The position numbers and the translations under genes were made by a program. From Actinoallomurus bryophytorum (GTDB lineage Bacteria; Actinomycetota; Actinomycetes; Streptosporangiales; Streptosporangiaceae): DNA of 64,000 nucleotides. Location of the stretch: positions 4,402,001 to 4,466,000 of the forward strand of contig NZ_VFOZ01000001.1 in assembly GCF_006716425.1 (NCBI RefSeq), given 5' to 3'. The stretch's first letter is position 1; the number at the start of each line of letters is the position of its first letter. Shown here one piece after another: positions 1 to 64,000 of the stretch. The notes beneath the pieces were generated by a model. The model was given only the letters and a program-made list of their open reading frames with translations, had not been told where the DNA came from and made no database searches.

Positions 1-217
1 CGTGGTGGAGCAGCAGCCCGAACATGGCGGCCATCCGCTCCGGGTGCCGGGGGAACATCCACAGCCAGACCGGGTCGTCGGCGAAGGCACGGCCGAGCAC
101 CGCCGCCAGGGAGTCGGCATCGGGGGCGGTGACGTCGCGGACCTTCACGAGTCCTCCTTCGCCGGAGGGGGTGGCCGAGCGCGCTGGGTCTCCGGTTCGC
201 TCGCTCGGCTCACTCAT
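1..217 (-). CDS. GNAT family N-acetyltransferase, N-terminal part only
   Basis: The gene runs off the left edge, so only about 72 N-terminal residues are visible from an ATG at 217. After a polar leader of about 23 residues comes VKVRDVTAPDADSLAAVLGR followed by AFADDPVWLWMFP. This is the typical opening strand and helix of a GNAT acyltransferase (acetyl-CoA dependent), where the acidic DDP segment follows helix 1. The acetyl-CoA binding motif lies outside the window, so substrate cannot be inferred. It is divergent from the holin-like gene at 248, with only 30 bp between the two starts. Confidence 0.75.
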   Translation of the reverse strand, partial: MSEPSERTGDPARSATPSGEGGLVKVRDVTAPDADSLAAVLGRAFADDPVWLWMFPRHPERMAAMFGLLLHH

Positions 218-247
218 GCGCAGAGTGTTTCGTGCAACGATCGGTAT

Positions 248-631
248 GTGAAGATCCTGATTCGGGTAGTTACGACCGCAATTGCACTTTGGGTGGCGAC
301 GCTGATCGTCAGCGGCATCGACCTGACGGCCGCCTCCATGCCCCGCAAGGTGGGCACCCTGATCGTCGTCGCAGTCGTCTTCGGACTGATCAACGCCTTC
401 CTCAAGCCGATCATCAAGACGCTCGGCTGTGTTTTCTACATCCTCACGCTGGGGCTTTTCGCCTTCGTGGTGAACGGCTTGCTGCTGTGGCTGGCGAGCT
501 GGGCCGCGGACAAGATGAACCTGCCCTTCCACGTGTCCGGATTCTGGGCGGCGTTCTGGGGCGCCATCGTCGTCGGCCTGGTGAGCTGGCTGCTCAACCT
601 GTTCGTCCACGACGACCGGAGTGAGGAGTAG
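248..631 (+). CDS. Phage holin family 4 (Mycobacterium-type) membrane protein
   Basis: 127 residues with about four hydrophobic segments: residues 3-22, 32-55, 60-85 and 97-120. The order of helices and the GLINAFLKPIIK motif between helices 2 and 3 match the small bacterial membrane family annotated as phage holin family protein (DUF360-like). The family is chromosomal and common; a holin function is not established and there are no phage genes nearby. The frame is open further upstream, but GTG at 248 was chosen because it gives a basic MKILIRV start directly before the first helix. It ends 4 bp before the convergent phosphatase gene. Confidence 0.75.
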   Translation: MKILIRVVTTAIALWVATLIVSGIDLTAASMPRKVGTLIVVAVVFGLINAFLKPIIKTLGCVFYILTLGLFAFVVNGLLLWLASWAADKMNLPFHVSGFWAAFWGAIVVGLVSWLLNLFVHDDRSEE

Positions 632-635
632 GGGC

Positions 636-1334
636 TCAGGCCGGCAGGCCGGCGCCGTCCTCGAGGTGGTCGGTGCTGTTGAAGGTGACGAGACGCATCT
701 CGCCCTCCCGGCGTGACCAGATCGCGAGCGAGGCGTTCGGTACGAGCGTGCGCTCGATCTCGAGCAGCTGCTGCTCGGTGAGCTGCTCCACGATGTAGCG
801 GAAGAGCATCACGACCGCGTCGTGGGCCACGATGAGCACCCGGCCGCCCGGATGGTCGCGTTCGATATCGGACATCGCGCTGCGGAGCCGCAGGGCGACG
901 TCCGCCCAGGACTCGCCGCCGGGCGGCCGGTAGTAGAACTTTCCGGTCAGCCGCTTGCGCGCCGCCTCCTCGGGGAACCGGGCCGCGATGCCACGCCCGG
1001 TCAGCGCGTAGAGGATGCCGGTCTCCCGGTCGCGCAACCGCTCGTCGTAGCGGATCGGGGGACCGGCGATCTCGGCCAGCGCGATGCGCGCGGTCTCCGC
1101 GGCGCGGAGGTACGGCGAGGAGATCACCGCCGTGGGGCGTTCGGCGGCCGGCAGCGAGGCCAGTCTGCGGCCCAGTGCCACCGCCTGTCGTCTGCCGGTC
1201 TCCGAGAGGGGGACGTCCGGGTCGCGCAGGCCGACGTCGATTTCTTCAAGCTCGTTCGTCTCGGCAGTGCGCCAGGCGACATTGCCGATGCTTTCCCCAT
1301 GCCGGGCGATCGCCAGCCACTCGAGTGAACTCAC
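636..1334 (-). CDS. Histidine phosphatase family protein
   Basis: 232 residues. The N-terminal RHGESIGN (about residues 11-18) is the phosphohistidine motif of the phosphoglycerate mutase/acid phosphatase superfamily. SSPYLRAAETA gives the second arginine, and VLIVAHDAVVM near residue 175 supplies the second catalytic histidine. PLSETGRRQA is also typical. The enzyme should be a cytosolic phosphomonoesterase, but the substrate cannot be told. GTG at 1334 is followed directly by the catalytic strand. The VWA lipoprotein gene ends 23 bp upstream on the same strand, so the two probably share a transcript. Confidence 0.88.
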   Translation of the reverse strand: MSSLEWLAIARHGESIGNVAWRTAETNELEEIDVGLRDPDVPLSETGRRQAVALGRRLASLPAAERPTAVISSPYLRAAETARIALAEIAGPPIRYDERLRDRETGILYALTGRGIAARFPEEAARKRLTGKFYYRPPGGESWADVALRLRSAMSDIERDHPGGRVLIVAHDAVVMLFRYIVEQLTEQQLLEIERTLVPNASLAIWSRREGEMRLVTFNSTDHLEDGAGLPA

Positions 1335-1357
1335 AGCACCCCGACCTTACCGGGCGC

Positions 1358-3043
1358 TCATGACATGGGACACGCCTGCCCACAGGTCAGGCGTATGAGC
1401 ATCTCCAGGAACACCTCCTGGATCTGTCGGGGGTCGAGGGTGACGAAGGCCTGCCCGCCGGTCGCCTTGGCGATCTGCTGCAGGGGTTCGGGATCGATGT
1501 CGGGGCCGAACGCGATCGGCACGACCGCGACCGGCTTGAGCGGGTCGGCGGACCGTCCGAGCTGCTTCAGCAGGTCCTGCAGGATGATCGTGTGCCCGGG
1601 GTCGTAGTTCATGCCGTCGGTGAGCACGACCAGCACGTTGTTGCGGTCCGGCTGGTAGGTCCGCACCGCCTCGCGGTAGGCGGCGAGGACGGAGTCATAA
1701 AGGGCCGTCCGCGTGCCCAGGGCGGGCTGCGCGGCGTTGAACGCGCCGATCAGGGTGTCGCGCTGGGTCTGCGCGCCGACCTTCTGCGTCAGCGGCCGGT
1801 ACGGCACGAGCTGCCGGTAGTCGTGGTCGCGGTCCAGCCGGGTGGCGAACTCCCAGAGCGCGACCTGGGAGTTGTCGCTGAGAATCCGGGTGCCGCCGAT
1901 GGCCGCACGCGTCGTCGCCCGGATGCGCGTGTCCTTCGTCCGCGGCACCGGGTCGCCCATCGAGGGCGAGACGTCGAGCAGGATCAGCATGCGCGCGCCG
2001 AGCACGGTCCGCTGCCACATCTGCAGGATCCGGCCGACCGTCGCGGGGTCCTGCGGATGCGCCGGGATCGGCGCCTCGGAGGCGACGCCGTACTTCGCGC
2101 CGAACCCGGTGCCGGCGACGCCGTCGGGCGTCCGCAGGCCCAGCGACTGCAACGTCTCGCGGGACTGTGACTGGGAGAGCGCGGCGCGGAAGTCCTCCAC
2201 CGTCCTGCCACGCTCGCGATCGTTCGTCACCGAGACGTACGGGAAGTCCAGGGCAAGCGCGCCGTCACTCGGGTAGCGGGCGGTGACCGGCCGCTTCGCG
2301 TCGGTGTGGTTGTGCTGCCAGACCGACTGCTCCGACAGCACGACCGCGGTCGGCGGGTCCCCTCCGTGGAACATCGCCGAGAACGCGGCCTTGTCGTCCG
2401 GCAGCGCGGAGCCGAGGTCGGAGTAGAGCGTGATCGCGAACGTGCCGAGCCCGGTCTTGCCCGGTCCTGAGGCCTGGTGGGCGAGCATCAGCGCGCCGAG
2501 GCCGGCCGCCTGCGTCGTGGGATCGAGGAACCGCACGCGTACCGGCGGCTGCGCGGCCCCGGTGCCGGGCAGGCGCGAGGCCAGGAGCAGCCTCCAGCTC
2601 ACGTCGCCCGGAGAACGCCCCTGGGCCGCGGCGAGCACCAGCGGAGACGAGGCGATCGACGTGCCGGACGGCCGTACGGCGGCGCTCCCCAGCCGGGTGC
2701 GCCGGGCGACCGGGAGCCAGAGTGAGGAGTCCGGGATCCAGGCGTCCGGGCGGGCCGCTCCGGGTGAGGAACCCTGTCCCGACAGTACGCCCGCGACGTC
2801 CGCGGGCTCCTCGCGGACCACGGTGACACGGACGCAGGTGGTACGGGCGTTGTAGCGGCGTGCCGTCTGCTCCACGGCGGGTGCGATCGAGGGGGCCGCC
2901 GCCACCGTGATCGCCTCGGCGCGGCAGCCGTCCGCGTGGGATCCGATCGAGCAGGCGGCCGTCGCCGGTGCGATGGCCAGCAGCAGGACCATCGCTCTCG
3001 CCCCGACGACGCTGTGGCAGATGCGACGGTATGAGATCGGCAC
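1358..3043 (-). CDS. Lipoprotein with solute-binding-like domain and von Willebrand factor A domain
   Basis: 561 residues. A signal peptide with a hydrophobic core ends at a cysteine (PATAACS, about residue 31), a probable lipoprotein site. Residues about 40-330 have the alternating alpha/beta pattern of a periplasmic substrate-binding protein. Near residue 355 LILLDVSPSMG is the MIDAS metal site (DxSxS) of a VWA domain, which continues to the C-terminus with VLTDGMNYD. This two-domain architecture is common in actinobacteria and presumably binds ligands at the outer membrane face. GTG at 3043 follows GGGCGGA; a downstream ATG after GARA would give a shorter signal peptide. Confidence 0.82.
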   Translation of the reverse strand: MPISYRRICHSVVGARAMVLLLAIAPATAACSIGSHADGCRAEAITVAAAPSIAPAVEQTARRYNARTTCVRVTVVREEPADVAGVLSGQGSSPGAARPDAWIPDSSLWLPVARRTRLGSAAVRPSGTSIASSPLVLAAAQGRSPGDVSWRLLLASRLPGTGAAQPPVRVRFLDPTTQAAGLGALMLAHQASGPGKTGLGTFAITLYSDLGSALPDDKAAFSAMFHGGDPPTAVVLSEQSVWQHNHTDAKRPVTARYPSDGALALDFPYVSVTNDRERGRTVEDFRAALSQSQSRETLQSLGLRTPDGVAGTGFGAKYGVASEAPIPAHPQDPATVGRILQMWQRTVLGARMLILLDVSPSMGDPVPRTKDTRIRATTRAAIGGTRILSDNSQVALWEFATRLDRDHDYRQLVPYRPLTQKVGAQTQRDTLIGAFNAAQPALGTRTALYDSVLAAYREAVRTYQPDRNNVLVVLTDGMNYDPGHTIILQDLLKQLGRSADPLKPVAVVPIAFGPDIDPEPLQQIAKATGGQAFVTLDPRQIQEVFLEMLIRLTCGQACPMS

Positions 3044-3282
3044 TTCCGCCCCCCGATCATCGACGGCACCCCGTCATTTGCCCGGAGATTAGCCGGTTAA
3101 GCGGCTGGCAATGTCCCTTTTCCTGACATTTCAGTTGAGATGTGGCCACGTGGTGAGATAACACTCGTCACATTCGTCACAGAGATTTCTCTGGTGCGTT
3201 CTGTCAACAGCAGGAGCCGATTTTTGTCTCGCTGATCCCCCCTTGACAGATTGAAATACCTGACGTCGCATACGGCACTGAC

Positions 3283-3288
3283 TAAGCT
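3283..3288 (+). promoter_or_regulatory. -10 element TAAGCT for a leaderless gene
   Basis: TAAGCT begins 13 nt before the GTG at 3296. A CTGACG at 3261-3266 sits 16 nt upstream as a possible -35. There is no Shine-Dalgarno sequence before the GTG, so transcription would start at or next to the start codon. Confidence 0.5.
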
Positions 3289-3295
3289 CACGGGT

Positions 3296-3721
3296 GTGGG
3301 GCGTCATGTGTCCTCCGAGCGCAGACGTTCGCTACGGGGCAGGTTCTTCCTCGCGCTTCTCGCGATGATCGTGTTGCTGTGCGCCGCGGCCTACGCGGCG
3401 TACCAGATCTGGGATCACGGCCGCGAGCACGCGCCGGCTCGGCATGGGCCTCCGGCGGCCTCGGCCTCCGCGACGCCCGTCGCCTCCGTCACCCTCACGG
3501 TGACCGTGACGGGCGCGAAGTGCCAGGTGTTCGTGCGCGTGCCCGGTGGCGACATCCTGGTCAACCGGAGCCTGGTACGGGGCCAGTCCGTGCGCTTCGA
3601 CGAGCAGAGCCTGAGCGTGGTGCTCGGCGACGGGAGCGCGGCGCAGGTCTATGTCAACGGCAGGCTGCGGCCGCCCGGCCGGGCCGGCAAGCGCGTCGAG
3701 TTCGTCGCCACCAAGGGCTGA
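3296..3721 (+). CDS. Membrane-anchored protein with RodZ C-terminal-like (DUF4115) domain
   Basis: 141 residues from GTG 3296. A basic stretch (SSERRRSLRGR) precedes one transmembrane helix at about residues 18-37. A linker rich in Ala, Pro and Ser follows, then a beta-rich extracellular domain with VTVTGAKCQVFVRVPGG and VNGRLRPPGRAGKRVEFV. This resembles the DUF4115 beta domain at the C-terminus of RodZ, but the helix-turn-helix part of RodZ is absent. The function is unknown; an envelope role is inferred from topology. The frame opens 45 bp earlier at an ATG, but that would place the start inside the promoter region, so the leaderless GTG is preferred. Confidence 0.65.
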   Translation: MGRHVSSERRRSLRGRFFLALLAMIVLLCAAAYAAYQIWDHGREHAPARHGPPAASASATPVASVTLTVTVTGAKCQVFVRVPGGDILVNRSLVRGQSVRFDEQSLSVVLGDGSAAQVYVNGRLRPPGRAGKRVEFVATKG

Positions 3722-3726
3722 ACGGC

Positions 3727-3757
3727 CGGTCCCGCGACCCCTACGGCCGCGGGACCG
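3727..3757. terminator. Bidirectional terminator between convergent genes
   Basis: Perfect 10-bp inverted repeat CGGTCCCGCG (3727-3736) and CGCGGGACCG (3748-3757) with an 11-nt loop. It lies in the 47-bp gap between the RodZ-like gene and copC, which converge here. No T tract follows, as is usual in high-GC genomes. Confidence 0.7.
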
Positions 3758-3768
3758 TCAGCGTGCCG

Positions 3769-4302
3769 TCAGGAGCGCCGCCGGACGAGCGCGAGGCCGC
3801 CGCCCGCCAGCGCCACGACGAGGATCGCGAGCCCGATCCACCACCAGCCCGCGCTGGAGCCCTGCTTCGTGGACCCGGCGGACGGCTGGGACGCCGGCGC
3901 GGCCGGCGCCGAGGAGGAGGCCGGCGCCGAGGAGGCGGTCCCTCCGCCGCCCTTCACGGTGAACCCGAACTCGCCCGTGACCGGGTGTCCGTCCGGGGCG
4001 ACCACGCGCCAGCCGACGGTGTAGGCGCCCGCGGCGAGCGGCCCTGCCACCGCCTCGGTCACGTGGTTGTCCACGGCTTGGGACTTTCCGGATTCGTGGT
4101 GGCCGCCCCGGGCGTCAGTCACGACGACGCCGGTGAAGCGCACGGGGTCGGCGAAGGTGAGCCGGATCTGCGCGGGCGAGGTCACCGTCGCGCCCTTGGC
4201 GGGGTCGGACGAGGTGAGCGTGGTGTGGGCCTCCGCGGGCACGGCGGTGACCAGGACACCCGTCAGCGCCGCCGCGACGGCGGCCGCCGCGGCGAGCCTC
4301 AT
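3769..4302 (-). CDS. copC: CopC domain copper-binding protein
   Basis: 177 residues. A signal peptide ends in PAEA, so the mature protein would begin with His (HTTLTSSDPAKGATV), the usual Cu(II) ligand at the CopC N-terminus. RLTFADPV and WRVVAPDGHPVTGEFGFTV are family-typical. A low-complexity Ser/Ala/Pro/Gly linker follows, then a C-terminal transmembrane helix ending in RRRS, which anchors the domain outside the cell. The ATG at 4302 overlaps the ycnI stop by 4 bp (ATGA), so translation is coupled. The probable role is extracytoplasmic copper binding or delivery. Confidence 0.9.
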   Translation of the reverse strand: MRLAAAAAVAAALTGVLVTAVPAEAHTTLTSSDPAKGATVTSPAQIRLTFADPVRFTGVVVTDARGGHHESGKSQAVDNHVTEAVAGPLAAGAYTVGWRVVAPDGHPVTGEFGFTVKGGGGTASSAPASSSAPAAPASQPSAGSTKQGSSAGWWWIGLAILVVALAGGGLALVRRRS

Positions 4303-4985
4303 GACGCCCGCTTCCGGGTCAGTCCGTACAGGCCGAACAGGATGCCGACGACCCCGGCGGCGAGTCCCAGCCCGCCGAGAAGCCGCGCCGTGCCGTCGTC
4401 GTCGGAGGACGCCGCGGCCCTGCCCGGGACGGCGACCTTCGCCGAGGCGTCCTTCGCGGCGGCGACGAGGTGGAGCGTGGGAGCGGGATGCTCGGGCTCC
4501 TGCCCGCCGTTGCCCGGGTCCTGGTCCCACTTGACGACGTCGCCGTTGGAGTACGTCTGCTCGGCCTTGAACATCAGCCGGTCCGTGTTGGTCGGCAGCG
4601 GGCCCATCGAGACGTCGAACTCCTGGAACTGGCCGGGCACGATCTTCCCGCCGCTCCAGGTGATGGTCGAGACGGCCTTGGTGGTCTCGGCGTCGTCCGA
4701 CTTGATCGGCGTGGCCAGCTTGGCCTCCGTGACCTTGACCGTCCATCCGGGCACCGGGCGTACCGACACCGAGGCGATCGGGTGGTCGGCGGGCAGTTCG
4801 ATCTTCAGCTTGGTGGTGTCGGTGCCCTGCTCCTCATTCGGCACCCGGAATGACACTTTGCTGTAGGAGCCCGGCTCGGCCGTACTCGGGTTGGCCGTGA
4901 CGTGAGCCGAGGCGGCGGTGGCCGCGAATGTGACGGCGAGTGCCGCCAGGCCGGATATGGCCGCGGCGCGTTGTGACATGCGCAT
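4299..4985 (-). CDS. ycnI: YcnI family (DUF1775) copper-binding protein
   Basis: 228 residues. The signal peptide ends ASA, giving a mature N-terminus HVTANPSTAEPGSYSKVSFRVPNE, which is diagnostic of the family; this histidine binds Cu(II) in characterised YcnI. The family tryptophan may be the one in VPGWTVKV. A C-terminal transmembrane helix (about residues 203-222) and a basic tail (RKRAS) anchor it. It is first in an operon with copC, matching the frequent YcnI-CopC pairing in actinobacteria and Bacillus. No CsoR operator could be recognised upstream. Confidence 0.9.
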   Translation of the reverse strand: MRMSQRAAAISGLAALAVTFAATAASAHVTANPSTAEPGSYSKVSFRVPNEEQGTDTTKLKIELPADHPIASVSVRPVPGWTVKVTEAKLATPIKSDDAETTKAVSTITWSGGKIVPGQFQEFDVSMGPLPTNTDRLMFKAEQTYSNGDVVKWDQDPGNGGQEPEHPAPTLHLVAAAKDASAKVAVPGRAAASSDDDGTARLLGGLGLAAGVVGILFGLYGLTRKRAS

Positions 4986-5059
4986 GTGAGGACTTCTCCA
5001 TTCGAACGCTTTTCGGGGGGATGCCGAAGACCGGATTCACGTGATCCGGAACGTTGCGC

Positions 5060-5623
5060 TCAGCCGAGCGCTGTCGAAGGAGAAGGCGGCCCACGCCGTA
5101 CGACGACGTGGCGGAGGACGGTGCCACGGATGCCGTGCACGGCGGCCGGGACCCCAGGGAACGGCGCCGCGGACATCGGGAGCGACGGCGCCCGCAGGGC
5201 GCGGGCCGGCCGCAGGAGTACGGCGGCGATCCGCCTGGCCAGAGCCCAGACCGCGCGCTCGCCGCGGCGCAACCACCACGACGACACCACCGCGGCGGCG
5301 ACGTGCACGAACGTCATCGCGGCGGCACCGGAGGAGGAGCCCATCGCGTGGCCGTGCTCCAGATGCTGGCCCTGCTGCGCCGCCGTGAACACGGCGTGCA
5401 GCATGAACTGCCCGCCGAGCAACCCGGTGAGGATCGTCGCCAGCGAACGCTCGGTGCCGGTGAGCGCGATACCGATGACGGTGAGCGCGACCAGGCCGCC
5501 GACCGCCGCCGGAACGGGCACCGCGGCGTGGGACACCATCATGTGTCCGGTGATGGCCAGCCCGACGCACACGGTGGCGAAGACCACCGAGCGCGCGGCG
5601 CGATACACCGGATGGGTTGGCAT
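5060..5623 (-). CDS. Polytopic membrane protein with histidine/methionine-rich segments
   Basis: 187 residues; three or four hydrophobic segments (about 12-28, 36-57, 63-82, 101-118) and a basic C-terminal tail. GHMMVSHAAV, QQGQHLEHGHAMG and FVHVAAA place several His and Met residues near the membrane, as expected of a metal-handling protein. It precedes ycnI and copC on the same strand by 74 bp, so a role in copper uptake or export with them is inferred from context. Similar proteins near YcnI genes in other actinobacteria are annotated only as hypothetical membrane proteins. ATG at 5623 was chosen as the first start in frame. Confidence 0.6.
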   Translation of the reverse strand: MPTHPVYRAARSVVFATVCVGLAITGHMMVSHAAVPVPAAVGGLVALTVIGIALTGTERSLATILTGLLGGQFMLHAVFTAAQQGQHLEHGHAMGSSSGAAAMTFVHVAAAVVSSWWLRRGERAVWALARRIAAVLLRPARALRAPSLPMSAAPFPGVPAAVHGIRGTVLRHVVVRRGPPSPSTALG

Positions 5624-5695
5624 GACGCACCAATTATCAGCCCATGCTCCCGGCGGCCGTGGCCGCCCCGGTCCGAAGCTTTGGGCGGAGGGGTA

Positions 5696-5724
5696 TTGAC
5701 GTCCTGATCGTTAGTACTTAACTT
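5696..5724 (+). promoter_or_regulatory. Housekeeping-type promoter for the secreted hydrolase operon
   Basis: TTGACG (5696-5701) and TAACTT (5719-5724) are separated by exactly 17 bp, close to the principal-sigma consensus. Transcription would start near 5731, leaving a leader of about 44 nt before the ATG at 5775. The site lies in an AT-rich pocket unlike the surrounding DNA. Confidence 0.65.
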
Positions 5725-5774
5725 CCATACGACCACGTCATGACGTTGGATATTTTCGAGCACCGGGAGTTCCG

Positions 5775-6659
5775 ATGTCCTCGTCCCCCTCGCATCCCTC
5801 CCGTCACCGCCGTCACGGCATCGCCGCCGTACCCGCCGTCATCGCGCTCCTCGGCACCCTCGCCACCGGCCCCGCCGCCCACGCCGCCGATCACGGGCGG
5901 GGCGTACGGTTGCGGGTGATGGCCTACAACATCCAGGCCGGTGCGGGCGCTGACCACGTCTTCGACCTGGAACGACAGGCTCGCGCCATCGAATCCGAGC
6001 ACCCGGACCTCGTCGGGCTCGAAGAGGTCGACGTCGACTGGGCGGCACGGAGCGACTACACCGACGAGGCCACCTGGCTGGCCAAGCGGCTGCACATGCA
6101 TGTCTTCTTCGCACCGATCTACGACCTGCCGCCGGACCGCGCGGGCGCGCCGGACCGCCGGTTCGGCGTCGCCCTGCTGTCGCGGTTCCCGATCCTGCGC
6201 GCGCGGAACCTGGAGATCACCCGGCTGTCCACGCAGGTGCCCGACCCGGTGCCCGCGCCCGGACCGGGTTTCCCCGAGGTCCTCGTCGACGCGCACGGCA
6301 TGCCCCTGTGGGTCTACGTCACCCACCTGGACTACAGGGCCGACCCGGGCGTACGCGAGTCCCAGGTGGCCGACATGGACGCGATCATGGACCGACGGCA
6401 CGGTCCGAAGCTGCTGCTCGGCGACCTCAACGCCCAGCCCGACGACGCCGAACTGGCGCCGCTGTGGACGCGGCTGACCGACGCGCTGACCGTCGAGGGT
6501 CAGCGCACCACGCCGACCTGGCCCGCCGACGCGCCGACCGAGCGCATCGACTACGTGACCTTCTCGCCCGGCATCCGCGTCACCGGCGCGCACATCCCGG
6601 ACACGCTCGCCTCCGACCACCGGCCCGTCGTGGCCGACCTCAGAGGCCTCCGACACTGA
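5775..6659 (+). CDS. Secreted endonuclease/exonuclease/phosphatase family protein
   Basis: 294 residues with a signal peptide ending PAAHAAD. The EEP fold motifs are all present: MAYNIQAG (metal-coordinating Asn), GLEEVDVDW (Glu), GDLNAQPDD (Asp and Asn of the active site), and the closing SDHRPVVADL (catalytic Asp-His). It is therefore expected to be an active metal-dependent phosphodiesterase or phosphatase outside the cell. The substrate could be nucleic acid, a phospholipid or an inositol phosphate. GGGAG at 5765-5769 precedes the ATG. It is first in an operon; namZ starts 9 bp after its stop. Confidence 0.87.
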   Translation: MSSSPSHPSRHRRHGIAAVPAVIALLGTLATGPAAHAADHGRGVRLRVMAYNIQAGAGADHVFDLERQARAIESEHPDLVGLEEVDVDWAARSDYTDEATWLAKRLHMHVFFAPIYDLPPDRAGAPDRRFGVALLSRFPILRARNLEITRLSTQVPDPVPAPGPGFPEVLVDAHGMPLWVYVTHLDYRADPGVRESQVADMDAIMDRRHGPKLLLGDLNAQPDDAELAPLWTRLTDALTVEGQRTTPTWPADAPTERIDYVTFSPGIRVTGAHIPDTLASDHRPVVADLRGLRH

Positions 6660-6668
6660 GGGGATTCA

Positions 6669-7940
6669 ATGACGACGACACGACGAGGAGTACTCCGCGG
6701 GATCGCGGCCACCGGAGCCGCGGCACCGTTCGCCGCACTGGCGGGGTCCGGGTCCGCCTCCGCCTCCGCCGGTAGGGCCGGCGGCGTGCAGACGGGTTTC
6801 GACGTGCTGCACGCCGGTGGGTACCGGCAGCTGAAGGGCCAGAAGGTCGGCCTGGTGGCCAACCCGACCGCCGTGGTCCGCGACCTCACCCACGAGGTCG
6901 ACGTGATGCATGACTCGGGCGGCGTCGACCTGGTCGCGGTGTTCGGCCCCGAGCACGGGTTCCGCGGGTCGGCGCAGGCCGGCGGCTCGGAGGGCTCCTA
7001 CAAGGACCCGCGTACGCAGATCCCCGTCTACGACGCCTACGCCAAGTCCGTGACGCAGATCGCGTCCGACTTCACCAAGGCCGGCCTCGACACCGTGGTC
7101 TTCGACATCCAGGACGCGGGGGCGCGCTTCTACACCTACATCTGGACCATGTACGACTGCATGCAGGCCGCCTCCCAGGCGGGCAAGCACTTCGTCGTGC
7201 TCGACCGGCCGAACCCGCTCGGCGGCGTCGCGGCGACCGGACCGGTCATGCATCCCGAATACACCTCCGGCGTCGGCAAGAACGCGATCTCCGAGCAGCA
7301 CGGCATGACCGTCGGAGAGCTGGCCCTGCTGTTCGACAAGGAGTTCCTCGGCGGCAAGGTCAAGCCGCAGGTGATCAAGATGCGCGGCTGGCGGCGCGGC
7401 ACCTTCTTCGACGAGACCGGCCTGCCGTGGGTGATGCCCTCGCCCAACATGCCCACCCTCGACACGGCCGTCGTCTATCCGGGCCTGGGCCTGTTCGAGG
7501 CCCTGACCATCACGGAGGGACGCGGCACGACCCGCCCGTTCGAGATCGTCGGCGCGCCGTTCCTCGACTGGCACTACGTCGACGCGCTGAACGCCCTCGA
7601 CCTGCCCGGCGTGCGGTTCCGCGAGGCGTACTTCGTGCCGACCTTCTCCAAGTGGGTGAACCAGAACTGCGCCGGCGTGCAGGTGACCGTCACGGACCGC
7701 CGCAGGTTCGACTCCATCCGCACCGCGATCGCCATGATCGTCACCGCCCGGCAGCTGTACCCCAAGGACTTCGCCTGGCGCGAGAGCGCCGCTCCGTACT
7801 GGATCGACAAGCTGACCGGCTCCGACCTCGTGCGAAAGGGGGTCGACGGAGGCTCGACGACGGACCAGATCGTCGCCTCCTGGCAGGGCGAGCTGGCACG
7901 GTTCCGCGCCCAGCGGTCCCGTTATCTGCTGTACCGCTGA
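6669..7940 (+). CDS. namZ: NamZ-type exo-beta-N-acetylmuramidase (DUF1343), Tat exported
   Basis: 423 residues. TTRRGVLRG near the N-terminus followed by an alanine-rich core is a twin-arginine signal. The mature part carries DUF1343 hallmarks: GQKVGLVANPTAV, FGPEHGFRG, PVYDAY, VFDIQDAGARFYTYIWTM, VLDRPNPLGG and TEGRGTTRPFE. Characterised DUF1343 members (NamZ of Bacillus and Tannerella) remove terminal MurNAc from peptidoglycan glycan chains. The following gene encodes a beta-lactamase-fold hydrolase, as NamZ is paired with AmiE in the Bacillus recycling cluster. No NagZ glucosaminidase is present beside it. Confidence 0.88.
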   Translation: MTTTRRGVLRGIAATGAAAPFAALAGSGSASASAGRAGGVQTGFDVLHAGGYRQLKGQKVGLVANPTAVVRDLTHEVDVMHDSGGVDLVAVFGPEHGFRGSAQAGGSEGSYKDPRTQIPVYDAYAKSVTQIASDFTKAGLDTVVFDIQDAGARFYTYIWTMYDCMQAASQAGKHFVVLDRPNPLGGVAATGPVMHPEYTSGVGKNAISEQHGMTVGELALLFDKEFLGGKVKPQVIKMRGWRRGTFFDETGLPWVMPSPNMPTLDTAVVYPGLGLFEALTITEGRGTTRPFEIVGAPFLDWHYVDALNALDLPGVRFREAYFVPTFSKWVNQNCAGVQVTVTDRRRFDSIRTAIAMIVTARQLYPKDFAWRESAAPYWIDKLTGSDLVRKGVDGGSTTDQIVASWQGELARFRAQRSRYLLYR

Positions 7941-7949
7941 GGAGGAAAA

Positions 7950-9698
7950 TTGCGTCGCCCCCCACGTCGCACTCTCATGATGATTCTGACCGCCGCGTGC
8001 CTGTGCGCGCCTGCCGTCGCGCAGGCCGCGCCCACGGCGAGCGGCCCACCGACCGTGACCGCCGACGACCTGACCTTCACGCCCGGCCGTACGCTGCACT
8101 ACGGCTCCGCCGCGTCGGCCGGGCTGCTGCCCGACCAGGTCGCGGCGATCGCCAAGGACGCCGCGGCGTACGAGACCGCCCTGCCGGGCGCGGCGCACCC
8201 CCTGTATCCGGGTGCGGTCGTGCTCGCCGCGCACAACGGGACGATCGTGCAGCACAGCGCGTCCGGGTACGCCCTGCGCTACGCCGATGACACGCCGACC
8301 GAGCTGCCGCAGGATCAGTGGATCCCCATGCGGAACGACACGATCTTCGACCTGGCGTCGATGTCGAAGCTGTTCACGACCATCGTGGCCCTGCAGGAGA
8401 TCGAGCGCGGCAAGATCAGTCTGGACGCGACCGTCGCGTCGTACCTGCCCGACTTCGCCCAGAACGGCAAGGGCACGATCACCCTGCGGCAGCTGCTCAC
8501 GCACGTCAGCGGCCTGCGGCCGGACCTGCCGTTCTACAACTACACGGGCCGCGCGGCCCAGGAGCAGGCGCTGTACGCCGAGAAGCTGCAGAACCCGGTC
8601 GGCACCGCGTACGTCTACTCCGACCTCAACCTGATCACGATGCAGTTCGTGCTGGAGAAGGTGACCGGCAAGACCCTCGACGTGCTCGTACGCGACGGGA
8701 TCACCAAGCCGCTCGGGCTGAAGGACACCGGCTACAACCCGCCCGCGTCCAAGAAGCAGCGGATCGCCGCGACGGAGTACGAGCACACGCCCTACGCGGC
8801 GCTCAACCGCGGCCTCGTCTGGGGCCAGGTGCACGACGAGAACTCCTACGCCCTCGGCGGCGTCGCCGGCCATGCCGGAGTCTTCTCCACCGCGCACGAC
8901 ATCGCGATCCTCGCCCAGATGATCCTGGACGGCGGACGGTACGGTCACACCCGCGTCCTGCGGGAGGGCTCGGTGCGGCAGATCTTCACCAACTACAACC
9001 AGAACTTCCCGAGCAACTCGCACGGCATCGGCTTCGAGCTCAACCAGCGCTTCTACATGGGCGCACTGTCCTCGCCGGTCACCGCCGGCCACACCGGCTA
9101 CACGGGCACCGACATAGTGATCGACCCGCTGTCCCGGTCGTTCAGCATTCTGCTGACCAACCGGGTGCACCCGAGCCGCAACTGGGGCAGCATCACCCCG
9201 GCGCGCGGCGCGGTCGTCGGGGACCTGGCCCGTGCCATCCCGGTACGGCCCGCGGCGGGTCGCACCGCGTGGTTCTCCCAGACGAAGGACAAGACCACCG
9301 CGACGCTCGCCGCCCCGGTGACCGGCGCGACCAAGCTCTCCTTCGACCTCTGGTACGACACCGAGGAGTCCGACCTGGGCGTGCTCGAGACCACCTCTGA
9401 CGGCACGACCTGGACACCGGCGCCGTTCTCGCTGCGTTCGGGCCACAACGAGTGGACGGTGAACGGCACGTTCTCCGGCTTCTCCGACCGGCGCTGGGCC
9501 AAGGCCACGGCCACGCTGCCGGCCGGCACCACCTCGGTGCGCTGGCGCTACACGACCGACCCGGTGTACGAGGGCCGCGGCGTGTACGTCGACGGCGTGC
9601 GGGCCACGAACGGCTCGGGGCACACCGTCTTCGACGGCGAGCGCCCGTCCGACGCGGCACGCTTCGTCGCCGACGGCTGGGTGGCCAGCCCGAACTAG
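7950..9698 (+). CDS. Secreted beta-lactamase-fold serine hydrolase with C-terminal beta-sandwich domain
   Basis: 582 residues from TTG 7950, right after GGAGGA at 7941-7946. MRRPPRRTLMMILTAACLC forms a basic signal peptide; an internal ATG at 7977 is an alternative with a poorer n-region. Residues about 60-420 hold the penicillin-binding-like catalytic set: SMSK (nucleophile Ser and general-base Lys, near 137), YSDLN and HTGYTG. The last 160 residues are a separate beta-rich domain (LSFDLWYDTEE, WRYTTDPVYEGRGVYVDG), similar in style to lectin or immune-inhibitor-A C-terminal modules. Position after namZ suggests an AmiE-like amidase on muropeptides; esterase is possible. Confidence 0.8.
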   Translation: MRRPPRRTLMMILTAACLCAPAVAQAAPTASGPPTVTADDLTFTPGRTLHYGSAASAGLLPDQVAAIAKDAAAYETALPGAAHPLYPGAVVLAAHNGTIVQHSASGYALRYADDTPTELPQDQWIPMRNDTIFDLASMSKLFTTIVALQEIERGKISLDATVASYLPDFAQNGKGTITLRQLLTHVSGLRPDLPFYNYTGRAAQEQALYAEKLQNPVGTAYVYSDLNLITMQFVLEKVTGKTLDVLVRDGITKPLGLKDTGYNPPASKKQRIAATEYEHTPYAALNRGLVWGQVHDENSYALGGVAGHAGVFSTAHDIAILAQMILDGGRYGHTRVLREGSVRQIFTNYNQNFPSNSHGIGFELNQRFYMGALSSPVTAGHTGYTGTDIVIDPLSRSFSILLTNRVHPSRNWGSITPARGAVVGDLARAIPVRPAAGRTAWFSQTKDKTTATLAAPVTGATKLSFDLWYDTEESDLGVLETTSDGTTWTPAPFSLRSGHNEWTVNGTFSGFSDRRWAKATATLPAGTTSVRWRYTTDPVYEGRGVYVDGVRATNGSGHTVFDGERPSDAARFVADGWVASPN

Positions 9699-9709
9699 AC
9701 CGACGTCAC

Positions 9710-9754
9710 CACCGGCCCGCCGTACGGCCCGATCCGTACGGCGGACCGGTGTTT
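9710..9754 (+). terminator. Intrinsic terminator after the secreted hydrolase operon
   Basis: CACCGG, one spacer base, and CCGCCGTACGG (9717-9727) pair with CCGTACGGCGG (9734-9744), one base, and CCGGTG. The 6-nt loop and the TTT that follows make this one of the strongest hairpins in the window. It separates the hydrolase operon from the riboswitch. Confidence 0.8.
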
Positions 9755-9825
9755 CGGGCACTGATCGAGGCCTGATTCCGGATGTCCGGAGCGGGGGCCG
9801 GTGACCAGCGGCTATCGTGGGCGGT

Positions 9826-9921
9826 GAGGGGAGTACTTCCCAGCGCCGGCCCGGTCAGCACGGACGTCCCTTGCGGTGTCCCCGGGCGGTGGCCCGCGCA
9901 GGCGCGGGTGAAGGAGACCTC
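9826..9921 (+). ncRNA. yybP-ykoY (manganese) riboswitch
   Basis: Conserved aptamer elements appear in the right order: GAGGGGAGTA (9826-9835), GGTCAGCACGGACG in the centre and GGTGAAGGAGACCTC (9907-9921). The closing helix P1 pairs GAGG (9826-9829) with CCTC (9918-9921). The family senses Mn2+ and commonly controls TerC-type genes, which is exactly the gene that follows. The call rests on motif memory; a covariance-model search would confirm it. Confidence 0.85.
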
Positions 9922-9941
9922 GAACGATGAGCCGTTCGAGG
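9918..9941 (+). promoter_or_regulatory. Ribosome-site sequestering hairpin, riboswitch expression platform
   Basis: CCTCGAACG (9918-9926) pairs perfectly with CGTTCGAGG (9933-9941) around a 6-nt loop. The right arm contains the first part of the Shine-Dalgarno GAGGAG (9938-9943), 5 nt before the ATG. The left arm reuses CCTC, the 3' strand of aptamer helix P1. P1 and this hairpin are mutually exclusive, which predicts that ligand binding frees the ribosome site. Confidence 0.75.
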
Positions 9942-9948
9942 AGCCCGT

Positions 9949-10962
9949 ATGCCCGCAGCCGGAAACGTCACCCAGTCCGTAGCCTCACCGTTGCTCTGGA
10001 CGGTGACTCTCGCGGGGGTGCTGTTCTTCTTCGCGGTGGACTTCGTGTTGACCCGTCGCCCGCACACCGTCAAGTTCCGCGAGGCGCTGGGCTGGACCGC
10101 CTTCTACCTGGCATTGCCGATCATCTTCGGGATCTTCGCCTGGCAGCGGTTCGGATCACGGACCGCGGTCGACTACTTCACCGGTTATCTGGTTGAAAAG
10201 TCATTGTCGGTCGACAACCTTTTCGTGTTCATGCTGCTCATCGCCGCCTTCGCGGTGCCGGCCGTGCTCACCCAGCGGGTCCTGCTGTACGGCATCGCCG
10301 GCGCGCTCGTACTGCGCGGGGTGTTCATCGCGATCGGCGCCGCCGCGGTCCAGGCGGTCTCCTGGACGTTCCTGATCTTCGGCGGGATCCTTCTCGTCAC
10401 CGCCATCAAGATCCTGCGGGACACGGTGAGCGGCGCGGACCACAAGGTCGACGTGTCCTCGTTGCGGTCGGTACGTCTCGTGCGCCGCTTCATGCCGGTG
10501 ACCGACGACTACCAGGGCCCGAACCTCACCGCCCGGCAGGGGAACCGGCGGGCGCTGACCCCTCTGGCGCTCGTCGTGGTCGCGGTCTTCGGCACCGACC
10601 TGGTCTTCGCGGTCGACTCGATCCCGGCCGTCTACGGCGTCACCCAGGATCCGTACCTCGTCTTCACCGCGAACGCCTTCTCGCTGTTCGGCCTGCGGGC
10701 GCTGTACTTCGTCCTGCAGAGCACGCTGAGCAAGCTCGTCCACCTCGGCTACGGCCTCGCCGTCATCCTCGCCTTCATCGGCGTGAAGCTGATCCTGCAC
10801 TGGGCGCACGGCTCGTGGTCCTGGCTCCCGGAGATCCCGACCCCGATCTCCCTCGCCGTCATCGTCGCGACGCTGGCGACCGTCACCCTCACGAGCCTGC
10901 ACGCCGGCCGCCGCGCCGCCGCGCCCAAGGTGCCCGGCGGGGCCGGCGTCAGCCGACCGTGA
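9949..10962 (+). CDS. TerC family integral membrane protein
   Basis: 337 residues with about nine hydrophobic segments. VEKSLSVDNLFVFMLL (near residue 80) and FGTDLVFAVDSIPAVYGVTQDPYLVFTANAF carry the paired acidic SxDN and D..FAVDS motifs of the TerC/Alx family. Known relatives export Mn2+ or are linked to tellurite and pH stress. With a manganese riboswitch in its leader, an Mn2+ efflux function is strongly suggested. GAGGAG at 9938-9943 sets the start at ATG 9949. The 3' end overlaps the convergent phosphodiesterase gene by 14 bp. Confidence 0.92.
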   Translation: MPAAGNVTQSVASPLLWTVTLAGVLFFFAVDFVLTRRPHTVKFREALGWTAFYLALPIIFGIFAWQRFGSRTAVDYFTGYLVEKSLSVDNLFVFMLLIAAFAVPAVLTQRVLLYGIAGALVLRGVFIAIGAAAVQAVSWTFLIFGGILLVTAIKILRDTVSGADHKVDVSSLRSVRLVRRFMPVTDDYQGPNLTARQGNRRALTPLALVVVAVFGTDLVFAVDSIPAVYGVTQDPYLVFTANAFSLFGLRALYFVLQSTLSKLVHLGYGLAVILAFIGVKLILHWAHGSWSWLPEIPTPISLAVIVATLATVTLTSLHAGRRAAAPKVPGGAGVSRP

Positions 10963-12394
10963 CGTTGGCGAACGACACGCCTGGCCCTTCGTGGCCGGCG
11001 GACGCGTGGCGGCCCAGGAACACATAGCGGCCGCGGTACTTCGTGTCCTTGACCGTGATCTTCTTGTCCGGCCCGTCGGTCCGGGTGACCGTCACGCTGG
11101 AGCCGCTGACGGAGATGGTGAGGCCGGCCACATGACCCTTCTTGAGGGCGGTGGTGGAGAGCGTCTTGAGCGTCACGGTCTTTCCGGCGTCCTTGCGGTA
11201 CAGGCCGAGCGTGCCGTTGGTGCGCAGGATGGCCGAGTAGCCGCCGTTGAGCGAGGAGTCCGCGTCGCTGTACGCCGAGTCGTTCTTCGCCGAGAAGTAG
11301 ACCCCGCCCCAGCGCTTACGGTCCTTGCCGAGCGAGTCGTACCGCATCTGCAGCTTCAGCTTGTACGTCTTCGGCAGGGGAGAGGCCCAGCCCTGCAGCA
11401 CGAACAGCGGATACTCGCCCAGGTTGACGTGCCACCAGTTCGGCGCGATGAACCGGCCGCGCTTGGAGGCGGTCAGCGCGTCCGCCGTCTGCGCCTGGCC
11501 GATCTGCCCGTACCACCACGTCTGTGTGGAGAACGGGTCACGGCCGCGCCCGTAGCGCGCCGTGTCCCCGCTGACGTAGGTCGGGTCGTTGCTGTCGATG
11601 CCGCGTACACCGAGCGCGTACAAGTGGTCGCGGCGGTACTGCCGGTCGACGTTCCAGACGGACACGAGCAGGCCCGCGTTCACGTAATCGCGGATCACGC
11701 CGTCCGAGAGCTCGTCCTGGATGGAGACCCGCTTGATCCCGTCGGCCTTCACCGCGGCCGGGGTGTCGACCTGGGCCTGGGCGGCGTCCTGGATGAGAAG
11801 CTGACCGTTCAGCCCGGCGGCGATCGCGAGCTTCAGGTCGCTGCGCGAGAGGGTCTGGACCTGCACCGCGTCGGTCAGGCCGCGCCTGGTGACCTCGTCG
11901 ATCACCAGTTTCATGGCCGCCGTGTCCTTGGGGTGGGCCAGCAGCAGCCGCTTCCCGCCGAACTCACTGAGCACCTGGTCGAGCAGGATCGGGTGCGTGT
12001 TCGCGACGCCGCCGCCGAACCAGGAGCTGGAGTCGATCACCAGCTTGGAGAACGCCGTGCTGCTCAGGGCGTCCACCGATCCGGTCGAGGTGCTCACCCG
12101 GTCCACGGTCGGGTCGTGCCAGACCCCGCCGACTCCGTCGGTGAGCACGCGGACGTCGAACTCCAGCAGGTCCGCGTCGGGCTCGTCGTTCCCGTGGTCG
12201 AGCGCCTGCGCGGTGTCCTCCGGTGCGACGTACGCGCCCGCGCCGCGGTGGGCGATGAAGTAGCGCGTCGGCAGATCGGCGAGCCGCACCTTGAACTGAG
12301 TACGAGGCGAGGGCGAGGGGGTCGGATCGAGTGCCGCGGCGGAGGTCGTGGCCACAAGGCCGGTCGCGATCAGAGCTGTGAGGGAAGCACGCAC
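10949..12394 (-). CDS. Secreted glycerophosphodiester phosphodiesterase with C-terminal beta-sandwich domain
   Basis: 481 residues; signal peptide of about 20 residues. IAHRGAG (H49-R50), PEDTAQA, the ExD pair in LEFDVRV and HDPTVDR reproduce the metal and general acid/base residues of GDPD enzymes, which release glycerol-3-phosphate or an alcohol from phosphodiesters. SVWNVD in the later barrel strand is also typical. Residues about 290-481 form a separate beta-rich LamG-like domain (PNWWHVNLGEYPLF ... GRYVFLGRHASAGHEGPGVSFANVTV), perhaps for wall or glycan binding. Substrate may be teichoic acid or phospholipid head groups. It converges on the TerC gene. Confidence 0.87.
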   Translation of the reverse strand: MRASLTALIATGLVATTSAAALDPTPSPSPRTQFKVRLADLPTRYFIAHRGAGAYVAPEDTAQALDHGNDEPDADLLEFDVRVLTDGVGGVWHDPTVDRVSTSTGSVDALSSTAFSKLVIDSSSWFGGGVANTHPILLDQVLSEFGGKRLLLAHPKDTAAMKLVIDEVTRRGLTDAVQVQTLSRSDLKLAIAAGLNGQLLIQDAAQAQVDTPAAVKADGIKRVSIQDELSDGVIRDYVNAGLLVSVWNVDRQYRRDHLYALGVRGIDSNDPTYVSGDTARYGRGRDPFSTQTWWYGQIGQAQTADALTASKRGRFIAPNWWHVNLGEYPLFVLQGWASPLPKTYKLKLQMRYDSLGKDRKRWGGVYFSAKNDSAYSDADSSLNGGYSAILRTNGTLGLYRKDAGKTVTLKTLSTTALKKGHVAGLTISVSGSSVTVTRTDGPDKKITVKDTKYRGRYVFLGRHASAGHEGPGVSFANVTVG

Positions 12395-12631
12395 GCCGGG
12401 ACGTTAATCCGGAAACGAGGCCCGTGTCTGCTCTTACGGCCACATTCAGCCACCCGCCGGAACTGGCCCTTATGCCCCGGTGTGTAGGCCATCACGCGGT
12501 CGTGACCAGCACGTCGAGCGTGATCGCGATCTTGACCGGACCGCCGCGCGCGGGGCGGTCCGCCCGGCGAGCAGACCGGCGGTGGCCGCGGCCCGCGGGG
12601 CGGTGGCCCTCGCGAGGGTACTGAGCGGAGG

Positions 12632-12660
12632 CCGGCGAGCGCGTCAGAGGCGCTCGCCGG
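12632..12660 (-). terminator. Terminator of tex
   Basis: Perfect 11-bp inverted repeat CCGGCGAGCGC (12632-12642) and GCGCTCGCCGG (12650-12660) with a 7-nt loop, 17 bp beyond the stop codon of the minus-strand tex gene. No T tract is seen. Confidence 0.7.
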
Positions 12661-12676
12661 CGATCACGCTTCCGTG

Positions 12677-15070
12677 TCAGGAGCCGGGCAGGCCCTTGTC
12701 CAGGCCGGCTCGCCGGAGTGCGTCGGCGAGGGCGCCTCCGGCGGGCTCGGCCCGGTCCTGGCGCGGCCGCTGAGGGCGTTTGCCGCCGTCGCGGCGCCCG
12801 CCGCCGCCCTGTCCGCCACCGCTCTGCCCGCCGCCCTGCCGGCCGCCGCCCTGGCGGCGTTCGCCGTCGCGTCCGGCGCCGTCGCGGCGTCCGTCGGCCG
12901 CCTTGCGCCGGTCCGCCTCGTCCTCGAGCCGCAGCGTCAGCGAGATGCGCGCCCGCGGGATGTCCACGTCGAGCACCTTCACCCGGACGATGTCGCCCGG
13001 CTTGACGATGTCGCGGGGGTCCTTGACGAAGGTCTTGGACATCGCCGAGACGTGCACGAGGCCGTCCTGGTGCACGCCGATGTCCACGAAGGCGCCGAAC
13101 GCCGCGACGTTCGTGACCACGCCTTCGAGGATCATGCCGGGCTCGAGGTCGCCGAGCTTCTCCACACCCTCCTTGAACGTCGCGGTCTTGAACGCGGGAC
13201 GCGGGTCACGGCCCGGTTTGTCCAGCTCCGTGAGGATGTCGGTGATGGTGGGCAGCCCGAACGTGCCGTCCACGAAGTCCTGCGGCTTGACGGCCCGCAG
13301 CGCCGAGGTGTTCCCGATCAGCGCCGAGACGTCGCCGCCGGTCGCCTTCAGCCCGGTCGACTCGAAGATCTTGTGGACCACGGAGTACGCCTCCGGGTGC
13401 ACGCTGGAGACGTCGAGCGGGTCGTCGCCGTCCCGGATGCGCAGGAAGCCCGCGGCCTGCTCGTAGGCCTTCGGGCCCAGCCGCGGCACCTCCTTCAGCG
13501 CCGTACGGGACCGGAACGGGCCGTTGGCGTCGCGGTGCAGGACGATGTTCTCGGCCAGGCCCGAGCCGATGCCGGAGACGCGGGTCAGCAGGGGAGCCGA
13601 GGCCGTGTTGACGTCGACGCCGACCGCGTTCACGCAGTCCTCGACGACCGCGTCGAGCGACCGCGAGAGCTTGGTCTCGGAGATGTCGTGCTGGTACTGC
13701 CCGACGCCGATCGACTTGGGGTCGATCTTGACCAGCTCGGCGAGCGGGTCCTGGAGCCGGCGCGCGATCGACACGGCGCCGCGCAGCGAGACGTCCATCC
13801 CCGGCAACTCCTGCGAGGCGAAGGCCGAGGCGGAGTAGACCGAGGCCCCGGCCTCCGACACCATGATCTTGGTGAGCCCCGGGACCAGCTTGATCAGGTC
13901 GGCCGCGAGCTGGTCGGTCTCACGCGAGGCCGTGCCGTTGCCGATCGAGATCAGGTCCACGTTGTGCTGCTTGGCGAGCCGCCCGAGCGTGGCGAGCGCC
14001 TCGTCCCAGCGGCCCTGCGGCTTGTGCGGGTAGATCGTCTCGGTGGCCACGACCTTGCCGGTCGCGTCCACGATGGCCACCTTCACGCCGGTGCGGAACC
14101 CCGGGTCCAGGCCCATGGTCGTACGGGTGCCGGCCGGAGCGGCGAGCAGCAGGTCGCGCAGGTTGGCGGCGAACACGCGTACCGCCTCGTCCTCGGCCTC
14201 CTGGCGCAGCCGTAGCCGCAGGTCCAGGTCGAGCCGGACCAGGACCCGCGTACGCCAGGCCCAGCGCACGGTGTCGGCCAGCCACCGGCTGCTCAGCGGT
14301 ATCTCGAAGCGATGCGCGATGGCCCGCTCGTACGCGGTCACCTCCCCGTCCTCCTCCTCCGGCGTGAGGGTGAGCTCGAGGATCTCCTCCTTCTCACCGC
14401 GGTACAGGGCGAGGATGCGGTGTGAGGGCAGCCGCGTCAGGGGCTCGGCGAAGTCGAAGTAGTCGGAGAACTTCGCGCCTGCCTCCTCCTTGCCGTCGCG
14501 TACGCGCGCGATCATGCGGCCCTTGGACCAGAGGCGTTCGCGCAGGTCGCCGATGAGGTCGGGATCCTCGGCGAACCGCTCGACCAGGATCGCGCGTGCG
14601 CCCTCCAGCGCCGCCGCCGCGTCGAGGTCCTCCTTGACGAACGGCGCGGCCGCCTGCTGCGGGTCCAGCGACGGGTCGCCGAGGAGCCGGTCGGCGAGCG
14701 GCTCGAGCCCCGCCTCACGGGCGATCTGCGCCTTCGTACGGCGCTTGGGCTTGAAGGGCAGGTAGATGTCCTCGAGCCGGGCCTTGGTCTCGGCGCCCAT
14801 GATCTGGGCCCGCAGGGCGTCGTCGAGCTTGCCCTGGGACTCGACCGACTCCAGGATCGCCGCTCGCCGCTCCTCCATCTCGCGCAGGTAGCGCAGGCGT
14901 TCCTCGAGCGTACGCAGCTGGGCGTCGTCGAGCGTGCCCGTCGCCTCCTTGCGGTAGCGGGCGATGAACGGCACGGTCGCTCCACCGTCGAGCAACTCGA
15001 CCGCGACCTGCACCTGCCGTTCGCGCACGCCGAGCTCTTCGGCGATCTTCTGGTGAACAGACGTCGACAC
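12677..15070 (-). CDS. tex: Tex family RNA-binding transcription accessory protein
   Basis: 797 residues. Tex features in order: N-terminal helical region (VPFIARYRKEATGTLDD), KPKRRTKAQIAREAGLEPLA, the YqgF/RNase H-like core (TTMGLDPGFRTGVKVAIVD), helix-hairpin-helix (LTRVSGIGSGLAENIV, LGPKAYEQAAGFLRI), and an S1 RNA-binding domain near residues 640-710. It ends in a basic Gly/Gln/Arg-rich tail followed by a conserved-looking LADALRRAGL. Tex binds structured RNA and is linked to transcription and 3' processing. GTG at 15070 with an upstream AGGGCAGGGA was preferred; the frame is open 36 codons further but that stretch does not look coding. Confidence 0.93.
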   Translation of the reverse strand: MSTSVHQKIAEELGVRERQVQVAVELLDGGATVPFIARYRKEATGTLDDAQLRTLEERLRYLREMEERRAAILESVESQGKLDDALRAQIMGAETKARLEDIYLPFKPKRRTKAQIAREAGLEPLADRLLGDPSLDPQQAAAPFVKEDLDAAAALEGARAILVERFAEDPDLIGDLRERLWSKGRMIARVRDGKEEAGAKFSDYFDFAEPLTRLPSHRILALYRGEKEEILELTLTPEEEDGEVTAYERAIAHRFEIPLSSRWLADTVRWAWRTRVLVRLDLDLRLRLRQEAEDEAVRVFAANLRDLLLAAPAGTRTTMGLDPGFRTGVKVAIVDATGKVVATETIYPHKPQGRWDEALATLGRLAKQHNVDLISIGNGTASRETDQLAADLIKLVPGLTKIMVSEAGASVYSASAFASQELPGMDVSLRGAVSIARRLQDPLAELVKIDPKSIGVGQYQHDISETKLSRSLDAVVEDCVNAVGVDVNTASAPLLTRVSGIGSGLAENIVLHRDANGPFRSRTALKEVPRLGPKAYEQAAGFLRIRDGDDPLDVSSVHPEAYSVVHKIFESTGLKATGGDVSALIGNTSALRAVKPQDFVDGTFGLPTITDILTELDKPGRDPRPAFKTATFKEGVEKLGDLEPGMILEGVVTNVAAFGAFVDIGVHQDGLVHVSAMSKTFVKDPRDIVKPGDIVRVKVLDVDIPRARISLTLRLEDEADRRKAADGRRDGAGRDGERRQGGGRQGGGQSGGGQGGGGRRDGGKRPQRPRQDRAEPAGGALADALRRAGLDKGLPGS

Positions 15071-15358
15071 TATCCCTGCCCTCTCGCTGAGCTTCGGGAT
15101 GCATTGTGCAGGGATCCGCCGCCGTTGTCGCGCCGTACCGCGTGCAAGATGCACGTTGTCGCCCCAAGGTTTTTCCACAGGCTGTGGAGAACGCGGTCAC
15201 CCGGGGAAGCGCGCCGCCGTCGTCGAGGGATCCGCCGGTCGGTCCCTCCGCACCGAGCGTGGCCAGGCGTACAGCGGTCGCCGCGCCGTGGGCCGCCGTA
15301 CGCGGGCGTTCGTACGGGTCGCGGCGTATGTGGTGGCCGGCGCGATGTGACCGCCGCG
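15071..15358. other. Intergenic region upstream of tex
   Basis: 288 bp between tex and the DUF2277 gene, both read leftward, so it should contain the tex promoter. No clear -10/-35 pair, repeat or RNA was recognised. The GC-rich half next to the DUF2277 stop has no convincing reading frame. Confidence 0.5.
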
Positions 15359-15592
15359 TCAGGACCGCGCGCGGGCGCCGCGTACCTCGAGATGGGCCAG
15401 CAGTTCGGCGGTCGCCTGCGTCACCGCGTCGACCGCGCGGTCGAACACCGCCTCGTTGTGGGCGGCGGGCTTGCGGAACCCCGACACCTTGCGCACGTAC
15501 TGCAGGGCCGCCGCGTGGACGTCCTCGTCGGTGATGGCCTCGGCCGCCTCGTCCGTGGCGAGCGGCCGCAGTGTCTTGATGCTTCTGCACAT
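15359..15592 (-). CDS. DUF2277 family small protein
   Basis: 77 residues, MCRSIKTLRPLATDEAAEAI then AALQYVRKVSGFRKPAAHNEAVFDRAVDAV. The MCR(N/S)I(K/R)TLR start and the LQYVRKVSGF..P...NE.AFDRAV core are the DUF2277 signature; function is unknown. Members are short, soluble and mostly alpha-helical. The ATG at 15592 sits 13 nt after a CAAGAT hexamer on the minus strand without a Shine-Dalgarno, fitting leaderless expression. The frame continues upstream but only as Arg/Pro-rich non-coding-like sequence. Confidence 0.85.
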   Translation of the reverse strand: MCRSIKTLRPLATDEAAEAITDEDVHAAALQYVRKVSGFRKPAAHNEAVFDRAVDAVTQATAELLAHLEVRGARARS

Positions 15593-15879
15593 GGGGCCAA
15601 TCTTGCGCCTTCGGCCGCGCCGTGGCGACCTCGGCCGGTCGCGGTCCGGCGCGGACCGGGTGCCCTCCGCCCCTCGACCCGATCGCGCGCCAGTCGATGG
15701 TGCCCGCGCCGCCGATCTGATCTGCTGGTTCGGCATCGCGGCGAGCGGTCTTTACGCCCTGGCTCTCATCCCCATCCGGCCGCTGCTCATCGGCCACCAT
15801 CCAGTGCTGCTCGCGATGACGTGCCCGGAGTGAGATGCCGCGGTTCGGGGTAATCGGGTAAATCGGGCACCATGGGGGT

Positions 15880-16779
15880 GTGACTCGGACCGTGGACGAG
15901 AGCCCGGGCGGCACGCTCGGTGCGTTGTCCGGGCCGGATGCCGGCCCGGACCTTGAGATGTTGGCCGACCTCGTCGCGGACGGCGACGTGGTGATCCTCA
16001 GCGGCGCGGGTTTGTCGACGGAGTCCGGCATCCCGGACTATCGCGGCGAGACCGGACGGAAGCGGCGGGCCGAGCCGATGACCTACCAGGCGTTCGCCGG
16101 CAGCGCCGCCGCCCGCCAGAGGTACTGGGCGCGCAGCCACCTCGGCTGGCGCCACATCGCCCGCGCCGCCCCCAACGACGGCCATCGCGCCGTGGCGGGG
16201 CTCCAGGAGCGTGGACTCGTCGCGGGGATCATCACCCAGAACGTCGACGGGCTACAGCAGGCCGCCGGTGCGCACGACGTGATCGAACTGCACGGCAGCC
16301 TGGACCGGGTCATGTGCCTCGGCTGCGGACGCCGTACCCCGCGTCAGGCCCTCGACCGGCGGCTACGCGCGGCCAACCCCGGCTGGAGCGCCGAGGTCGG
16401 CGCGATCAACCCCGACGGCGACGCCGTGCTGGCGGACGACCAGATCGACTCCTTCCAGGTCGTGGACTGCACCGACTGCGGCGGCCTGCTCAAGCCCGAC
16501 GTCATCTTCTTCGGCGAGAACGTGCCCCGCCCGAGGGTCGAGGAGTGCTTCACCCTGACCGAACGCGCCGGTACTTTGCTGGTGCTCGGGTCGTCGTTGA
16601 CGGTGCTGTCGGGCTACCGCTTCGTACGCCACGCGGCCAAGCTGGGCGTGGCCGTCGCGATCGTCAACCAGGGTGTGACCCGCGGCCACGACCACGCTCT
16701 CGTGGCGCTCGACGCTCCCCTCGGCCCGACCCTGACCGCCCTCCTGGCGAGCCTGGACGGTGCGTCAACGCCCCGTTAA
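15880..16779 (+). CDS. Sir2 family NAD-dependent protein deacylase
   Basis: 299 residues. NAD-binding GAGLSTESGIPDYRG begins near residue 42; TQNVDGLQ and the catalytic His in IELHGSLD follow. Two CxxC pairs (CLGC, CTDC) make the structural zinc site, then LKPDVIFFGENVP and GSSLTVLSGYRF complete the Rossmann core. The family removes acetyl or longer acyl groups from lysines, consuming NAD. The zinc insert is longer than in the small CobB type (RRLRAANPGWSAEVGAINPDGDAVL), a common actinobacterial variant. GTG 15880 was used; a CACCAT 12 nt upstream may be its -10. Confidence 0.92.
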   Translation: MTRTVDESPGGTLGALSGPDAGPDLEMLADLVADGDVVILSGAGLSTESGIPDYRGETGRKRRAEPMTYQAFAGSAAARQRYWARSHLGWRHIARAAPNDGHRAVAGLQERGLVAGIITQNVDGLQQAAGAHDVIELHGSLDRVMCLGCGRRTPRQALDRRLRAANPGWSAEVGAINPDGDAVLADDQIDSFQVVDCTDCGGLLKPDVIFFGENVPRPRVEECFTLTERAGTLLVLGSSLTVLSGYRFVRHAAKLGVAVAIVNQGVTRGHDHALVALDAPLGPTLTALLASLDGASTPR

Positions 16780-16839
16780 GGATCGGCGCCGACCTGTGAA
16801 GGCTCCGTTCGCGGCCGTCGCCGCTGTCTGATTCGTCCC

Positions 16840-16845
16840 TAAAGT
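16840..16845 (+). promoter_or_regulatory. -10 element TAAAGT, leaderless type
   Basis: TAAAGT begins 14 nt before the ATG at 16854 and no Shine-Dalgarno lies between. This matches the spacing of other leaderless starts in the window. Confidence 0.4.
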
Positions 16846-16853
16846 CCCTTGCC

Positions 16854-17345
16854 ATGAGCGAATTGGGATTAATGGTCGTTCCGGTACGGGCCGGATCGGG
16901 GATGGTCTCGCTACGGTGCGGCCGGCTACCCACGGGCGAGCGTGTCGGCATCGCCTTCACGACGGAGGAGCGCCTGACCGAGACGATGGGTCCGGGCCAG
17001 GAGTGGATCCATTTGCACGAGCGCGCCCTGCGGGCGATGCTCCGCCCTCTGGGCGTGACCCGGATTCAGCTGGACCCCAACGTCCTGGCCACGACGACCG
17101 CCGGCTCGGCGGTCCCGGTGGCGGTGGGAGCGGATGGCGCGCTGGGGGCGATGCCCTGGCGGGCCGTGACGGCCGCCGGGGTGGTGGCGGTGCGCGTCTC
17201 GAGGGCTGGGCGGCCGTCCTCTTGTGGCCCCTCACCCATGTTGAGCTGCGGGTTCGGGTTGAACCCGCTGGACGTACAGGTTTCGTTAAGCGCTCTTGTG
17301 GACGAGACGCCGCGAACGGTTGGCTGTTCGCATGAGGAGTTGTGA
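16854..17345 (+). CDS. SAV_915 family protein, possibly with an altered C-terminus
   Basis: 163 residues. The first 75 or so (MSELGLMVVPVRAGSGMVSL, LPTGERVGIAFTTEERLTETMGPGQEWIHLHERALRAMLRPLGVTRIQLDPN) are of the SAV_915 type, an SseB-like fold of unknown function found as multiple paralogues in Streptomyces and relatives. From about residue 100 the sequence (VAVRVSRAGRPSSCGPSPMLSCGFG) no longer looks like the family and is Ser/Pro/Cys-rich, so a frameshift or a divergent tail is possible. The gene borders the long gene-poor region to its right. Confidence 0.65.
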   Translation: MSELGLMVVPVRAGSGMVSLRCGRLPTGERVGIAFTTEERLTETMGPGQEWIHLHERALRAMLRPLGVTRIQLDPNVLATTTAGSAVPVAVGADGALGAMPWRAVTAAGVVAVRVSRAGRPSSCGPSPMLSCGFGLNPLDVQVSLSALVDETPRTVGCSHEEL

Positions 17346-18291
17346 CGGGAACCTACACCGCGCGCGGCTCGCGCTGCGGGCGCCCCGCACGGTCACGTGG
17401 TGTGCCGGCTCGCGGCGTCCCGGCTTCCCGGCCCCGATCGCCCTGCGCTGCCCTCACCTACGCGAGAGCCGTCCCGTTCACCGGCGCCGGCACCTCTAGG
17501 CCCGTTCCCCGGCCCGCCGTCGTTTCCGTGCGATATCCAGAGCGACGCGCCTCTCCGCGTGGTCCTCGTCGCTCACGGGCGGGTCCGGCCGCCGACACCA
17601 GCACATTCTTAGGCGGGGTCGGATCGTGCTGCCAGCACTGCCGGTGACTGCCGCCGCGCCGCTTGAGTAAGCGGCGATGCCGCCGGCACCTGTTCGTCAG
17701 ACGGCGCCGTCGCTACGCGAGCGCGCCGTTTGACCAGCAGGGCCCCGTTCGACCAACTGGGGCCGTCGGACCCACCGGCCCAGTCGGTCGAGGGCCTACG
17801 TGCCGGTCGGTCCTGCGGACTTGCCGGTCCCGCCGGGGCCCCGTCGGCCCGCGGGCGGTGCGATCAACCGGGCCGTCGGACCTATTGGGTCAGTCGGACC
17901 CACCAGGCCGTCCGATCGAGCGAGCCGCTCCACTACCGGGCCGCCCGACACTGGGTCCGTCATGCCCGTTGGGCTGGCCACCTCGTCCGGTGGTAGCACC
18001 CCATCGACACCGCTCCCTGCGGACGCGGATCATGAAAACCCTGGCGGCCGGTACCGACGAGGCTCACAAACGGGCCTCGGTCTACCGGTCCGCCCCTTTG
18101 CCGCCGCCATGGGCGTGTGTACCCTTGCCGCAGGCGTGATCCCGCGCCTCACCCTCGTTTCCGGTGCTCGCGCCATCGGCTCTGTGAGGGCAAAGGGGAC
18201 CTGTGTTCTCGGGATGCCGGCGACATGCCCCATCCGGCGGGGTCCTGCGGGAGCGTGAGTCCCGGGGGCCGCGCCGTTTGCAGGGAGCATG
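17346..18291. other. Gene-poor region with imperfect Gly-Pro-Thr-like repeats
   Basis: 946 bp without a convincing gene. Open frames exist on both strands but are Arg/Pro/Ser-rich and lack start signals. Between about 17740 and 17920, fragments in two different plus frames read like collagen (PTGAVGPTGPVG; VGPIGSVGPT), and the minus strand also reads GLVGPTDPIGPT, so the pattern comes from a GGNCC-rich nucleotide repeat rather than from one protein. It may be a decayed repeat gene. No RNA gene was recognised. Confidence 0.45.
17761..17897. repeat. Divergent direct repeat, two copies 110 bp apart
   Basis: GGCCGTCGGACCCACCGG (17761-17778) continuing to CAGTCGG at 17787, and GGCCGTCGGACCTATTGG continuing to CAGTCGG at 17871-17897, share about 21 of 27 positions. 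The sequence just upstream of each copy is also related (GACCAACTGG and GATCAACCGG). Confidence 0.55.
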
Positions 18292-19131
18292 ATGACCAGG
18301 CAGAAGTCCCTCAAAACCCGCATACGCACCCGCATGGACAAGACGGGCGAAAGCTACACGACCGCCCGGCGGCGAGTGCTCGCCTCCGCGTCGGAGTCCA
18401 CTGGACCCGGATCCGCCGGATCCGAGCCCACCGCGTCGGAGCTCACCGCGTCCGAACCCACAAGGCCAGAGCCCACCGGACCCGAACTCGCCGGGGCCGA
18501 AGCTTCGGCACTCGATCCCGCGCCCCAGTCCTCCACGCCCGCGCAGAGCGATACTTCCGGCACTTCCGCCTCCGGCATCTCTGGCGGCGTCAAGGCGCAG
18601 GGGCTGGCCGACGCTTCCGTGCGTGAGCGGACCGGCCGGGGCTGGGACGAGTGGTTCGTGCTGCTCGACGCCTGGGGTGCCACGGACCGTACGCACACCG
18701 AGATCGCCCGTCGGCTCATGCACGAACACCAGGTCGACGGCTGGTGGGCGCAGAGCGTCACGGTCGCCTACGAGCAGGCCCGCGGCATGCGTGCGCCCGG
18801 TCAGCGCAGCGACGGGTCCTTCTCCGCGACCGCGAGCAAGACCATCTCCGTACCCGTCGAACGCCTGTTCGCCGCCTTCGACGACGCCGAGCTCCGCGAA
18901 CGCTGGCTGCCCGGTGCCGGGCTCACCGTACGCACGGCCACCGCGCCCAAGTCGTTCCGGGCGGGCCGGGCGGACGGGAGCCGCATCGCTGTCGGCTTTG
19001 TCGCGAAGGGGGATGCGAAGGCGCAGGTCGCGGTCCTGCACGAGAAGCTCGCCGACGCCGAGGCCGCCGCCCGGATGAAGGAGTACTGGCGTGAGCGGCT
19101 CACCGAGTTGAAGCGACTTGCCGAAAACTGA
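18292..19131 (+). CDS. DUF4287/SRPBCC-like domain protein with low-complexity linker
   Basis: 279 residues. The N-terminal block MTRQKSLKTRIRTRMDKTGE plus SYTTARRRVLA is a small basic conserved module. A linker of about 65 residues with repeated S/T-E-P-T units (SEPTASELTASEPTRPEPTGPEL) follows. Residues about 105-275 match proteins annotated as DUF4287 or SRPBCC (START-like): RGWDEWFVLLDAWGATDRTHTEIARRL, GWWAQSVTVAYEQARG, SVPVERLFAAFDD, ERWLPG, LADAEAAARMKEYWRERL. The function is unknown; a ligand-binding fold is likely. ATG 18292 was preferred to 18289 because AGGGAG (18282-18287) is better spaced. Confidence 0.78.
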   Translation: MTRQKSLKTRIRTRMDKTGESYTTARRRVLASASESTGPGSAGSEPTASELTASEPTRPEPTGPELAGAEASALDPAPQSSTPAQSDTSGTSASGISGGVKAQGLADASVRERTGRGWDEWFVLLDAWGATDRTHTEIARRLMHEHQVDGWWAQSVTVAYEQARGMRAPGQRSDGSFSATASKTISVPVERLFAAFDDAELRERWLPGAGLTVRTATAPKSFRAGRADGSRIAVGFVAKGDAKAQVAVLHEKLADAEAAARMKEYWRERLTELKRLAEN

Positions 19132-19234
19132 GTCACAGGCGGCGACAGGGCGCCTACCTGGCGTGACAATGCCATGAGTTCGTGGATCGGCCCACCCGTA
19201 TTTACACCTTTGAGGGGCTCGCAGGCGCATACTA

Positions 19235-19468
19235 ATGAAGATGAAGACACCCCGCGCCGCGACCCGGCGACACCTGCCCACCAGCCCTTTCAAGCCTCCG
19301 GCCGCCGCTCCGCCGGTCGAACGGTTCGCCGTGGACGACCGGGTGAACCATGATCAGTACGGCCTCGGCGTCGTTATCGGCGTCGAGGACGAGGTCGCTG
19401 TACTCGTCGATTTCCGCCCCCGGCAAGAGCGGATTCCGGCGCCGTACAACAAGATGACCAAGCTCTGA
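19235..19468 (+). CDS. Small conserved protein with UvrD/CarD Tudor-like motif
   Basis: 77 residues: a basic N-terminus, then VDDRVNHDQYGLGVVIGVEDEVAVLVDFRP and ending PYNKMTKL. The V.H..YG.G.V....D....VDF pattern is the Tudor-like beta-barrel of UvrD C-terminal and CarD-type proteins that contact RNA polymerase or nucleic acid. Small free-standing versions ending in KMTKL are widespread in actinobacteria with no assigned role. A CATACT hexamer begins 13 nt before the second ATG at 19241, so the protein may start there (MKTPRAATRR) and be leaderless. Confidence 0.7.
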   Translation: MKMKTPRAATRRHLPTSPFKPPAAAPPVERFAVDDRVNHDQYGLGVVIGVEDEVAVLVDFRPRQERIPAPYNKMTKL

Positions 19469-19550
19469 CCCTCCACCGGGTCGCGGGCGCCGTGGAAGCC
19501 CGGCCGTTGCCGACCGTCCGGCAGCGGCCGGTGAACCAGCGGGTCCGGGT

Positions 19551-20087
19551 ATGACCACCGGACCACAGCCCGCGATCGACCTGCTGGTCGCCGGCAACGC
19601 CCGGGAGATCGAACATCCGGGTGGCACCCTCCTCGCGCACCTGCGGCGTGTGCACGGCCTGCTGTCCGAGTGGCAGGCGCGGCCGGCTGTACGGCTCGCC
19701 GGTCTCTGTCACGCCTTCTACGGCACTGACGGCTTCCCCACGGCACTGGGTGACGTGAACCGTCGGGACGAGCTCGCGGCGGTCATCGGCGACGAGGCGG
19801 AACACCTCGTCTACCTCTACGCCGCGTGCGACCGTGACTTCTCCTACTCACGACTCGCGGTGGACGGCGCCCCGTACAAGGATCGTTTCACCGGCATCGA
19901 GTCCCATGAGACGCCACAGACCCGCCGGGACATCGCGGAGATCACCGCGGCGAACGAGCTGGACCTCGCGCAGGTCAATGAGGACTTCCGCGAGGCGTAC
20001 GGCCCGGCCCTGCTCGGACTCCTCACCTCCTGGCGCGTGCTGCTGAGCGACCCCGCCTGGCGCTCCGTATGCACCACCCTGTCCTGA
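19551..20087 (+). CDS. DUF6817 family, HD-like metal-dependent hydrolase fold
   Basis: 178 residues. LLAHLRRVHGLLSEWQARPAVRLAGLCHAFYGTDGFP has histidines spaced as in HD-domain proteins: one in the LAHL helix and one in LCHAFYGT, with a later acidic residue in YAACDRDF. This is the pattern of DUF6817. Such folds usually coordinate a metal and hydrolyse phosphate esters, but the activity here is unproven. It stands alone on the plus strand. The ATG at 19551 has no clear ribosome site. Confidence is good for the family, low for function. Confidence 0.65.
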   Translation: MTTGPQPAIDLLVAGNAREIEHPGGTLLAHLRRVHGLLSEWQARPAVRLAGLCHAFYGTDGFPTALGDVNRRDELAAVIGDEAEHLVYLYAACDRDFSYSRLAVDGAPYKDRFTGIESHETPQTRRDIAEITAANELDLAQVNEDFREAYGPALLGLLTSWRVLLSDPAWRSVCTTLS

Positions 20088-20160
20088 ACTGACCCCTGAC
20101 GCCGCCTGGACCTGCACGGATCCATGATTTTGGGCCGTCGCCACCGGGTAGGCCCGACCC

Positions 20161-20724
20161 ATGACCCAACGCCCGGAGACCATGCCGGAGACCGGCGCCG
20201 TCGGACTGCTGATGCGCCAGCACGAGGAGATCCGCCGCCTCTGCCGGAAGGTCGAGGCGAACATGGGCGCACGACGAGCCGAGGCCTTCGAACGGCTCCG
20301 GCGCCTGCTCGCGGTGCACGAGACGGCCGAAGAGCAGATCGTCCATCCCCTCGTACGACGCGCGGTCCCCTTCGGTGACGAGATCGTCGACGCCCGGCTG
20401 GAGGAGGAGCGGCGCGGTAAGAAGATGCTGCGCGAGCTGGAGCGGATGGGCACCGACGACCCGAGCTTCACCCCGATGTTCGCCCGGTTCCGCGCCGCCG
20501 TGCTCGAGCACGCCGAACGCGAGGAGATCGAGGAGTTCCCGGCCCTGCGCCGGCGTGGCCAGGCCGAGCTCCGCGGCATGGCGGCGGCGATCAAGGCGGC
20601 CGAGGCCATGGCGCCCACCCACCCTCACCCCGGCGTGGAGTCGGCGGTGAGCAACATGCTCTTCGGGGGAATCGTCTCGGTCACGGACCGGCTCCGTGAC
20701 CTGCTTCGCATCCGGCGCCGCTGA
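20161..20724 (+). CDS. Hemerythrin HHE domain protein
   Basis: 187 residues. The first 130 form the four-helix HHE domain with iron ligands in place: MRQHEEIRRL (first His), VHETAEEQIVHPLV (HxxxE and second His), and LEHAEREEIEEFPALR. Bacterial HHE proteins bind a di-iron centre and sense or carry O2, or react with NO and peroxide. The C-terminal 50 residues (MLFGGIVSVTDRLRDLLRIRRR) are amphipathic and basic and could contact membrane or nucleic acid. A TAGGCC hexamer lies 12 nt before the ATG, so the transcript may be leaderless. Confidence 0.88.
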   Translation: MTQRPETMPETGAVGLLMRQHEEIRRLCRKVEANMGARRAEAFERLRRLLAVHETAEEQIVHPLVRRAVPFGDEIVDARLEEERRGKKMLRELERMGTDDPSFTPMFARFRAAVLEHAEREEIEEFPALRRRGQAELRGMAAAIKAAEAMAPTHPHPGVESAVSNMLFGGIVSVTDRLRDLLRIRRR

Positions 20725-20825
20725 GCGGGATCGCCACGCGAGCGGGACCGCGGGCCGTCGAGGGCGGATAACGCAGGTACGGCCGCGCTTGCCGCGTGGT
20801 GACGGACGCCGTGATCATGGCGGGC

Positions 20826-21758
20826 ATGTTGCTGCGTCAGCTCGAGTACCTGGTCGCGCTTGCCCGCGAGCGGCATTTCGCCCGAGCCGCGGACGCCTGT
20901 CATGTGTCGCAGCCCTCGTTGTCCGCGGCGATCCGCAAGCTGGAGCGTGAGCTGGACGTGCCGATCGTGCGGCGTGGGCGGCGTTTCGAGGGGCTGACCC
21001 CCGAGGGGGAGCGCGTGTTGCTCTGGGCGCACCGCATCCTGGCCGAACGCGACGCCCTCGGGCACGAGCTGGAGGCGATGCGCGGCGGCCTGACGGGCAC
21101 GCTGCGTCTCGGGGCCATCCCGACCGCGATGACCGCGGCCTCACTGCTGACGACGCCATTTTGCGAACGGCACCCGAAGGCGCGGGTCCGGATGGAGTCA
21201 TTGTCCTCACGGGAAATCAACCATCGCCTGGCGGAATTCGAGCTCGACGTCGCGGTGACCTATCTGGACGATGACAGTTTGCTGCACGTGCGCAAGACGC
21301 CGCTGTACGAGGAACGCTATTTGCTGCTGACGCCGGCGGACGGGGAATTGGCCGCGTACGGGAAGGCGCGCTGGAGGGACATCGCCGCGCTGCCGTTGTG
21401 CCTGCTCTCACCGGACATGCGCAACCGGCGGATCCTGGACGAGTTCTTCGCCGAGGACGGCGTCACCGCGCTGCCCGCCATCGAGACCGACACCGTCGCG
21501 GGCCTTTACGTGCATCTCATGAGCCGGCGCTGGTCCAGCGTCATCTCCCACGCCTGGCTGCACATGTTCGGCGTCCCCGACGGAATGCGGGTCGTGCCCA
21601 TCGCGAATCCGGTGCACGGCCCGCGGGTCGGGCTCGTCGTCGCCGACCGCAGTCCCGTGCCCATGCAGGCCAGGGCGCTGCTGCGGATCGCCGGAGAGAC
21701 CGACGTACGCGACGCTCTGGACGCACTGCTGGAAAGTCATCTCGGGCCGCCCGCGTAA
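20826..21758 (+). CDS. LysR family transcriptional regulator, likely regulator of formate dehydrogenase
   Basis: 310 residues. MLLRQLEYLVALARERHFARAADACHVSQPSLSAAIRKLEREL is the LysR winged helix-turn-helix. The C-terminal two-lobe effector domain follows (GTLRLGAIPTAMTAASLL; LPLCLLSPDMRNRRILDEFF). The frame is open 10 codons upstream, but ATG 20826 matches the family start. The NAD-formate dehydrogenase gene begins 120 bp downstream, and the gap holds a LysR-type box, so it probably responds to formate or a C1 signal. Unlike the usual divergent layout, regulator and target are on the same strand. Confidence 0.88.
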   Translation: MLLRQLEYLVALARERHFARAADACHVSQPSLSAAIRKLERELDVPIVRRGRRFEGLTPEGERVLLWAHRILAERDALGHELEAMRGGLTGTLRLGAIPTAMTAASLLTTPFCERHPKARVRMESLSSREINHRLAEFELDVAVTYLDDDSLLHVRKTPLYEERYLLLTPADGELAAYGKARWRDIAALPLCLLSPDMRNRRILDEFFAEDGVTALPAIETDTVAGLYVHLMSRRWSSVISHAWLHMFGVPDGMRVVPIANPVHGPRVGLVVADRSPVPMQARALLRIAGETDVRDALDALLESHLGPPA

Positions 21759-21775
21759 ATTTCGGCGCCGGACTG

Positions 21776-21790
21776 ATAGGCGCGCTCTAT
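21776..21790 (+). promoter_or_regulatory. Putative LysR-type box upstream of fdh
   Basis: ATAG-N7-CTAT, a 15-bp dyad that also fits T-N11-A. A further ATAG at 21797-21800 makes a second dyad with the shared CTAT. Its centre is about 59 bp upstream of the predicted fdh transcription start, the usual recognition-site position. Confidence 0.55.
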
Positions 21791-21811
21791 CCCGTCATAG
21801 CGAATTTCGTT

Positions 21812-21840
21812 TTGACGCTCCTGGTGATTGCATACAAAGT
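21812..21840 (+). promoter_or_regulatory. Putative fdh promoter
   Basis: TTGACG (21812-21817) is a good -35. CAAAGT (21835-21840) lies 17 bp downstream; TACAAA at 21833 is an alternative with 15-bp spacing. The weak -10 fits an activator-dependent promoter. Confidence 0.45.
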
Positions 21841-21878
21841 CAGTGGCACCTGCCGGAGAACGGAAAAGGAGCCAGATC

Positions 21879-23036
21879 ATGGCCAAGGTGCTGTGCGTTC
21901 TGTACGACGACCCTGTCGATGGCTACCCGACTTCCTACGCTCGCGATGACCTACCGCGAATCGATCACTATCCCGGCGGCCAGACCACTCCGACCCCGCG
22001 CGGCCTCGACTTCACGCCGGGCCATCTTCTCGGCAGCGTCTCCGGCGAACTCGGACTGCGCCGGTTCCTCGAGAGCGCCGGTCACACCTTCGTGGTCACC
22101 TCGGACAAGGAAGGCGACGACTCGGAGTTCGACCGCGAACTTCCCGACGCGGACGTCGTGATCTCCCAGCCGTTCTGGCCCGCGTACCTGACCGCCGACC
22201 GCATCGCCAAGGCACGGAACCTGAAACTCGCGATCACCGCCGGCATCGGCTCGGACCACGTCGACCTCGACGCCGCCGTCGCCCGCGACGTCACCGTCGC
22301 CGAGGTCACGTTCTCCAACAGCATCAGCGTCGCCGAGCACGTCGTGATGATGATGCTGTCCATGGTCCGTGACTACCTGCCGGCGCACCAGTGGGTCCTC
22401 GACGGCGGCTGGAACATCGCCGACTGCGTGAGCCGGTCCTATGACATCGAGGGCATGCACGTCGGCACGGTCGCCGCCGGTCGCATCGGGCTCGCCGTGC
22501 TCCGCCGGCTCAAGCCCTTCGACGTCCAGCTGCACTACACCGACCGGCACCGGCTGCCGGAGCCCGTGGAACGAGAGCTCGGCCTGACCTTCCACGAGAG
22601 CACGGCCGACATGGTCCCCCACTGTGACGTCGTCACGATCAACGCGCCTCTTCACCCCGAGACCGAGGGGCTCTTCGACGACAAGCTGATCGCCACGATG
22701 AAGAACGGCGCCTACCTGATCAATACGGCCCGCGCGAAGATCTGTGACCGCGACGCGATCGCCCGCGCGCTGCGCAGCGGCCGCCTCGCCGGGTACGCCG
22801 GTGACGTCTGGTACCCCCAGCCCGCCGGGCCCGACCACCCCTGGCGAGCCATGCCGCACCACGGCATGACCCCGCACATCTCCGGCTCCTCGCTGTCCGC
22901 CCAGGCCCGCTACGCCGCCGGGACCCGCGAGATCCTGGAGTCCTGGCTCGCCGGAACCCCCATCCGTGAGGAGTACCTCATCGTCGACAAGGGCCACCTG
23001 GCCGGCACCGGCGCGCACTCGTACTCCACGCGCTGA
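21879..23036 (+). CDS. fdh: NAD-dependent formate dehydrogenase
   Basis: 385 residues, full length for the metal-free D-2-hydroxyacid dehydrogenase-type enzyme that oxidises formate to CO2 with NAD. AKVLCVLYDDPVDGYPTSYA, QPFWPAYLT (substrate-contact segment), the Asn in TFSNSISVAEHV, the NAD fold VGTVAAGRIG, the catalytic Arg in NTARAKICDR, the Gln in WYPQPAGPDHPW and the His in MTPHISGSS are all present. AAAAGGAG (21863-21870) precedes ATG 21879. Its role would be C1 oxidation or formate detoxification and NADH supply. It converges on the YchJ gene 11 bp away. Confidence 0.95.
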   Translation: MAKVLCVLYDDPVDGYPTSYARDDLPRIDHYPGGQTTPTPRGLDFTPGHLLGSVSGELGLRRFLESAGHTFVVTSDKEGDDSEFDRELPDADVVISQPFWPAYLTADRIAKARNLKLAITAGIGSDHVDLDAAVARDVTVAEVTFSNSISVAEHVVMMMLSMVRDYLPAHQWVLDGGWNIADCVSRSYDIEGMHVGTVAAGRIGLAVLRRLKPFDVQLHYTDRHRLPEPVERELGLTFHESTADMVPHCDVVTINAPLHPETEGLFDDKLIATMKNGAYLINTARAKICDRDAIARALRSGRLAGYAGDVWYPQPAGPDHPWRAMPHHGMTPHISGSSLSAQARYAAGTREILESWLAGTPIREEYLIVDKGHLAGTGAHSYSTR

Positions 23037-23047
23037 CCCCGGCCCCG

Positions 23048-23461
23048 CTAGCCGCGGTCGTAAGCGAGGGGAGCGACGTACAGCCAGGCACCGTCCTGGA
23101 CCACGAAGCGGCTGTTCTCCTCCTGGTATCCGGGACGTCCGCGCTCGACGTAGTGGGCGCGGAAGCGGACGGTCCCGTCGTCGTCGAGGAAGCCTCCGCC
23201 AGAGGTCTGGAGCACCTCCAGGCGCTCCCACCGCAGGGCCTTGTCGAAGTCGATGTGCGGGGGCCGCGTCGACGGATGCCAGGTACGCAGGAGGTACGCC
23301 TCGTCACCGACGCAGAAGGCGCTGAACCGCGAGCGCATGAGCCGCTCCGCGGTCGGCGCCTTCGCGTCCCCGCGGTGAAGACGCCCGCAACAGTCCTCGT
23401 ACGGTGCGGGCAGCCCGCAAAAGCAGGGCGTGACGGAGGCGGGCGGGCCGTGCTGGGTCAT
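23048..23461 (-). CDS. YchJ family (UPF0225) protein with SEC-C zinc motif
   Basis: 137 residues. CFCGLPAPYEDCCGRLHRG is the SEC-C-type zinc cluster at the N-terminus. It is followed by PTAERLMRSRFSAFCVGDEAYLLRTWHPSTRP, typical of YchJ, and an NTF2-like beta sheet (WERLEVLQTSGGGFLDDDGTVRFRAHY). The function is not known. The ATG at 23461 lies 13 nt after CACAAT on the minus strand without a ribosome site. An in-frame ATG at 23470 would add MRG. It converges on fdh and diverges from the methyltransferase gene. Confidence 0.88.
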   Translation of the reverse strand: MTQHGPPASVTPCFCGLPAPYEDCCGRLHRGDAKAPTAERLMRSRFSAFCVGDEAYLLRTWHPSTRPPHIDFDKALRWERLEVLQTSGGGFLDDDGTVRFRAHYVERGRPGYQEENSRFVVQDGAWLYVAPLAYDRG

Positions 23462-23604
23462 GCCCCTCATTGTGCCGCCGGCTCGGGGCGGACGGCCTGC
23501 CGCCGGTCGTCCCGGCACCGCCGTGGAGGGCGGTCGACGCGGACCAGGTGTGCGATCGCGCGGCACGGCCGCCTCCGGCCCAACAGGGGAGTACGGTGCC
23601 CGCT

Positions 23605-24255
23605 GTGACCGAAGCCTCCTACCTGAGCACGACGCGGACGGCCTACGACGCCGCCGCCGTGCGCTACGCCGAGCAGGTCGGCGACCACCTTGTGGACCTG
23701 CCGCTGGACCGTGCGCTGATCGCCGCGTTCGCCGAACTCGTACGCGCCACGGACGCCGGCCCGGTCGCGGACCTCGGCTGCGGCCCCGGCCGCGTGACGG
23801 CGCATCTCCACTCTCTCGGCCTGCCCGCGTTCGGCGTCGACCTGTCCCCGACCATGATCGATCTGGCCCGTCAGGCACACCCGGACCTGAGGTTCGAGGT
23901 GGGGTCGATGACCGACCTGGATATCGGTGACGGGACTCTGGCCGGCGTTCTCGCCTGGTACTCCATCATCCACACCCCACCGGAGGAGCTCCCGGCCGTC
24001 CTCACCGAGCTCCACCGCGTACTGGCGCCGGGCGGCCACCTGCTCGTCGCCTTCTTCCAGGCCGACGACGAGTCCGGCGTGCTGGCGGAGCCGTTCGACC
24101 ACAGGGTGACGCCCGGTTATCGCTGGTCCGTCGACGGCTTCGCCGAGCTCCTGCACAAGGCCGGCTTCACCGAGTCCGCCCGGCTGCGCCGCGAGCCGAA
24201 CGAGACCGAGAGGTTCCCGCGCGGCCATCTCCTCGTGCGCAAACCGGCCGGCTGA
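23605..24255 (+). CDS. Class I SAM-dependent methyltransferase
   Basis: 216 residues from GTG 23605. Motif I VADLGCGPGRVTAHL, then FGVDLSPTMIDLARQ (acidic residue for the SAM ribose), and motif post-I GVLAWYSIIHTPPEELP, where W-Y-S replaces the more usual D. A C-terminal SVDGFAELLHKAGF helix follows. This is the Methyltransf_25/UbiE-like group and the substrate is unknown. TACGGT begins 13 nt before GTG 23605, arguing for a leaderless start there; GTG 23596 overlaps that hexamer and has AGGGGAG upstream, so it remains an alternative. Confidence 0.85.
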   Translation: MTEASYLSTTRTAYDAAAVRYAEQVGDHLVDLPLDRALIAAFAELVRATDAGPVADLGCGPGRVTAHLHSLGLPAFGVDLSPTMIDLARQAHPDLRFEVGSMTDLDIGDGTLAGVLAWYSIIHTPPEELPAVLTELHRVLAPGGHLLVAFFQADDESGVLAEPFDHRVTPGYRWSVDGFAELLHKAGFTESARLRREPNETERFPRGHLLVRKPAG

Positions 24256-24273
24256 CATCCGGGGGAGAGGGCG

Positions 24274-24567
24274 ATGGGTCTGTATCGCACACATCAGGAC
24301 TACCAGGAGATCCGCGAGTGGGAGAACCGCCTGAGGGCGCTGGTCGAGTCCCTCTCCGACCGGCTGGAGGCCGCCCAGCGTGAGGATGCCCTGGAGTTCC
24401 TCGCGCACGGAGAGTCCGGGCTGTTGATCGAGTTCCTGTCCTACTGCGTCGGCGAGTACGGCCACCCGCTCGCCGACGCCGAACGCACCGAACTCCTCGC
24501 CGTCGCCACCGCGTCGGGCGAGCAGGTACGCGCCCGGGTCGCCCGCGACCTGGGCGAGGCGAGCTGA
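24274..24567 (+). CDS. Small uncharacterised helical protein
   Basis: 97 residues, nearly all alpha-helical by composition: a coiled-coil-like start (EIREWENRLRALVESLSDRLE) and two further helices (EFLAHGESGLLIEFLSYCVGEY; DAERTELLAVATASG). The E..AHGE.G.AIE.L pattern resembles small MafI-like immunity proteins, but the match is weak and no toxin gene is nearby. GGGGAGAGG lies just upstream, and it starts 18 bp after the methyltransferase stop, so the two are probably co-transcribed. Confidence 0.55.
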   Translation: MGLYRTHQDYQEIREWENRLRALVESLSDRLEAAQREDALEFLAHGESGLLIEFLSYCVGEYGHPLADAERTELLAVATASGEQVRARVARDLGEAS

Positions 24568-24651
24568 CGCACCCGGCGTCCCCTGGCTACCCGAGCGCCG
24601 CGCGCGGCCGGGCGCCGGCCGGTCCGGACGGCGGGCGCGGCAGGCCGCCGC

Positions 24652-25836
24652 TCACGACCGCCCGAGACGGGTCGCCGTACGGCGCGACGCCCGTTTCGCG
24701 ATCGACATCCGGTGGACCTCCGAGGCGCCGTCATAGATGCGGAACGCCCGGATCTCGGCGTAGATGCGGCCGATCACCAGGTCGTCGCTCGTGCCCAGGC
24801 CACCGGCCAGCTGGACCGCACGGTCCACGATCCGGCTTGTCGCCTCGCTGATGAACACCTTCGCGCGTGATGACTCCTCCGTGCCCCGGCCGCCCTCGGC
24901 GACCTGCCAGCAGGTCTGCCACAGCAGCGCACGCGCGGCGGCCAGGTCGATCTCGTTGTCGGCGATCATGGCCTGGGCCATGCCCTGGTCGGCCAGGCGG
25001 CCGCCGAACACCTCACGCCCGACCGCGCGTTCGAGCGCGATCTCGTGGGCACGCCGGGCGGCGCCGAGCCACCGCATGCAGTGGGTCAGCCGCGCCGGGG
25101 CGAGCCGGACCTGCGCGTACCGGAAGCCCTCGCCCGGCTCGCCGAGCACCGCGTCGTCCGGCACGAAGGCGTCCTCGAAGACGACCTGGCGATGGCCGCC
25201 GATCATCGTCGAGTCCAGCGTGCGCGCGTGGTCACCGACCCGCATTCCGGGGTTGTCGCCGTCCACGAGCAGCATGCTGGCCGATCCGGTGTCCGCGTCA
25301 CGGACCATGGCGATCACGAACGCCGCGCCGGCGGCACCGGTGATCAGGTGCTTCTCCCCGTTGATCAGCCATCCGCCGGACGTACGGGTGGCGACGGTGC
25401 GCAGCGCACTCGGGTCCGAGCCCGCGCCCGGTGGCGGCTCGGTCATCGCGAAGCAACTCCGGATGGCCCCGGCGACCAGCGGCTCCAGGTACTTGCTCCG
25501 CTGGTCCCCGGTCGCCACGACGTCCAGCAGGTGCATGTTGCCCTCGTCCGGCGCGGCGCAGTTCAGCGCCAGCGGCCCGAGCAGGCTGGTGCCCGCCTCC
25601 TCCAGCAGGATCGCGACCTCGTCGAAGCGGAAACCGCCGCCGCCGAGCGCGGCACCGGCCTGCGGCGCCCAGACCCCGGCGGCGCGTGCGGCCTCCTGCA
25701 GCTCGTCCCGCAACTCCCCGTCCACCCCGTCGGCGAAGGCCCGCTGCTCCAGCGGGATCACCGTCTCCGCGACGAAGGCCGCGATGCGCGTACGCCACTC
25801 GGCGACGCGCTCGGGTACCGAGAAGTCAAACGCCAT
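24652..25836 (-). CDS. Acyl-CoA dehydrogenase family protein
   Basis: 394 residues. N-terminal helical domain ([22 protein letters not shown]), middle beta domain with [20 protein letters not shown] and [13 protein letters not shown] (flavin contacts), and a C-terminal helical domain ending [19 protein letters not shown], where YxGxSEVHR is the family end motif. It oxidises an acyl-CoA at the alpha-beta bond with FAD and passes electrons to ETF. The ATG at 25836 overlaps the acyl-CoA ligase stop by 11 bp, so the two steps, activation and dehydrogenation, are translated together. Confidence 0.93.
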
Positions 25837-27406
25837 CAGAACCTCCGCCCACCGGACCCAGCCGCTCGTGCCCGGCCCATGCCGCCGAGCGCAGCTCGAA
25901 CTTACGGATCTTGCCCGACCCTGTCTTGGGCAGCGGGCCGAACTCGATCCGGCCGGGCACCTTGAACCCCGCGAGCCGGCCACGTACGTGCTCGCGCAGC
26001 TCATCCGCGCTGACGTCACCGTCGTCCTTGAGCGTGACCCAGGCGGCCGGGCGCTCGCCCCATTTCTCGTCGGGCACCGCGACCACCGCCGCCTCCAGCA
26101 CGGCCGGATGGCTCACCAGCGCCGCCTCCACCTCGACCGAGGAGATGTTCTCTCCGCCGGAGATGATGACGTCCTTGGCCCGGTCGCGGATCTGCAGGTA
26201 GCCGTCCGGATGCAGCACGCCGAGATCCCCGGTACGGAACCAGCCGTCGGGAACGGCGGTCGCGGTGGCCTCCTCGTCGCGGTAGTACCCGAGCATCACG
26301 TTGTTGCCGCGCAGCGCGACCTCGCCGATGGTCTCGCCGTCCGCCGGGACGTCCTCGCCCTCCGGGTCGACCACGCGCACGGCGCAGGAGATGACGTTCC
26401 CCACGCCCTGCCGGGCCCGTACGACCGCCTGCTCGGCGACCGGGAGGCGGTCCCACTCCGGCCGCCAGTCGCAGATGACGACCGGGCCGAAGGTCTCGGT
26501 CAGGCCGTACAGGTGGGTGACACGGAGCCCGAGCTCGCCGCAGCGCTCCAGCAGCGTCGGGGACGGCGGAGCCCCGCCGACGGCGACCACGACGTCACCG
26601 CCGGGCCGGGCCGCCGCGTGGTCGGCCAGCATGACCAGGACGGTCGGCGCCGCGCAGAAGTGCGTGATCCCCCCGCCGGCCAGCAGCTCCCAGACCCGCT
26701 CGACGTCGAGCCGCGGCAGGCAGACATGCGTACCCCCGGCCAGCGTCACCGCCCAGGTGAAGCACCAGCCGCTGCAGTGGAACATCGGCAGCGTCCACAG
26801 GTAGGTCGACTCGCTGTCCAGCTTGAAGTGCATCGCCATGGCCATGGCCTGCAGGTACGCGCCCCGGTGGTGGTACATGACGCCCTTGGGGCGCCCGGTC
26901 GTGCCACTGGTGTAGTTCAGCGCCATCAGCGCGCGCTCGTCGCTCACCGGGACCCGCAGCCGGCCGGCCTCGCCCAGCAGCCGCTCGTACTCCTCGCCCC
27001 CGCCGACGAGGCGGACCTCCAGGCCGGCGGTGATCTCGGCCGCCTCGGAGCCCAGCCCCGGATCGTGCAGCATCACCCGCGCGCCGGAGTGCTCGACGAT
27101 GTAGGCGAGCTCGGCGGCCGAGAGCCGGGTGTTGAGCGCCACCAGCACCGCACCGGCGTACAGCACGCCGTAGTGCGCCTCCAGCATCAGGTGCGTGTTG
27201 GGCGCCAGCACCGCGACCCGGTCACCCGGCCGTACGCCCAGGTCGTGCAGCAGACCGGCCTGGCGCAGACACCGGTCGTGGAACTCCGCGTACGTGAGGC
27301 GCAGGGACCCGTCGACCACGGCCGTACGGTCGGCGAAGACCGCCGCCGACCGGTCCAGGTACGCCGTCGGCGTCAACGCCTCGAAGTTCACCACGGTGTC
27401 CACCAC
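25826..27406 (-). CDS. AMP-dependent acyl-CoA synthetase/ligase
   Basis: 526 residues of the ANL superfamily. The phosphate-binding loop is [28 protein letters not shown] (A5), [24 protein letters not shown] (A7/A8) and the catalytic lysine in [10 protein letters not shown] (A10) are intact. The sequence style ([26 protein letters not shown]) is that of medium-chain or long-chain acyl-CoA synthetases of the FadD3/alkK-like group. It is first in an operon with the acyl-CoA dehydrogenase. A GGAGGAG precedes GTG 27406. Confidence 0.92.
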
Positions 27407-27604
27407 AGATCACACTCCTCCGCCGGGCAGGAGGCCGCCGAGTGTCTGGCCGGTCATTGGGGACGAACGCGACCTCGCAAGGAAAAGTACCGCCTGCGCG
27501 ACGTCCGGTTGCTCCCCTGGGAAAGCCAGGTCCTCGGCCTGCCCGCCACCGCCGTCGGCTGGGGGATCTACTGCTTCATTGCCCCGCCGTGCGGCACGGG
27601 TGGC

Positions 27605-28525
27605 TCAGCGCATTCCGGCCCGGTGGAGGCGGTCGTGGGCTTCGTCTTGGGTCAGGCAGGTCACCGGCTGTCCGGCGGCGTGTTCGTTCTTGGCGTCGTA
27701 GGCCCTCGTCCAGACGCCTGCGGCCCAGCAGCGCTGTAGCTCACCGGGGCTGAAGGGCCGTCCGCGGGCGGTGGCGTAGGCGTCGAGGAACTCGCGGGTC
27801 TCGGTCACGGTGGCCGGTGCCGGGTAGGGGTAGATGGCCGCGGCGAGTCCGGCGATGATCGCTTCACTGTCGGCGATCAGGCTGTCCCAGTCGTAGGCCA
27901 CCAGCAGCCGGTCGCCGTGCCAGCGCAGGTTGTCCGTTATCCAGTCGCCGTGCCCGATCACGGTCTGGCCGGGATCTTCCTGGAGCTTCTGCCGGGCGGC
28001 CTGGCCGGCCGCGTCGATCCAGTCCGGCCCGTCCACCTGGTTCAGGTCCATGTCCAGGTCCTCGGGCCATGGCCACAGCCCGCCCTGGCCGTGGTTCCAC
28101 GCCGCCCACGGCGGTGCGGGCGCCAGCGAGGGCATCTGCTCGGGTCGGGGAGCCAGGTGCACCAGTCGCGCGAGCGCCGCGGCAAAGGGCTGAGCGGTGC
28201 GGCCGGAGTCGGGCAGCATGGCCCCGCCCGTGATGTGGCTCTCGGCGGTGGCTTCGTACTCACCGAGCGGTGCCGGGCCGGCCAGCGGCCGCGGGCAGGG
28301 ATACCCGGAATCGAACAGACGGCGCTGCACCTCGGTACACGCGGCGAGCCGCGGCGCGGCCGGGCGGACCCGCACCACGACCTCACGCCCGTCGGCCAGC
28401 CGTGTTCCGATCACGCAGGTGAGGTGGCCGGTCCGGAACAGCTCGCTCTCCGCCGGACTGCCTAAATGCAGCTCGCACCACGTGGCCAGGCTCGCCGCGT
28501 CCACTACAGACAGTTCGAACGCCAT
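27605..28525 (-). CDS. Aminoglycoside phosphotransferase/choline kinase-fold protein
   Basis: 306 residues. The C-lobe has VIGHGDWITDNLRWHGDRLLVAYDWDSLIADSEAI: HGDxxxxN is the catalytic loop and DWD the metal-binding segment of the APH family. Earlier, RLADGREVVVRVRP resembles the kinase N-lobe strands, although the usual lysine is replaced by Arg. The substrate could be an antibiotic, a sugar or a small metabolite; resistance cannot be claimed. ATG 28525 (MAFELSVVDA) was chosen over an upstream in-frame start. A free-standing gene. Confidence 0.78.
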   Translation of the reverse strand: MAFELSVVDAASLATWCELHLGSPAESELFRTGHLTCVIGTRLADGREVVVRVRPAAPRLAACTEVQRRLFDSGYPCPRPLAGPAPLGEYEATAESHITGGAMLPDSGRTAQPFAAALARLVHLAPRPEQMPSLAPAPPWAAWNHGQGGLWPWPEDLDMDLNQVDGPDWIDAAGQAARQKLQEDPGQTVIGHGDWITDNLRWHGDRLLVAYDWDSLIADSEAIIAGLAAAIYPYPAPATVTETREFLDAYATARGRPFSPGELQRCWAAGVWTRAYDAKNEHAAGQPVTCLTQDEAHDRLHRAGMR

Positions 28526-28773
28526 CTGGCCATTCTCATCGAACCGTCCCACCACGGGGACCCGAGGTGACCACCAGCACGCTGATGGCACGGCCGGACC
28601 GCTGGGCGATCATGGTTTGCGGGACGAGGCGCCTCGTCGGCGTGCGGACGCCACGACGCCGTGACCACCTCCACCGCTGCGCCCTGCCCCGCTCCGTCCC
28701 CGAGTCAGAGGCCCCCGCCGAGGCGCTTGCGGGGCGGATATTCGGATGCCGGACGCTCCTCCAGGTCTGCATC

Positions 28774-29193
28774 ATGAGCCGCATGCCGTCGCGTAACCGT
28801 CATCTGCCCCGAGGGCAGTCATGGCCGCTCACCCTCACCGACCTGATCGATGGGCTGGGTGACGCGTACTCCCTCGTGAAACGGCCCAGTTTCCACACGG
28901 GCATGGTCCCCGACGTGGTGTTGACGGTGCGTTGGACTCCCGCCCAGTCGTTCGACTACGGCATGGGAGGCATCCATCCGGACGCGGTCGGGATCGATGT
29001 CGTTGTCCGACCGGTGCGATCTTCGGACCGGCTTGCCGCGCGTTCGCTCCTGCGATCGCGCGGTCTGCCCCGGCTTCGCGAATGGGTGGAACGGACACAG
29101 ACCGCGGCCGAGACATGGACCTCACGCGGCCGTTACGCCTACTGGTCGTACGCCGAGGACGAGTTGCACTTCGCCGGCGACCGGCCAGAGTGA
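28774..29193 (+). CDS. Uncharacterised protein
   Basis: 139 residues from ATG 28774, or 136 from ATG 28783. I do not recognise the family. The sequence mixes strands and helices (DVVLTVRWTPAQSFDYGMGG; GIDVVVRPVRSSDRLAARSLLRSRGLPRLREWVER; YWSYAEDELHF) with the composition of a real soluble protein. There is no signal peptide and no membrane segment. It is divergent from the phosphotransferase gene; no partner is evident. The frame is open upstream to 28567, but that part is low-complexity. Confidence 0.55.
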   Translation: MSRMPSRNRHLPRGQSWPLTLTDLIDGLGDAYSLVKRPSFHTGMVPDVVLTVRWTPAQSFDYGMGGIHPDAVGIDVVVRPVRSSDRLAARSLLRSRGLPRLREWVERTQTAAETWTSRGRYAYWSYAEDELHFAGDRPE

Positions 29194-29305
29194 CCGCTTT
29201 TCACGGCAGCGTGGTCTGCCGGCGATGCCGCGGATGCGCTGAGGGGACAACAGCCCGTCCGTGGGCCCGGCCGCCTGATCGGCACGCGGCCGCAGATGCA
29301 CGAAA

Positions 29306-29340
29306 CCCCGGCGATCAACGTTTCCGCTGGTCAGCCGGGG
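29306..29340 (-). terminator. Terminator of tRNA-Arg (possibly bidirectional)
   Basis: CCCCGGC (29306-29312) pairs with GCCGGGG (29334-29340). On the minus strand the hairpin is followed by TTTC; on the plus strand by CTTTTGCTT. It lies 22 bp beyond the 3' end of the tRNA gene and also 3' of the plus-strand gene ending at 29193. Confidence 0.7.
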
Positions 29341-29361
29341 CTTTTGCTTGATCCTCCGAGG

Positions 29362-29433
29362 CGCCCCCTGCAGGATTCGAACCTGCGCACCCGGCTCCGG
29401 AGGCCGGTGCTCTATCCCCTGAGCTAAGGGGGC
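29362..29433 (-). tRNA. tRNA-Arg (anticodon CCG)
   Basis: 72 nt on the minus strand, without encoded CCA. Acceptor GCCCCCT pairs with AGGGGGC, discriminator G. The D arm is GCTC-AGGGGATA-GAGC. The anticodon stem CCGGC/GCCGG encloses CTCCGGA, giving anticodon CCG for the CGG codon. The T arm is GCAGG-TTCGAAT-CCTGC. All stems pair fully. Confidence 0.96.
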
Positions 29434-29618
29434 TCGGGACGGGTAGAGGCTACCAGCATCGGGGTACCGGTCGCTCCGCGCAGGGCACCGGAGAACGGGC
29501 GGGGACCGCTGAACGCCGGGTGCCTCTATGGCTACGCGCTGGTTTCGGTCGGTCGTCTGCCCGATAACGATGGTGCTGCACGTTGCGGTTATCCGCGTGT
29601 TCACACCGGTCGACCCGC

Positions 29619-29624
29619 TAGCTT
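29619..29624 (+). promoter_or_regulatory. -10 element TAGCTT, leaderless type
   Basis: TAGCTT begins 13 nt before GTG 29632, with no Shine-Dalgarno between them. No convincing -35 is seen. Confidence 0.45.
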
Positions 29625-29631
29625 TGCGGCC

Positions 29632-30039
29632 GTGACCCTTGGACGCGTGCTGGTCGTCGATGACGACGAGGTGATCCGCCAGCTCATCGCCGTGAACCTC
29701 CAACTGGAGGGGTTCGAGGTGGCGACGGCTGTCGACGGGCAGGACTGTCTGGAAAAGGTGCGCGAGGTCGATCCGGATGTGATCACGCTCGACATCATGA
29801 TGCCCAGGCTCGACGGCTGGGTCACGGCGGTGAAGCTGCGTGAGAATCCCGAGACCCAGGGCATCCGGGTCGTGATGATCACGGCGCGGGCGCAGGAGCA
29901 CGACATCAGGCGAGGGCACGAGATCGGTGTGGACGCCTACGTGACCAAGCCGTTCGACCCCTCGGAGCTGATCCGTACGGTCCGCGAGCTGGCCGGCGCC
30001 GGCGCCGGCCCCAGGGAAGACCCCGACGACAGCGCGTGA
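29632..30039 (+). CDS. Single-domain response regulator (receiver only)
   Basis: 135 residues, a CheY-like receiver with no output domain. The acidic pocket is VVDDDE (D10-D12), the phospho-acceptor is D54 in VITLDIMMPRLDG, the signalling Thr is T84 in MITARA, and the invariant Lys is K106 in VTKPFDP. The C-terminus is a short Gly/Ala/Pro/Asp tail. No histidine kinase lies beside it. It may act by protein-protein contact. It ends 31 bp before the ArgS-like gene and both look leaderless. Confidence 0.9.
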   Translation: MTLGRVLVVDDDEVIRQLIAVNLQLEGFEVATAVDGQDCLEKVREVDPDVITLDIMMPRLDGWVTAVKLRENPETQGIRVVMITARAQEHDIRRGHEIGVDAYVTKPFDPSELIRTVRELAGAGAGPREDPDDSA

Positions 30040-30057
30040 TCTCACATGCTGGTCGGA

Positions 30058-30063
30058 TAGTCT
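30058..30063 (+). promoter_or_regulatory. -10 element TAGTCT, leaderless type
   Basis: TAGTCT begins 13 nt before GTG 30071. There is no ribosome site before the GTG. Confidence 0.45.
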
Positions 30064-30070
30064 CGTACCC

Positions 30071-30847
30071 GTGACCCCGGGTAGCCTCGCGCACGTGACC
30101 CCGGGCGAGCTGAGCAGTGCCGTCATCGCCGCCGTGCGTGATGCGGTGGCCGATGGTGAGTTCGCCGTTCCCGTACCCGACCGGGTGCCGATCGAGGCCA
30201 CCGCGGCCGGCGACTACGCCACACCGCTTCCGCTGCGGCTGGCCGGCGTCGCGGGGCGGCCCGCCTCCGATGTGGCGGCCACGCTCGCCAGGCGGGTGAT
30301 GAAACGGCCCGGAGTCCGCACCGCGCGTGTGACCGGGCCGGGGTTCCTGACCATCACGACGGACGCGCCGCTCATCGCCCGGATCGACGAGACGTACGGC
30401 CTGACGGCCGTCCCGTACGACGGGAAGCCGGCCTGGCCCACGCGTCCCCTGACCTTCGACAACCCCGGTTTCCGCGTGCGGTTCGCCTACGCGCGTGCCA
30501 GTGGCGTACGGCGGCACGCCGCCGACCTCGGGATCGACGAGGCCGGAGAGAAAACGGTCGGCAGGCTGGAGGATCCACGCGAACGCCTGCTCCTGCGGCG
30601 ACTCGCGGACTTCCCCGGCCGGGCGGAGCAGGCGGCACGGCAGCGGACCCTCCGTCCCTTCATCCGGCACCTCGAGCAGATCGCCGACGCCTACCACGAC
30701 GTCCACGAGCAGTGCCCGGCGCTGCCCAGGGGCGACGAGTGCGCCGGCGAACTCCACACGGCCCGGCTCGGCCTGGCCAGGGCCGTCCGTATCGTCTTGG
30801 GAAACGGCCTGCGGATGCTCGGCGAGATGCCGGACGACCGCCTGTGA
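30071..30847 (+). CDS. nrtL: ArgS-related anticodon-binding protein (NrtL type), no catalytic domain
   Basis: 258 residues. The N-terminal part ([37 protein letters not shown]) matches the ArgRS additional domain 1. The C-terminal half ([85 protein letters not shown]) matches the DALR anticodon-binding domain, including the ArgRS-like end. The HIGH/KMSKS catalytic core is missing, so it cannot aminoacylate. Streptomyces homologues are annotated NrtL. It may bind tRNA-Arg or regulate the lysA operon. GTG 30095, which repeats GTGACCCCGGG, is an alternative start nearer to homologue starts. Confidence 0.8.
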
Positions 30848-30881
30848 GCGCAGTGAACGCACGACCCGCAATGGAGAGAGC

Positions 30882-32261
30882 ATGAGCCGAGTTCACCCGG
30901 CCGGGCAACGGCACGCCGACGTGCTGCCGGAGGACCACCCGCTGCCGCCGGCGAACGACCTCAACCTGCTGGCGGCCGATGTCTGGCCGCGCAGCGCCCG
31001 CCGCGACGACGGTGCCCTGACGATCGGCGGTGTTGACGTACGCGACCTCGCGGGGGAGTACGGCACGCCGCTCTACGTCTACGACGAGGACGACTTCCGG
31101 TCCCGCTGCCGCGACTTCAAGACCGCCTTCTCCGACGGCGACGTCTACTACGCGGGCAAGGCGTTCCTGTGCACCGAGGTCGCCCGGTGGGTGGCCGAGG
31201 AGGGCCTGGGCCTGGATGTCTGCAGCGGCGGCGAGCTCGCCGTGGCACTGCACGCCGGCTTTCCGGCCGACCGGATCACCTTCCACGGCAACAACAAGTC
31301 GGTCGGCGAGCTGACCCGCGCCCTCGACGTCGGCGTCGGGCACATCGTGCTCGACTCCTTCGAGGAGATCGCGCGGCTCGGCTACCTCGCCAAGGAGAAG
31401 AACGCCCGGCCCAAGGTGATGATCCGTGTCACCACCGGCGTCGAGGCGCACACGCACGAGTTCATCGCCACCGCGCACGACGACCAGAAGTTCGGGTTCG
31501 CCCGCGAGACGGCGCTGGAGGCCGCACGGCGCGTCCTCGCCCTCGACGAGCTGGAGCTCGCCGGCCTGCACTCCCACATCGGCTCGCAGATCTTCGACAC
31601 CGACGGCTTCGAACTGGCCGCCCGCCGTGTCGTCGACCTCCTGGTGGCCATCCACGACGAACACGGCGTCGAGCTGCCCACGCTCGACCTCGGTGGCGGC
31701 TACGGCATCGCCTACCTCGACGGCGAGGACCCCCTCGACCCCAAGCACATCGCCGACAACCTGAGCGGCATCATCACCCGCGCCTGCCGGGCACGAGATC
31801 TCGCGGTGCCGCGGCTGACGGTGGAGCCCGGCCGCACCATCGCGGGGCCGGGCGGGATCACGGTCTACGAGGTCGGCACGGTCAAGCCGCTCGACGGCCT
31901 CCGCACGTACGTCTCCGTCGACGGCGGCATGAGCGACAACATCCGGACCGCGCTGTACGGCGCGGAGTACACGAGCGTGCTCGCCTCACGCCGTTCGGAG
32001 GCCGCGCCGATGCTCAGCCGGCTCGTCGGCAAGCACTGCGAGAGCGGCGACATGGTCGTACGCGACCTGTGGCTGCCCGAGGACCTCGCGCCCGGTGACC
32101 TCGTCGCGGTGGCGGCCACCGGCGCGTACTGCCGCTCGCTCGCCAACAACTACAACCACCTGCTCAAGCCGGCGGCCGTGGCGGTACGCGGCGGGCGTTC
32201 CCGTCTGATCCTCCGCAGGGAGACGGAGGACGACCTGTTGCGCCTGGAGGTGTCGCCATGA
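30882..32261 (+). CDS. lysA: Diaminopimelate decarboxylase
   Basis: 459 residues. The PLP lysine is in VYYAGKAF (about K92). [19 protein letters not shown] and [12 protein letters not shown] form the PLP phosphate and ring sites, and CESGD near residue 385 gives the catalytic cysteine from the partner subunit. [12 protein letters not shown] closes the beta domain. It makes L-lysine from meso-DAP in the cytosol, the last step of the pathway. GGAGAG precedes ATG 30882. The stop overlaps hom by 4 bp (ATGA), so the two aspartate-family genes are coupled. Confidence 0.97.
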
Positions 32262-33565
32262 CCCGGCCGGCGCTGAAGGTCGCGCTGCTCGGCTGCGGTG
32301 TCGTCGGCACCGAGGTCGTACGCCTCCTGCGAAGCCAGGCCGACGATCTCGCCGCGCGCGTCGGTGTTCCGCTCGAGCTCGCCGGCATCGCCGTGCGCCG
32401 GCTCGACAAGCGGCGCGAGGGCGTTCCGCCCGAGCTGCTCACGACGGACGCCGTGGGCCTGGTGACCCGCGACGACGTGGACATCGTGGTGGAGGTCATC
32501 GGCGGTCTCGAACCCGCGCGCGGCCTGCTGCTCGCCGCGATGAAGTCCGGAAAGTCCGTCGTCACGGCCAACAAGGCGCTGCTGGCCGAGGACGGCGCGA
32601 CGTTGTTCGGCGCGGCGAGGGAGTACGGCGCCGACATCTACTACGAGGCGTCCGTCGCGGGCGCCATCCCGCTGCTGCGCCCGCTGCGGGAGTCGCTGGT
32701 CGGCGACCACGTCCAGCGGGTCATGGGCATCGTCAACGGCACGACCAACTACATCCTCGACCAGATGGACTCCTCCGGCGCCGGCTTCGCCGAGGCCCTG
32801 GGCGAGGCCCAGGCCCTGGGCTACGCCGAGGCGGACCCGACGGCCGACGTCGAGGGTTTCGACGCGGCGGCCAAGGCGGCCATCCTCGCCCAGCTCGCGT
32901 TCCACACGCGGGTCACCGCCGCCGGGGTGCACCGCGAGGGGATCGCGGACGTGACCTCGGCCGACATCGCCAGCGCCAAGGCCATGGGCTGTGTGGTGAA
33001 GCTCCTGGCGATCTGTGAGCGGGTGCCGTCGCAGGAGCACCGGGCGGGCCGCGGCGTCTCGGTACGCGTCCACCCGGTGATGATTCCGCGCTCGCACCCG
33101 CTCGCGAGCGTCCGCGAGGCGTACAACGCCGTGTTCGTGGAGGCCGAGTCGGCGGGGTCGCTGATGTTCTACGGCGCGGGCGCCGGCGGAGCCCCGACCG
33201 CGAGCGCGGTGCTCGGCGACATCGTCGCGGTGGCACGCAACCGCGTGAGCGGCACGCGCGGGCCGGCCGAGTCGACCTATGCCGACCTGCCCGTACTCCC
33301 GATGGCCGAGACGATCACGCGCTACCACGTGGCGCTCGACGTGGCCGACCGCTCCGGCGTGCTCGCACGGGTCGCCGACGCGTTCGCCGAGAACGACGTG
33401 TCGATCCAGGCCGTACGCCAGGAGGGCCACGGCCGGGAGGCACAGCTGGTCATCGTCACTCACCGGGCCCCGGACGGCGCGCTGTCGGCCACCATCGAGG
33501 GCCTGCACGACCTGGAGATCGTCCGCGAGGTCGCCAGCGTCATGCGCGTCGAGGGCGACGAGTAG
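32258..33565 (+). CDS. hom: Homoserine dehydrogenase
   Basis: 435 residues. NAD(P)-binding [15 protein letters not shown] at the N-terminus; [13 protein letters not shown]; catalytic segment [12 protein letters not shown] and [20 protein letters not shown] with the two acid/base lysines. Residues about 350-430 are an ACT domain ([35 protein letters not shown]), the usual site of threonine feedback control. It reduces aspartate semialdehyde to homoserine for threonine and methionine. It overlaps lysA. thrC and thrB lie about 3 kb downstream instead of directly after it. Confidence 0.96.
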
Positions 33566-33614
33566 CCGGCACAGGGGGCTCGCCGAACCCCGGTGCGCGC
33601 AGGGGCTCTCGCAC

Positions 33615-33620
33615 TACCAT
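33615..33620 (+). promoter_or_regulatory. -10 element TACCAT, leaderless type
   Basis: TACCAT begins 14 nt before ATG 33629 without a Shine-Dalgarno, consistent with an independent promoter for the membrane protein gene after hom. Confidence 0.4.
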
Positions 33621-33628
33621 TCCCGGCG

Positions 33629-34840
33629 ATGGCTGACAACGCGCCCACCGCGCCGCGGACCGGATCGCTCCTCGTGGCGATGCTGCCGGTCTCGGCGCTG
33701 CGGCTCGCCGCGCGGTTCTTCGTCCCGCTGGCCCTCTGGTACTCCGCCGGAGCGGTGGTGCGCTATCTGCTGATCCAGCGGATCTCCCGGCTCGGCCACG
33801 GCGGCCACCCCGGCATCCGTGCCGTGGTCGCGCTGCTCCCGCTCAGCGTCACCGTCCTGGCCTCGCTGGTCGTCACGATCGGGATGATGTTCACGCTGGG
33901 GCGCGGACTGTCGGTGATCAAGGATCCGGCCGAGGCGTACGTCGCGGCGATCGGCCGCACGCTGTTCCCCTTCGTCCTGGTCTATCTCGGCTGGAACCTC
34001 TACACCGATGATCTGCGCGAGGTGCTGCGGGCCGATGCCCAGCGGCTCGCCGACGCGGGTGACGGCATGAACGCCGGCAACATCCTCGATCTGCCGATCG
34101 CCATGGCACTCGTGGTCGCCGTCGTGGCATGGGTGCTGCGGGCGCTGTGCGAACGCCGGCACGAGACCAGGCCCGGCCGCGTACTCGAGCTCCTCATCGC
34201 CTTCCTCGAGGTCAACTTCACGCTGTACGCGCTGTACTCGATCGTCGCGCTCATCAGGATCGGTCAGCACTGGATCGCCGACCGCGTGTTCTGGCAGGCG
34301 ATCACCGGCGCGCTGCACCTGCCGGGTCCGGGGCCGGTCGAGGACGCCCTCATCCTCCCGCTGGTGTGGCTGGCCATCGCCGCCATCGTCTACGGCCTGG
34401 AGATGCACGACCGCGCGGCGATCGAGGGCACGCCGCTGCAGGGGCTGCCCGACCGACTCGCCGGGCGCCCGCGCCGGCTGGCCGAGCTGACCAGCCGCGG
34501 TATGCGGGAAAAGTACGTGCCGGTCGTGCACGCGGTACGGCTGGTGTTCCGCGCGGGAGCGCCGGCGTTCGCGTGGTTCTGCCTCTGTTACGTGGCGATC
34601 GGCGCGCTGATGGACCGGGCCCAGCGCGGTGTCGTCATGCTCATCGGCACCGACCACACCGTGCGGTTCTGGAACCTCGCCCTGACGCCGATCGAGTTCG
34701 GCCACCGCCTGCTGGCCGAGATCCTGCGCCTGGCCCTGCTGGCCGCGATGTTCGAACTCGTGGTGCGCCGTGTCAGCGGCGGAAGACCAGCTGCGGACCG
34801 CCCAGAGCCGGTGACAGGTCCTGGTGCTGGTGGCGCATGA
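33629..34840 (+). CDS. Polytopic membrane protein of unknown function
   Basis: 403 residues with about eight hydrophobic segments (around 17-40, 55-80, 100-118, 150-172, 190-215, 240-262, 303-325, 355-375). No transporter signature was recognised. The acidic and basic residues between helices (DDLREVLRADAQRLADAG; GLPDRLAGRPRRLAELTSRGMREKYVP) suggest cytosolic loops. The frame is open to 33593, but ATG 33629 fits the leaderless pattern. Its 3' end overlaps the convergent gene by 68 bp. Next to the three anchored exoproteins it may belong to the same envelope function; that is inference. Confidence 0.7.
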   Translation: MADNAPTAPRTGSLLVAMLPVSALRLAARFFVPLALWYSAGAVVRYLLIQRISRLGHGGHPGIRAVVALLPLSVTVLASLVVTIGMMFTLGRGLSVIKDPAEAYVAAIGRTLFPFVLVYLGWNLYTDDLREVLRADAQRLADAGDGMNAGNILDLPIAMALVVAVVAWVLRALCERRHETRPGRVLELLIAFLEVNFTLYALYSIVALIRIGQHWIADRVFWQAITGALHLPGPGPVEDALILPLVWLAIAAIVYGLEMHDRAAIEGTPLQGLPDRLAGRPRRLAELTSRGMREKYVPVVHAVRLVFRAGAPAFAWFCLCYVAIGALMDRAQRGVVMLIGTDHTVRFWNLALTPIEFGHRLLAEILRLALLAAMFELVVRRVSGGRPAADRPEPVTGPGAGGA

Positions 34841-35285
34841 CCAGCTCGAACGTGTCGGCCGCCCAGCTCGGCACGAGCCCCATCACCTGCGCGGGGTCCC
34901 TGCTGCCCGGGTAGATCGTGGTGTGCCAGGGGAAGGCGCTCCAGCTGTGCCCGGCGCGGTCGTGCAGCGAGTAGTCGATCTGGAAGTCACGGGGGCTCTT
35001 GGTGAGCGGCTCGGCCCGCAGCGTGGCGAGCACGAGCGTCTCGCCGGGCCGTGCCGGTGAGCCGATGCCCTCCGCCGGCAGGTCGCCGGGTCTCAGCACG
35101 GCACGGCCGTAGCCGACGAGCGTCCAGCGGATCTGCTGGAAGACGGCGGGCCGCCCGAACGCCACCGTACGGGTGTGGCCGCCGGGCACGTCCTGGCGGT
35201 AGTACTTCCACTGCGGGCGGAACGGCAGGTAGATCGCGGTGCCCGCCAGCACCAGCAGCGCCAGGATCCGCAGGAGGCGTTTCAC
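34773..35285 (-). CDS. Anchored exoprotein A of a three-gene set, unknown
   Basis: 170 residues. An uncleaved signal or anchor helix (residues 4-20, [17 protein letters not shown]) is followed by a beta-rich domain (HTRTVAFGRPAVFQQIRWTLVGYG; GETLVLATLRAEPL; FQIDYSLHDRAGHSWSAFPW; DTFELVMR). The layout recalls DUF4352/telokin-like Ig domains, but the match is from pattern only. It overlaps the preceding gene by 4 bp (ATGA) and overlaps the convergent membrane protein gene by 68 bp. The last gene of the set. Confidence 0.65.
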   Translation of the reverse strand: MKRLLRILALLVLAGTAIYLPFRPQWKYYRQDVPGGHTRTVAFGRPAVFQQIRWTLVGYGRAVLRPGDLPAEGIGSPARPGETLVLATLRAEPLTKSPRDFQIDYSLHDRAGHSWSAFPWHTTIYPGSRDPAQVMGLVPSWAADTFELVMRHQHQDLSPALGGPQLVFRR

Positions 35286-35920
35286 GACGGCCCCGGCAGG
35301 CCGTAGCCCTGGGCCGCCGTGTGGTCCAGGCGTACGGCGTCCGCCGCCGAGATGCCGAGGTCGACGTGGGCCTCGTCGCTGAACCGGACCGGGTCGTTGC
35401 GGTAGAACCCGAACTCCGCGTCCTCGGTGTCACGGTCGGAGACGTAGAGGCGCGCGCCCGCCAGCGCCCGTGCCGGCACGTCGAACAGGTAGACGCCTCG
35501 CCGTGGCATTCCGGGCTGGAAGCGCAGGTAGCTCAGGGGCGTGACCAGGGGCTGGGACAGGATGCCGCCGCCGAGCTTGTCGGTCGGGTAGTAGTCGCCG
35601 TACGCGGTGTGCAACGTGGCCGACGCGACGTACACCGGCGAGCGCCGCGCCGCCACGGTGGCGATGACGACGGCGAAGACGCCGCCCGCCGGGATGATCT
35701 GTGGCTTGGCGCCGTAGGGCCCCTCCGGCACCCGGATCGAGCGCGCGGTCTGGACCTGCTCGACCCGGATCGTGAAGCGCGGCTCGGTGAGCGTACGGCC
35801 GATGCGCCCGTTCTCGACGAACGGGCCGTACGCGCGCTCGTAGCTCCAATGGGCACCCTGCAGGGCCACCGCCGCGCAGGCCAGCGCCACCGCGACGACG
35901 ATCGATGCCAGTCGCCTCAT
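35282..35920 (-). CDS. Anchored exoprotein B of a three-gene set, unknown
   Basis: 212 residues. N-terminal signal or anchor (MRRLASIVVAVALACAAVAL), then a beta-rich domain: FTIRVEQVQTARSIRVPEG, GGVFAVVIATVAARRSPVYVASATLHTAYGDYY, YLRFQPGMPRRGVYLFDVP, ARLYVSDRD. The central F.VV.....-V..A.L.....YY pattern is that of extracellular DUF4352-like domains. No catalytic residues are evident. It overlaps both neighbours by ATGA, so the three proteins are made together and probably form one complex at the outer face of the membrane. Confidence 0.68.
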   Translation of the reverse strand: MRRLASIVVAVALACAAVALQGAHWSYERAYGPFVENGRIGRTLTEPRFTIRVEQVQTARSIRVPEGPYGAKPQIIPAGGVFAVVIATVAARRSPVYVASATLHTAYGDYYPTDKLGGGILSQPLVTPLSYLRFQPGMPRRGVYLFDVPARALAGARLYVSDRDTEDAEFGFYRNDPVRFSDEAHVDLGISAADAVRLDHTAAQGYGLPGPS

Positions 35921-36567
35921 CGCTTCACCGGCAGGGTCACGTTGGCGGCGAGTACCGGGATGATCTCCGTGACACGGCCCGACTTGTGGGTCAGCGGGTT
36001 GGTCTCGACCTTCTTCTCAAAGCGCCGGGCCTGCCATTCCCAGTAGCCGCGCGGGTCGAGGATCCCCGCCTCGGCGTGCTCGTAGCTCGCCAGCGCCACG
36101 GTGACCTGGTCCGGCACGACGGTCCGCGGGGTGAGCTCGTACTGCACCGCGACGTAAGTGGGCAGCTGGGGCTGGAGTGAACGGAAAAGGGTGTTCCCGG
36201 CGATGGCCTGGGCGTCGACGAGTTTCGGGAGCGGGCCGTTCCGGGAGTTCCAGTGGAGGAACATGCCGTGGGAGAACACTCCGTGGTCGCTGTCGGCGCC
36301 GCTCGTGCCGAGGGTCTCGCGGGTCGGGTTCGTCACCCAGGCGTTGATCACCAACAGCCGGCGCTCGGCGGTGAACTTCGTCTTCTTGACGACGGCGACG
36401 TGCGCTCCGACGAGCCGGGTGCGGAACAGGTGCTGGTCGACCTCCCGGCCGGGCGGCACGGACCGCGGGGTGTCGGCGGCGCGCAGGCCGCCGGACAGCC
36501 AGAGAACGCCCACACCGACGAGGACGGTCAGTGTGGCGGAGGCGGCGACACGTGCTCGGGGGCGCAC
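35917..36567 (-). CDS. Anchored exoprotein C of a three-gene set, unknown
   Basis: 216 residues from GTG 36567, giving MRPRARVAASATLTVLVGVGVLWLSGG, a clear basic start plus transmembrane helix. The outer part has VVKKTKFTAERRLLVINAWVTNPTRETLGTSG, HGMFLHWNSRNGPLPKLVDAQAIAGNTLF, LQPQLPTYVAVQYELTP and VTVALASYEHAEAG, again an Ig-like beta pattern. TATCAT on the minus strand (36581-36576) begins 14 nt before this GTG, so the operon start is probably leaderless. Longer in-frame starts (36603, 36696) would bury the helix behind a non-membrane leader. Confidence 0.65.
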   Translation of the reverse strand: MRPRARVAASATLTVLVGVGVLWLSGGLRAADTPRSVPPGREVDQHLFRTRLVGAHVAVVKKTKFTAERRLLVINAWVTNPTRETLGTSGADSDHGVFSHGMFLHWNSRNGPLPKLVDAQAIAGNTLFRSLQPQLPTYVAVQYELTPRTVVPDQVTVALASYEHAEAGILDPRGYWEWQARRFEKKVETNPLTHKSGRVTEIIPVLAANVTLPVKR

Positions 36568-36676
36568 GAGGCACAATGATAGGTGGGTCCCCCCGGCCGA
36601 CATGGGCGAATACGGACCGGCCACTTCCGGCGCGTCCAACATGTGAAACGACGTGAGACGCGAGCGCCACGGCCCG

Positions 36677-36682
36677 TAGACT
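36677..36682 (+). promoter_or_regulatory. -10 element of the thrCB operon
   Basis: TAGACT lies 34 nt before AGGAGGA and GTG 36716, placing transcription near 36689 with a short leader. No good -35 was found. Confidence 0.35.
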
Positions 36683-36715
36683 CGGCCCACGATCATCGCA
36701 GGTCAGGAGGAGCAC

Positions 36716-37756
36716 GTGACCAAGGCATGGCGGGGGGTCATCGAGGAATACCGTGACCGGCTTCCGGTCACGGCCGACACGCCGGTCATCACCCTGCTCG
36801 AGGGCGGCACACCACTGCTCCCGGCTCCACGGCTCTCCCAGCTCACGGGCTGCGACGTCCACCTCAAGGTCGAGGGCTCCAACCCGACCGGTTCGTTCAA
36901 GGACCGCGGCATGACGCTCGCGATCAGCCGGGCCGCCGAAGAAGGCGCCAAGGCGGTCATCTGCGCCTCCACCGGCAACACCGCCGCAGCGGCCGCCGCC
37001 TACGCCGTACGCGCCGGCATGGTCTGCGCGGTTCTCGTGCCCCAGGGCAAGATCGCGATGGGCAAGCTGGCGCAGGCACTCGTGCACGGCGCCCGGCTCC
37101 TGCAGGTCGACGGCAACTTCGACGACTGCCTCGAGCTCGCGCGCAAGCTCTCCGCCGACTACCCGGTCGCCCTGGTCAACTCGGTGAACCGCTACCGGCT
37201 GGAGGGGCAGAAGACCGCCGCGTTCGAGATCGTCGACACGTTCGGCGCCGCACCGGACGTCCACTGCCTGCCCGTCGGCAACGCCGGCAACATCTCCGCC
37301 TACTGGATGGGTTACCAGGAATACGACACGCGCCCGCGCATGCTCGGCTTCCAGGCCGCCGGCGCCGCGCCGATCGTCCGTGGCGAGCCGGTCCTCGCAC
37401 CGCAGACCATCGCCACCGCGATCCGCATCGGGTACCCCGCCTCCTGGGATCTCGCGATCCGTGCGCGCGACGAGTCCGGCGGCGCGATCGAGGCCGTCAC
37501 CGACCGGCAGATCCTCGCCGCCTACCGTCTCCTGGCCCGTGAGGAGGGCGTCTTCGTCGAGCCCGCGTCGGCGGCGAGCGTCGCCGGCCTGCTGCAGGCC
37601 CGCGACGAGGACCTCGTACGGCCGGGGGAGCGCGTCGTCTGCACCGTGACCGGACACGGCCTGAAGGACCCCGACTGGGCGATCTCCGGCGCGCCCGCGC
37701 CGCTGACGGTGCCGGTGGACGCCCACGCGGCGGCGTCGGCCCTGGAGCTCACTTGA
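36716..37756 (+). CDS. thrC: Threonine synthase
   Basis: 346 residues, the short bacterial form. The PLP lysine is in [16 protein letters not shown] (about K62). [14 protein letters not shown] and [15 protein letters not shown] bind the PLP phosphate, and [13 protein letters not shown] closes the site. It converts O-phosphohomoserine to threonine. AGGAGGA (36705-36711) precedes GTG 36716. The stop overlaps the TTG start of thrB by 4 bp. It has its own promoter region because hom lies beyond an oppositely oriented three-gene set. Confidence 0.96.
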
Positions 37757-38652
37757 CCCGAGCGGTACGCGTACGCGTCCCCGCCACCAGCGCCAACCTC
37801 GGACCCGGCTTCGACGCGCTCGGCCTGGCCCTGGGCCTGTACGACGACGTCGAGATCGAGATGGCCGGTTCCGGCCTGTCGATCGAGGTCAGCGGGGAGG
37901 GCGAGGACACGGCGGGCCGCGGCGAGGGGCACCTGGTCGCGCAGACGTTCCGTGCGGCGTACGCGGGCATCGGCGGCGCCGCGGAGGGCCTACGGATCCG
38001 CTGCGTCAACCGCATCCCGCACGCTCGCGGGCTCGGATCCTCCTCGGCGGCGACGATCGCCGGCATCCTGGCCGCGCGTGCCCTGCACCCCGATGGCGCG
38101 GAGTTCACCGACGAGGACGTCCTGGCACTGGCCACCCGTATCGAGGGGCATCCCGACAACGTCGCGCCCTGTCTCGCCGGCGGCCTCACGATCGCCTGGC
38201 AGACCTCCGGCGGGCCACGCCTGACCAGACTCGGCGTCTCCCCGCGCGTACGGCCGGTGGCGCTCGTACCGGACTCGCACCTGTCCACCGTGCGCGCCCG
38301 CGGGCTGCTGCCGGAGATGGTGCCCCACGCCGACGCCGCCGCGAACTCCGGACGCGCCGCGCTGCTCATCGCGGCGCTGACCGCGTCTCCCGAACTCCTC
38401 CTCGACGCCACCGAGGACCGGCTGCACCAGTCCTACCGCGCTCCGGCGATGCCCGAGTCGCTGGACCTGGTCGAGCGGCTGCGCGGAAAGGGCGTCGCCG
38501 CCGTGGTCTCCGGTGCGGGACCGACGGTTCTCGCACTCGCCTTCCGCGATGGCGAAGTTGATTCAATTGGCGCGGAAGTGGGTAGTTCGTGGCACATACA
38601 GCCGCTGGATGTGGCCCCCCATGGCGCATGCGTTCAGCCAATTGATCAGTGA
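37753..38652 (+). CDS. thrB: Homoserine kinase
   Basis: 299 residues, GHMP kinase family. [21 protein letters not shown] is motif 1, [21 protein letters not shown] the ATP-phosphate loop, and [14 protein letters not shown] motif 3 near the C-terminus. It makes O-phosphohomoserine, the ThrC substrate. The rare TTG start at 37753 overlaps the thrC stop (TTGA), so its translation must depend on coupling. The last residues (PHGACVQPI) precede the long rho leader. Confidence 0.95.
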
Positions 38653-39015
38653 CACGCGACATCGACCTCTGGGGAATAGCAGTGTGCCCAGGTGATGTTA
38701 GGCTAAGTGCCGCACCAGATGCCCCGCTCGGGGGCGTGGGCTCGTCGGCCACTCCGGCTTATGCCGGCCGCGTGATGCGGATGTGGTTCCCCGGCACCGA
38801 AACCGCTCGTCGTTCATTGTTCAGGCAAAGCTTCGGACGTAACGGGATCGGGGATCAGATCCGGCGACCTGCCTCCACCATCTGGCTGTGGGCAGAACTC
38901 TTCGCCGATCAACACCAGATCAGCAGAGCTCGACTGATCCGGCGCCCCCGCCGGCTCGCACTACCGGGTTGCCTGGCCGACGGCGGCCACACCCGCTCCC
39001 TGGGAAGGACCCTTA
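38653..39015 (+). other. Long leader/intergenic region upstream of rho
   Basis: 363 bp without a convincing gene; the open frame at 38649-39065 has random-looking composition. TAGGCT at 38699-38704 is a possible -10. GCCCC-gctcg-GGGGC is a small hairpin around 38720-38735. GGGAAGGA (39002-39009) is the rho ribosome site. Long leaders are common for autoregulated rho genes, so it may hold Rho-sensitive RNA. Confidence 0.45.
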
Positions 39016-41046
39016 GTGAGCGAATCCACCGAACTCCTCACGGACGCAGCTACAACGGCGCCTGACGCCACCCTTGCCGAAGAAGCGGCTCCTGCTGCTC
39101 CGCGGCGTCGTCGCACGGGCACCGGCCTGTCGGCGATGGTGCTCCCTGAGCTGAAGGCTCTTGCCTCCAGCCTCGGCATCAGCGGTACGGGCGGCATGCG
39201 CAAGAGCCAGCTCATCGCTGCCATCCAGGAGAAGCAGGCGCAGAACGCCGGCGGCGGTGAACAGGCGACATCGTCGCCTAAGACTGACAGTGAGCCCACG
39301 ACGGCGCCGGTCGCCGCCGACACGGAGAGCGGCGAGTCCCAGCAGCCACGGCGCGAGCGCGCGCCCAGGCGCGACGACGCCGCCCAGCAGGGCCAGCAAG
39401 AAGTCCGGAGCGACTCGGCCGAGTCCGAGGGCGGTGCCCGTGAGGGCGGCGCTCGCGAGAACGGCCGCGAAAACGGCCGCGAAAACGGCCGCGAGGGCGG
39501 CGGTCGTGACGGCGGGGGCCAGCAGCGTCAGCGCCAGCGCAGCAACCGCAACCGCGACGGCCAGCGCGACGACAACCGTGGCCAGCGCGATGACAACCGC
39601 GGGCAGCGCGATGACAACCGCGGGCAGCGCGATGACAACCGTGGCCAGCGTGACGACAACCGCGGGCAGCGCGACGACAACCGCGGACCGCGCGATGACA
39701 ACCGTGGCCAGCGCGATGACAATCGTGGTGGCGGCCAGGGTCAGCGCGGCGGCCAGGGTCAGCGCCAGAACGACCGGCAGAACGACCGCCAAAACGATGA
39801 CGACGACGAGAGCGGTGGCCGCGGCCGCAGGCGCGGACGGTTCCGCGAGCGCAACCGTGGCCGTGGAACCGGCCGGGAGCGTTACGGCGAGGCCGACCCG
39901 GTGATCGCCGAGGACGACGTCCTGATCCCGGTCTCCGGCATCCTGGACATCCGCGACAACTACGCGTTCGTCCGTACGACGGGCTACCTGCCGGGCCCGC
40001 AGGACGTCTACGTCTCGCTGGCCCAGGTCCGCAAGTACGGCCTGCGCAAGGGCGATGTCATCACCGGCGCCGTGCGGCAGCCGCGCGACGGTGAGCGGCG
40101 CGAGAAGTTCAACGCGCTCGTCCGCCTCGACACGGTCAACGGCATGGAGCCGGAGCAGGCCAAGGGCCGCGTCGACTTCTCCAAGCTGACCCCGCTCTAC
40201 CCGCAGGAGCGGCTGCGCCTCGAGCAGGACCCGACGCAGCTCACCACGCGGATCATCGACTTCGTCGCCCCGATCGGCAAGGGCCAGCGCGGCCTGATCG
40301 TCTCGCCGCCCAAGGCCGGCAAGACGATGGTGCTGCAGGCGATCGCCAACGCGATCACCAAGAACAACCCCGAGTGCCACCTGATGGTCGTTCTGGTCGA
40401 CGAACGCCCTGAAGAGGTCACCGACATGCAGCGGACGGTGAAGGGCGAGGTCATCCACTCGACCTTCGACCGCCCGGCGGACGACCACACCATGGTCGCC
40501 GAGCTGGCCATCGAGCGTGCCAAGCGGCTCGTCGAGCTGGGCCACGACGTCGTCGTGCTGCTCGACTCGATCACCCGCCTCGGCCGGGCGTACAACCTGG
40601 CGGCCCCGGCCAGCGGCCGGATCCTGTCCGGTGGTGTGGACTCCACGGCGCTGTACCCGCCGAAGCGGTTCTTCGGCGCCGCCCGCAACATCGAGAACGG
40701 CGGCTCGCTGACGATCCTCGCGACCGCGCTGATCGAGACCGGCTCCCGTATGGACGAGGTCATCTTCGAGGAGTTCAAGGGCACCGGCAACATGGAGCTG
40801 CGGCTGCGCCGCGAACTCGCCGACAAGCGCGTGTTCCCGGCCATCGACGTCGACGCCTCCAGCACTCGTAAGGAAGAGATCCTGATGGCTCCGGAGGAGC
40901 TGCGGGTCGTCTGGCAGCTGCGACGGGTGCTTCACGCGCTCGATGCCCAGCAGGCCCTGGAGCTCCTCATCGAGAAGATGAAGGAGACCGGGTCCAACGC
41001 CGAGTTCCTGCTCCAGGTGCAGAAGACCACGCTGAACAACGACTGA
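39016..41046 (+). CDS. rho: Transcription termination factor Rho with expanded N-terminal insertion
   Basis: 676 residues, long for Rho (about 420 in E. coli). Residues about 35-75 are the Rho N-domain (LPELKALASSLGISGTGGMRKSQLIAAIQ). Residues about 80-290 are a disordered Arg/Asn/Asp/Gln/Gly insertion containing eight GQRDDNR repeats, typical of actinobacterial Rho and able to bind RNA. Then comes the cold-shock-like RNA site (GILDIRDNYAFVRTTGYLPGPQDVYVS), the Walker A loop SPPKAGKT (about 432), the Walker B LLDSITRLGRAYN and the Q-loop/R-loop region. It is an RNA-dependent ATPase translocase. GTG 39016 follows GGGAAGGA. Confidence 0.97.
   Translation: MSESTELLTDAATTAPDATLAEEAAPAAPRRRRTGTGLSAMVLPELKALASSLGISGTGGMRKSQLIAAIQEKQAQNAGGGEQATSSPKTDSEPTTAPVAADTESGESQQPRRERAPRRDDAAQQGQQEVRSDSAESEGGAREGGARENGRENGRENGREGGGRDGGGQQRQRQRSNRNRDGQRDDNRGQRDDNRGQRDDNRGQRDDNRGQRDDNRGQRDDNRGPRDDNRGQRDDNRGGGQGQRGGQGQRQNDRQNDRQNDDDDESGGRGRRRGRFRERNRGRGTGRERYGEADPVIAEDDVLIPVSGILDIRDNYAFVRTTGYLPGPQDVYVSLAQVRKYGLRKGDVITGAVRQPRDGERREKFNALVRLDTVNGMEPEQAKGRVDFSKLTPLYPQERLRLEQDPTQLTTRIIDFVAPIGKGQRGLIVSPPKAGKTMVLQAIANAITKNNPECHLMVVLVDERPEEVTDMQRTVKGEVIHSTFDRPADDHTMVAELAIERAKRLVELGHDVVVLLDSITRLGRAYNLAAPASGRILSGGVDSTALYPPKRFFGAARNIENGGSLTILATALIETGSRMDEVIFEEFKGTGNMELRLRRELADKRVFPAIDVDASSTRKEEILMAPEELRVVWQLRRVLHALDAQQALELLIEKMKETGSNAEFLLQVQKTTLNND
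39454..39489 (+). repeat. 12-bp tandem repeat in rho
   Basis: Three copies of CGCGARAACGGC encode ArgGluAsnGly units in the disordered insertion of Rho; copies 2 and 3 are identical. Confidence 0.85.
39559..39726 (+). repeat. 21-bp tandem repeat (8 copies) in rho
   Basis: Eight head-to-tail 21-bp units encode GQRDDNR (unit 7 is GPRDDNR). Most differences between units are synonymous third-position changes, showing selection on the peptide after expansion. Confidence 0.95.
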
Positions 41047-41067
41047 CGCGACGCGTGAACGCGTGAA

Positions 41068-41102
41068 GAGGACGCCCCGGGTCATTCGCCCGGGGCGTCC
41101 TC
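41068..41102 (+). terminator. Terminator of rho
   Basis: Perfect 14-bp inverted repeat GAGGACGCCCCGGG (41068-41081) and CCCGGGGCGTCCTC (41089-41102) with a 7-nt loop, 21 bp after the rho stop. Confidence 0.85.
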
Positions 41103-41120
41103 GCGTTCCGGACACCGGGA

Positions 41121-41185
41121 CCCGTGGTCAAGACCCGTGGTCGGGGCCTGTGGTCGGGGCCTGTGGTCGGGGCCCGTGGTGGGGA
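41121..41185. repeat. 13-bp tandem repeat, five copies
   Basis: Five contiguous 13-bp units of consensus CCYGTGGTCGGGG run into the palindrome at 41176-41197. Each unit contains TGGTCG, close to the palindrome half-site TGGTGG. They lie between the rho terminator and the first sensor kinase gene. Confidence 0.85.
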
Positions 41186-41197
41186 TAGCCCCACCAC
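41176..41197. promoter_or_regulatory. Palindromic operator candidate upstream of kinase 1
   Basis: GTGGTGGGG-ATAG-CCCCACCAC, a perfect 9-bp dyad. It contains TGGTGG-N8-CCACCA (41177-41196), a pattern also found at 45349-45368 upstream of kinase 2 and the exporter. Confidence 0.7.
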
Positions 41198-41284
41198 GAC
41201 GACGCTGGGACGCTCCATGGTGCGCGGGGCTGCCGTTAGCGAGGCTGTAGCCGTACGGTTGATGGCGGCGCGAAAGGGACAGCG

Positions 41285-42586
41285 GTGAACAGCACGCTCG
41301 AAATGACACCCTCCCAGCGGAGGTTCGGGCCGCTGAGGTTGGCGAGGGAATCGCTGACCTGGCGGTCGGCGGCTTACCTGCTGTTGCACTTTCCTCTGGG
41401 ACTGGTCTACTTCGTCGGCCTGGTCGTGCTCCTGTCGGTCTCCGCGGGCACGCTGGTCATCTGGGTCGGTGTGCTCGGCTTCGCCCTGGCCATGGTTCTC
41501 TGGCGCGCCGCCGCGATCCTCGAACGCCGGCTCGTGAAGGCGGCCTTCGGCGTCGAGATCCCCAGGCCGTACCGCGCGATGCCCGAGGGCGCGAAGCCGG
41601 TCAGGAAGCTGAGGACGATGGCCGGCGACCCGGCCACCTGGAAGGACCTGGTCTACCTCTTCCTGGTCTTCCCGCTGGGCATCTTTGAGTTCGTGCTGTC
41701 GGTCGGCCTCTGGTCCGCCTCCGCCGGGCTCATCGCGACACCGCTCACGATCAACTGGCAGCAGGCGGGCTTCCTGTACCTCACGATCGGCGGCCGGCAG
41801 ATCTGGTTCGACAACACGATCGCGACCCTGCCGGCGATCCCACTCGGGATAGCGCTCGCCGGGGCGACCCTGTACGTCGTCCGTGGTGTCGGCTACGCCC
41901 ACGGCGCGCTCGCCCGCTATCTCCTCGGCCCGAACGAGACCCAGCGACTGCGCGTGCGTACGGCACAGCTCCAGGCGAGCCGGGCACGCGGGGTGGACGC
42001 CGCCGAGGCCGAGCGCCGCCGCATCGAGCGTGACCTTCACGACGGCGCCCAGCAGCAGCTGCTCGCGGTGGCGATGGACCTCGGCCGGGCGCGGGCCAAG
42101 CTGGAGAGCGACCCCGTGGCCGCGCAGGAGCTGATCCAGCAGGCCCACGCCGGCGCCAAGGACGCCATCGTGGAGCTGCGCAACCTCGCGCGCGGCATCT
42201 ACCCCGCGATCCTCACCGACCGCGGCCTGGACGCGGCGATCTCCGCGGTGGCCGCGCGCGGCGAGGTGCCGGTCACCGTTGACGTCGACCTGCCCACCCG
42301 GCCGCCCGCGGCGGTGGAGAGCATCGCGTACTTCATCGTCTCCGAGGCCCTCACCAACATCAATAAGTACGCCCGCGCCACCCACGCCTCCGTGCGCGTC
42401 AGCCGCGACCAGAACTGGATCGTGGTGGAGGTCTCCGACAACGGCGTCGGTGGCGCGAGCGCCTCTCCCGGCGGCGGTCTGGCCGGTCTGGCCGACCGTG
42501 CGGCCGGGATCGACGGGATCCTCACCGTCAACAGCCCGCTCGGCGGCCCCACGGTGATCAGGGCGGATCTTCCCTCCGTCTGGTGA
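41285..42586 (+). CDS. Sensor histidine kinase, DesK/NarX-like (kinase 1)
   Basis: 433 residues. Residues 25-210 form a putative-sensor domain with two pairs of membrane segments (YLLLHFPLGLVYFVGLVVLL; DLVYLFLVFPLGIFEFVLSV and following). HisKA_3 has ERRRIERDLHDGAQQQLLAVA with the phospho-accepting His near 251. The ATPase domain has SEALTNINKYARATHA (N box), VSDNGVGGA and GGGLAGLADRAAGIDG. It should phosphorylate the NarL-type regulator encoded 95 bp downstream. GTG 41285 follows AAAGGGA. The palindrome 88 bp upstream suggests autoregulation. Confidence 0.92.
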   Translation: MNSTLEMTPSQRRFGPLRLARESLTWRSAAYLLLHFPLGLVYFVGLVVLLSVSAGTLVIWVGVLGFALAMVLWRAAAILERRLVKAAFGVEIPRPYRAMPEGAKPVRKLRTMAGDPATWKDLVYLFLVFPLGIFEFVLSVGLWSASAGLIATPLTINWQQAGFLYLTIGGRQIWFDNTIATLPAIPLGIALAGATLYVVRGVGYAHGALARYLLGPNETQRLRVRTAQLQASRARGVDAAEAERRRIERDLHDGAQQQLLAVAMDLGRARAKLESDPVAAQELIQQAHAGAKDAIVELRNLARGIYPAILTDRGLDAAISAVAARGEVPVTVDVDLPTRPPAAVESIAYFIVSEALTNINKYARATHASVRVSRDQNWIVVEVSDNGVGGASASPGGGLAGLADRAAGIDGILTVNSPLGGPTVIRADLPSVW

Positions 42587-42602
42587 GCGAACCGTGACGA
42601 AA

Positions 42603-42625
42603 AGCCCGGCGCACCGCCGGGCTTC
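42603..42625. terminator. Hairpin between kinase 1 and regulator 1
   Basis: AAGCCCGGCG (42603-42612) and CGCCGGGCTT (42616-42625) with a 3-nt loop, followed by CTCTC. It would terminate or attenuate the kinase transcript; the regulator gene has its own -10 at 42669. Confidence 0.75.
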
Positions 42626-42668
42626 TCTCACGAACGGCGGGACGTGTCCGTCTTCCGGCGCATTCCTC

Positions 42669-42674
42669 TAGGCT
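42669..42674 (+). promoter_or_regulatory. -10 element TAGGCT, leaderless type
   Basis: TAGGCT begins 13 nt before GTG 42682, without a ribosome site between them. Confidence 0.5.
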
Positions 42675-42681
42675 GTGGGCC

Positions 42682-43329
42682 GTGCGGGTCGTGATCGCGG
42701 AAGACGCAGTGATGTTGCGGGAAGGCCTGATCCGGCTCCTCGCCGACGAGGGCATCGAGACGGTGGCCACGTCGGACGACGGCCCAGGCCTTGTCGCGAA
42801 CGTCGAGGAGCACCGTCCTGACCTCGCCATCGTGGACGTACGCATGCCCCCGTCCTTCACCGACGAGGGGCTGCGCGCCGCGCTGGAGGCGCGGCAGCGG
42901 GTGCCGGGCACCCCGATCCTCGTCTTCTCCCAGTACGTCGAGGAGCGCTACGCCACCGACCTCATCGGCGGCGGCGCCGACGGCGTCGGCTATCTGCTCA
43001 AGGAGCGTGTGGCCGACGTGGCGGAGTTCCTCGGCGCGGTCCGCAGGGTGGCCGAGGGCGGCACGGTGATCGACCCGGAGGTGATCGCCCAGCTCCTGGG
43101 CCGCCGGCGCCGTGGCGACCGGCTGGAGGCACTGACCCCCCGCGAACGCGAGGTGCTCGGCCTGATGGCCGAGGGCCTGTCCAACGCGGCGGTGGCCCGC
43201 CGGCTCGTCGTCACGGACGGCGCGGTGGAAAAGCACATCTCCAACATCTTCCTCAAACTCGGCCTCCAGCACACGAACAGCACGCACCGCCGCGTCATGG
43301 CGGTCCTCGCCTACCTCGGCCAGAGCTGA
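42682..43329 (+). CDS. NarL/LuxR-type response regulator (regulator 1)
   Basis: 215 residues. Receiver: E7-D8, phospho-acceptor D52 in LAIVDVRMPPSF, and Lys in YLLKERVADV. The C-terminal LuxR helix-turn-helix is LTPREREVLGLMAEGLSNAAVARRLVVTDGAVEKHISNIFLKLGL. It pairs with kinase 1. It ends 1 bp before the stop of regulator 2, which points the other way. About 60 percent of positions look the same in regulator 2 by eye, so the two are paralogues. The target is probably the shared palindrome. Confidence 0.93.
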   Translation: MRVVIAEDAVMLREGLIRLLADEGIETVATSDDGPGLVANVEEHRPDLAIVDVRMPPSFTDEGLRAALEARQRVPGTPILVFSQYVEERYATDLIGGGADGVGYLLKERVADVAEFLGAVRRVAEGGTVIDPEVIAQLLGRRRRGDRLEALTPREREVLGLMAEGLSNAAVARRLVVTDGAVEKHISNIFLKLGLQHTNSTHRRVMAVLAYLGQS

Positions 43330-43330
43330 C

Positions 43331-43981
43331 TCAGGAGCCGTTCAGATAGGCGAGGACGGCGAGAACGCGGCGGTTGTCGTCGTCCGAGGGCGGCAGGTCC
43401 AGCTTGAGAAAGATGTTCGACGTGTGCTTGGCGATGGCCCGCTCGGTGACGACGAGGCGCTGCGCGATCGCGACGTTGGAACGCCCCTCCGCCATCAGGC
43501 CGAGCACCTCGCGCTCGCGCGGGGTCAGGTCGCCGAGCGGCTCGTCCCGTGACTTGCGGGCCAGCAGCTGGGAGATCACCTGCGGGTCCATCGCCGTGCC
43601 GCCCGCGGCCACCCGGCGTACGGCGTCGACGAACTGGTCGGCGTCGAACACCCGGTCCTTGAGCAGGTAGCCCACGCCGCCGCTGCCATCGGCCAGCAGC
43701 TCGCGGGCGTACAGCTGCTCGACGTGCTGCGAGAGCACGAGCACCGGCAGCCCCGGCACCTCACGACGGGCGTGCAGGGCCGCCTGGAGGCCCTCGTCGG
43801 TGAAGGTCGGCGGCAGGCGTACGTCGACCACGGCCACGTCCGGCTTGACCGTGAGCAGAGCCCTGGTGAGTTCCGGCCCGTTGTCGACCGCGGCCGCGAT
43901 CTCGAAGTCGTACGCCTCAAGGAGCCGGATGAGGCCGTCTCTCAGCAGGAACAGATCCTCGGCGAGGACGACACGCATCAC
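43331..43981 (-). CDS. NarL/LuxR-type response regulator (regulator 2)
   Basis: 216 residues. Receiver with E8-D9, phospho-acceptor D53 in VAVVDVRLPPTF and YLLKDRVFDADQF. The DNA-binding domain is LTPREREVLGLMAEGRSNVAIAQRLVVTERAIAKHTSNIFLKLDLPPSDDDNRRVLAVLAYL. It differs from regulator 1 mostly in the recognition-helix flank (TERAIAKHTS against TDGAVEKHIS). It starts 13 bp after the kinase 2 stop, so the two form an operon. Confidence 0.93.
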   Translation of the reverse strand: MMRVVLAEDLFLLRDGLIRLLEAYDFEIAAAVDNGPELTRALLTVKPDVAVVDVRLPPTFTDEGLQAALHARREVPGLPVLVLSQHVEQLYARELLADGSGGVGYLLKDRVFDADQFVDAVRRVAAGGTAMDPQVISQLLARKSRDEPLGDLTPREREVLGLMAEGRSNVAIAQRLVVTERAIAKHTSNIFLKLDLPPSDDDNRRVLAVLAYLNGS

Positions 43982-43994
43982 GGCTCCTGAGTCA

Positions 43995-45263
43995 CTAAGG
44001 CTGTGGCGAGGACAGCTCGCATGGCAGCTCCATGGTCACCATCGTCGGACCCCCCACGGGACTGTTGAGGGCGAGGACTCCGTCGAATGTACCGATTCGC
44101 CGCTCGATGCCGCTGATTCCCGTGCCATGGGACATGGCGGCGCCGCCCTGCCCGTCATCGGTGATCACGATGCGGAGCATGCCGTTCTCGTGCCGCAGGT
44201 CCAGCCAGACACGCCGCGCGCCGGAGTGCTTGGCCGCGTTGGTGAGGATCTCCGAGACCGCGAAGTAGGCGGCCGACTCGACCGGCGCCTCGATGCGGCC
44301 GGGGATCTCGGCCGACACCTCGGTCTGGAGCGGGCTGGCCATCGCGAGGGCGCGTACGGCGTCTCCCAGCCCGCGTTCGGCCAGGACCGGAGGGTGGATG
44401 CCACGGACCAGGTCGCGCAGCTCGGTGAGGGCCTTGGAGGAGGACTCACGCGCCTCGGACAACAGGACCTTCGCCTTCTTCGGGTCGCGTTCGAGCAGGT
44501 GCTCGATGGCGCCGAGGCTCATGCCCATGGCCACGAGCCGGGCCTGCGCTCCGTCGTGCAGGTCGCGCTCGATCCGGCGCAGCTCGGCGGCCTGGGAGTC
44601 GAGGGCGTCGGAGCGGGTCTCGGTGAGGCGCGCCACGCGCAGCTCCAGCTCACGCTCGTGCGTCGGAGCGAGCAGGGCGGCGGTCAGCCGTGAGTGCAGG
44701 TGCATGGTCTTCGGGGTCAGCCAGAGGCCCAGCCCCGCGTACACGAAACCGACGAGTCCCGCGATCGTCGCGGTCGCCTGGTCGCTGATGGGCACGAAGG
44801 TGTACCACTCGTTACCGCCCGAGTGCACGATCGGGCGCCACACGCCGAGTGCGAGGACCCAGCCGTACGGGCCGTAGAAGGGGAGCGAGAAGGCGAAGAT
44901 CGCCAGGGTGAAGCCGGCCGTCGCGTCACAGATCATCCACAGCAGGTCACGCCAGGTCGCCCGGTCCATCATGACCCAGCGGTACCGCTCCAGCGCCCCG
45001 ATCAGGCCGCCCTGGAAGTGCGGCTTCGGCCGGTACGGCTCCTTGATCTCCACGCCGAACCACCGGTACGCCAGCCGACGGCGCAGGTTGGCGTGCGAAC
45101 GGGCGAGACGCGCGACCAGAGGTACGAGGACGACGCCGATGACCACCGGAGTCAGCGAGATCGAGACGACCATCAGGATGAACAACACCAGCGATCCGAC
45201 CATGGCAAGCAGGGCCAGGCCCAGGCCGCGTACGGCCGCCAGTGCCGTGGTTCGAATGTTCAT
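43995..45263 (-). CDS. Sensor histidine kinase, DesK/NarX-like (kinase 2)
   Basis: 422 residues. Putative-sensor domain with four membrane segments (ALAAVRGLGLALLAMVGSLVLF; VVIGVVLVPLV; AGFTLAIFAFSLPFYGPYGWVLALGV; ATIAGLVGFVYAGLGLWL). HisKA_3 ELRRIERDLHDGAQARLVAMG has the His near 235. The ATPase domain has SEILTNAAKHSGARRVW, ITDDGQGGA and GTGISGIERRIGTFDG. ATG 45263 was chosen because GGAGG (45268-45272 region, minus strand) is too close to the ATG at 45266. It is divergent from the exporter gene, across a 36-bp palindrome. Confidence 0.92.
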   Translation of the reverse strand: MNIRTTALAAVRGLGLALLAMVGSLVLFILMVVSISLTPVVIGVVLVPLVARLARSHANLRRRLAYRWFGVEIKEPYRPKPHFQGGLIGALERYRWVMMDRATWRDLLWMICDATAGFTLAIFAFSLPFYGPYGWVLALGVWRPIVHSGGNEWYTFVPISDQATATIAGLVGFVYAGLGLWLTPKTMHLHSRLTAALLAPTHERELELRVARLTETRSDALDSQAAELRRIERDLHDGAQARLVAMGMSLGAIEHLLERDPKKAKVLLSEARESSSKALTELRDLVRGIHPPVLAERGLGDAVRALAMASPLQTEVSAEIPGRIEAPVESAAYFAVSEILTNAAKHSGARRVWLDLRHENGMLRIVITDDGQGGAAMSHGTGISGIERRIGTFDGVLALNSPVGGPTMVTMELPCELSSPQP

Positions 45264-45340
45264 CATTCCTCCCGATCCCGGTCTTATTTTGCCTTCTCGA
45301 GTCTCGCGAGTGGGCCGTCGCCGGTCACTGGGGTCAGCGA

Positions 45341-45376
45341 CCCGGCGATGGTGGTGCCGGCACCACCATCGCCGGG
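45341..45376. promoter_or_regulatory. 36-bp perfect palindrome between kinase 2 and MMPL exporter
   Basis: Left arm CCCGGCGATGGTGGTGCC (45341-45358) is the exact reverse complement of the right arm (45359-45376), with no loop. It contains TGGTGG-N8-CCACCA at 45349-45368, identical in spacing to the site upstream of kinase 1. It is placed to control both divergent genes. Confidence 0.8.
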
Positions 45377-45471
45377 GTTCACATCCACCGTGGAGCGGGG
45401 GCTGACCGGCTGGGGTGGGCCGCGGCGGATTTCTAGCGTCTCGGGCAACCCCAAAGAGTCGGGAGACCCTC

Positions 45472-47682
45472 ATGAGACGCCACATCGGCAGGCACACGCC
45501 ACACTCTTCCTTCGCCGCGAGGATCGGCGGCTGGAGCGTGCGGCACCGGAAGACCGCGATCATCGGCTGGCTGCTGTTCGTGATCGCCGCCAGCATGATC
45601 GGCGCGATGGCCGGTCAGGTCACGATGAAACCAGAGCAGAACGGCGCCGGCGACTCCCTCCGCGCCGAGAAGATCCTCGCCGACGCGGGGATCCAGCACC
45701 CGGCCGGCGAGATGGTGATCGTGCACAGCCGTACGCCGGACGGCTGGCGCGACGCGGCGGGGGCCGTCGCGGCGGCCGTACGCGCGACCGGCCGTGTCGA
45801 CCACCTCCAGCCCGCCCTGGCCGCCAAGGACGGACGGGACGGACTGGTCCGCTTCCAGATGACGGGTGACCCTGCGACCGCGCCGGACCGGGTACAGCCC
45901 GTCCTCGACGCCGTCGACCGGGTCAAGGCCGACCATCCGGAGGTCACGATCGGCCAGTTCGGCGACGCGAGCTCGGGCAAATGGCTGAACGACATCCTGA
46001 GCAAGGACTTCGCCCAGGCCGAGTGGACCGCGGTGCCGCTCGCGCTCGGCATCCTGCTGATCGCGTTCGGGGCGCTGCTGGCGGCCGTGCTGCCGGTCGG
46101 CCTCGCGCTGACCGCCTTCGTCGCGGCGAACGGGCTGCTCGCCGTGGCCAGCCACAGCCTGCACGTCTTCGACACGACGAGCTCGGTGATGCTGCTCATG
46201 GGCCTGGCGGTCGGCGTGGACTACTGCCTGTTCTACATCCGCCGCGAGCGCGACGAGCGGGCCGCGGGCCATGACAAGGAGACCGCGCTGCGCATCGCCG
46301 CCGCGACCTCCGGCCGGTCCGTGCTGGTCTCCGGGCTCACGGTCATGCTCGCCATGGCGGGCATGTTCCTGTCCGGCCTGCTGCTGTTCAAGGGCTTCGC
46401 GCTGGCCACCATGCTGGTCGTGCCGATCGCGATGCTCGGCTCGGTGACCGTCCTGCCGGCGCTGCTGTCCCTGATCGGGGACAAGGTGGAGTTCGGCCGC
46501 GTCCCGTTCCTGGGCCGCCGCCGGGGCCGTCGCACCGAGAGCGGCCGCCTTTCGGCCGCCATCCTCCGCCCGGTGCTGGCCCGTCCCGGGATCTTCGCGG
46601 TGCTGGCCGCCGGGGTGCTGGTCGTGCTGGCCGCGCCGGCGGTGGGCATGCACACCGAGAGCCTCGGCCTCGACCAGCAGATGTCCAAGGACACCCCGAT
46701 GGTCGACGCGTACCAGCGGATCACCCGCGCGTTCCCGGGCGGGCCGGCGCCCGCGCAGGTGGTCGTCAAGGCCACCGACATCCGGTCGCCGCAGGTCACC
46801 CAGGCCATCGCCGGCCTGAAGAGCGAGGCCGGCCGCAGCCGGGAGTTCGGCGCCCCGGTCACCGTGACCGTGCACGCGGAGCAGAACATCGCCCAGATCG
46901 ACGTGCCGCTCGCCGGCGACGGCACGGACGCGGTCTCCGAGCACGCCCTCGCGACGCTGCGGGACCGGCTGGTGCCGGCGACCGTCGGCGGCGTGGCGAC
47001 GGCGTACGTCACCGGTCAGCTCGCCGGGTCGCTCGACTTCACCGCTCAGCTGCGCCACGACATCGTGCCGGTGTTCGCCTTCGTGATGATCGTGACGTTC
47101 CTGCTGATGCTGGTCTCGTTCCGGTCCGTGGCCATCGCGGTGACCGCGATCCTGCTCAACCTGCTGTCGGTGGCGGCGGCGTACGGCGTCATGGTCGCGG
47201 TCTTCCAGCACGGCTGGGGCGCGGGCCTGGTCGGCGCCGAGCCGGTCGGCGCGATCGAGTCCTGGATGCCGCTGTTCGTCTTCGTGGTGCTGTTCGGGCT
47301 GTCGATGGACTACCACGTGTTCGTCGTGTCCCGGATCCGCGAGGCCCGCGACCGCGGCCTGCGTACCCGCGACGCCGTGTCGCACGGGGTCCGCTCCAGC
47401 GCCGGAGTCGTCACCAGCGCGGCCGTGATCATGGTCGCCATCTTCGCGGTGTTCGGGACGCTGTCGATGCAGGACATGAAGCAGATGGGAGTGGGGCTGG
47501 CGGTGGCCGTGCTGCTGGACGCGACCGTCGTACGCGCGGTGCTGTTGCCGTCGGCGATGGCCCTGCTCGGCGAGGCCAACTGGTACCTGCCCCGCTGGCT
47601 CGGCTGGCTGCCGAAGGTCTCCCACGGCGAGGAGGAGGTCCCTCCGAGCCCTCTGGAACACCCGGTCACGGTCGGGCGTTGA
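45472..47682 (+). CDS. MMPL family transporter
   Basis: 736 residues, RND/MMPL architecture: helix 1 (TAIIGWLLFVIAASMIGAM), a first outer loop of about 150 residues, helices 2-6 with LMGLAVGVDYCLFYIRRERDE (proton-relay Asp and Tyr), a second outer loop (GMHTESLGLDQQMSKDTPMV...), and helices 8-12 with VVLFGLSMDYHVFVVSRIRE, the second relay Asp-Tyr. Relatives export lipids, siderophores or peptides using the proton gradient. ATG 45472 follows GGGAGA. Divergent from kinase 2 and probably under its control. Confidence 0.93.
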   Translation: MRRHIGRHTPHSSFAARIGGWSVRHRKTAIIGWLLFVIAASMIGAMAGQVTMKPEQNGAGDSLRAEKILADAGIQHPAGEMVIVHSRTPDGWRDAAGAVAAAVRATGRVDHLQPALAAKDGRDGLVRFQMTGDPATAPDRVQPVLDAVDRVKADHPEVTIGQFGDASSGKWLNDILSKDFAQAEWTAVPLALGILLIAFGALLAAVLPVGLALTAFVAANGLLAVASHSLHVFDTTSSVMLLMGLAVGVDYCLFYIRRERDERAAGHDKETALRIAAATSGRSVLVSGLTVMLAMAGMFLSGLLLFKGFALATMLVVPIAMLGSVTVLPALLSLIGDKVEFGRVPFLGRRRGRRTESGRLSAAILRPVLARPGIFAVLAAGVLVVLAAPAVGMHTESLGLDQQMSKDTPMVDAYQRITRAFPGGPAPAQVVVKATDIRSPQVTQAIAGLKSEAGRSREFGAPVTVTVHAEQNIAQIDVPLAGDGTDAVSEHALATLRDRLVPATVGGVATAYVTGQLAGSLDFTAQLRHDIVPVFAFVMIVTFLLMLVSFRSVAIAVTAILLNLLSVAAAYGVMVAVFQHGWGAGLVGAEPVGAIESWMPLFVFVVLFGLSMDYHVFVVSRIREARDRGLRTRDAVSHGVRSSAGVVTSAAVIMVAIFAVFGTLSMQDMKQMGVGLAVAVLLDATVVRAVLLPSAMALLGEANWYLPRWLGWLPKVSHGEEEVPPSPLEHPVTVGR

Positions 47683-47843
47683 CCGCAACCCGCACGGGAG
47701 CCTACGGGCCCCGTACGGGCCGGGGAATGCGCGGTGGCCTCGGCATGTTGTGCAATCTGGCACACTGGTACGCGCTGCGGTACCGGTTCACATCCCCGGA
47801 TCCCCGGAGATGACCCGGCGACCGCCTGAAGCGAGGAGAAGTA

Positions 47844-48086
47844 GTGAAGCCTGAAATCCACCCGGACTACGTCGTCACCACTGTGACGTGTACCTGCGGA
47901 AACACCTTCGAGACCCGCAGCACCGCACAGAATGGCTCCATTCACGCCGACGTGTGCTCCAACTGCCACCCGTTCTACACGGGCAAGCAGAAGATCCTCG
48001 ACACCGGTGGCCGTGTGGCCCGGTTCGAGCGGCGCTTCGGCAAGAAGGCCACGGGCGACAAGAAGGCCACGGGCGACGAGAAGTAA
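47844..48086 (+). CDS. rpmE: 50S ribosomal protein L31
   Basis: 80 residues. The zinc-binding C+ form: [14 protein letters not shown] and [34 protein letters not shown] duplicated KKATGD at the C-terminus makes a short lysine tail. GAGGAGAAG precedes GTG 47844. In most actinobacteria rpmE directly follows rho; here they are about 6.8 kb apart. As a C+ form it can store zinc and be replaced by a C- paralogue under zinc limitation; no such paralogue is in the window. Confidence 0.97.
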
Positions 48087-48098
48087 CCATTGCGTGTT

Positions 48099-48131
48099 AC
48101 GCCGGCCGGAGAGGCGATCTCCGGTCGGCGT
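48099..48131 (+). terminator. Terminator/attenuator between rpmE and prfA
   Basis: ACGCCGGCCGGAG (48099-48111) pairs with CTCCGGTCGGCGT (48119-48131), a 13-bp stem with one G-U pair. It probably reduces read-through from the ribosomal gene into prfA. Confidence 0.65.
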
Positions 48132-48166
48132 CGGCCTGCCTGCCCAGTGCCAACCCAGGACCTGAC

Positions 48167-49222
48167 GTGAACCTCGACGATCTGACCAGCGAATTCGCCG
48201 ACATCGAAAAGCGGCTCGCCGACCCGGCGGTACACACCGACCAGGCCGAGGCGCGGCGTCTCGGCAAGCGCTACGCCGAGCTCCGCCCGATCGTCGAGGT
48301 CGGGCGCGAGCTGCGCGCCGCCCGCGACGACGCCGCTGCCGCACGTGAGCTGGCGGCCGAGGATCCGGCGTTCGGCGACGAGGCCGCCGACCTGGACAAG
48401 CGCATCGGAGAGCTCGAGGAGACGCTGCGGCGGCTGCTCGTGCCGCGCGATCCGAGCGACGGCAAGGACGTCATTCTCGAGGTCAAGGCCGGCGAGGGCG
48501 GTGAGGAGTCGGCGCTGTTCGCCGGCGACCTGCTGCGGATGTACCTCCGCTACGCCGAGCGCGCCGGCTGGAAGACCGAGGTCATCGACGCCCAGCACTC
48601 CGACCTCGGTGGCTACAAAGACGTCACCGTCGCGGTGAAATCACGCCCATCCGCCGAGGGTGTGTGGGCGCGACTGAAGTATGAAGGCGGTGTGCACCGC
48701 GTCCAGCGGGTCCCCGCGACCGAGTCCCAGGGCCGTATCCACACCAGTGCGGCGGGCGTGTTCGTCGTGCCCGAGGCCGAGGACGTCGAGGTCCAGATCG
48801 ACCAGAACGACCTGCGCGTCGACGTGTTCCGCTCCAGCGGGCCGGGCGGCCAGAGCGTCAACACCACCGACTCGGCGGTCCGGATCACGCACCTGCCCAC
48901 CAACATCGTCGTCTCCTGCCAGAACGAGAAGAGCCAGCTCCAGAACAAGGAGCAGGCCATGCGCATCCTGCGGGCCCGGCTGCTGGCCGCCGCGCGGGAG
49001 CAGGCCGACGCCGCGGCGGCGGCCGAACGCAAGAACCAGGTGCGCACGGTGGACCGCTCCGAGCGGGTCCGCACCTACAACTATCCGGAGAATCGCATCT
49101 CCGACCACCGCGTGGGCTACAAGGCCTACAACCTCGACCAGGTGCTCGACGGTGATCTGGACAACGTCATCCAGGCGCTCGTCGACGCCGACATGGAGCA
49201 CAAGCTCGCACAAGCAACCTGA
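48167..49222 (+). CDS. prfA: Peptide chain release factor 1
   Basis: 351 residues, normal length. The codon-recognition PAT motif is in [20 protein letters not shown]. The catalytic GGQ loop is [22 protein letters not shown], where the Gln is the substrate of PrmC methylation. The tail [28 protein letters not shown] is family-specific. It terminates translation at UAA and UAG. GTG 48167 is the best start for domain 1 ([16 protein letters not shown]); the frame extends upstream through the rpmE region but not as coding sequence. Confidence 0.97.
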
Positions 49223-49237
49223 CCAGTGACATAACCG

Positions 49238-50101
49238 ATGAACCATCTGCTCTCCGACGAGATCGCCCGCGCGACGGCACGGCTGGCCGCCGCGGGGATT
49301 CCGTCGCCCCGGGCCGACGCCGAGGAGCTCGCGGCGTTCGTGCACGGCGTCAGGCGTGCCGAGCTGCACGGGGTGCCCGACGCCGCCTTCGACGCGCGCT
49401 TCTGGGAGGGCATCGCACGGCGTGAGGCGGGTGAGCCGCTGCAGCACATCACGGGCCGTGCGTTCTTCCGCTACCTGGAGCTGCGGGTGGGGCCGGGGGT
49501 GTTCGTGCCGCGTCCGGAGACCGAGGTGGTCGCGGGCTGGGCGATCGACACGCTTCGCACCATGGACGTCGGCGACCCGCTCGTCGTGGACCTCGGCACC
49601 GGCTCGGGCGCCATCGCGCTGTCCATCGCCCAGGAGGTCCCCCGCGCGCGCGTGCACGCGGTGGAAAAGGACCCGAAGGCCTACGTCCACGCCACCCGCA
49701 ACGTCGAGGATCTGGACGAACGCGGCCGGGTCCGGTTGCACCTCGGAGACTTCGCCGACGCTCTGCGTGATCTCGACGGTACCGTCGACCTGGTCGTCAG
49801 CAACCCGCCGTACATCCCCATGTCCGAGTGGGAGTACGTCCCGGGGGATGTGCGCGACTTCGACCCGCCGCCGGCCCTGTGGGGCGGCGGCGACGACGGC
49901 CTGGACGCGATGCGCGTGGTCGAGCGCGCGGCGCGGCGGCTGCTGCGCCCCGGCGGCTGGGCGGCGGTCGAGCACAGCGACCTGCAGGGCAACCCGGTCT
50001 ACTGGATCTTCGCCGAAGAGCACGGGTGGCGCGACATGCGCAACCACAAGGATCTGACCGGCCGCGACCGCTTCGTCACCGCACGCCTGGGCCTCGACTG
50101 A
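49238..50101 (+). CDS. prmC: Release factor glutamine methyltransferase
   Basis: 287 residues. N-terminal helical substrate domain (LSDEIARATARLAAAGIPSPRADAEELAAF, GEPLQHITGRAFFRYLELRVGPGVFVPRPETE). Then VVDLGTGSGAIALSIAQ (SAM motif I) and VVSNPPYIP, the NPPY motif that holds the glutamine. It N5-methylates the GGQ glutamine of release factors; prfA ends 15 bp upstream, the standard operon pairing. ATG 49238 has no strong ribosome site, so coupling with prfA is likely. Confidence 0.95.
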   Translation: MNHLLSDEIARATARLAAAGIPSPRADAEELAAFVHGVRRAELHGVPDAAFDARFWEGIARREAGEPLQHITGRAFFRYLELRVGPGVFVPRPETEVVAGWAIDTLRTMDVGDPLVVDLGTGSGAIALSIAQEVPRARVHAVEKDPKAYVHATRNVEDLDERGRVRLHLGDFADALRDLDGTVDLVVSNPPYIPMSEWEYVPGDVRDFDPPPALWGGGDDGLDAMRVVERAARRLLRPGGWAAVEHSDLQGNPVYWIFAEEHGWRDMRNHKDLTGRDRFVTARLGLD

Positions 50102-50157
50102 GCCCGTGCTCGAAGCCCGTGCGTGAAGGACTGCCGGGCGGTGGAAGAATGGCGGCC

Positions 50158-51045
50158 GTGAGCCGACGCTATGACTGCTCAGACCCGATGGAGCGCACGC
50201 GAGGGATCGCGGAGGCGGTCTCGGCCGTACGCCGCGGCGAGCTGGTGGTGCTGCCGACCGACACGGTGTACGGCATCGGTGCCGACGCCTTCACCCCCGC
50301 GGCGGTGAACGCGCTGCTGGAGGCCAAGGGCCGCGGTCGCGACATGCCCTCGCCGGTGCTGGTCGGCTCGGTACGCGCGGCCCAGGCGCTGGTCGAGGAC
50401 TTCGGCACGTACGGACAGGACCTCGTGGACGAGTTCTGGCCGGGGGCGCTGACCCTGGTGTGCCGGGCCAACAGCACCCTCGCCTGGGATCTCGGCGACA
50501 GCAAGGGCACCGTCGCGATCCGCATGCCGCTGCACCAGCTCACGCTGGAGCTGCTCAAGGAGACGGGGCCGCTCGCGGTGAGCAGCGCCAACCGCTCCGG
50601 CGCCGCGCCGGCCCGCACCGCCAAGGACGCCGAGACACAGCTCGGCGAGTCCGTCGAGGTCTACCTCGACGACGGCACGAGCGGCGAGGCGGATCCCTCC
50701 TCGATCGTGGACCTCACCGGCGCCGTCCCTCGCCTCCTGCGCGCGGGTGCCATCTCCGAAGACCGCATCCGCGAGGTGTGCGGAGTGCTGCTCAGCGACG
50801 AGGACGAGCCCACCGAACACGCGGAAGAGCCGGCCGAGCCCGCCGAGGCGGCCAAGTCCGAGGAGCCTGCCGAGGCGGCCAAGTCCGAGGAGCCCGCCGA
50901 CACGGCCGAGCCCGTGGAGATCGCGCAGGCGGAGGCGGCCGAGCCCGCGGCACCTGCTGAGCCCGCAGGGCCCGTGGAGACCACCGAGGCGACGAGCGGC
51001 ACGGACGCGCCCGCAACCTCCGCCGAGGAGCGGCCCCGTCAGTAG
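50158..51045 (+). CDS. L-threonylcarbamoyladenylate synthase (Sua5/YrdC family) with acidic tail
   Basis: 295 residues. The YrdC domain (about 1-205) has VRRGELVVLPTDTVYGIGADAF, KGRGRDMPSPVLVGS, FWPGALTLVCRA, VAIRMPLH and PLAVSSANRSGAAPA, all nucleotide and threonine contacts. The product, threonylcarbamoyl-AMP, is used for t6A37 modification of tRNAs. The last 85 residues are Glu/Ala/Pro-rich and repetitive, not the C-terminal Sua5 domain, and are probably disordered. GTG 50158 lies 13 nt after AAGAAT; ATG 50149 is an alternative that adds MAA. Confidence 0.92.
   Translation: MSRRYDCSDPMERTRGIAEAVSAVRRGELVVLPTDTVYGIGADAFTPAAVNALLEAKGRGRDMPSPVLVGSVRAAQALVEDFGTYGQDLVDEFWPGALTLVCRANSTLAWDLGDSKGTVAIRMPLHQLTLELLKETGPLAVSSANRSGAAPARTAKDAETQLGESVEVYLDDGTSGEADPSSIVDLTGAVPRLLRAGAISEDRIREVCGVLLSDEDEPTEHAEEPAEPAEAAKSEEPAEAAKSEEPADTAEPVEIAQAEAAEPAAPAEPAGPVETTEATSGTDAPATSAEERPRQ
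50842..50895 (+). repeat. 27-bp direct tandem repeat in the acidic tail
   Basis: Two adjacent 27-bp units (50842-50868 and 50869-50895) encode AEAAKSEEP-type peptide repeats; only a few bases differ. Confidence 0.85.
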
Positions 51046-51443
51046 CGCCGGCGCCAGCCTGCGCACTTCTTGGTCCGGAACACCTTCCGGTGCCACGTCC
51101 CGACACATTCCTGGACGTACAGGTGTCCGGTGTTCGCCGAGCTCACGGTCTGCCACGCGCGGTGTGCCCCGGGCCGGAGCGCCGCGACCCGTACGGAGTT
51201 GCCATGGTGCCGCTCGGTGAAGGTGAACCGGACGGCGGCGACGGCCCGGTCCTTCTTGACGTCCTTGAGTAAGAAGGAGAGCGTCGCCCTGGCCGCATGC
51301 GTGCGGTAGACGCCGAAGGCGTCCACTCCGCGCAGCCCGGCCGACCGCCAGAAGCCGGCCTCGGCGCCCGCCGGGACCGCGGTCAGCGAGAGCGCGGTGA
51401 TGATGGCACCGGCCGCCAGAGTCACCATCGCGACTCCCCGCAT
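51039..51443 (-). CDS. Small secreted protein, unknown
   Basis: 134 residues. Signal peptide MRGVAMVTLAAGAIITALSL ending near PAGAEA. The mature part is basic and beta-rich (RATLSFLLKDVKKDRAVAAVRFTFTERHHGNSVRVAALRPGAHRAWQTV) with two cysteines late (VQECVGTW, TKKCAGWRRRY) that could form a disulfide. The family was not recognised. ATG 51443 follows GGGGGATCA on the minus strand. Its 3' end overlaps the end of the Sua5-type gene by 7 bp. Confidence 0.65.
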   Translation of the reverse strand: MRGVAMVTLAAGAIITALSLTAVPAGAEAGFWRSAGLRGVDAFGVYRTHAARATLSFLLKDVKKDRAVAAVRFTFTERHHGNSVRVAALRPGAHRAWQTVSSANTGHLYVQECVGTWHRKVFRTKKCAGWRRRY

Positions 51444-51721
51444 TGATCCCCCTGATGATCGTTTCGCCGGAACGAAACGGCGATGGTAGCAGCCCGAACG
51501 CTTCGGTCCTTGCCCGGAAAAAGGGATGCGCAAGAGGGGGAGTCTCGCGTACGTGATGTATTCGTGACCGCGGTGGCCAAACCAATGCCCTCATTCGGGT
51601 GTCTAACGGATCAGGTCGGCACGTATCCACACGCTCCGAGAGATCGCCACCAAGCGGCGAGCCCCCGGGACCTGGGAGAACGCAGCGTCACCGGCGCCGC
51701 CCTCGGCCGTACGCGCGCCCG

Positions 51722-52183
51722 TCAGGCGCCCGGAAGGCAGACGGTGGAGGCGTCGATGCGCATGGAGGAGTGATGTCCGCCGTGGAGTTGGACGACCATT
51801 CGCACGATGGAACCTTCGCGCGCCATCGTGAAAGTACGGAATTTGCGCGTGATTGCCGGCGGGCGTTCGAGCCGATAACCCCGCGCCCGCGCCAATCCGA
51901 TCGTGACATCGGTCGCATTGTCCAGATCGACGCGTGGATCGGGCCCGTGACGCAGGGGGACGGTGCCGCGCAGGAGCCGGCGGGACCTGCCGCCCCCGCA
52001 CGGATGACGGTCGTTGAAGACGATCCGGGGGCGCGCGCCGGGCGCGCCGAGCCGTCGCGCACCCTCGGCCAGGACGCCGCGGGAGTCGGACTCGAGCCGA
52101 TCGGCCGCCTCGGGCAGCGTCATGCCGTGCGCGCAGCCGGAGCCGAGTGCGAGAACAAGTGCGCAGATCCGGGTGACCTTCAC
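51722..52183 (-). CDS. Small exported protein or lipoprotein, unknown
   Basis: 153 residues. Short signal MKVTRICALVLALGSGC; the Cys after LGSG is only a marginal lipobox. The mature part contains RIVFNDRHPCGGGRSRRLLRGTVPL, DVTIGLARARGYRLERPPAI and IVRMVVQLHGGHHSSMRIDASTVCLPG, with two further cysteines. The family was not recognised. TAGTGT on the minus strand starts 12 nt before GTG 52183, so it may be leaderless. Together with the gene ending at 51039 it sits between the Sua5-type and WecA-type genes, where glyA or a phosphatase gene is often found. Confidence 0.55.
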   Translation of the reverse strand: MKVTRICALVLALGSGCAHGMTLPEAADRLESDSRGVLAEGARRLGAPGARPRIVFNDRHPCGGGRSRRLLRGTVPLRHGPDPRVDLDNATDVTIGLARARGYRLERPPAITRKFRTFTMAREGSIVRMVVQLHGGHHSSMRIDASTVCLPGA

Positions 52184-52362
52184 GGGCGCACACTAGCGAG
52201 CACCGGTGCTGAGCTGCGGAGGCTCACGCAGGGTGACTGAAATGTGATGTGCCGGTCGCGGGACGTGAGTACCCGTGGACGCGCGTCCTGGTCGGCCGGG
52301 AGCAATAGAGTTGGTGCCTGGTTCGTAGCGGGCGCCGGCGCCCGGTCAAGGGAGGTGGAGCG

Positions 52363-53508
52363 GTGAGGGAGTACATCCTCACGTTCCTGACGGGCGCGAT
52401 CGTCACCTACCTCCTTGTGCCGCTGGTGCTCAAGTTCGCCATCTGGTTCAAGGCGATGACCCCGGTGCGCGACCGCGACGTCCACGCGATCCCGACGCCA
52501 CGCCTGGGCGGGCTCGCGATGTTCTTCGGGATGCTGGCGGCGCTCCTCATGGCCTCGCGCCTGCCCCACCTGCACAAGGTCTTCACCGAGAGCCCGACCT
52601 GGATCGGCCTGCTGTCGGCCGGTGGCCTGCTCGTCGTGGTCGGCATCGCCGACGACCGGTGGGAGATCGACGCGCTGACCAAGATGGCCGGTCAGGTCGC
52701 GGCCGCGGGCCTGCTCATCATGAACGGCGTGCAGCTCCTGTGGATCCCGCTGCCGGGCGGCACCCTCGTGCTGCCCCCGTCGTACGGCGTGCCGCTGACG
52801 ATCGTCCTCGTGGTCGCGACGATCAACGCGGTCAACTTCATCGACGGCCTCGACGGTCTGGCCGCCGGCATCGTCGGCGTCTCGGCGCTCGCCTTCTTCC
52901 TCTACGCCTTCCTGGTCACGGTCGTCGTGCACCTCGACCACCAGTCGGCGCCCGCGCTCATCGCGGCGGTCCTCGCCGGCATGTGCGTGGGGTTCCTGCC
53001 GCACAACTTCAGCCCCGCGCGGATCTTCATGGGCGACACCGGGTCGATGCTGATCGGGCTGCTCCTGGCCACGTCCATGATCACGGTGTCGGGGTTCGAC
53101 CCGGTCGCGCTGCGCGGCTCGATCAACCGGTTCCCGACGATCCTGCCGCTGATCCCGCTCGCGATCCTCGTCGTCCCGTACGCCGACATGCTGATGGCGG
53201 TGATCCGCCGCTCCTACGACCTCCGGTCGCCGTTCGCGCCGGACAAAAAGCACCTGCACCACCGGCTGCTCGACATGGGCCACTCCCACCGGGGCGCCGC
53301 CCTGGTGATGTACCTGTGGACGGGGCTGTTCTCGTTCGGCGTGGTCGCGCTGTCGGCGGTCAAGTCGCCGCTCGTGGTGCTGTCGGTCGCGAGCCTGGTC
53401 GCGATCGCGGCACTCGTCGTGATGGCCTTCCCGCAACTGCGGCCCCACGGGCGACGGCACCGTACGGCGGAGCGATCAGCTGATGAGCGACCACGGCAAC
53501 CCGCCTGA
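52363..53508 (+). CDS. wecA: WecA/MraY-type polyprenyl-phosphate GlcNAc-1-phosphate transferase
   Basis: 381 residues, about eleven membrane helices. [22 protein letters not shown] has the DD metal pair, [17 protein letters not shown] the second acidic motif, [13 protein letters not shown] the third, and [14 protein letters not shown] the basic HxHxR loop. It moves GlcNAc-1-phosphate (or another sugar-1-phosphate) from UDP to decaprenyl phosphate, the first step of arabinogalactan linker or wall polysaccharide synthesis; the mycobacterial orthologue also lies upstream of atp. TAGAGT at 52306 may be its -10; AGGGAGGTGGAG precedes GTG 52363. Confidence 0.92.
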
Positions 53509-53615
53509 ACTGCGCACTTTGCCATTACTTGACGGGTAATCCTGGAGTCTGAGAAGCTTGTGATATCTTTCACGAGCGGGCAGCAACCACCCACTGTGAA
53601 CACCCCGGAGCACAC

Positions 53616-54044
53616 ATGCACTCCACCGACGCCCGGATCCTCCGCGGCGCCGTGATCCCCACAAGTCTCGCCGGACTGGGCGCCATCATCGCCGGTCTCC
53701 TGCTCGCAGGAGGCAAGGGCGCGCTCGGCTCGGCCATTGGGGCTGTCCTCGTTCTCGTATTCTTCACCCTCGGGATGCTCGTCGTCAGCTATGTCTCGAG
53801 ATTGTCGCAACAACTTGTGATGGCCGCGGGTCTGTTCGGCTACCTCGTCAAGCTGGTGGCGGTGATCGCGCTGATCGCGGCGCTCAACCACGTGACCGCC
53901 TGGAACGCCCACGCGTTCGGCTGGACCGTGCTCGCCCTCACCATCGTGTGGCTCGCCGCCGAGGTGAACGCCACGATCAACGCCAAGACCCCCTATGTCG
54001 ACCCCGGCCGGGGGTCGCGTGACCTTGGCAAACCGGGCGCATGA
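53616..54044 (+). CDS. atpI: AtpI-type ATP synthase accessory membrane protein
   Basis: 142 residues with four hydrophobic segments (about 13-31, 36-58, 66-90, 95-117). HSTDARILRGAVIPTSLAGL, GGKGALGSAIGAVLVLVFF and TIVWLAAEVNATINAKTPYVDP resemble the first gene of Streptomyces atp operons, annotated AtpI. Members assist assembly of the c-ring or Mg2+ supply. A TTGACG at 53529-53534 is followed 18 bp later by GAAGCT, a candidate promoter for the operon. Confidence 0.78.
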   Translation: MHSTDARILRGAVIPTSLAGLGAIIAGLLLAGGKGALGSAIGAVLVLVFFTLGMLVVSYVSRLSQQLVMAAGLFGYLVKLVAVIALIAALNHVTAWNAHAFGWTVLALTIVWLAAEVNATINAKTPYVDPGRGSRDLGKPGA

Positions 54045-54104
54045 TGACATTGGACTACTCCAATATGACTATGCGGCAGGTGGCCTGCTATCGTCCGGAG
54101 CGCG

Positions 54105-54323
54105 ATGACTGGAAATGGGCGTCTGCCCACCGAGTCGGAAGACCGCGAGTTCGCCAACGCCGTGTCGGCTGCCCCCGCCACCATTCTGGCTGGGATGCTG
54201 GTCTTCGGCGGTGCGGGCTGGCTCCTCGCTCGTTGGCTGGATATCCAAGCACTGCTACCCATCTTCCTGGTGCTGGGCCTGGTCTTCGCTGGATACCTGG
54301 TCTACGTCCGCTACGGCCGCTGA
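54105..54323 (+). CDS. AtpZ/AtpI-like small membrane protein
   Basis: 72 residues with two transmembrane helices (about 25-43, 49-68) after a polar N-terminus (TGNGRLPTESEDREFANAVSAAPAT). The hairpin with GGAGWLLARWLDIQALLPIFLVLGLVFAGY is the AtpZ/AtpI-family pattern; relatives lie upstream of atpB and aid ATP synthase assembly or Mg/Ca transport. GGAG at 54097-54100 gives a modest ribosome site, and TATCGT at 54089 could be an internal -10. Confidence 0.75.
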   Translation: MTGNGRLPTESEDREFANAVSAAPATILAGMLVFGGAGWLLARWLDIQALLPIFLVLGLVFAGYLVYVRYGR

Positions 54324-54405
54324 ACGCGCCGAGCGGGGCCGTGGCCCACCGAGACGACAGCAAGGTTGCCGCCACGATGAGCTACGACAGCGAAAGGAAC
54401 ACCGG

Positions 54406-55194
54406 GTGAGCGCCCCGCACATCCTCGCCAAAGACTTCGAAGCCCCGGGACTCGGCCTGTTCGAGTGGAAGCCCCTCTTTCACATAGGCTCCTTCGCGGT
54501 CGCCAAGCCGATCGTCCTGGTCCTGCTGGTCATGATCATTGTTGTCGGCTTCTTCTGGGCCGCGTTCTCCAAGCCGCAGCTGGTACCCCGCGGCTGGCAG
54601 AACGTCGGCGAGGTCGCCTACGTGTTCGTGCGCGACGAGATCGGCCGGCCCTTCCTGGGCAAGGACGCCGAGCCCTGGATGCGCCTGCTGATCCCGGTGT
54701 TCTTCTTCGTGTGGATCGGCAACCTCATGTCGGTCGTGCCGGTCGCGCAGTTCCCGGTGAACTCCCGTATCGCGTTCCCCCTCGTGCTGGCCGTCCTGAT
54801 CTACCTGACCTTCTGGGTCGTGGGGGTCAAGAACCAGGGCTTCTTCGGTCTGCTGAAGAACGCGACGATGCCGCCCGACCTGCCGAAGCCGCTGTACATC
54901 ATCGTCATCCCGATCGAGTTCGTCTCGACGTTCTTCATCCGGCCGTTCACGCACGCCGTACGACTCTTCGCGAACATGTTCGCCGGTCATATCCTGATCG
55001 CACTCTTCGCGACCGTCGCCTTTCACTTCCTCTGGGAGAAGGTCACCCCGCTCGGCTTCGGCGTGGGCATCCTCGGAGTGGTCCTGACCATCGTCATGAC
55101 CGCCTTCGAGCTGTTCATCCAGGCGGTGCAGGCCTACGTCTTCACACTGTTGGCCGCCTTCTACATAAGCGCCGGCCTCTACTCCGACCACTGA
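54406..55194 (+). CDS. atpB: ATP synthase Fo subunit a
   Basis: 262 residues with five to six helices. HAVRLFANMFAGHILIALF carries the essential stator arginine (RLFAN), and ELFIQAVQAYVFTLLAAFYI the conserved Gln/Tyr face near the C-terminus. It forms the proton half-channels beside the c-ring. AAAGGAA (54394-54400) sets GTG 54406; longer in-frame starts cover the preceding gene and are not coding. Confidence 0.97.
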   Translation: MSAPHILAKDFEAPGLGLFEWKPLFHIGSFAVAKPIVLVLLVMIIVVGFFWAAFSKPQLVPRGWQNVGEVAYVFVRDEIGRPFLGKDAEPWMRLLIPVFFFVWIGNLMSVVPVAQFPVNSRIAFPLVLAVLIYLTFWVVGVKNQGFFGLLKNATMPPDLPKPLYIIVIPIEFVSTFFIRPFTHAVRLFANMFAGHILIALFATVAFHFLWEKVTPLGFGVGILGVVLTIVMTAFELFIQAVQAYVFTLLAAFYISAGLYSDH

Positions 55195-55222
55195 GACCCG
55201 ACCGCAGATCGTCAACACCTGA

Positions 55223-55519
<297 letters not shown>

Positions 55520-55542
55520 CCCAGGTCCTCTGACGGAAGGCT

Positions 55543-56112
55543 GTGCACGCCATGATGTTGGCCGAACACGCCGCCGGGTTCCTTGCCGCGGAGACGAAGA
55601 ACCCGAACCCCCTGCTCCCCGACGCGGCGGAGCTGGTCTTCGGTATCTTCGCGTTTCTCGTCGTGCTCTTCGTTCTCGGCAAGATGCTGATCCCGCGGAT
55701 CCAGCAGACCCTCGCCGAGCGCACCGACGCGATCGAGGGCGGTATAAAGCGGGCCGAAGAGGCCCAGGACGAGGCTCAGCGGCTCCTCGAGCAGTACAAG
55801 GAGCAGCTCGCCGAGGCGCGGCACGAGGCCGCTCGTCTTCGCGAGGAGGCTCGCGAGCAGGGCGCGCAGATCATCGCCGAGATGCGCGAGCAGGCTCAGA
55901 CCGAGGCCCAGCGCGTCATCGACCAGGCGCACACCCAGATCGAGGCCGACCGCCAGCAGGCGTTCACCCGGCTGCGCACGGAGATCGGTGAGCTGGCGGT
56001 CGACCTGGCCGGTCGCATCGTGGGCGAGTCCCTGGAGGACGAGGCCCGCCGCCGCGGCACCGTCGACCGATTCCTCGACCAGCTCGAGGACCGGGCGCGG
56101 GCGGAGGCCTAG
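55543..56112 (+). CDS. atpF: ATP synthase Fo subunit b
   Basis: 189 residues. One N-terminal transmembrane helix (AAELVFGIFAFLVVLFVLGKMLI) and a long Glu/Gln/Ala/Arg coiled coil (RAEEAQDEAQRLLEQYKEQLAEARHEAARLREEA...) ending in the delta-binding ELAVDLAGRIVGESLEDEARR. It is the peripheral stalk. GTG 55543 starts 23 bp after atpE; atpH begins 2 bp after its stop. Confidence 0.96.
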   Translation: MHAMMLAEHAAGFLAAETKNPNPLLPDAAELVFGIFAFLVVLFVLGKMLIPRIQQTLAERTDAIEGGIKRAEEAQDEAQRLLEQYKEQLAEARHEAARLREEAREQGAQIIAEMREQAQTEAQRVIDQAHTQIEADRQQAFTRLRTEIGELAVDLAGRIVGESLEDEARRRGTVDRFLDQLEDRARAEA

Positions 56113-56114
56113 AT

Positions 56115-56930
56115 ATGAGGGGCGCTAGCAGGGCATCACTCGCCGATGCGGAGGAGCGGCTCGATTCCGCGCTGTCCGCGGGCGAGGCCGCGACGCTCGG
56201 CGACGAGCTGTTCGCGGTGCTGCGGCTGCTCGATCGCGAGCACGTGCTGCGGCGGGCGCTGTCCGACCCGGCCCGGCCCCCGGAGCAGCGGGGCGAGTTC
56301 GCCGCCGCCGTACTCGAGGGCAAGGTCGCCGCGGGCACCGCCGAGTTCGTCGCGGACGTCGTACGGCTGCGGTGGACGCGGTCGATCGACCTCACCGACG
56401 CGCTCGAGCGGCTCGCCGTGATCGCCACGGTGGCGAGCGCGGAGGCCTCGGGCGACCTGGACGACCTCGAGGACGAGCTGTTCCGGTTCGGCCGCATCGT
56501 CGAGGGGCAGCCGGAGCTGCGCGGTGTGCTGGCCGACCGGCGCGTGTCGGTCGACCGCAAGGCCGAGCTGCTGACCGACCTGCTCGAGGGCAAGACGACC
56601 ACGTCGGCATTGCGGTTGATCATCGAGGCGGTGACGCATCCGCGAGGACGTAGTCTTGAGCGTGTGCTGGCCGAGTTCGGCCGCATCGCCGCCGAGCGCC
56701 GTAACCGCCTTGTCGCGGTGGTCCGCACCGCCGTGGAGCTGAGCGAGCAGCAGAGGACACGCCTCGCCGCCGCGCTCTCGGCACAGTACGACCACGACGT
56801 TCACTTGAACATTGAGGTCGATCCCTCCGTATTGGGTGGAATGTCCATCCGAGTGGGGGATGAGGAAATCGACGGCACCATCGTTCGCCGCCTGGCAGAC
56901 ATCCGCCGGCGCATCGAACGGGCGAGCTGA
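56115..56930 (+). CDS. atpH: ATP synthase F1 subunit delta
   Basis: 271 residues, the long actinobacterial form. The N-terminal helical bundle contacts subunit alpha. The C-terminal part has [68 protein letters not shown], the delta signature. It links the b stalk to the F1 head. The N-terminal extension (residues 1-95) is longer than in E. coli (177 residues in total), as in related actinomycetes. Confidence 0.95.
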
Positions 56931-56968
56931 ACCCACGCATTGGACTCACGGAGAGAGACGAAGAAGAC

Positions 56969-58606
<1,638 letters not shown>

Positions 58607-58609
58607 CGG

Positions 58610-60972
<2,363 letters not shown>

Positions 60973-61000
60973 CCCGGCCGGAAACTAAGAGGAGAGCCAA

Positions 61001-61390
61001 GTGGCGAAGCTGCACGTCGAGCTGGTCTCACCCGAGCGTGAGATCTGGGCCGGCGAAGCCGATATGGTCGTCGCCAAGACCATTGACGGTGAGTTGGGCA
61101 TCCTGCCCGGCCATGCGCCGGTCCTCGGCGTGATGGTGGACGGTAGTGTCGTGCGCATCAAGCCGGCCGATGGCGGCGACGTCGTCGCGGCCATGGTCTC
61201 CGGCGGATTCTTCTCGGTCGCCTCCAACGAGGTGTCGGTGCTCGCCGAGTACGCCGAGCTGGGCGGTGAGATCGATGTTCGCGCCGCCCGCGAGGAGTAC
61301 GAACGCGTCTCGGCGTCCGAAGGCGACGAGGCCGCCGCGGCCCAGCGCCGCGCGCGGGCACGACTGAGAGCCGCCGGCGAAGAAGTCTGA
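61001..61390 (+). CDS. atpC: ATP synthase F1 subunit epsilon
   Basis: 129 residues. The N-terminal beta-sandwich has KLHVELVSPEREIWAGEADMVVAKTIDGELGILPGHAPVLGVM and ends GGFFSVASNEVSVLAEYAEL. A short two-helix C-terminus (AAREEYERVSASEGDEAAAAQRRARARLRAAGEE) follows. It regulates coupling and closes the atp operon. AAGAGGAGAG precedes GTG 61001. Confidence 0.96.
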   Translation: MAKLHVELVSPEREIWAGEADMVVAKTIDGELGILPGHAPVLGVMVDGSVVRIKPADGGDVVAAMVSGGFFSVASNEVSVLAEYAELGGEIDVRAAREEYERVSASEGDEAAAAQRRARARLRAAGEEV

Positions 61391-61422
61391 TCTTCACCGA
61401 TCTCCGGGGGGAGCAGGGGGGA

Positions 61423-61860
61423 GTGGGCGGGTACCTGGCACTGAACGTAGGCGGGGTCCTTGCCGCTGTCCTGCTGGCGGTCGTCGCCGTGTTCGCCATG
61501 CTGTCGCTCCGGCGCTGGCTGCTCGAACGCCGTGGCGGCACGGTCGAGTGCAGCCTGCGTGAGCCGGACGGCCGTGGCGTATGGCGCCTCGGCATCGGCC
61601 GCTACAACGGTGACGAGCTGCTCTGGTTCGCGATCTTCGGTTTTCGTTTCAGGCCCCGGCGGGTCGTCCACCGCCGGGGCCTTGTCGTTGCCGGCCGTCG
61701 CCAGCCGGAGGCCGCCGAGGAGGCGGCCCTGCACCCGGACACCGGCATCGTCGAGGTCCAGGACGACGGGCACACCGTCGAGCTGGCGATGAGCGGCGCG
61801 GCGCTGACGGGGTTCCTCGCCTGGCTGGAGTCCTCCCCGCCGGGGTCCTCGCTCAACTGA
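61423..61860 (+). CDS. DUF2550 family membrane protein
   Basis: 145 residues. One N-terminal transmembrane helix (LALNVGGVLAAVLLAVVAVFAML) and a cytosolic domain with LRRWLLERRGGTVECSLREPDG, WRLGIGRYNGDELLWFAIFGFRFRPRRVVHRRGL and VELAMSGAALTGFLAWLESSPPG, the DUF2550 pattern. Homologues follow atpC in most actinobacteria, with unknown function. GGGGGGAGCAGGGGGGA precedes GTG 61423. The genes that usually follow (murA, nucS) are not present here. Confidence 0.9.
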   Translation: MGGYLALNVGGVLAAVLLAVVAVFAMLSLRRWLLERRGGTVECSLREPDGRGVWRLGIGRYNGDELLWFAIFGFRFRPRRVVHRRGLVVAGRRQPEAAEEAALHPDTGIVEVQDDGHTVELAMSGAALTGFLAWLESSPPGSSLN

Positions 61861-61867
61861 GACGTTC

Positions 61868-62192
61868 TCAGGTGCTGGTCCCGGGCAGGCCGCTGACAGG
61901 GGCGGGATCGCGTTCCACCCACGCGGCGGTCTCGGGATGGGCGAGGGCCGGGTACCGGTGGCCTCCTCGATGGCCTGGACGTTCTTCGCGATCCTGGTCC
62001 AAGAGGCGGGGCACCCCCTCGCGGGCGCCGTACTCGTAGAAGCTGTTCTGCCCGCGGCCGGCGAAGCCCGGCAGGGTCGGCTCGCTGATCGGTCCGGGCG
62101 CGCCGCTGATCGGCTGCCCCCCGCCTCGAACTGCAGGGTGATCGAGAAGGCCGGCCGCGCCCGCCCGGCCAGAAGGCGTTCGCTGTGGTCAT
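61868..62192 (-). pseudogene. Degenerate polysaccharide deacetylase, frameshifted
   Basis: Pieces of one protein lie in successive minus-strand frames. MTTANAFWPGGR starts at ATG 62192, then RPAFSITLQFEAGG in a second frame, then GQPISGAPGPISEPTLPGF and GQNSFYEYGAREGVPRLLD in a third, then RIAKNVQAIEEATG back in the second, and YPALAHPETAAWVERDP in the third. The SITLQFEAGGQPISGA...PI.EP...NSFYEYG.REGVPR pattern is the N-terminal part of PuuE-like polysaccharide deacetylases. The catalytic middle is missing between the two blocks, so internal deletion has also occurred. A G-run around 62122-62127 explains one shift. Confidence 0.6.
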
Positions 62193-62248
62193 GGTGCCGC
62201 TGGGCCGACCTCGCGAAGGTGGGTTCGCGGACCTGCACGGGACCGCCG

Positions 62249-62896
62249 TCAGGTGAGCAGTTCGTGGTGGAGGGTCCGGGCGAGCCAGTCGCGGAAGTCC
62301 TCGTACGTCCAGTCGCGATCACCGACGAGGTGACGGTGCAGGCCGGGGTCGTTGTAGACGGTGATCACGTCGGCGGCCCGCTCCGGGGTGAGCCGGGGGG
62401 TGAGGGCGCCGGCGGCGACTAGGAGGGCGACGACCCGCCGCGCGCCCTCGCGCCGTTGGCGTCCGATGTCGGCCCACAGGGCGGCGACGTCGGTGTCGGT
62501 GTCGGCGGCGGTGCGGACCACCTCGTACAGGGCCGACACCCCTGCCACGATGCGGGCGAGGATGTCGGCGTAGGCGGCGATGATGTCGGCGCCGTCGTCC
62601 AGGGCCTGCATGTCCCGCGACTCGGGCCGGTCGGCGAGGGGGACGCGGCGGTCGTCGCCGATCAGGGCCTGGTCGTAGGCGGTCTTGAGCAGCCAGGGCT
62701 TCGCTCCGGCCGCGGTGAAGACGGTCGACCGGCTGACCCCCGCGGCCTCGGCGATGGCGTCGATCGACGTGCCGGCGTATCCGCGTGCGGCGAAGAGATC
62801 GGATGCCGCGGTGAGGACGGCGCGCCGGGTCGCCTCGGCCTGCTGGGCCCGGATGCCCGAGCGGTAGGTCCCTTTGGCCGGCGGCCTCGCACTCAT
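62249..62896 (-). CDS. TetR family transcriptional regulator
   Basis: 215 residues. The helix-turn-helix is RRAVLTAASDLFAARGYAGTSIDAIAEAAGVSRSTVFTAAGAKPWLLKTAYDQAL; the usual Y-x-Y-F segment is replaced by FTAAGAKPW. The C-terminal ligand domain (about 85-215) is mostly helical and ends YNDPGLHRHLVGDRDWTYEDFRDWLARTL. AGGAGCGAGGAC precedes ATG 62896. It is divergent from the SDR gene, which it probably controls through the AT-rich gap. Confidence 0.88.
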   Translation of the reverse strand: MSARPPAKGTYRSGIRAQQAEATRRAVLTAASDLFAARGYAGTSIDAIAEAAGVSRSTVFTAAGAKPWLLKTAYDQALIGDDRRVPLADRPESRDMQALDDGADIIAAYADILARIVAGVSALYEVVRTAADTDTDVAALWADIGRQRREGARRVVALLVAAGALTPRLTPERAADVITVYNDPGLHRHLVGDRDWTYEDFRDWLARTLHHELLT

Positions 62897-63176
62897 GTCC
62901 TCGCTCCTGGTCCGCTCCGTGGTCGCCGCCGACCACGTGGTGTGCGCGCTCGTCGCGCGCCGAGCCTACCGGCCGTCTCGCCGCGCCTCTCCGGACCGGG
63001 GCTGGTGAGCCACCGTGCCGGGGCGCGGCGGTGAGACCATCTAATTTGGTCGGACTCTCAGTATGATAATTTAGCCTTCAACAAAGTGGCCGCTCTGTTG
63101 GGAGCTCCGCTCGTCCGCGGAACTCCGGTGCACCGGCGCTTCCACCTCGACCGAGCACCCTCGGAGGAGCATCTTC
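62897..63176. promoter_or_regulatory. TetR/SDR intergenic region
   Basis: 280 bp. An AT-rich island at about 63038-63085 stands out from the GC-rich flanks and should contain the promoters; TATGATAAT (63062-63070) resembles a -10. A weak dyad CTAA...TTAG (63041-63074) spans the island. No certain operator was found. Confidence 0.45.
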
Positions 63177-63944
63177 ATGTCCGTCGCACAGGCATTCGTC
63201 CCGACAACCCCGGTTCCAGGCGAGTTCGCGGGGCGGCGCGCCCTGGTCACCGGAGGGTCGCGCGGGATCGGCGCGGCCGTGGCCCGGCACCTCATCGACG
63301 GCGGGGCGACCGTCGTCACCAGCGCCCGCAACCGCACCGAGGACACCCCGAAGGACTCCACCTTCATCAGTGCCGACATCCGCGGCGCCGACGGGGCCCG
63401 CCGTCTCGTGGACGGAGCGCTCGACGCCCTCGGCGGCCTTGACCTCCTGGTGAACAACGCGGGCGCGGCCCGCGCGCACCTCGCGGGCATTCCGGACGAG
63501 GAGTGGGAGGACTCCCTCGCGATCAACTTCCTGTCGGCCGTACGGGTGACCTCAGCCGCCCTGCCGGCCCTGCGGAAGAGCGAACGGGCGGCCATCGTCA
63601 ACGTCTCGTCGGGTGTCAGCACCGATCCGCCCGCGCCCGTCCTGCACTACGGCGCGGCCAAGGCGGCGCTGGAGAGCTGGTCCAAGGGCCTTGCAACCCA
63701 GCTGACGCCGTCCGGCATCCGGGTCAACACCGTCGTCCTCGGCATGGTCCTCACGCCCGGGGGCAGCGAGGTGCTGGCGCCGATGGCGGGGGCCATGGGC
63801 GGAACGGCGGAGCAGGCGTACGCCGCGGTTCCGATCGGCCGTGGCGGCGACGCCCGTGACGCCGCCGAGGCGATCGCGTTCCTGCTGTCCGACCGTGCCC
63901 AGTGGATCGCCGGCAGTTCGCTTCACGTCAACGGAGGGGCCTGA
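63177..63944 (+). CDS. Short-chain dehydrogenase/reductase
   Basis: 255 residues, classical SDR. ALVTGGSRGIGAAVARHL is the TGxxxGIG cofactor loop and TSARNRTED, with Arg after the second strand, suggests NADP. LLVNNAGAARAH follows; the catalytic Ser lies in NVSSGVSTDPP and the YxxxK pair in HYGAAKAALESW. The end SDRAQWIAGSSLHVNGGA is typical of FabG-like members. Substrate unknown. GGAGGAGC (63163-63170) precedes ATG 63177. Divergent from the TetR gene. Confidence 0.93.
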   Translation: MSVAQAFVPTTPVPGEFAGRRALVTGGSRGIGAAVARHLIDGGATVVTSARNRTEDTPKDSTFISADIRGADGARRLVDGALDALGGLDLLVNNAGAARAHLAGIPDEEWEDSLAINFLSAVRVTSAALPALRKSERAAIVNVSSGVSTDPPAPVLHYGAAKAALESWSKGLATQLTPSGIRVNTVVLGMVLTPGGSEVLAPMAGAMGGTAEQAYAAVPIGRGGDARDAAEAIAFLLSDRAQWIAGSSLHVNGGA

Positions 63945-64000
63945 CCGCGACGGGCGAAGCACGGAGAGCCGGCGCGTCACCGGCCCCGAGCCTCAGCGTT
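63945..64000. other. Right edge, nothing recognised
   Basis: 56 bp after the SDR stop with no identifiable feature. Confidence 0.4.

Follow-up and report, generated by a model that had tools for sequence, protein, structure and literature searches.

Organization of the Locus

The window analyzed here, that is, the whole stretch of 64,000 nucleotides from Actinoallomurus bryophytorum, holds between rho and a gene for an MMPL-family exporter two pairs of sensor kinase and NarL/LuxR-type response regulator (RR), with one palindrome upstream of each kinase gene. The features of the locus, numbered by their position in the window, are the following:

41068..41102, + strand: hairpin with 14-bp arms after rho, the probable end of the upstream transcript, outside the operator
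41175..41198: full 24-bp dyad of site 1, from dyad analysis
41178..41195: core of site 1, predicted RR1 operator GGTGGGGATAGCCCCACC, from ortholog conservation
41217..41220, + strand: conserved ATGG block in the minus-35 region, beginning 21 nt past the operator
41242..41246, + strand: putative kinase 1 minus-10 (AGGCT), whose end is 51 nt past the operator
41285..42586, + strand: kinase 1, with PF13796 sensor, HisKA_3, and HATPase
42682..43329, + strand: RR1, NarL/LuxR-type response regulator, helix GAVEKHIS
43331..43981, − strand: RR2, NarL/LuxR-type response regulator, helix RAIAKHTS
43995..45266, − strand: kinase 2, with PF13796 sensor, HisKA_3, and HATPase
45300..45304, − strand: putative kinase 2 minus-10 (AGACT), whose end is 50 nt past the operator
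45324..45329, − strand: minus-35-like block AGTGAC of kinase 2, from conservation
45341..45376: full perfect 36-bp palindrome of site 2, from dyad analysis
45350..45367: core of site 2, predicted RR2 operator GGTGGTGCCGGCACCACC, in the spacer separating kinase 2 from exporter 1
45401..45409, + strand: GCTGACCGG, proximal element and possible second RR2 half-site, recurring in many target promoters
45434..45439, + strand: putative exporter 1 minus-10 (TAGCGT), whose end is 72 nt past the operator
45472..47682, + strand: MMPL-family exporter 1

Both palindromes are intergenic, as the initial annotation had it, site 1 lying between the stop of rho (41046) and the GTG start of kinase 1 (41285), and site 2 between the ATG starts of kinase 2 (45266) and exporter 1 (45472). 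The two copies of TGGTGG-N8-CCACCA that it reported are also found exactly in place, at 41177–41196 and 45349–45368. Regarding the longer perfect dyads in which they were said to be embedded, that of 36 bp at site 2 (45341–45376) holds, but site 1 is not a perfect 22-mer and is better described as a dyad of 24 bp with 11 of 12 pairs formed and one central pair mismatched. A dyad similar to the post-rho hairpin follows rho in several relatives.

No further TGGTGG-N8-CCACCA occurs in the window, nor in any of its 100 dinucleotide shuffles. Genome-wide, the exact string is found four times in 9.47 Mb versus six times for the reversed control, and across eight genomes of the genus its counts range from 0 to 4 each versus 3 to 6 for the control, so that the literal string, which judged on density only looks like a chance occurrence, was rejected as the functional unit. 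It is the gene context that rescues it, since three of its four copies in this genome stand before kinase 1, before kinase 2/MMPL exporter 1, and before a second MMPL exporter 1.26 Mb distant; for the fourth (C2:630661), no such neighbor was recognized among the open frames inspected. A motif at chance density as a literal string may thus still function once resolved by footprinting.

Two Palindrome Classes, Each Conserved with Its Own Kinase

Footprinting resolved two operator classes built on a common frame, GGTG-N10-CACC. The class of site 1, GGTGGGGNTAGCCCCACC, is present with at most three mismatches upstream of 28 of 30 kinase-1 orthologs (the best 30 of the 164 family genomes with a match) and is free of mismatch in 16 of these 28 loci, when the two others (L058 and L064) have no operator within three mismatches. 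In the A. bryophytorum genome, GGTNGGGNTAGCCCNACC matches exactly at the site 1 core alone. The class of site 2, of the GGTG(GTG/TAC) type, displays all eight frame bases before 30 of 37 kinase-2 orthologs (shuffle mean 0.60), and 32 of the 37 have either 8/8 frame bases or 7/8 with symmetry in at least 7 of 9 pairs (shuffle mean 0.84); the site is weak in G005, with 6/8 frame bases. A criterion of at least 7/8 frame bases taken by itself was dropped because shuffles reach 7/8 in about 12 of the 37 windows, and a 7/8 frame is likewise seen, with symmetry below 7, in 5/7 MMPL-paralog and 6/12 desaturase-paralog controls. Counted raw, with kinship among genomes ignored here as for the helix residues below, these figures bear out at the level of the class the expected conservation of the motif upstream of orthologous kinases.

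The signal is also seen in named kinase-2 relatives. Of 79 such loci, 50 have GGTG-N10-CACC in the 400 nt upstream, versus a mean of 1.83 and a maximum of 6 in shuffles and 2, 0, and 0 of 79 in coding-window controls, and other spacers from 4 to 16 give 0–8 matches in the same set, except spacer 7, with 27. The exact pattern is absent from the 29 remaining loci, many of which are paralogs.

The two classes differ in the bases that follow the frame, GGG being found in 54/56 kinase-1 half-sites versus 4/100 half-sites of the kinase-2 family, 61 of which carry GTG or TAC. The identical 6-bp arms of sites 1 and 2 are explained by the common frame, to which this genome happens to add at both sites the same G and the same T/A flank; among the 28 kinase-1 sites listed, the flanking T...A is peculiar to it. 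Moreover, conservation of each class follows its own kinase, mostly in the absence of the other: among the same 394 genomes of the taxonomic class, searched at E 1e-110, kinase 1 is present in 6, kinase 2 in 34, and both in 4.

The regulators differ accordingly in one residue of the recognition helix. RR1 and RR2 are 60% identical, and both score above cut-off for PF00072 and PF00196, that is, a receiver and a GerE/LuxR helix-turn-helix in the NarL/FixJ make-up. At the position aligned with a lysine of NarL, 27/27 RR1 proteins have E, when RR2 proteins have A (33/34) or T (1/34); S, K, I, G, or D also occur there in the wider family.

Inferred Promoters and Lipid-Gene Targets

A scan for consensus sigma-70 promoters returned none in this stretch. 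The promoters discussed here are inferred from conservation, with minus-10 box patterns picked after viewing the sequences. With this reading, A[GCA][AG]CT ends 50–52 nt past the operator in 26 occurrences over 28 kinase-1 loci (44–58 nt scanned) and in 41 over 50 kinase-2-family loci (90 nt scanned). In 16 target promoters, TANNGT ends 72–76 nt past the operator in 14 and at 50 nt in 2, and a second element, GGTGC..ACCGG-like or GCTGACCGG, is seen in 11 by an ad hoc pattern.

The exporter indeed appears to be part of the circuit, as initially proposed: exporter 1 shares site 2 with kinase 2, and the same class stands before exporter 2, with 8/8 frame bases in five of the six genus genomes with enough upstream sequence (G005, with too little, is outside the count) and the sixth having 7/8 at symmetry 7. 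MMPL paralogs 3 and 4 gave 0/7 by the same rule, one MMPL3 control (G007) being measured from inside the gene. In distant genomes, an 8/8 site is absent for 11 of 12 MMPL genes located away from kinase 2, and the trans regulon is therefore documented for one genus only.

Control of a fatty-acid desaturase is also predicted, since the operator of des1 is of the site 2 class in five of the seven genus genomes with kinase 2. It is 8/8 and in trans in G000, G003, and G006, 7/8 in G001 and G007, where des1 adjoins kinase 2 and the operator is the kinase-2 site itself, and degraded (6/8) in G004 and G005. No operator was found before des1 in G002, the sole genus genome without kinase 2, and desaturase paralogs gave 0/12 by the same rule (12 of 13 loci, L289 being cut by a contig end and left out). 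The gene lies beside kinase 2 in three relatives and elsewhere in four genomes; over 90 kinase-2-family loci, the divergent neighbor is an MMPL gene in 16 and a desaturase gene in 6 (PF00487 checked in two).

Proposed Circuit and Alternative Explanations

As the initial annotation held, the sites very probably serve the two NarL-type regulators as operators. The fuller reading that we consider likely is that each regulator recognizes its own class and activates its own operon, and that RR2 acts in addition on lipid genes in a DesK/DesR-like manner. Phosphorylated RR1 dimers would bind GGTGGGGNTAGCCCCACC and phosphorylated RR2 dimers GGTG(GTG/TAC)-type palindromes, and the center of either site would lie some 66 bp ahead of the putative start of transcription of the corresponding kinase–regulator operon. 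In this genus, RR2 would also act on the divergent exporter 1 and, in trans, on the second MMPL exporter, as well as on the desaturase, at promoters whose putative TANNGT minus-10 ends at one of two distances past the operator, roughly 50 or 73 nt, a difference of two helical turns. With exporters and desaturase as targets, kinase 2/RR2 would therefore be a DesK/DesR-like membrane sensor, which may sense membrane state and adjust acyl-chain desaturation and lipid export; from sequence, this sensor without earlier assignment probably manages membrane lipids. The targets of RR1 would be chiefly RR1 itself and one DUF4097 protein, whose gene has an RR1-class site at C1:1830303.

The initial annotation had favored as simplest a single operator bound by both regulators, through which the two systems would cross-regulate each other and the exporter. 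The common GGTG...CACC frame, the same 6-bp arms in this genome, and the 60% identity of RR1 and RR2 speak for it, as do a few genus sites with one GGTGGGG half (in G007 before exporter 2 and in G003 before des1) and, in Bacillus subtilis, the action that YvfU can have on the DesR operator (PMC7726353). However, the near-exclusive GGG of kinase-1 half-sites and the consistent difference between recognition helices, on which we rejected this reading as the simplest, together with the persistence of each class without the other system, leave it unsupported and make it unlikely. A related and somewhat less probable idea is a combinatorial code, in which one helix residue would read the three inner bases within the common frame and RR1–RR2 heterodimers would bind mixed sites; BldM–WhiI in Streptomyces is a precedent for heterodimers of such regulators (PMC4125116). 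If true, heterodimers would integrate two membrane sensors on lipid genes.

It is quite improbable that both kinase operons instead answer to a different, unlinked regulator that acts as a dimer, such as one of the TetR type. Perfect palindromes of such length are typical of TetR-type operators, but the sites track the kinase–RR pairs across families, are missing before des1 in the genus genome without kinase 2, and have inner bases that go with the RR helix, and Pfam reveals no such regulator among the five genes lying between rho and prfA. Still less credible is an identity as RNA hairpins (terminators or leader structures), despite the long GC-rich dyads and the G-U pairs that, by eye, would keep some site 1 arms paired: neither site yields a terminator-like call (GC hairpin plus T-run), rho owns a separate hairpin further upstream, and both sites stand at fixed distance upstream of conserved promoter-like boxes and would therefore be outside the kinase transcripts. 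We rejected it on the missing terminator call and the box geometry. Chance palindromes in GC-rich DNA, for which the control density of the literal pattern speaks, have a negligible probability against the conservation, the spacing controls, and the fixed distances.

Relation to Known Systems

The favored reading, with class-specific operators, places kinase 2/RR2 close to DesK/DesR of B. subtilis, which, with paralogs such as YvfT/YvfU, likewise combines a HisKA_3 kinase having a membrane input with a NarL-type regulator, and with which it would share a desaturase as target. Kinase 2 contains PF07730 (HisKA_3), and six of its seven matches to solved structures are DesK (YocF), the best at 6.2e-11 and over the kinase core only. 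Its predicted membrane part shows PF13796 and four hydrophobic 19-mers. Unlike DesK/DesR, its predicted targets include MMPL exporters, and its predicted operator, which is found before the kinase operon as well, is the GC-rich 18-bp palindrome GGTG-N10-CACC. A DesK/DesR-type system would be expected to respond to cold or membrane order and to act on promoters with several RR sites, in direct as well as inverted repeat; the second element of 11 of the 16 target promoters may represent such an additional site. Paralogous DesK/DesR systems adjoin transporter genes and have similar promoters (PMC7726353).

Other comparisons bear on the regulators. RR1 and RR2 resemble DevR/DosR, VraR, LiaR, and NarL in joining a receiver to a LuxR-type helix-turn-helix, and the sites of these four are also palindromic, with half-site sequences unlike the GGTG-N10-CACC classes. 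In alignments, the helix residues of RR1 and RR2 differ from those of NarL and DevR. In Actinosynnema pretiosum, CrsR/CrsK comprises a NarL regulator (217 aa) and a kinase of 429 aa having an N-terminal sensor domain; its authors found no conserved motif, and the reported targets, unlike here, are antibiotic genes (PMC12623338). PF13796 kinases near biosynthetic clusters are also mentioned in PMC10663231.

A term search of the main text of a review of Streptomyces coelicolor two-component systems (PMC9739842) found no MMPL, palindrome, inverted repeat, or binding motif. The literature searched matched none of the operator strings and yielded no operator for the PF13796 kinase/NarL-type group, and, within that literature, the operator is unpublished. 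The predicted operator, the small lipid regulon, and the candidate specificity-determining helix position may thus provide a first handle on this group; operators can be sought in other genomes, and the predicted function, a single circuit for desaturation together with MMPL export, is open to direct testing. In A. bryophytorum itself, which encodes seven PF13796 kinases, GGT-N12-ACC was found for four and not for L096, L097, or L098, and an RR2-like match with one mismatch lies at C1:3645718, inside long open frames.

Two Putative Cognate Operators

The two kinases of the window are PF13796-HisKA_3 sensor kinases, each paired with a NarL-type response regulator (kinase 1 with RR1, kinase 2 with RR2); the regulators share 60% identity and the kinases 35%. 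Two 20-mers of the form TGGTGG-N8-CCACCA, first pointed out in the initial annotation, were recovered exactly, both in intergenic regions:

41177-41196: site 1, upstream of kinase 1
45349-45368: site 2, between kinase 2 and the divergent MMPL gene (exporter 1)

As had been described, site 2 lies inside a perfect palindrome of 36 bp; around site 1, where a perfect 22-bp dyad had been announced, the dyad measures 24 bp and has a single mismatch at its center. This literal motif shows no enrichment, the very outcome that the initial annotation had set against its own proposal: 4 copies are found in the 9.47-Mb genome versus 6 of the reversed pattern, and 0-4 versus 3-6 copies per genome across eight genomes of the genus.

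Both sites had been read as one operator shared by the two regulators, cross-regulating both systems and the exporter. The inner bases of the half-sites, the regulator helices, and the independent retention of the two systems favor cognate operators instead. Positions 5-7 of the half-site are GGG in 54 of 56 kinase-1 half-sites versus 4 of 100 in the kinase-2 family, in which GTG or TAC occupies these positions in 61 of 100. The RR1 helix is GAVEKHIS in 27/27 readable loci (3/30 unreadable), and its E is replaced by A (33) or T (1) in the 34 readable RR2 loci (3/37 unreadable). This position, at which the wider family carries further residues, aligns with a lysine of the NarL recognition helix, a residue that contacts bases in NarL. 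Moreover, in the same 394 genomes of the class (E 1e-110), kinase 1 is found in 6, kinase 2 in 34, and both in 4, which indicates independent retention of the two operators. From these sequence comparisons, uncorrected for relatedness, we argue that sites 1 and 2 are putative cognate operators of their own regulators rather than one shared operator.

The Putative RR1 Operator

Between rho and kinase 1, seven genomes of the genus keep the dyad core GGGNTAGCCC with variable outer arms. Among the best 30 kinase-1 orthologs of the 164 family genomes with a match, GGTGGGGNTAGCCCCACC is present at ≤3 mismatches in 28 (0 mismatches in 16) and was not found at this threshold in L058 and L064; the right half of the site, TAGCCCCACC, is more constant than the left. 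The only exact copy of GGTNGGGNTAGCCCNACC in the own genome is site 1, and allowing one mismatch adds only site 1 read in reverse and C1:1830303. The latter RR1-type site (L080:1501-1518) lies 81 nt upstream of a DUF4097 (Toastrack) gene (L080:1600-2385), with an ATGG block starting 21 nt and a TAGCGT box ending 51 nt past the site, a geometry that matches kinase 1.

Four overlapping 26-nt copies of GTGGTCGGGGC type, with a 13-nt period, occupy 41116-41180 and extend into site 1; such repeats were not seen in the six aligned relatives of the genus. They possibly represent extra half-sites, or a slippage origin of the left arm of site 1.

The Putative RR2 Operator and Its Candidate Regulon

We scored the frame GGTG-N10-CACC over its eight bases, and its symmetry over 9 pairs. 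Of the kinase-2 orthologs, 30/37 carry the frame upstream at 8/8 within 330 nt (shuffle mean 0.60), and 32/37 at 8/8 or 7/8 with symmetry ≥7/9 (shuffle mean 0.84), the bare 7/8 frame being uninformative, as shuffles reach it in 11.8/37 windows. In the wider family, the frame occurs ≤400 nt upstream in 50 of 79 named loci (80 fetched minus L198, whose upstream sequence is too short); shuffles score a mean of 1.83 and a maximum of 6, and coding windows score 2, 0, and 0. When the spacer is varied from 4 to 16, every length apart from 10 and 7 yields 0-8 loci; spacer 7 yields 27, an excess that we ascribe to GTG being repeated inside GGTGGTGC half-sites. In G004 (L036:1065-1403), kinase 2 faces prfA instead of an exporter, and the exact site-2 20-mer is nevertheless kept between these two genes.

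A third literal-motif copy of the own genome lies directly upstream of a second MMPL gene (exporter 2, C1:3188102), 67% identical to exporter 1. Exporter 2 is preceded by the operator in 6/6 genomes of the genus with enough upstream sequence (five at 8/8, one at 7/8 with symmetry 7), a count that excludes G005, where a contig end cuts this sequence. By the same rule, MMPL paralogs 3 and 4 of the genus score 0/7, with a less symmetric 7/8 in 5/7 and one control measured from inside the gene.

In G001, G005, and G007, the exporter's place across from kinase 2 is taken by a fatty-acid desaturase (PF00487 checked in G005 and G007). Orthologs of this desaturase (des1) located away from kinase 2 in G000, G003, and G006 have an 8/8 site, those of G001 and G007 have 7/8 at the divergent site common with kinase 2, and the sites of G004 and G005 are degraded (6/8), giving an operator in 5/7 kinase-2 genomes of the genus. 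No operator precedes des1 in G002, whose contig (C179, L272) runs directly from RR1 to des1: kinase 2 and RR2 are missing between them, and no kinase-2 ortholog was found elsewhere in the assembly. Desaturase paralogs score 0/12 by this rule (less symmetric 7/8 in 6/12).

Of 90 kinase-2-family loci, 16 have a divergent MMPL exporter and 6 a divergent desaturase; Actinoplanes, Mangrovihabitans, and Phytohabitans account for three of these six. In more distant genomes, an 8/8 site is found at 3/5 MMPL genes beside kinase 2, and 11/12 MMPL genes away from it lack one; these counts speak against a trans regulon wider than the genus.

Promoter Geometry

An AGGCT/AGACT-type box, a pattern picked after the sequences had been seen, ends 50-52 nt past the operator (26 occurrences in 28 kinase-1 loci, 41 in 50 kinase-2-family loci). 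Should the start lie ~7 nt past this box, the operator would be centered near -66, which fits an activator; at about such a distance, several relatives already have the ATG of kinase 2. TANNGT ends 72-76 nt past the operator in 14 of the 16 target promoters and 50 nt past it in the other 2, a difference of about two helical turns. In 11/16 (45401-45409 included), the operator is followed after 31-34 nt by a GCTGACCGG or GGTGC..ACCGG-like element, perhaps a second regulator site.

Proposed Function and Related Kinases

MMPL family proteins export lipids. Among solved structures, DesK chains match kinase 2 best. The most likely role of kinase 2/RR2 is that of a membrane-state sensor resembling DesK/DesR, a likeness in mode of action rather than proven membership. 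RR2 would then switch on its own operon, the desaturase, and the putative lipid exporters. Our literature search found no publication containing any of six operator strings, and the titles and abstract openings that it listed showed nothing on this system; in the CrsR study, no conserved motif is given for that regulator (PMC12623338).

The own genome encodes seven PF13796 kinases, four of them with GGT-N12-ACC upstream. Besides kinases 1 and 2, two of these seven, L095 (C1:3776391) and L100 (C1:2424740), have related upstream dyads, GGTGGGGCTGGCCACACC and GGTGGCGTTAGCACCACC. Four relatives (L035, L037, L039, and L040) carry ~1.6-3.3 kb of extra sequence, either between kinase 1 and its regulator or between the two regulators.
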